From Spirogloea muscicola (Eukaryota > Streptophyta > Zygnematophyceae > Spirogloeales > Spirogloeaceae), in assembly GCA_009602725.1 (NCBI GenBank), contig WELB01000180.1:209188-229733 (forward strand): a stretch of 20,546 nucleotides of DNA, in the 5' to 3' direction. Every line of letters begins with the position of its first letter. Position 1 is the stretch's first letter. The notes below the pieces were generated by a model that made no database searches, was not told where the DNA came from, and worked only from the letters and a program-made list of their open reading frames with translations. This document shows positions 1 through 20,546 of this stretch, in pieces. Both the position numbers and the translations under genes were made by a program.

Positions 1-1871
1 GCCACCGTCGCCGACGCCGCCGCCGGCGGCGAGCTCCCGGGGGCCGCGCCGAATCGTGCGGCAACAGGTTCCGCCGGAGATCGCCGGCAATCCGGCGCTG
101 GCGGCCGCCGCCGCCGCGCTGCCGGCCAACTACGCCTTCGAGCTGCCCAAGACCGTGTGGCGCCTCCGCCAGGTGCGCGCTCCGCCACCGCCGCCGCCGC
201 CGCCGCGTGCGGGATCCTCGCCGAGGGCCTGACAGCGCGCGGCTCGCGGCGGCGCCCGGCAGGCGAAGGCACGGTGTGTCGCGCTGCAGTTCCCTGAGGG
301 CCTGCTCATGTACGCCTGCGCCATCGCCGACATCCTGGAGGACTTCGGCGGCGTCCAGGAGGTGAGCCCCCGCCTCGGCCGGCGGCGACGACGGCGGCGG
401 CGCGTCCGCCTCAGCTGCCATTGTGCCAATGGCAGGTTGGCACCGGCGGCACTGAAAGTATTCCACCTCTGTGCAAGTTTGTGCATTTGGAAGAATATGT
501 TTAAACATATTCTTCTTCAGTATTGCAATTAGTTGTTGACGTTTAGGTGATATTACGTAATTTCCAGAAACGAGATTGATTACGCAAACTGTCTGAGAAG
601 CAAAACCATTCTTAAAATCAGCTAATAGATTGTCTTGATGGCTGCCGCAGACAGTAATCCTCGGCGACGTGACGTACGGCGCGTGCTGCGTGGACGACGT
701 GGGCGCCGCCGCGGCGAGCGCCGACTGCCTCGTCCACTACGGCCACAGCTGCCTTGTGCCCATCGACCACACCACGTATGCCGCTTAGCTGCGCCAAGGT
801 CTGGAACGCCGCAACTCTGTCACGCTGTTGCCCTCGGCCTCACGCTCTTGCGTTCGGCTGCCATGGCGGCGACGGCTGCGCAGGATACCCTGCATGTACG
901 TCTTCGTGGAGATTGGCATCGACGTGGAGCACCTGGTGGCGACCGTGCGGCGCAACTTTGAGTGCGGCGCCCGTCTGATGCTGGCCGGCACGATTCAGTT
1001 CTCAACGGCGCTCCAGGCGGCCAGGGCGGCGCTCGCGGATGACTTCCCGTCGCTGCGCATCCCGCAGGCCAAGCCGCTGTCGCCCGGCGAGGTCCTGGGC
1101 TGCACCGCGCCTGCGCTGCCGGCGGGCGATGCGGACTCGATCGTCTTCGTCGCCGATGGTCGCTTCCACCTGGAGGCCATCATGATTGCCAACCCAGCGA
1201 TGCCGGCCTACCGCTACGACCCGTACGCTCGCGTGCTCACGCTGGAGAAGTACGACCAGGCGGGCATGCGGCGAGCTCGGAGGAGCGCGATTGAGAAGGC
1301 TGCGCCTGCGCGGCGCTGGGGCCTGGTCCTTGGCACGCTGGGGCGGCAGGGCAATCTGCGCACGCTGCACTACGTGCGCCGGCTGTTGGACGAGCGCAAC
1401 CTCTCACACATCATCGTCCTTGTCTCGGAGCTGTCGCCAGCCAAGGTGGCTAGCTTCGGGTCGTCGATCGAGGCCTGGGTCCAGGTGGCCTGCCCGCGGC
1501 TGTCCATCGACTGGGGCGAGACTTTTGCAGTGCCACTGTTGACGCCATTCGAGGCGACCGTCGCGCTCGGGGCCGTGCGGCCATGGTGGAAGCGGCACCC
1601 GTCCAACCATGACCACTGCGATGGCGCCTGCTCCGACCCCGCCACGTGTGCGCCCGCAGCGCCCAAATCGGCAGATGGGGCAAGGGGCCAATGCTTCGGA
1701 CTGGGCGGGGCGGATGAGCTCTCTGAGGAGGAGGAGTCGGTGGCAGCATACTCCATGGACTACTATGCGCGTGCAGGCGGCCCCTGGAACTCGGCCTATG
1801 GTACTGCGGCACCATCCCATCGGCAGCACCTGGCCGCAGGTGCTGCCTCCGTCAGCACGCGGCCACCTTGA
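1..1871 (+). CDS. DPH1: Diphthamide synthase subunit DPH1 (5' partial, four exons seen)
   Basis: DPH1 works with DPH2 in the cytosol to transfer the 3-amino-3-carboxypropyl group of S-adenosylmethionine to a histidine of elongation factor 2, the first step of diphthamide synthesis. Exons are 1-172 (reading from base 2), 263-361, 651-775 and 884-1871; all introns are GT-AG and the phases join in frame, giving about 460 residues. Family landmarks in order are [78 protein letters not shown]-type [60 protein letters not shown] and [13 protein letters not shown]. The three cysteines expected to hold the 4Fe-4S cluster are present: in GDVTYGACC (around 684-689), GCTAP (1101) and VACPRLS (1491). The start codon and the extreme N terminus lie outside the window. 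The tail carries the family's YSMDYYA...GPWNSAY segment. Identification is firm; exon edges are inferred. Confidence 0.93.
490..515. repeat. Perfect 26-bp palindrome in DPH1 intron 2
   Basis: The 26 bases read identically on both strands, centred on GTTTAAAC. They lie in intron 2 of DPH1 (362-650). From about 430 to 640 this intron is visibly AT-rich, unlike the GC-rich exons on either side. The intron is also the longest in the gene. No coding or RNA-gene signal was seen in it. The palindrome could be a hairpin-forming remnant of an inserted element or simply chance in AT-rich DNA. Confidence 0.8.
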
Positions 1872-2375
1872 CCACGTGTGGGCTCGTCTCCAAGGCTCAA
1901 CGAGCTCGACTTGCTAGTGTGTGCACCGTACGCACGCCCGAGCTGCAGACCAGGCCAGTGGCATTGGAGCTTCCAACTGTGTCAGACCTAGCGCGTCGCG
2001 CAAGAGTGAGGTGGGTGGCTGTCTGTGTTTCAAGCTCAATGATCACCCTCTGTTTTCGCTGACTGCCCCTGGGCCTTGACAGTGAGCCTGACTGTGTCAT
2101 TCATTGTAATCAGCATGGGCGTATTGGAAACATGAGCAGAAGTCCTTTGGACGTGCCGCTTGTTGCTGGAAAATCGCTGGCAGAGCTGTGGCGCCATTGT
2201 TAGACTGGCGCGGAGGCAGTATAGAGCATGTGTGTTGTTCTGGACCATTTACGACCACACATGCGAGGGGTCGGCTCAGGCGTTCTACGCCGGCCAGTGT
2301 CTAAGGATATGGAAGAGGGTGGAGAGTTGAGGAGTTTGCTAGTGGTACGCTGGAGTTGGAGCGTTAGGAGAGGCA
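1872..2375. other. Convergent intergenic region between DPH1 and the next gene
   Basis: This stretch holds the 3' untranslated regions of two genes that point at each other. No open frame here resembles a protein. A TGTAA motif at 2105-2109, the poly(A) signal typical of many green algae, lies 234 bases past the DPH1 stop and may mark its 3' end. I see nothing else in it. Confidence 0.6.
2105..2109 (+). terminator. Candidate TGTAA polyadenylation signal of DPH1
   Basis: TGTAA on the plus strand, downstream of the DPH1 stop codon. This pentamer is the usual poly(A) signal in chlorophyte algae. A five-base match is weak evidence by itself, and no transcript end is available. Confidence 0.35.
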
Positions 2376-4002
2376 TCATGACTTGTTGCGCTTGATGGTA
2401 ATGGAGCCGTTCCCCTGCGTGCGCAGCCGCGTCACGTGGACCTCCCCGTGCGCCGGGGTTGGGAAGAGCGACAGCTTGGCTGGCGAGAGCACAAGGGGAC
2501 CGGATGGTGGCCCTGGCCATGGAACAGAGCCTGTGGAGCTGCTGCGTCGCAGTGACGGCCCGTTGATCTGCCGGTTGAGGTCCTGCGCCATATCAAGGAC
2601 CGCAACTTGTCAGACTGGCTAGGTGGGAAGGTGGGGAAATGGTAGGCAGGTCTCGACCATGCCTGCGAGGTGCTGCTGAGTGGCCGTACCTCCAGCGAGA
2701 ATGTGTCCTCCAACGACAGCGGGCGCAGGACCTTGAATGGAGAGATGGAATTGCTGAGGCACGACTCCGTCGATGCAGAGAGGTCGGCAGCTGCGGCAGT
2801 GCCGCCACTGCTGAAGCCAGGCACGGTGCTGCGGAGGCAGCCGCCGGGCGTCGGGGGCGGCAGGCCTACGCTGCGGGCGCTGGCAGCCGCTGGGCTGCTG
2901 CCCAGCTGCACTGGGCTGGCCACCAGCCGCCGGAAGGTCCCGCCCGGGAGTGGTGAGAGGCCCTGCGGCAGGAGTGCATCCATGGCCGCAGCCGGAGATC
3001 CCCGAGGCGTCCGTCCTCCTGGCAGTGCTCTAGAGGTCGGCGTCGCTGCAGGGCCAGACGATGCCGGCCGGCAGCGTCAGGCTTGCGCAAGCGAGGACCG
3101 AGGCCGCACTACCAGCGGCGCCAGTGCTGGCTGCTGCAGTTCTTGCTCGCCTAAGTGAGGGCACACACCAGCGCCGCTGTGTGGGCTCGTCGGTTCGCGG
3201 AACGCCGGCGCGCTCTGTGACATGAACCCTGCACGCCGCTGCCGCGGGTGGGGCGCAGACGGCAGATCGTCGATGGTCAGGACGGGCAGCCGCCCTCCGG
3301 GGGCTTCTGACGAAGGCGAGAGCGCCTCCTCGTCCAGGCATGAGGAATCATCTGCAGCAGCGACAGTAGCGGCATGCGGCACAGGCATCAGGAGCTGCCA
3401 GGAGAAGTGCAGCGCCTCGTGATGAGGCCATGGCGACCATGGAGGAGCGAACACGGCAAGGAGCGAGGCCGAACCGAAGGAGCCGGCAATGCTGCTGGCG
3501 GCGAATGGCGACTCGAGGGGCGCCGTAGCGCTGCCGAAGCCACCCCCGCCGCCGCCGCCGCCCCCGCCGCCTTGGCCGGCGTAGCAGACGTCCACCCACA
3601 GGCGCGCCTCCTCCCACTCCAGCTTGGGCTTCTTCAGCGCGTGCGCCAGGAAGCTGTGCGGCGGCGTGCTCCACCCGTCGCCACAGGCGCGGCGGTGGTC
3701 GTCGCCGCCGCCGCCGCCGTCCATCTCCGCCTCCAGCGGGCTGTCCGCCGCGATTCGCGCCGGGCTTCTCGGGCTGCACTCCTCGGCGGAGCCTGCGGTG
3801 GCCCTCGGCGGCGGGCGTGTGAGCAGGACTTGCCAGCCACGCGAGGCACCGCTTCGGGCGCCGCACTTCCCGCCGCGGATCCCCGGCGCGCGGACCTGCC
3901 CGGCGCCGAGCCTGCCCACCGAGTGCCGGCGGCGGCGGCGGNGAGGCTGCAGAGAGCGGCGAGGTCGACGGGGTCGGCGCCGTCGTCCGCGAAGAGCACC
4001 AG

Positions 4003-4042
<40 letters not shown>

Positions 4043-4077
4043 AAGCCGGCGCCGGCGGCGGGCCAGGCGGCGGCCAT
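2376..4077 (-). CDS. Hypothetical low-complexity protein, four exons
   Basis: I do not recognise this gene. The model is exons 4077-3896, 3792-3169, 3045-2690 and 2582-2376, all with GT-AG introns. If the single N at 3942 is dropped, the phases join exactly and give about 455 residues; an alternative donor gives an exon 1 ending at 3920. The ATG has the context CACATGGCC. The protein begins MAAAWPAAGAGFGG, followed by a glycine run, DDDLVLFADD, a block of mixed charged and aromatic residues at 3575-3655 (includes LKKPKLEWEEARLWVDVCYA), another glycine run, and then long Ser/Pro/Ala-rich stretches with RRAGFMSQSAPAF and SISPFKVLRPLSLED. The C terminus is basic (VTRLRTQGNGSITIKRNKS). No signal peptide or membrane segment is visible. 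Most of it looks disordered, as in a nuclear regulator or scaffold, but that is a guess. It converges with DPH1 and diverges from DCAF1 across 3 kb of repeats. Confidence 0.55.
3942..3942. other. Ambiguous base in exon 1 of the minus-strand hypothetical gene
   Basis: A single N inside a run of GGC/GCC triplets. Read as a real base it leaves exon 1 ending in phase 2, which pairs only with a less convincing acceptor at 3774-3775. Dropped, exon 1 ends in phase 1 and joins the better acceptor (CACCGCAG, exon from 3792). Confidence 0.6.
4012..4041. repeat. GCC trinucleotide run encoding poly-glycine
   Basis: Ten GCC units in a row on the plus strand, read as GGC (glycine) codons on the minus strand in exon 1 of the hypothetical gene. 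Similar runs occur at about 3538-3570 (glycine codons in exon 2 of the same gene) and 7298-7319 (intron 1 of DCAF1). Confidence 0.85.
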
Positions 4078-4104
4078 GTGATAGCCAGGCCCCGAATTCG
4101 GAGC

Positions 4105-4162
4105 TCTCTGGCCCCCTTCTCGTCCTTTGTTGATTCTTTTTTGGGCTGGCTTTTCCAGCCCC
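4105..4162 (+). repeat. Dispersed repeat A, copy 1
   Basis: This 58-base stretch matches 6771-6828 with four mismatches by eye. It carries a T-rich segment followed by a perfect 7-bp stem, GGGCTGG (4143-4149), loop CTTTT, CCAGCCC (4155-4161). Similarity continues beyond it in the segment containing GGCGAGC and CTTTCTTT. Confidence 0.8.
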
Positions 4163-4198
4163 CTTGGCGAGCACTTTCTTTCTGGGGAGCTGCCCTGG

Positions 4199-4211
4199 CT
4201 GACTAGAGGTT
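4199..4211 (+). repeat. 13-base motif CTGACTAGAGGTT, copy 1 of 3
   Basis: The same 13 bases occur at 4422-4434 and 4961-4973. The last two copies also share the preceding ACTTG and the following AxTGA context, so they are parts of a longer degenerate repeat. Confidence 0.7.
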
Positions 4212-4313
4212 GGGCGCCCACTTGCTTGCAGGTGTCATAACTCAACTGCTCTTCTAACAGAAGTAGCTTTACTATGTGAGGCAGTTCGCTGTGAGAGGCC
4301 AGCCCGAAAGGCG

Positions 4314-4334
4314 GGTGGCTGGTGGCTGGTGGCT
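4314..4334 (+). repeat. Tandem GGTGGCT x3
   Basis: Three perfect head-to-tail copies of the 7-mer GGTGGCT. They lie inside a copy of the hairpin repeat (GGCTGG at 4331-4336, CCAGCC at 4343-4348), which suggests slippage within the repeat. Confidence 0.8.
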
Positions 4335-4606
4335 GGGAAAGGCCAGCCCAAAAGAATGGACAAAGTCTGAGGGAGCCTGAGCAAAAAGCATGAAAGTATT
4401 CTTTCCTCAGACTTGCATTTCCTGACTAGAGGTTACTGAGAAAGAACTGAGCGCTCCCTGGCTGATGTCTTAGTCCTTCGCACTCAAGAAGGGCTCGCCC
4501 ATCTTTTCTCCTTTTGGCCTTTCCCAGCCCCTCTTCTCTATGGGCGAGCTCTTCCCAGCCACCAGTCAATCTGGCCGCGCTTCCCTTTTGGCACAGTGAT
4601 TAAATC

Positions 4607-4657
4607 CTTGTACTCTCCCTTTGGGCTGGCCTCTCACAGCCACTGACTTAAATTGGA
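4607..4657 (+). repeat. Dispersed repeat B, copy 1
   Basis: This stretch shares CCTTGTAC, then CCTTTGGGCTGGCCTCTCAC and AGCCA, with 5079-5130. The distance to repeat B copy 2 is about 470 bases. It contains the imperfect hairpin GGCTG...CAGCC. Confidence 0.75.
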
Positions 4658-5078
4658 AGGAGAAGGAAATGATTGGAAGAGCAGTTTGCTTTTTCTGGGG
4701 AGCGCCGGAAGAGCGCCGGGGGGAGGCGGGGCCACGTGGCGGCTCGACTGTGGCCCGTCGGGGTCGCCAGTTGGGCGGGGGGGGGCCTGGGCGCCCACCT
4801 CCGCAGCCCGCCATGGCCGCCGCCTCACCGCCCCGCCACCCTGGCCTCACGCCCAGCTGCTCTCCCGCCTAGCCGCCTCCTGCAACCGCGCCGTGGCTGC
4901 TGCCGTCGGGTCCCGACAAGGCGACGTCTTCCGCCCTCTAGTCATTCTGATTTGCACTTGCTGACTAGAGGTTATTGACCGCCCACTCGCAGGAGTCATG
5001 GAGATCGGAGGCGTGCTTTCTGTGCCTTCCGGCCTTTTCAGCCCCTGCCTTATATTGGAAGAGCTGTTGACTTCAGAC

Positions 5079-5130
5079 CTTGTACATTCCTTTGGGCTGG
5101 CCTCTCACAGCCATTGCCTTACGTTGAAAG
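5079..5130 (+). repeat. Dispersed repeat B, copy 2
   Basis: Partner of 4607-4657 with the same central GGGCTGGCCTCTCACAGCC. The flanks are diverged, as expected of old copies of one element. Confidence 0.75.
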
Positions 5131-5829
5131 AGTGAATTATTTTCGTCTTCTTGCTAACCCGTGGCTACTGAGCGAGTCAGCTTTTGCAGCAGGAGACATA
5201 CATGTGGAGGTGTGCTTGCCTCATTCTCGGCCTATCTGGCCCTCGATTACTGAGAAAACTTCTCATTCTCCTGGCAAGTGACTCCGACTTGCAGCTGTCG
5301 ACCACGATCGATTGCTGAGGGGAGTGGGCTTTCCTCCTGTGTCGATGACATTCGGGCTCGCGTTACGCTGCTATTCTTGGGAAGAACTTGTAATGTGTAC
5401 ATTGTTCCCCGTTGGCGGAGCGCTTTCTCTGGGGTTGGCCTTATGCTGCAAGTGTTCGTTGAGCGAGTCAGTCCCTGCAAGAGAGAAGAGAAGCTCTTCA
5501 GAAGCGGCCAATGGCATCGTAGAAGATGCGGACAACGTTGAAAAGGGCGGGAAGCGCATATACACTCTGGGAGTGACTACTACAATCGGCTACTCTAGTC
5601 AAGAGCCGCAGGATGAGAGTTAGTGGCAGCCAGTGAAGAAGAATGTATCTCAAGTGTAAGCGGTGGGCTGTTAGAGCCCGGAAGGAATGGAGAAGGTTAA
5701 CAGGGCACGATAGCGCAAACCATGCACTTAAGCAAGTGGCAACACCCGATGGCCGCTCAACTACCCGCATCAATTTTTCAGTTGGCCAACGAGGAGTCGC
5801 CCCGCCTGAGTCTCCCTCAGGCGGCAGCA

Positions 5830-5856
5830 AGAAGAAGTGGCACTCCCAATGGGGGC
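5830..5856 (+). repeat. Dispersed repeat C, copy 1 (inverted relative to A)
   Basis: This 27-base stretch differs from 6482-6508 at one position by eye. It adjoins an inverted copy of the hairpin unit (GGGCTG 5859-5864, CAGCCC 5873-5878) and a T-rich segment seen on the minus strand. It is therefore a reverse-orientation copy of the same composite repeat as 6771-6870. Confidence 0.75.
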
Positions 5857-6481
5857 AAGGGCTGCGAAAAGCCAGCCCAAAAAGAATTCACGAAGGTTCA
5901 GAGGGGCCTAAGAAGCAGCAAGGGCACAGACAGCACGTAGATGCAAGGCAATAGCGAGGTGTCGCTGCAGCAAGACCAAGACACGCGTGTGGTTCATAAA
6001 AGGTCAGAGAGCGGCAGTATTGATGTCTGGCTGCTCCTTTGCTCCCTTCGGGACAATGCTTGTTGCACGAGCTGGTGCAGGAGGCCAAGCCACAAAAGCT
6101 CCAATTGCTTTTGCTCCACATGCTGATTGGACTTCATTTTGCGAGCGGGAAAATCATCTCCTACCAAATGAAGTTGCAAGAGCGAAATGGTTTACTGACC
6201 TGTGCTTAGATCTCGAGTCAAGTCATCCTGGGCTGGCTGTCCAGCCATTGCCGAAGTGGTGAAGTTCAATAGTACTGACAAGTCTGCTGACGGCCCTTCA
6301 AAGCCTAATAGCTGTTGAAGATTTTGCTCGCTTTAATATCAACGGGAGGACAACCTACAGTGCACAATCTGTCATACTCTGTAGCTAACAGCCAGGTACA
6401 CTTCGACAAGCCAAACCCACAAATGGTGCTGTGACAAAGTCTTGTGGTAGACTAGGTCACAGGAAGAATGAACAAGGGGCC

Positions 6482-6508
6482 AGAAGAAGTGGCTCTCCCA
6501 ATGGGGGC
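6482..6508 (+). repeat. Dispersed repeat C, copy 2
   Basis: Partner of 5830-5856 with 26 of 27 bases identical by eye. On the minus strand it reads CCCCCATTGGGAGAGCCAC, related to the CCTCAATGGGCGAGCCC segment next to repeat A copy 2. Confidence 0.75.
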
Positions 6509-6770
6509 CAGAGCACACGGTGAATCAAGTAGCCACGAAGCACTCAGTAACCTCCGTTGAGCAGCCGCAGGTGGGAGAAACTAGTCTCTGACCACCACGC
6601 TTGTCGCCAGGACCCCAGTCCAACGACCCTTGCTAATATCTTTGGTGCCTCTTTTCCAGCTGCATTTCACTCCGACTTGTGGCTGCTGACTCGGGTAAGC
6701 TCCCATTCGCTGTAGTCTCTTAAGTAGCTGTGTGGTTTTGGCTTTGGTTTCTTAGCGCTTCCTCTGGCTT

Positions 6771-6828
6771 CCTCTGGCCCCCTTCTCGTTCTTTGTTCAT
6801 TCTTTTTTGGGCTGGCTTGTCCAGCCCC
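6771..6828 (+). repeat. Dispersed repeat A, copy 2
   Basis: Partner of 4105-4162. It has the perfect stem GGGCTGG (6809-6815), loop CTTGT, CCAGCCC (6821-6827). A second, imperfect hairpin of the family follows at 6899-6918, so this part of the region holds two units in the same orientation. Confidence 0.8.
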
Positions 6829-6952
6829 TATCCTCAATGGGCGAGCCCTTTCTTTTCTTTGGCGCCTTTCGGCCCTTTGGACCTTGTTCAATCTTTCTGG
6901 GCTGGCCATTCACAGCCCCCACCCCCACTTGAAGCCTTAGTAGGCACATGCA

Positions 6953-6974
6953 AGTGATCACTTTGTTGATCACT
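6953..6974. repeat. 8-bp inverted repeat upstream of DCAF1
   Basis: AGTGATCA (6953-6960), six-base spacer, TGATCACT (6967-6974). It lies about 180 bases before the DCAF1 start codon and has no resemblance to the GGGCTGG repeats. It could be a dimeric protein-binding site or chance. Confidence 0.6.
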
Positions 6975-7150
6975 CAACGTCGTCATACTGTGGTCCGGAA
7001 TGCGGCTGCTGATATTAAAGAATCGGCTGTAAACTGCCAGCCAGATGCATACAGGTGGTCCGGAAGTGGGGGCAGGCTGGCCGGCCGAGTCCGGGGTTGG
7101 GGGTTCCATGGCTTTGGGGATTGAGGGCGCCGAGCTGGCCGCCGCGCGCC

Positions 7151-10100
7151 ATGGCGGCGCCGACGGAGGCCGCGCCGGCGGCGGCGGCAGCGNGCGGCGC
7201 TGCTGGAGCGCGAGGAGGCGAGGTGAGCCGCGGGCGCCGCGCCGCGAGCGGCGCCGCGGCAGAGGCCTTCTCGTGCGCTCCAGAGCGGCTGATACGCGGC
7301 GGCGGCGGCGGCGGCGGCGGCGACGGCAGGTACCAGGAGGCAGCGGGGGGCGCGCAGGGCGTTGCGCGGTCGCCGCACACCATCGGCCGCCTGGCCAACA
7401 CGCTGAGGGTGCGCGCGCGTTGAGATCTGGAGCAGCAATTCAAGGCAATAGTTGATTGTGTAGCTCCTATCATCAGCTGCTATTACTGTACAAAGATGGC
7501 CGCCTCCGCTCCCTCCTTCCTCCCTCCCTCCTCCTAGCCCAGGCGCCTCCCTCTCTCTCTCTCTCGCTGACGCCGGCGCCGCCGCAGGACGACGACGACT
7601 TCTACGAGCTGATCAACGTGCGGCTGCTGGCCGACGGCGGCCACCCGGTGGCGCGTCGCGCCGCCGCCGCGCGCCTCCTCCTCGCCTGCGTCTCCTGCTG
7701 GATGGTCCGCTCCTCCTCCGCCCAGCTTTCATAGCCGCTCTTCCACTATCAGCAGCCGCAACTTCTTCCACCAGCTCCTGCGCCGCTGCGCTGTCCTGCG
7801 TCTGGGCGTAAGTCTCGTCGGTGCTGCAGAAGCCTTGCCGCCGCTTCAGTCGCTGATGGGTTGCTTCGTGCGCCGTGCAGTACCCCAACGTCTTCGAGTA
7901 CGAGGTGCTGGAGAAGCTCAAGCAGTGGGCTGCCGGGCAGGGCGAGTGCGCCCCTCCGTCGTCCTCCACCGGAGGTGACACCCCCCAGGCCCGGCGCGGC
8001 CGGGAGATGCTGCAGACCTATGCCACCGGCCTGCTCGCCGTCGCGCTCGGCGGGTGAGGCCATCCGCCCTTCTGGCCCTCCCCTCTCCTCTTCCGCTGCT
8101 GCGACGTGTTTATGGCCTTCGTCGCATGAGCATCTCGGCGCTGATGCGGGGCGGGAGCATTGGTGGGGTCTGGTGGCGGGGGCACAGTGAGGATGTGGTG
8201 GACGACATCGTACGTACCGGCATGGTGAGCAAGCTCATGCGGCACCTGCGGCTGCGTCTGCTGGGCGACGACGCCGGCCCCGCCGCCGGTGAGCCAGCGG
8301 CACAGGAGGCGGCCGCCCCCGGCTCCTCGGAGGCGGCTCTAGCAGGTGGCAATGGGGCCAAAGTTCCGGCGGAGGGTCAGGAGGAGGGTGCAGTGAGGGG
8401 CGGCGCGAAGGCGGACACAGGCGAGCCGAGCAGCACCGGGCGTGCCAGAGTGCGAGGCGCTGCAGCGGCGGGGGCCCAGCGGGGCGCCGCTGTGGCAGAG
8501 GCCGACGTTGGCCGCACTCGCCGGTTGCCGGACCGGCGCGAGGACGGCGCCGGCGTGCGGGCTGCTGCTGCCAGCGGCAGCGGCGGTGGCAGCGGCATGC
8601 CTGAGCTGACAGAGCGAAGACGTGATGGCAGCAGCGGCGTGCTCAAGCTCTGGGAGGGAGTGCCAGGTGCTAAGCCCGCCGTGGCTGCGGCCACGGCAGA
8701 CCCACAAAGCCAGGATGCCGCTGCAACGCTACTCAAGCTCCAGCCGGGCACAGGGGCCACGGCTGCAGGTGTGGCGGCGGCAGCCATGGATGCGCAGGAT
8801 TCAGTACTGAGCAGCGCTGATGTGGAGACAGAGCTGCGGAAGAGCGAGGGGGAGGCGGCGGGAGTCCTCCTGCGGGTGGCAGTCGTGGGCAGCGTGGACG
8901 TGTCGCTGCACGTGAGCGAGGCCGTGCGCGCTGCCGAAGCGGAGGCCCGGCAGGCTGGCGCGCCGCCCGAGGCTGTCGCCGCTGCCGGAGACGCCGCCGC
9001 CGACTTCGTCAAGGCCGCCGCGGGGCGGGTGCGTGCGTCCTTGGGTGCGGCGGCTGCCCATGATTCAGATCAAAGGCCTAAGCCGAGTGAAGGTGTTGGA
9101 GTACCTTGGCTTGACCTCTCACCTCCCTCCTATTCTGGAGCTCCATGCAGGCTCTGAGCGAAGGCCTTGGCAACGAGCACGTCCTGGGCCGTGCTCAGGC
9201 GACGGCGTCCCTCGTCGTCACCGCTGGCATGATGTCCCGCCACAGCCAGTATCCTCACTCCCCCTCTGAGGCCAAAGCACGTGCTGTCCTTGCAGAGTAT
9301 GCACTGGTGGTTGTGACGAGTGCAGCAACGCCAGAGGTTGCACTGTGGATGCATAACAGCTTGGTCGGCTTGGTCTGGAGCAGGGAGCGCATCCAGGCGG
9401 AGGTGGAGGAGAAGCAGAGAGAGGAGGCAAATGTGGGGAGAGAGGGCAGGCCATCAGGCGAGGGTCCGCACGAGAGCAGTGTGAACCAGAGGGTGAGGCC
9501 ATCGTCAGTCGAACGTGGTGATGGCGATAGTGACGGCGATGGCAGAGTTGATGGCGACGAATATGGCGACATCGACGGGTGGCCGACAGGCCAGGAGGCC
9601 CTCGCGTGGCTGTGCGACCGCTTCTGTGTGCAGGCGCTCGCTGGGATGGGCGAGTACCTCGAGGTGCTGGGCCCGGTGCTGCATGAGCGCGGCGTGGAGG
9701 TGTGCCTGGCGCTGCTGCGCGGCGGGCGCCCGCCACCGGCGGGTGCACCGGCAGGTGCTGTTGCGGCCATGCGTGGGGACGTGCTCAAGCTCGTGTGCGC
9801 GCTCGCGGCGCACCGCAAGTTTGCGGCGCTCCTTGCCGACCGCGGCGGCGTGCGCCTGCTGCTGCGCGTCCCACGCTCGCCGTACACATACACCGGCATC
9901 TCGCTCTGCCTTTTCGCCATCGCCTCCCTTCAGGTGTGGCTTCACGGCCATCTTCGAGCCTCCCTCCTCTTCCTCCCACCTCCTCCCTGAGTACGGCTTA
10001 CCTCCTTGCTCCTCACTCCTCAGCTTCAGACTCGCCTCTGTACTTCCTCAACGCCACCCCTCGTGGGTCTGCGTGCTTGGCGCCCGTGCTTGGCGCCCCT

Positions 10101-13100
10101 GCCATTGCAGGGCGTGATGGAGCGTGTCGTGGCGATGCCGCCGCCGACAGTGGCGGAGCTCGTCGCGCTCGCGCTCGAGATGCTCGAGTGCCCCCAGGAC
10201 CAGGCGCGCAAGAATGCCGCGCTCTTCTTCTCGGCAGCCTTCGCCTTCCGCGCCATCGTCGACGAGTTCGAGGCCCAGGACGGCCTGCGACGGCTGCTCA
10301 ACCTGCTGCGTGCAGCAGCAATCCTGCGCTCTGGTGGGCATCCCGGCGGGGGCGGTGGCGATGAGAGGCCTGCTGCAGCGCTGGCAGTGGTGGAGGGTGG
10401 CGGCGGCGCCCAAGGAGGGGCCATCAACGACCCCAACCACGGCTGGACAGCGACGCTGCCGGCGCTCGAGTACAGGCCAGCGGTTCTCCAAGGAGAGGGG
10501 AGGGGGGGAGGAGGGGGGGAGGCGCTGCTGACGTCGTCTGGCAAGCAGGTCGCATACAACGCCTGCCTGGCGCTGCGCCAATACTTCCGCGTCTCCTTGC
10601 TGCAGCTTGTGGACTCGCTGCGCCCTGGCAAGGCCTCGCTGCGAGGCAGCCGCGCCGGCGGCGGCGGCGGTGGCTGTGGCCGGGTGGGCGGCGGCTCCCG
10701 TGGCGAGTATGGCAAGCCTCTCGACGTGACGCACGCTGTGGAAGCGGCACTGGCGTCACTGACACGCGACCGGCGGCTGGGACCGGCACTCGTGCGTGCA
10801 CGCTGGCTGCCACTCGAGCGGCTGCTCGACCTCGGCGGCCTCCTTATCCTGCTGGAGCTCACGCAGGCGGCGCCTGGCGAGCGATACCTCCATGAGACCG
10901 CGGGCTATGCACTCGGCGTGCTGCAGCTTGCCACCCTCATGCCCTATGCCCGCCGCGCCCTGCTTAACGCCATGCTCTCCAATGGACGCCCTGCGGTAGC
11001 CGTTGTACTGGATGCTGCTGCCGGCGCCGCCCACGTTGACGCTGAGGTGTGTTGGCAATCGGCACCCCTCTTTGCTCTATATGATGGAATGCTAGTGGGT
11101 CAGGCCGGCTGATCAGGAAGCGTGACAGCCAGCTTCTCACTACAATAAAATTATCAAGTCTTTAAAATTTGCACGTGTTGAGGGTTTTACTCACAACTCA
11201 CGGTTGAGATCAGATAAGTCACAAGTCTTGCCACAAAGTTTGGGAAGGCGTATCATCTGTGTCAGGAGTCATTGCTGAGGGTTTAGCCCTTTGCACCTCT
11301 CCATCAACAGCCTATGGACGTTCTTCTGTGATTTTAATGGAAGCACGCTGTGCACGGGGCCCACGAGCAAGCGCAGGTGATCCAGGCGGCGCTGCTGGTG
11401 CTGGCCAACCTCGCGTGCCCGCCGCCCTCCCTCTGCAGCCGCCCACACGGCAGTGCCGCTGAGCGGGAAAGCACCGACGTGGCGCCGTTGCTGCCGCCGG
11501 GCACGTCTGCGACCACTGCCACAGCTGCCGTCGGTGCGTTCATTTGTTTGCAACTGCAATCAGCTGCGCTGGCGCACTGACAGCCAGCTTTGCGTTTGCA
11601 TCACAGAAATTGTAAGCAACTAATGCTGCCTCCTGGAGGCATTGTTCACTTGCAGGTGGTGCAGGTGCTGCTGCAGCTGCAGGATCCGGCGGGGCTGGAG
11701 GAGGCGCAGCAGCCGCAGGCGGTGGTGGCAGCGGCAGCAGCGCAGCAGCAGCAGCTATTGTTGGGGACCGCCGCATCTCGCTGGGCCCTGGCGGCGGCGG
11801 GCCCGGCCTGGCGGCGTACATGGAGCAGGGTTACCGCATGGCGCGGGACGCCGTGCGCGCTGGCAATGGCATCAAGATCTTGCTACACCTCCTGCACCCG
11901 CGTGCTGCATTGCCGCCTCAGTCCGCTGACTGCGTGCGCGCACTCGCCTGCCGCGTGCTCCTTGGCCTCGCCCGCGACGAGGCAATTGCCCACATCCTCA
12001 CTAAGCTCCAGGTGAGCTGTGGTTGTCTGCATGATTGCTCTTTGAACATGCTTATACTGTAGCTGACAGAATGCTTGTAGTGACAACCCATATCCAGCAA
12101 CTCAGCATCAGTTCCTCTACTTAAACAATCAAGCCTTTGCCAAACCGTAGGAGCTCAGGTGGATCAGGTACTCCTCATTTCTCATTGCCTTACTGCCGTG
12201 TCGCAGGTTGGCCGGCTGCTGTCGGAGCTCCTGCGGGAGGCTGGTGGCAGGGCGGGCGCCCAGGTCAGGGCGGGCACGCACCTGGGCGCGAGTGGTGCGG
12301 AGCATGCCAAGTGGCTTATTGAGTTTCAGCATGTTGCTCTGGAGCTCATCGCGGTGAGCATCCGAGGCAAGCAGTCTTGTCTTCTGCAAGTTGCACGTTG
12401 CATGCGGCAATTGTGTGATAGAGAAGCGCCTGAGAGTGGCTCCTCATTGACTGTCATTGGTCGGCCCCAGATCACTACGAATGCCGGGCGAGCAAGCACG
12501 GCGGCAGCAAGCGAGGCTGCCGCGCCAACATTCCGTAGGATCGAGCGGGCAGCCATTGCAGCAGCCACGCCCATCAGCTACTCCTCCCAGTAAGCTGCGT
12601 CTTTGTCATGCGTGTTGAGACTTGTCATCATTTTCAGAGCTGTCTAAGTGCTGGCCATGTCACAGCCTGTAAGCTTAAGTCCTGATCTGACTCACGCAAG
12701 GATGTTGATATTACAAGTTCATCCTATATTGCTTCAGCTAGTAGAGCAAGAAATTGTACAAGGACTTGTTGTTTGCGTGATGTGACTGCCAATCTTTTGA
12801 CAATGTGTGATCTGTGTTCCGCCCCCTCCTCTGTGGCGCCCGGTGTTGCAGTGAGCTTCTACGATTGATCCATGAGCACCTATTGAAGGCGGGGCTGCCA
12901 TCTGCGGCATCCACACTCCTGCATGAGGCCGGCATTGCGCCCTTGGTCGCGGCGACCGAGCTGCCGTCCTCCTTCGGCAGCCAGCAGGCAGCCCATGGAG
13001 CTGTCCCGGCTTCCCCTTCTGCTATGCCCGCAGCAATGCAATTGGCGGCTGCCAGTCCGGCTGCGCGGGGCAAGACCGGCGCAGCTCTGCAGCTACCAGA

Positions 13101-15388
13101 GTGGCCAAGGGGCCGGACGATACGGGGCTTTGCTGTCGATGGCAGCGACGCAGCCGGCCCAAGTCAGCTGGGGGCGACGCCGGACGAGCGCTCCCGCAAG
13201 AAGCCGCTGCCCTTCTCCCGGTCCCTGTCTGCGAGGATTGGGCCTCGCACTCCACCGGCTGGGGCTCTCCGACTGCCTCCGCCACCGCCGGACAGCCCCC
13301 ACGGCAAGGACGCCACGCCGGTAGAGACAAGCAAGCGCAAGTTGACAGATCACGATGGTGCGGCGCTGGATGTCGAGACGCCTCCAAACAAGAGGCTGAG
13401 CCTGGGCCAGACGCCAGCGCCGGCGGTGCGGGGGCAGCAGACGCCGCCAGCAGCGCGCGCAGGCAAGGCCGGGAGCCTCCCTGTGCCGCCTTCGTCCCAG
13501 CAGCTGGAGCCGGCGCTGCCGTACCCCTACTACAACACGCACTTCTTTGCCTCGCCGGCGCTCGGCGCCGGCGCTGGCACGGTGGCCGAGGACGGCCGGG
13601 AGGACGCGATGCTGCTCAAGCCACCGGCGGCGGCGCACGCGAGTCTGGACAGTATCATTCTGCAGTACCTGAAGCAGCAGCACCGGCAGTGCCCATCGCC
13701 GGTGACGGCGCTGCCACCGCTCTCGCTCCTCCACCCGCATGAGTGCCCGCTGCCGCGCCGGGCTCTGGACGCACCACTCAACACCTCTTCGCGGCTCGCC
13801 GCACGGCAGCGCAACCCGCCCCACGGCGGGCCGTGGGGCAAGCGGCACGACCGCCACTTTGTGTACGCGCGGTTCCGGCCATGGCGGACGTGCCGCGACG
13901 ACTCAGCGCTGCTGACGTGCGCGGCATTTGTGGGCGACGCGAGCCGGTTGGCAGCGGGGTCCCACAACGGCGAGCTGTGGGTGTTCCGCACCGGTGGTGG
14001 CGAGGTGGTGGAGCAGCGCAGCGCCCATGGGAGCCCCATCATGTCGCTCCAGAGCGCGCCGTCAGCCGACGGCTCTGCGCAGCTCCTCCTCTCGTCCACA
14101 GTCAACGCCGTGAAGCTGTGGGACGCGGCCGACCTAGCAGGCCAGCCGCTGCTCGAGCTGGAGGACGTGAAGGCCGGGAAGCTAAGTCCGAGCGCAATGC
14201 GTGTTGCGACTGTCATGGCCGAAGCGCACGAGCGCGAGGTCCTGATATACGACGTGCAGACTGGCCGGCTGCAGCAGAGCCTCAAAGACCGGGAGGGGCC
14301 GTCGCCCAACCCCGCTGCTACGGGGGGGCGTGCCAGCCACGGACTATCAAGTGTGCACTTTGGGCAGGCCGAGTCGCTCCTCCTCTGGAATGGCATCCTG
14401 TGGGACCACCGGGTGCCCAGGGCCCTCCACCGCTTCGACCAGTTCACTGATTATGGTGGCGGCGGCTTCCATCCCAGCGGCAATGAGGTCGGTGGCAATT
14501 GCTACTCCCTCTCTCTGCTACTTTCTACCCTCTTTTGCTTCATCATCTTCGTTTTTGGCAGCAACACAGCATATTTTCTTCGTCTGCATTTGTCCCAACA
14601 ATGGCAGTGCCACTGAGGAAAGGCTCGTCTGTCAGGTTATTCTCAACTCTGAGGTGTGGGACCTCCGAGCGTTCAAGCTCCTGCGTAGTGTCCCATCGCT
14701 GGACCAGACAACGATCAGCTTCAACGCCACAGGGGACGTCATCTATGCCACATTGAGGAGGACCCACGACGACATCCTGTCGGCGCTTGTGTCTCGACGG
14801 AAGAAGCACCCCCTCTACTCCTCCTTCCGGACGCTGGACGCCGTGGACTACTCGGACATCGCAGTCACGTCCGTGGATCGTTGCGTGCTGGACCTTGCGG
14901 TAGAGCCCACAGACTCCTACATCGCGGTTGTAGCCATGGATGAGCAGGAAGAGATGGACTCATTCGCCCGCTTGTTTGAGGTGGGGAGGCGGCGGCCCAT
15001 GGACGATGATTCTGATCCCGACGATGGAGGCGAGACCGAGGATGACGAAGACGAGGATGATGACGACGAGGAGGAGGATGACGATGATGATGGCTTGGAA
15101 GGGGGGCCCGTCGAGGTCGAGCTGGGCGTGGAAGGGGATGGCGTGGCAGAGGGGGAGAATGAGGACGGCGCACAGGGCATACTGATGGGCAACAGCGACG
15201 AGGACAGTGAGCTGCTGGAGGAGAACGAGAGCCGTCGCATGGAGCTGGACCTGATGGGCATGCTGTCGGAGGAAGACAACGACAGCGAGGATGACAGCCA
15301 GGACTTGGACGACGACGAGTCGTCGGGGTACCCATCTAGCGAGGACTACGAGCCCGGGCTCGATCGGCTCCTCAATGGGTTCAGATAG
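7151..15388 (+). CDS. DCAF1: DDB1- and CUL4-associated factor 1 (DCAF1), 13 exons
   Basis: DCAF1 is the substrate receptor that docks on DDB1 in CUL4 RING ubiquitin ligases, mainly in the nucleus; animals call it VprBP. Exons are 7151-7222, 7330-7408, 7588-7704, 7881-8053, 8188-9028, 9151-9933, 10111-11046, 11377-11533, 11656-12011, 12207-12353, 12471-12589, 12852-14487 and 14636-15388. All introns are GT-AG and phases agree once the N at 7193 is dropped, giving about 2,055 residues; Arabidopsis DCAF1 is about 1,880. Landmarks are HTIGRLANTLR, EMLQTYATGLLAVALGG-type start, VLGPVLHERGVEVCLALL, LVCALAAHRKFAALLADRGG, CPQDQARKNAALFFSAAF, GYALGVLQLATLMP (armadillo-like half), LRRIERAAIAAATPI-type FRRIERAAIAAATPISY, LisH motif ELLRLIHEHLLKAGLP (about 1261-1290), HFVYARFRPWRTCRDD, WD40 repeats with two DDB1-binding WDxR boxes (WDHR about 1777, WDLR about 1813), and a highly acidic tail. 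Extra low-complexity stretches lie in exons 5 and 6. Identification is very firm. Confidence 0.95.
7193..7193. other. Ambiguous base in exon 1 of DCAF1
   Basis: A single N in a GCG/GGC run. Read as a real base, the ATG frame leaves exon 1 as ...ARGGE and misses the family sequence. Dropped, the same ATG reads into LLEREEA and splices to RYQEAAGG, which aligns with the plant DCAF1 LLE...SRYLEE segment. Confidence 0.8.
11047..11376 (+). other. DCAF1 intron 7, the longest in the gene
   Basis: A 330-base GT-AG intron (GTGTGT...GCGCAG) between VDAE and VIQAALLVLANLACPPP, both matching the plant protein across the join. It is partly AT-rich around 11140-11180. I see no gene or RNA inside it. Confidence 0.8.
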
Positions 15389-15604
15389 ACTGCTGCCCTG
15401 TACAGACTCTGAGGACATATGTGAGGTCACAATTGTGACATGCAAATCAATGAAGGGGGAGTAAGCCCCATGGATGTCTCGTCTTGGATTACCTTCTTGT
15501 GTCCCTCGCGCATGCGCTGATTTGTCTTTTGCAATGCACTGTAGTCAGTGATTTAACAGGAGCTTGTCGATTTAATGCAATGTGGATGGCAATCAAACCT
15601 TTAA

Positions 15605-15610
15605 AATAAA
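15605..15610 (+). terminator. Candidate AATAAA polyadenylation signal of DCAF1
   Basis: AATAAA on the plus strand 217 bases after the DCAF1 stop. I find no TGTAA between the stop and this point, so the canonical hexamer is the better candidate. Without transcript data it remains a candidate. Confidence 0.4.
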
Positions 15611-15935
15611 CAGGACAGCCTTTTGTGTACAGAAGCCCTGCATAATGCAGATGATCTGAAGGGCATGCTCAGGTAGGGTGGCACGCCGGTGGTCCAAATA
15701 TTCATACTGAAGTTATTTGTTATGGTGCCTCCTAATTATACGAAATATGTCCTTTGTTGCACATCCATAAAAGCAAGGTGTGCTTATGATGACTAACCAC
15801 CTCAGCATCACAGCAGCCACATAAAAGAGCCCTACTTTCTAAAGCTGACCGGCTTGCTCAGAGGTGCTTTGTGACATCATTGCAATCCCAACTACTGGGG
15901 ATGCCAAATGTATGTGAAGCACAAAGAAGTTACAA

Positions 15936-15972
15936 GCTACTCTTTCGAGATTTTTTCTCTTGAAAGAGTAGC
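15936..15972. repeat. Hairpin-forming inverted repeat in convergent intergenic DNA
   Basis: GCTACTCTTTC (15936-15946) and GAAAGAGTAGC (15962-15972) are perfect reverse complements 15 bases apart. The inner bases can pair further around a T-rich loop. A 10-bp palindrome, AGAGTACTCT, follows at 15978-15987. The position between two convergent 3' ends suits a transcript-end structure, but no function is shown. Confidence 0.75.
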
Positions 15973-16383
15973 TTAAAAGAGTACTCTCTGAAGATAGGGT
16001 GGCTCTAGCTTTTGAGCCTGCAGAATGACCACCATATGCACCAAAAAAGCAAGGCGAATGCATGTTGCGCAGCTTCATTAGGCATGCTAGTGTAGTGGAT
16101 GAAGAGACTATGATGAGCAAAGGGATAGCCCAGGTACTTCGCAAGGCAGTTAGCGGTTGCATACTGCCAGCCTCTGCACAGCTTCTGATTAGCACAAAAT
16201 CAGGACTCTATAAAACCTTGGCTGGATCTGCAATATACAAGAATACCTAAATCAGTACACTGCTACCAGGCCTACAGATAGCTGGAGCTGGAGCTGGACC
16301 CTATGTGGCCCCAACTGCAAAGGACCTGGAGTATGCGCTTGAGGTTGTCAGAGTGGTACCATACACTCATAGCTCATGAATAC

Positions 16384-19300
16384 CTAGTCAACATAACCTC
16401 GACTAAGCATGGCTGCCTCAAAACGCTTGGAGGATGCAAGACGCATTTCCGAGGACATCTCATCCTCTGGTGAAGGATAGTAGTCGCCCCATACTTCCAC
16501 ATCCCGTAGCTCCGTCATCCGTTTCAGCATGAAGAGAACGTGCTCACTGACTGTTCCATGCACAAGGAGCTTCCGAACTTTTGCACAGGATGACAGGATG
16601 CCAGCGGATACCATCGAAAGTGGTCTGACAAGCAAACAACACCAAGCTATTAGTAAGAAGCCAATACTTGGCTATGAGCGGCCACTTCCACCTCAGCCAA
16701 CTTCTGGTGGATATTCACAAGCTGCAGAAGCCCATGCCAGTGCTCACCTGCGATTGAGGTCCTTGTCAGTCGGAGGCCAATACTCCAAGCCTGCAGCACA
16801 TTAACGCAGCAGCCATTAGAGAAGCAATCAAGGAGCGCTGCTGCATGGATGACATTGAGTGGCAACCATTCTATGTCAAAAGTGACAAGAGATGCTCATG
16901 TGCTCACTGGTCATGGGCAGGTGTTGGATGCCATTCAGATGGAAGCGCTCCCACAAGCTGACATCCGTGAAGCCTGGAGGACAACTAGCAGAAAAACCAG
17001 TGACCTTGCTGAGGTTGATTCTGCAGCAGGCGAGCGATGGAAAGCAAGCCAAGCAGGCCAGGCCAAAGGCGCGAGCGCCTGGACCAGCCAGATCTGGACA
17101 GGCGCCCTCCACCTCCACCTTTACCTGCGCAGGAGGCGGGCAAGACTGCAGTGAGCTTGTGCTTGCTGCATTGGAGATGCTTTGCAACTTCAACTCTTGG
17201 CATAGTAGCATGATGCTGTGGGCTCAAAGTGCAGCAGATTCACCTCTGCAAGGGCTGGACAAATATCCAAGCCTGCTGTAATCAAGGGGGTCAGTAGAGC
17301 TCCCAGAGGTGCCCACACAACGAGTGCTTTCAGCGAAGGCCAGAAAGGCCTGGCAGGCAGCTGATCATCGTCCACGAAAGGCATTCGATCTGGGCCTGGC
17401 TGAGACGCATCTCCACTACGCAGCCCACCCCTCCTGCCATCTGCAGGTGGTCTCTCGGAAGGTGCACTACTTCGCCAGTCGCAGTCCAGAGACAGGGCTC
17501 TCAGACGCTGCCTCATTGGTGTCAAGGCAGCTAAGAGGTGCTTGGTGGGAATGGTGCGGCACTGGGTGATGGAGACTTCAACCAATGCCGGTAGCGACTG
17601 TGCCAGACACCGTAAGCCTGCCCTCGTGAGACTTGGACAGTTGCAAAGACTGCAGCACAAGCCAGTGCATCCAGTGATCAGTAGAACGCCTTCCGTCACT
17701 CGGCACAAGCTCTGCAACAACTCAAAAGGAGTGCAACTGCCCTGAATAATAGATGGAGAAGCTCAAATAGACAGGCAATACCAGCAATATCAGCAGCACT
17801 TACTCAGTTCTTAGCTGTACTATAAATAGAGAGGCCCATAGTCCATCTCTACAGCAGAGCATGAATGATTTTGGCTGAAACTCTAAGTTGAAGCCTACAG
17901 AGCTTTGCACCTGAGCTTGCTAAGTTGTCGGAAGCTGTCTGCAATCTCATGAGCGCCCCTGTCCGACACGCCTGGTCTGTGCTTCAATGTCAGCTCCCTC
18001 AAGGACAGCCGAAACGACGACGAAGACATTGTCTTGATAAGGTCACCACCAGCTTCAAAGCAACCCAGATGAAGGGATGTTAAGCCTGAACAGTTCATTG
18101 ACAGAGCTTCCATGCAGGCAGCGCCATCCTGGACCCTCTGGGACAGCATAATCTTCAAGTCCTGAAGCTCTGGAAGTTCTCGTGAAAAGGCCTTCATGTG
18201 AAGACAACACACAGCCAGCAGATCAGTCACCTTCCCCGACCGTTTCTCAATGAATCTAGGCACAGCCATAGCAAGTTGAAGCCTGACATATTTTGAGGAA
18301 TTGTATCTTACTATCTCTGCAGAGAGCTAAAGACGTGTCATGATGGAAAAGCACCACATCACTCCACTGGATTAGGTGCTGGTGAGGGCACCCTTTGGCT
18401 GAGAGTGTTGACTCCTGAATTTCAATGCTTGATCTAGGATCCAGGAGTTTGCCTTTGTCAGTGAGGCATAGCCGCCTGAGGCCTGTGCAAGATCTTGCTA
18501 TTGCAAGTAGGCCAGCATCACTCAATGCATCCTGATATCGAGGGTCCGATTCACATACACTGCACACAATGCCATGAAGCAGCAATCAGCGAACCAAGTT
18601 CTAGCTTGGAGTAATTCATGATAGTTGAGGTGCCACTCACAATATAGATCTACCAGAGAGGAGGCATGTTCATACCTTGCCATACAAGCAATACACTACA
18701 TGGCCTGTGCATGGCAGGGCACTAGCTGTACCGATCGCCAGCGAGGGTGCGAAGACTATGCATTATCTTACCATGAGAGCTCCTCAAGCTTGGGGCAGTG
18801 TCTTGCTATTGTAACCAGCTGGCTATTGGTGAAATTGTCTTCTGCTGACAGCTTCAGCAGGTTGAGCTTAAGGAGGTTGGATGCAGTTTGTGGACATGCC
18901 TGCATTGCTGTAGGAACATCATTTGTCCAGCAATGAAACTCAGATAAATCCAGGGCAGTCAGCTGTGTACACATCTGTAGCAGCGGGATAAGCTCTACTC
19001 CTGCCTCCAAATTGACCAAGTCCTTGTGGGCCTTGTTATGCCACCTCACTAATGAGGTGGCATAGTTGCAACTCTTTGAAAAGTTCAGCATGCATCTTTC
19101 AAGTACAGTGACGACTCTTCAGGAGAGAATGTCAATACCGGAGGTACTACTGCGTTTTGTGTATGCCTGTGTGAACATTTGTTACATTCCACAAGTGATG
19201 CATCAAGTATGTCTCAGCAAGTGAGCTATTGGGGCTCAGAAAGGCTTTGGGTACCCTCTGTGACTCACTTTGAGGCAAGGCCAGATCTTGGCTACAGTCC

Positions 19301-19979
19301 TTACGTCGTCAGCCTCTCGTACATAGAACTTCAAGCTCTTCACCCGTGGAAATGAGTCTTGTAATAGTGCTGGAAGGTAGGGCCTGTCCTGAATCTGCAG
19401 CGGATAACCCCAGGGGCTGCATGAAGGAAGACAATTGATGATACAAAGGCCTCTCAGGAGCTTCATAGGAGACAGATCACATGTCAGAAGCATGCAACAA
19501 GAAGCGGAAGGATCACTGCTGTCGGCTCCGACGAGTATGGAGCCACAAGCCAAAATTGGCAAAGGGAAACCATGAGCATGCTGATACCATGCATGATTCA
19601 AGTACCACGCGTCAGTCTAAGAGAAGGTAACAAACAAGGCCGTCAACGCACATAGCAAAACGAGTTGGACAGTTTGCCTTGACCTGCATCGAGAGAGGTC
19701 CAGGTACTCCACTTGGGTGAATGTCTGCGGCACCAGCTGGAGTTCGCCATTGTTACCCTTGAGAGCCAGCTTATCACGTGTCTGCCTCTCCCATTCATTC
19801 CACGCCCTGCACGCCAATGACATGCAGTTCCTGGTGCGCACGTCGTCGACGAGCGACATTATCTGCAGTATGATCTCCGAGGAGAGGTCCATGATCGAGG
19901 TGGACTTCGGCATTTGCTGCGCTGGCCCATCTTTGGTGTGCCCCTCGGCCTGACGTTGCCGCTTGCATGTCCTGTCCAT
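16384..19979 (-). CDS. MAX2: F-box/LRR protein MAX2 (D3) homologue, nine exons
   Basis: MAX2/D3 is the F-box subunit of an SCF ubiquitin ligase that, in land plants, pairs with KAI2 or D14 hydrolases and targets SMXL repressors in karrikin and strigolactone signalling; it acts in the nucleus. Exons in transcript order are 19979-19684, 19416-19269, 19073-18772, 18559-18392, 18282-17911, 17649-17244, 17124-16908, 16790-16748 and 16624-16384. Introns are GT-AG and the exon lengths total 731 codons exactly; Arabidopsis MAX2 has 693 residues. Matches to plant MAX2 run end to end: F-box MDLSSEIILQIMSLV and RTRNCMSLACRAW (about 30-70), LVPQTFTQVEYLDLS, SPWGYPLQ, LVRWHNKA, LDLSEFHCWTNDVP, DPRYQDALSD, PLITAGLDICPAL, FGLACLACFP, LWERFHLNGI, LEYWPPTDKDLNRRPLS and DYYPSPEDEMSSEMR. 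The leucine-rich repeats lie between. ATGs at 19913 and 19892 could also be the start; a frame open to 20021 begins with TTG. The N-terminal extension is basic (KRQRQ). Confidence 0.94.
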
Positions 19980-20203
19980 GTCGTCGCCTTCGTGCTTAGT
20001 TAGAGACTCATTGGTTCTCAAAGTCCGTTCCTATTGGACCTCATTGGACCTTGTCGTCCTCATTGGCGCAGCGGAGGCACCATCGGGCTTGACTAATCAG
20101 GCACATTATGTGCCGTCAACCTCGCTGGGAGAGTGAGCTTGTATGCAAAGCCAGCCTTCGCGACACATTCGGTCGCTCGAGGGCCGCGTCTCAGCTTCCG
20201 CTC
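19980..20203. promoter_or_regulatory. MAX2: Divergent promoter with four CCAAT boxes facing MAX2
   Basis: ATTGG, which is CCAAT on the MAX2 strand, occurs at 20010-20014, 20033-20037, 20043-20047 and 20062-20066, all 31 to 88 bases upstream of the proposed MAX2 ATG. Two copies sit in a direct repeat (ATTGGACCTCATTGGACC). A small hairpin, GGCACA-TTA-TGTGCC, follows at 20100-20114. CCAAT boxes bind NF-Y factors in plants. No TATA box is obvious. If the reading frame at 20204 is a gene, this 224-base stretch serves both. Confidence 0.5.
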
Positions 20204-20546
20204 ATGACGACCTTCAGGGCCCGTCGTGACAAGCTGGTCAGTGCTAAGCACAGCGAGCGCGCGGCCCGGTGGCTGTCATCTCCCGGCAGCAGAGCCTGTG
20301 GTAGAAAACCACTTAGCGGCGCCAAGGCTCGCTTCGAGCCAATGGAGCCGCAGGCTCGACTCCTGGAATCGTGGACGACGAGGCAGCTTTGGCCTCGCGA
20401 GCTGCGACAAAGCGCGTGCGCTCGCTCGACGCCCTCGCGCGCCCGACTGCAGCCGAGCAGCACCCGGCTGCGGCCTCCGGACCAAGGCGGCGGGTGGCAG
20501 GCCGGCGCGGTGCGGGCCAAGGCGCGGTGGAGGCGCCGGCGGCGGC
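20204..20546 (+). CDS. Possible 5' exon of an unknown gene (3' partial)
   Basis: An ATG at 20204 (CTCATGACG) opens a frame with no stop for the 114 codons to the window edge. It starts MTTFRARRDKLVSAKHSERA and is rich in Arg, Ser and Ala, ending in a CGG run. Composition rises to the GC-rich level of the DPH1 and DCAF1 exons. Such a start could be an organelle-targeting peptide, but GC-rich DNA also stays open by chance, and the opposite strand is open too (20191-20520). No family was recognised. Treat it as a weak candidate for the gene diverging from MAX2. Confidence 0.25.
   Translation, partial: MTTFRARRDKLVSAKHSERAARWLSSPGSRACGRKPLSGAKARFEPMEPQARLLESWTTRQLWPRELRQSACARSTPSRARLQPSSTRLRPPDQGGGWQAGAVRAKARWRRRRR

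Follow-up and report, generated by a model that had tools for sequence, protein, structure and literature searches.

The window, a 20,546-nucleotide stretch of contig WELB01000180.1 from Spirogloea muscicola, carries a MAX2 gene on the minus strand (19979-16384) and, converging on it, a segment of DCAF1 (VPRBP) on the plus strand (14624..15058). An Rfam search of the window returned no match. In land plants, MAX2 is the protein-tagging factor of the strigolactone and karrikin responses. The original prediction had placed a MAX2/D3 orthologue here, and its coordinates and strand were confirmed, as were the F-box at its start and a complete C-terminal end; the gene follows land-plant MAX2/D3 throughout. 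The genome contains three homeologous MAX2 copies, each lying tail-to-tail with DCAF1. The other two (on contigs C161 and C28) share a single nine-exon structure with identical exon lengths and GT-AG introns only, and encode 702 amino acids.

Comparison of the three copies allows the exons of the window copy to be assigned as follows. Exon 1 (19684..19979) contains the start codon and the F-box and ends in a phase 2 donor, and exon 2 (19269..19416) has GT-AG borders preserved in all three copies. Exon 3 is readable as 18772..19073 from a cryptic acceptor, the orthologous acceptor AG having been deleted between 19058 and 19057. Exon 4 (18392..18559) is 7 bp short at its 3' end, the gap falling between 18393 and 18392. 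This leaves exon 5 by orthology (17911..18191) out of frame with it, and reading on in frame requires an acceptor further upstream, for example 18282. For exon 6 (17244..17649) an initial start at 17736 was rejected in favour of 17649, the acceptor common to the three copies; the initial exon 3 start and exon 4/5 junction likewise proved wrong or uncertain when set against the other copies. Exon 7 (16908..17124) was set from the three-copy comparison, exon 8 (16748..16790) consists of 43 nt of the same sequence in every copy, and exon 9 (16384..16624) encodes the DYYP..EMR segment, the C-terminal helix and a final Asp (present in 3/3 copies) before the stop. The nine-exon model of the window yields a protein of 759 residues, or 730 with the corrected exon 6 start.

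The claim that nine ordinary exons join in frame was not confirmed for this copy by alignment with the other two. At two of the eight junctions the window copy is damaged: 5 bp are missing at the exon 3 acceptor and 7 bp at the end of exon 4, and the frame stays open only through the upstream cryptic acceptor at 19073 and the earlier exon 5 acceptor. The residues thereby added have no counterpart in any other MAX2 row of the alignment. An open frame across intron 4 is also little proof by itself, as 23 open GT-AG pairs were found within the range scanned. The description 'full-length' thus holds for the match, which runs from the F-box to the last residue, and is doubtful for the window copy with its two junction deletions. 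Judged by its splice sites, splicing of this copy may be inefficient or aberrant; the other two are intact. Slightly short of an even chance is given to the reading that it is a decaying homeolog, an early pseudogene, with MAX2 being made by the other two copies only. Both the lost acceptor and the frame-breaking deletion are private to it, and its constructed in-frame version needs the extra residues just mentioned. The remaining exons, however, contain no stop codon, and the private changes of the window copy (13 non-synonymous to 19 synonymous) are much like those of the other copies (9:12 and 30:44), so that there is no sign of long relaxation. An assembly error at both deletion points is possible as well.

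The identity of the gene was assessed against F-box/LRR proteins with solved structures, among which MAX2 is the closest and is collinear to the C terminus. The window model matches MAX2/D3 with an E-value of 2.4e-122, and the best non-MAX2 protein, TIR1, with 2e-6. The intact copy on C161 gives 2.1e-135 in a single stretch (residues 27-699 against 69-762), with TIR1 at about 1e-6. At the N terminus, the Pfam F-box_5 model (PF18511, cut-off 25.5 bits) scores 27.9 bits for the window model and 26.0 bits for the C161 copy. That the protein belongs instead to the general run of F-box/LRR proteins, with TIR1, COI1 and EBF, has hardly any probability left: the F-box and LRR architecture is common to both, but the E-values lie more than 100 orders of magnitude apart. 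A small tree of 11 rows, AtMAX2 among them, covered TIR1 and COI1 of the three outgroups named in the original prediction (EBF being the third); it separates the MAX2 family from these two with support of 100/100 and rules out a TIR1/COI1-type identity. Taken together with the full-length match and the KAI2 genes described below, this grouping upholds the orthologue claim, and on its sequence the window gene is a true MAX2 counterpart.

Land-plant contamination of the contig can be set aside as a practically negligible explanation. Nothing was found in its favour, the algal MAX2 is only 35-39% identical to three land-plant MAX2 rows, and one assembly holds three diverged copies with the same neighbour each. 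The suspected algal origin was borne out and can be narrowed to a zygnematophyte, probably Spirogloea muscicola, by the three copies, the presence of GRAS genes and the unmatched AtPYR1 query (compare the relevant parts of PMC7289718 and PMC9065682). The empty AtPYR1 answer shows nothing alone; it is consistent with the absence of PYL from S. muscicola that PMC7289718 relates from Cheng et al. 2019, but the same text describes Penium as lacking PYL too. The plastid marker rbcL found no match in the assembly either, which probably does not include the plastid genome. Among the three MAX2 copies dN/dS is 0.22-0.37; they are under purifying selection. With three MAX2 homeologs and three copies of a paralogue, the genome departs from the single-copy state described for land plants in the pertinent section of PMC5490202. 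A single copy is a usual feature of MAX2/D3, not a defining one.

The search for KAI2 suggested along with the prediction was successful. An AtKAI2 query of the genome found three loci with 9 exon matches, all of them KAI2-like and 59-69% identical to AtKAI2 per exon, as against 35-39% for MAX2 to its land-plant counterparts. The loci contain three intact genes of 267 amino acids each with a dN/dS of 0.05-0.08, and the Ser-Asp-His triad is kept in the protein encoded on C11. MAX2 is less constrained between copies than either KAI2 or the paralogue, and may hence be the less important partner.

The side of MAX2 that faces the receptor was examined in the segments corresponding to rice D3 593-608 and 684-717; residues 593-608 and 684-709 are described as protected upon D14 binding in the portion of PMC10858650 concerned with that complex. 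Of the 33 residues in these segments that are invariant among land plants, 19 are found in each of the C161 and C28 copies, compared to 144 and 145 of 227 elsewhere. The receptor face is thus no better conserved than the rest (Fisher p 0.57). The position of AtMAX2 D610, modelled in the relevant part of PMC13233607 as touching the lysine of the SMXL RGKT motif, is occupied by Asp in all three copies. On the KAI2 side, four polar residues including N181 are named at the rice KAI2-D3 interface in the corresponding section of PMC11350264, and 3/4 are kept in the alga, N181 being replaced by Ser (by our own position mapping). These data bear on the possibility that the algal MAX2 acts without KAI2 in some other process while KAI2 signals via another partner. 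The N181 substitution and the far stronger constraint on KAI2 (0.05-0.08 against 0.22-0.37) would fit such a separation, which nevertheless appears rather unlikely, as the other three interface residues are present and MAX2 retains its C-terminal helix, the final Asp and D610.

The search for SMXL proteins, also proposed with the prediction, had the opposite outcome: none was detected in the genome by the AtSMAX1 query, the Clp_N/AAA_2 profiles or the NBD_SMAX1 model, a miss that does not prove absence. The AtSMAX1 query gave 4 matches, all to Clp-type D2 segments, and every Clp_N locus (11/11) adjoins a Clp AAA_2 locus; AtSMAX1 itself scores just below the Clp_N cut-off. The NBD_SMAX1 model found 0 matches in the genome. 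Its null counts little, since the model matched 9/14 prokaryote controls and none of the genome's own Clp genes. AAA_2 loci devoid of a Clp_N match are a possible hiding place for SMXL, and one per scoring group was inspected by eye. By their motifs, C90 looks ClpX-like and C30 like an AAA protein of the CDC48/ATAD2 type; C92 resembles ClpC, and the locus best matched by SMAX1, C193, resembles ClpB. The inspection covered these four loci; by score, C58 and C50 fall into the group of C90, C131 and C340 into that of C30.

The locus is therefore best read, with a probability of roughly 0.78, as one of three homeologous zygnematophyte copies of MAX2/D3 whose product is predicted to be an SCF substrate receptor in a KAI2-SCF(MAX2) module with a substrate other than SMXL. 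MAX2 would form the substrate-receptor subunit of the SCF ubiquitin ligase, its F-box likely binding SKP1 and its LRR solenoid and C-terminal helix likely contacting a KAI2-type hydrolase. The three intact KAI2 genes and the lack of a detectable SMXL suggest that the ancestral module likely consisted of KAI2 and SCF(MAX2), probably acting on a non-SMXL substrate.

Elsewhere in the genome a second, divergent gene of the MAX2 family is present in three copies (on C56, C68 and C217). Among F-box/LRR proteins with solved structures it is closest to MAX2 (6.5e-48; TIR1 1e-11), and with a dN/dS of 0.04-0.05 it is more constrained than MAX2 (0.22-0.37). In the receptor-facing segments it retains 8/33 invariant residues, compared to 100/227 elsewhere, with gaps in both segments. 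The D610 position is occupied by Gly, and the protein extends 29 residues past the canonical MAX2 end, without the final Asp. As to its placement, grouping with the algal MAX2 receives support of 57/27, grouping with land-plant MAX2 a p-AU of 0.20 and a position outside MAX2 a p-AU of 0.46. All three placements are allowed and long branches meet there, so a split before land plants is not established. Introns 1 and 2 of MAX2 and the paralogue match in phase (2 and 0), with 5-6 alignment columns between their positions, a hint of shared introns; the remaining introns do not agree in place and phase together. The paralogue, rather than MAX2, could be imagined as the main F-box partner of KAI2, given that its constraint is as strong as that of KAI2. 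This seems improbable with parts of both receptor-facing segments missing, Gly at D610 and the 29 extra residues. A further, rather unlikely reading is that two ligases of the MAX2 family, already separate before land plants arose, persisted in the zygnematophytes, the sisters of land plants: the canonical MAX2, which would act together with KAI2 on something other than SMXL, and a slow-evolving one without the KAI2/D14 docking face, which would serve another receptor or bind its substrate directly and would have been lost in land plants.

In the literature, a MAX2-like gene of a streptophyte alga, Coleochaete nitellarum, was put in print in 2017 according to the part of PMC5490202 dealing with it, and the pertinent text of PMC6728956 already raises the possibility that charophytes had a KAI2-MAX2 module with no apparent SMXL. 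The open-licence papers searched yielded no report of MAX2 from a zygnematophyte or of the paralogue, and the MAX2 gene could well figure in the annotation published for S. muscicola. The second, more constrained family member contradicts the survey in PMC5490202, whose passage on copy number identifies neither extra nor divergent copies of MAX2 in lineages outside the angiosperms. The survey used the conserved C-terminal part of AtMAX2 as its BLASTN query, the very region where the paralogue differs most. A genome with KAI2 and MAX2 and no detectable SMXL makes the target of SCF(MAX2) before SMXL and strigolactone signalling directly testable.

Among known systems, TIR1 and COI1 are likewise F-box/LRR substrate receptors of hormone pathways, but fall outside the MAX2 clade, with 20-27% identity to MAX2-family rows over partial alignments. 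The Coleochaete nitellarum protein, likened here by its published description, also stems from a streptophyte alga, albeit from the Coleochaetophyceae and not the Zygnematophyceae. MAX2/D3 itself (rice D3, 5hyw/8if6; the F-box protein of 9kkx, whose other chains are ShHTL7 and AtSMAX1) is collinear with the algal MAX2 over the whole length and has the same F-box, LRR solenoid, DYYP..EMR segment, D610 and C-terminal helix ending in Asp. The algal protein differs in its 35-39% identity, its nine exons and three copies, and in the length and make-up of the loop that precedes the final LRR block. Its likely partner, KAI2, is encoded elsewhere in the genome and not by the same gene, and has its closest solved relatives in the moss proteins PpKAI2-like C and E (6atx and 6azc), the best PDB matches of the C11 protein at about 1e-140.

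The gene at 19979-16384 on the minus strand of the window had been predicted to be a full-length MAX2/D3 orthologue; its MAX2/D3 identity is borne out, while full length is doubtful for this copy. In a phmmer search against PDB chains, its exon model matches 9kkx_C (the MAX2-type F-box chain of PDB 9kkx) at 2.4e-122 and rice D3 at 2.9e-106, followed by TIR1 at 2e-6, and the F-box is detected by Pfam. Judged by sequence, the MAX2/D3 match extends along the entire protein and is far beyond chance. Across the Spirogloea muscicola genome (G000; 153.1 Mb in 471 contigs), MAX2 is found on three contigs: C180 (the window), C161 and C28. The exon structure was fixed by aligning these three copies. Those of C161 and C28 share all exon lengths (305, 148, 290, 175, 281, 409, 217, 43 and 241 nt), carry GT-AG at every intron and encode 702 aa, the last residue being Asp. 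After refinement, the protein of C161 aligns to 9kkx_C as a single stretch (residues 27-699, 2.1e-135) and scores better than the window model.

The nine-exon structure is intact in C161 and C28; the window copy loses its frame when the orthologous splice sites are used. Compared with C161 and C28, it lacks 5 bp between 19058 and 19057, which contain the exon 3 acceptor AG, and 7 bp between 18393 and 18392, at the end of exon 4. A cryptic acceptor at 19073 together with an earlier exon 5 acceptor (e.g. 18282) could keep the frame open, but for intron 4 alone there are 23 open GT-AG pairs within the range scanned. Private codon changes (non-synonymous:synonymous) amount to 13:19 in the window copy, 9:12 in C161 and 30:44 in C28. 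Over 698 aligned codons, gapped columns excluded, NG86 gives dN/dS values of 0.295 (C180-C161), 0.224 (C180-C28) and 0.225 (C161-C28), and YN00 gives 0.33-0.37. The coding exons of the window copy therefore show no sign of long relaxation, and so the lesions are either recent, bypassed, or assembly errors.

On all three contigs MAX2 is adjoined tail-to-tail by DCAF1, which recruits substrates to CRL4 ligases, the second major ligase class. In the window, a segment of the DCAF1/VPRBP orthologue lies at 14624-15058 on the plus strand (PDB match 2.4e-28), and a LisH match falls within 12811-14613 of the same region. Since DCAF1 has only these three matches genome-wide, with no further copy found, the three MAX2 copies are homeologous segments and not dispersed duplicates. 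A recent whole-genome triplication has been described for S. muscicola (PMC9065682), and each of the four gene families followed here (MAX2, KAI2, DCAF1 and the paralogue described below) is present three times. GRAS genes give 92 exon-wise matches, often on contig triplets. The MAX2 dS values are uneven, with 0.08 between window and C161, which are nearest each other, and 0.14-0.16 between either and C28, as if the triplication had occurred in two steps or were of hybrid origin. The unevenness is weaker in the KAI2 and paralogue trios. The window also contains a diphthamide synthesis protein at 789-1868 on the plus strand (PF01866, 6.1e-77). No match to rbcL, and so no plastid marker, was found in the assembly, and an AtPYR1 query gave no match. 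This agrees with Cheng et al., who are cited as reporting a PYR1-type gene to be absent from S. muscicola but not from Mesotaenium; Penium is likewise listed without it (PMC7289718).

The MAX2 genome search also matched three F-box exons (40% identity) of a second, divergent MAX2-like gene: L011 (C217:55500-63500), L012 (C68:340100-348000) and L013 (C56:99400-107400). All three copies are intact, with ten exons that are equally long in each and only GT-AG introns. The protein counts 650 aa from the first modelled codon; the start codon was not found, its position lying in or beside an N stretch. MAX2 is its best PDB match (6.5e-48), followed by rice D3 (1.2e-35) and TIR1 (1e-11). Used as a query at E <= 0.01, the paralogue yields 37 genomic matches, which fall on the three paralogue loci and the MAX2 copies, apart from two weak F-box matches on C132 and C317. 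Its dN/dS is 0.038-0.054, and its dS (0.13-0.15) lies within the range of the MAX2 and KAI2 trios. In a tree of 11 rows and 692 columns, with TIR1/COI1 as outgroups, MAX2 and the paralogue are separated from TIR1/COI1 with 100/100 support. Within this group, no branching order can be assigned to land-plant MAX2 (85/91), algal MAX2 of the canonical type and the paralogue, whose branch length is 2.04. Algal MAX2 is 35-39% identical to land-plant MAX2; the paralogue is 29.5-29.7% identical to algal and about 28% to land-plant MAX2.

The divergence of the paralogue touches the receptor-facing regions. Rice D3 residues 593-608 and 684-709 are reported as protected upon D14 binding (PMC10858650); the segments compared here are rice 593-608 and 684-717. 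The paralogue is gapped in both, and retains 8/33 land-plant-invariant residues there versus 100/227 elsewhere (Fisher p 0.037). For C161 MAX2 these counts are 19/33 and 144/227. The paralogue also has Gly at AtMAX2 D610, the residue modelled at the SMXL RGKT contact, and an altered C terminus reaching 29 residues beyond the canonical end.

Three KAI2 loci were found in the same genome (L007-L009, on C4, C7 and C11), each intact with three exons and 267 aa. The C11 protein retains Ser95, Asp217 and His246 (AtKAI2 numbering) and is nearest to moss KAI2-like C and E (~1e-140), then to KAI2 and D14, bacterial RsbQ being distant (5.7e-58). dN/dS among the three copies is 0.048-0.078. The modelled rice KAI2-D3 interface names four polar KAI2 residues, D30, D51, E174 and N181 (PMC11350264), for which AtKAI2 numbering is one lower. 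Read from the alignment, algal KAI2 retains three of them, the fourth, N181, being Ser. AtKAI2 D165, modelled as contact of the SMXL RGKT arginine (PMC13233607), is likewise Asp in algal KAI2.

No SMXL was found by the AtSMAX1, Clp_N/AAA_2 and NBD_SMAX1 searches. An AtSMAX1 query gives four matches, all lying in the D2 region, the best of them on C193 (29% identity, E 3.9e-10). The same gene is the top AAA_2 match (236 bits, compared with 42 bits for AtSMAX1 itself), and from its motifs, read by eye, we take it (L010, C193:166500-173500) to be ClpB-like. The 20 Clp_N matches represent 11 loci, all within ~4 kb of a Clp-type AAA_2 match, with none left over; of the AAA_2 loci without Clp_N, those read by eye, one member from each of three groups, are presumably ClpX, ClpC and CDC48-like. 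The NBD_SMAX1 model has no match in the genome, a weak test given that it matched 9/14 prokaryote controls and missed the genome's own Clp genes. SMXL is thus likely absent, in agreement with the view in the literature that charophytes may possess KAI2-MAX2 without apparent SMXL (PMC6728956). The C193 gene is apparently single-copy, whereas the genes followed here are triplicated; it could be a plastid-type ClpB having lost its homeologs, or contamination.

Most likely, algal MAX2 would provide an SCF ligase with its receptor subunit, onto which KAI2 docks. That MAX2 is less constrained than either KAI2 or the paralogue would count against a tight KAI2-MAX2 pairing. Since MAX2 retains D610 and the C-terminal helix with its final Asp in a genome that yielded no SMXL, this face may either be older than SMXL or serve another substrate. 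The paralogue, without that face, probably recruits something else.

MAX2 is already known from a streptophyte alga, Coleochaete (PMC5490202). The present genome adds a probable zygnematophyte case, for which the exon structure, the number of copies and the partner genes are described. PMC5490202 also states that additional or divergent MAX2 copies were identified in no non-angiosperm lineage; for S. muscicola, the paralogue contradicts this statement.
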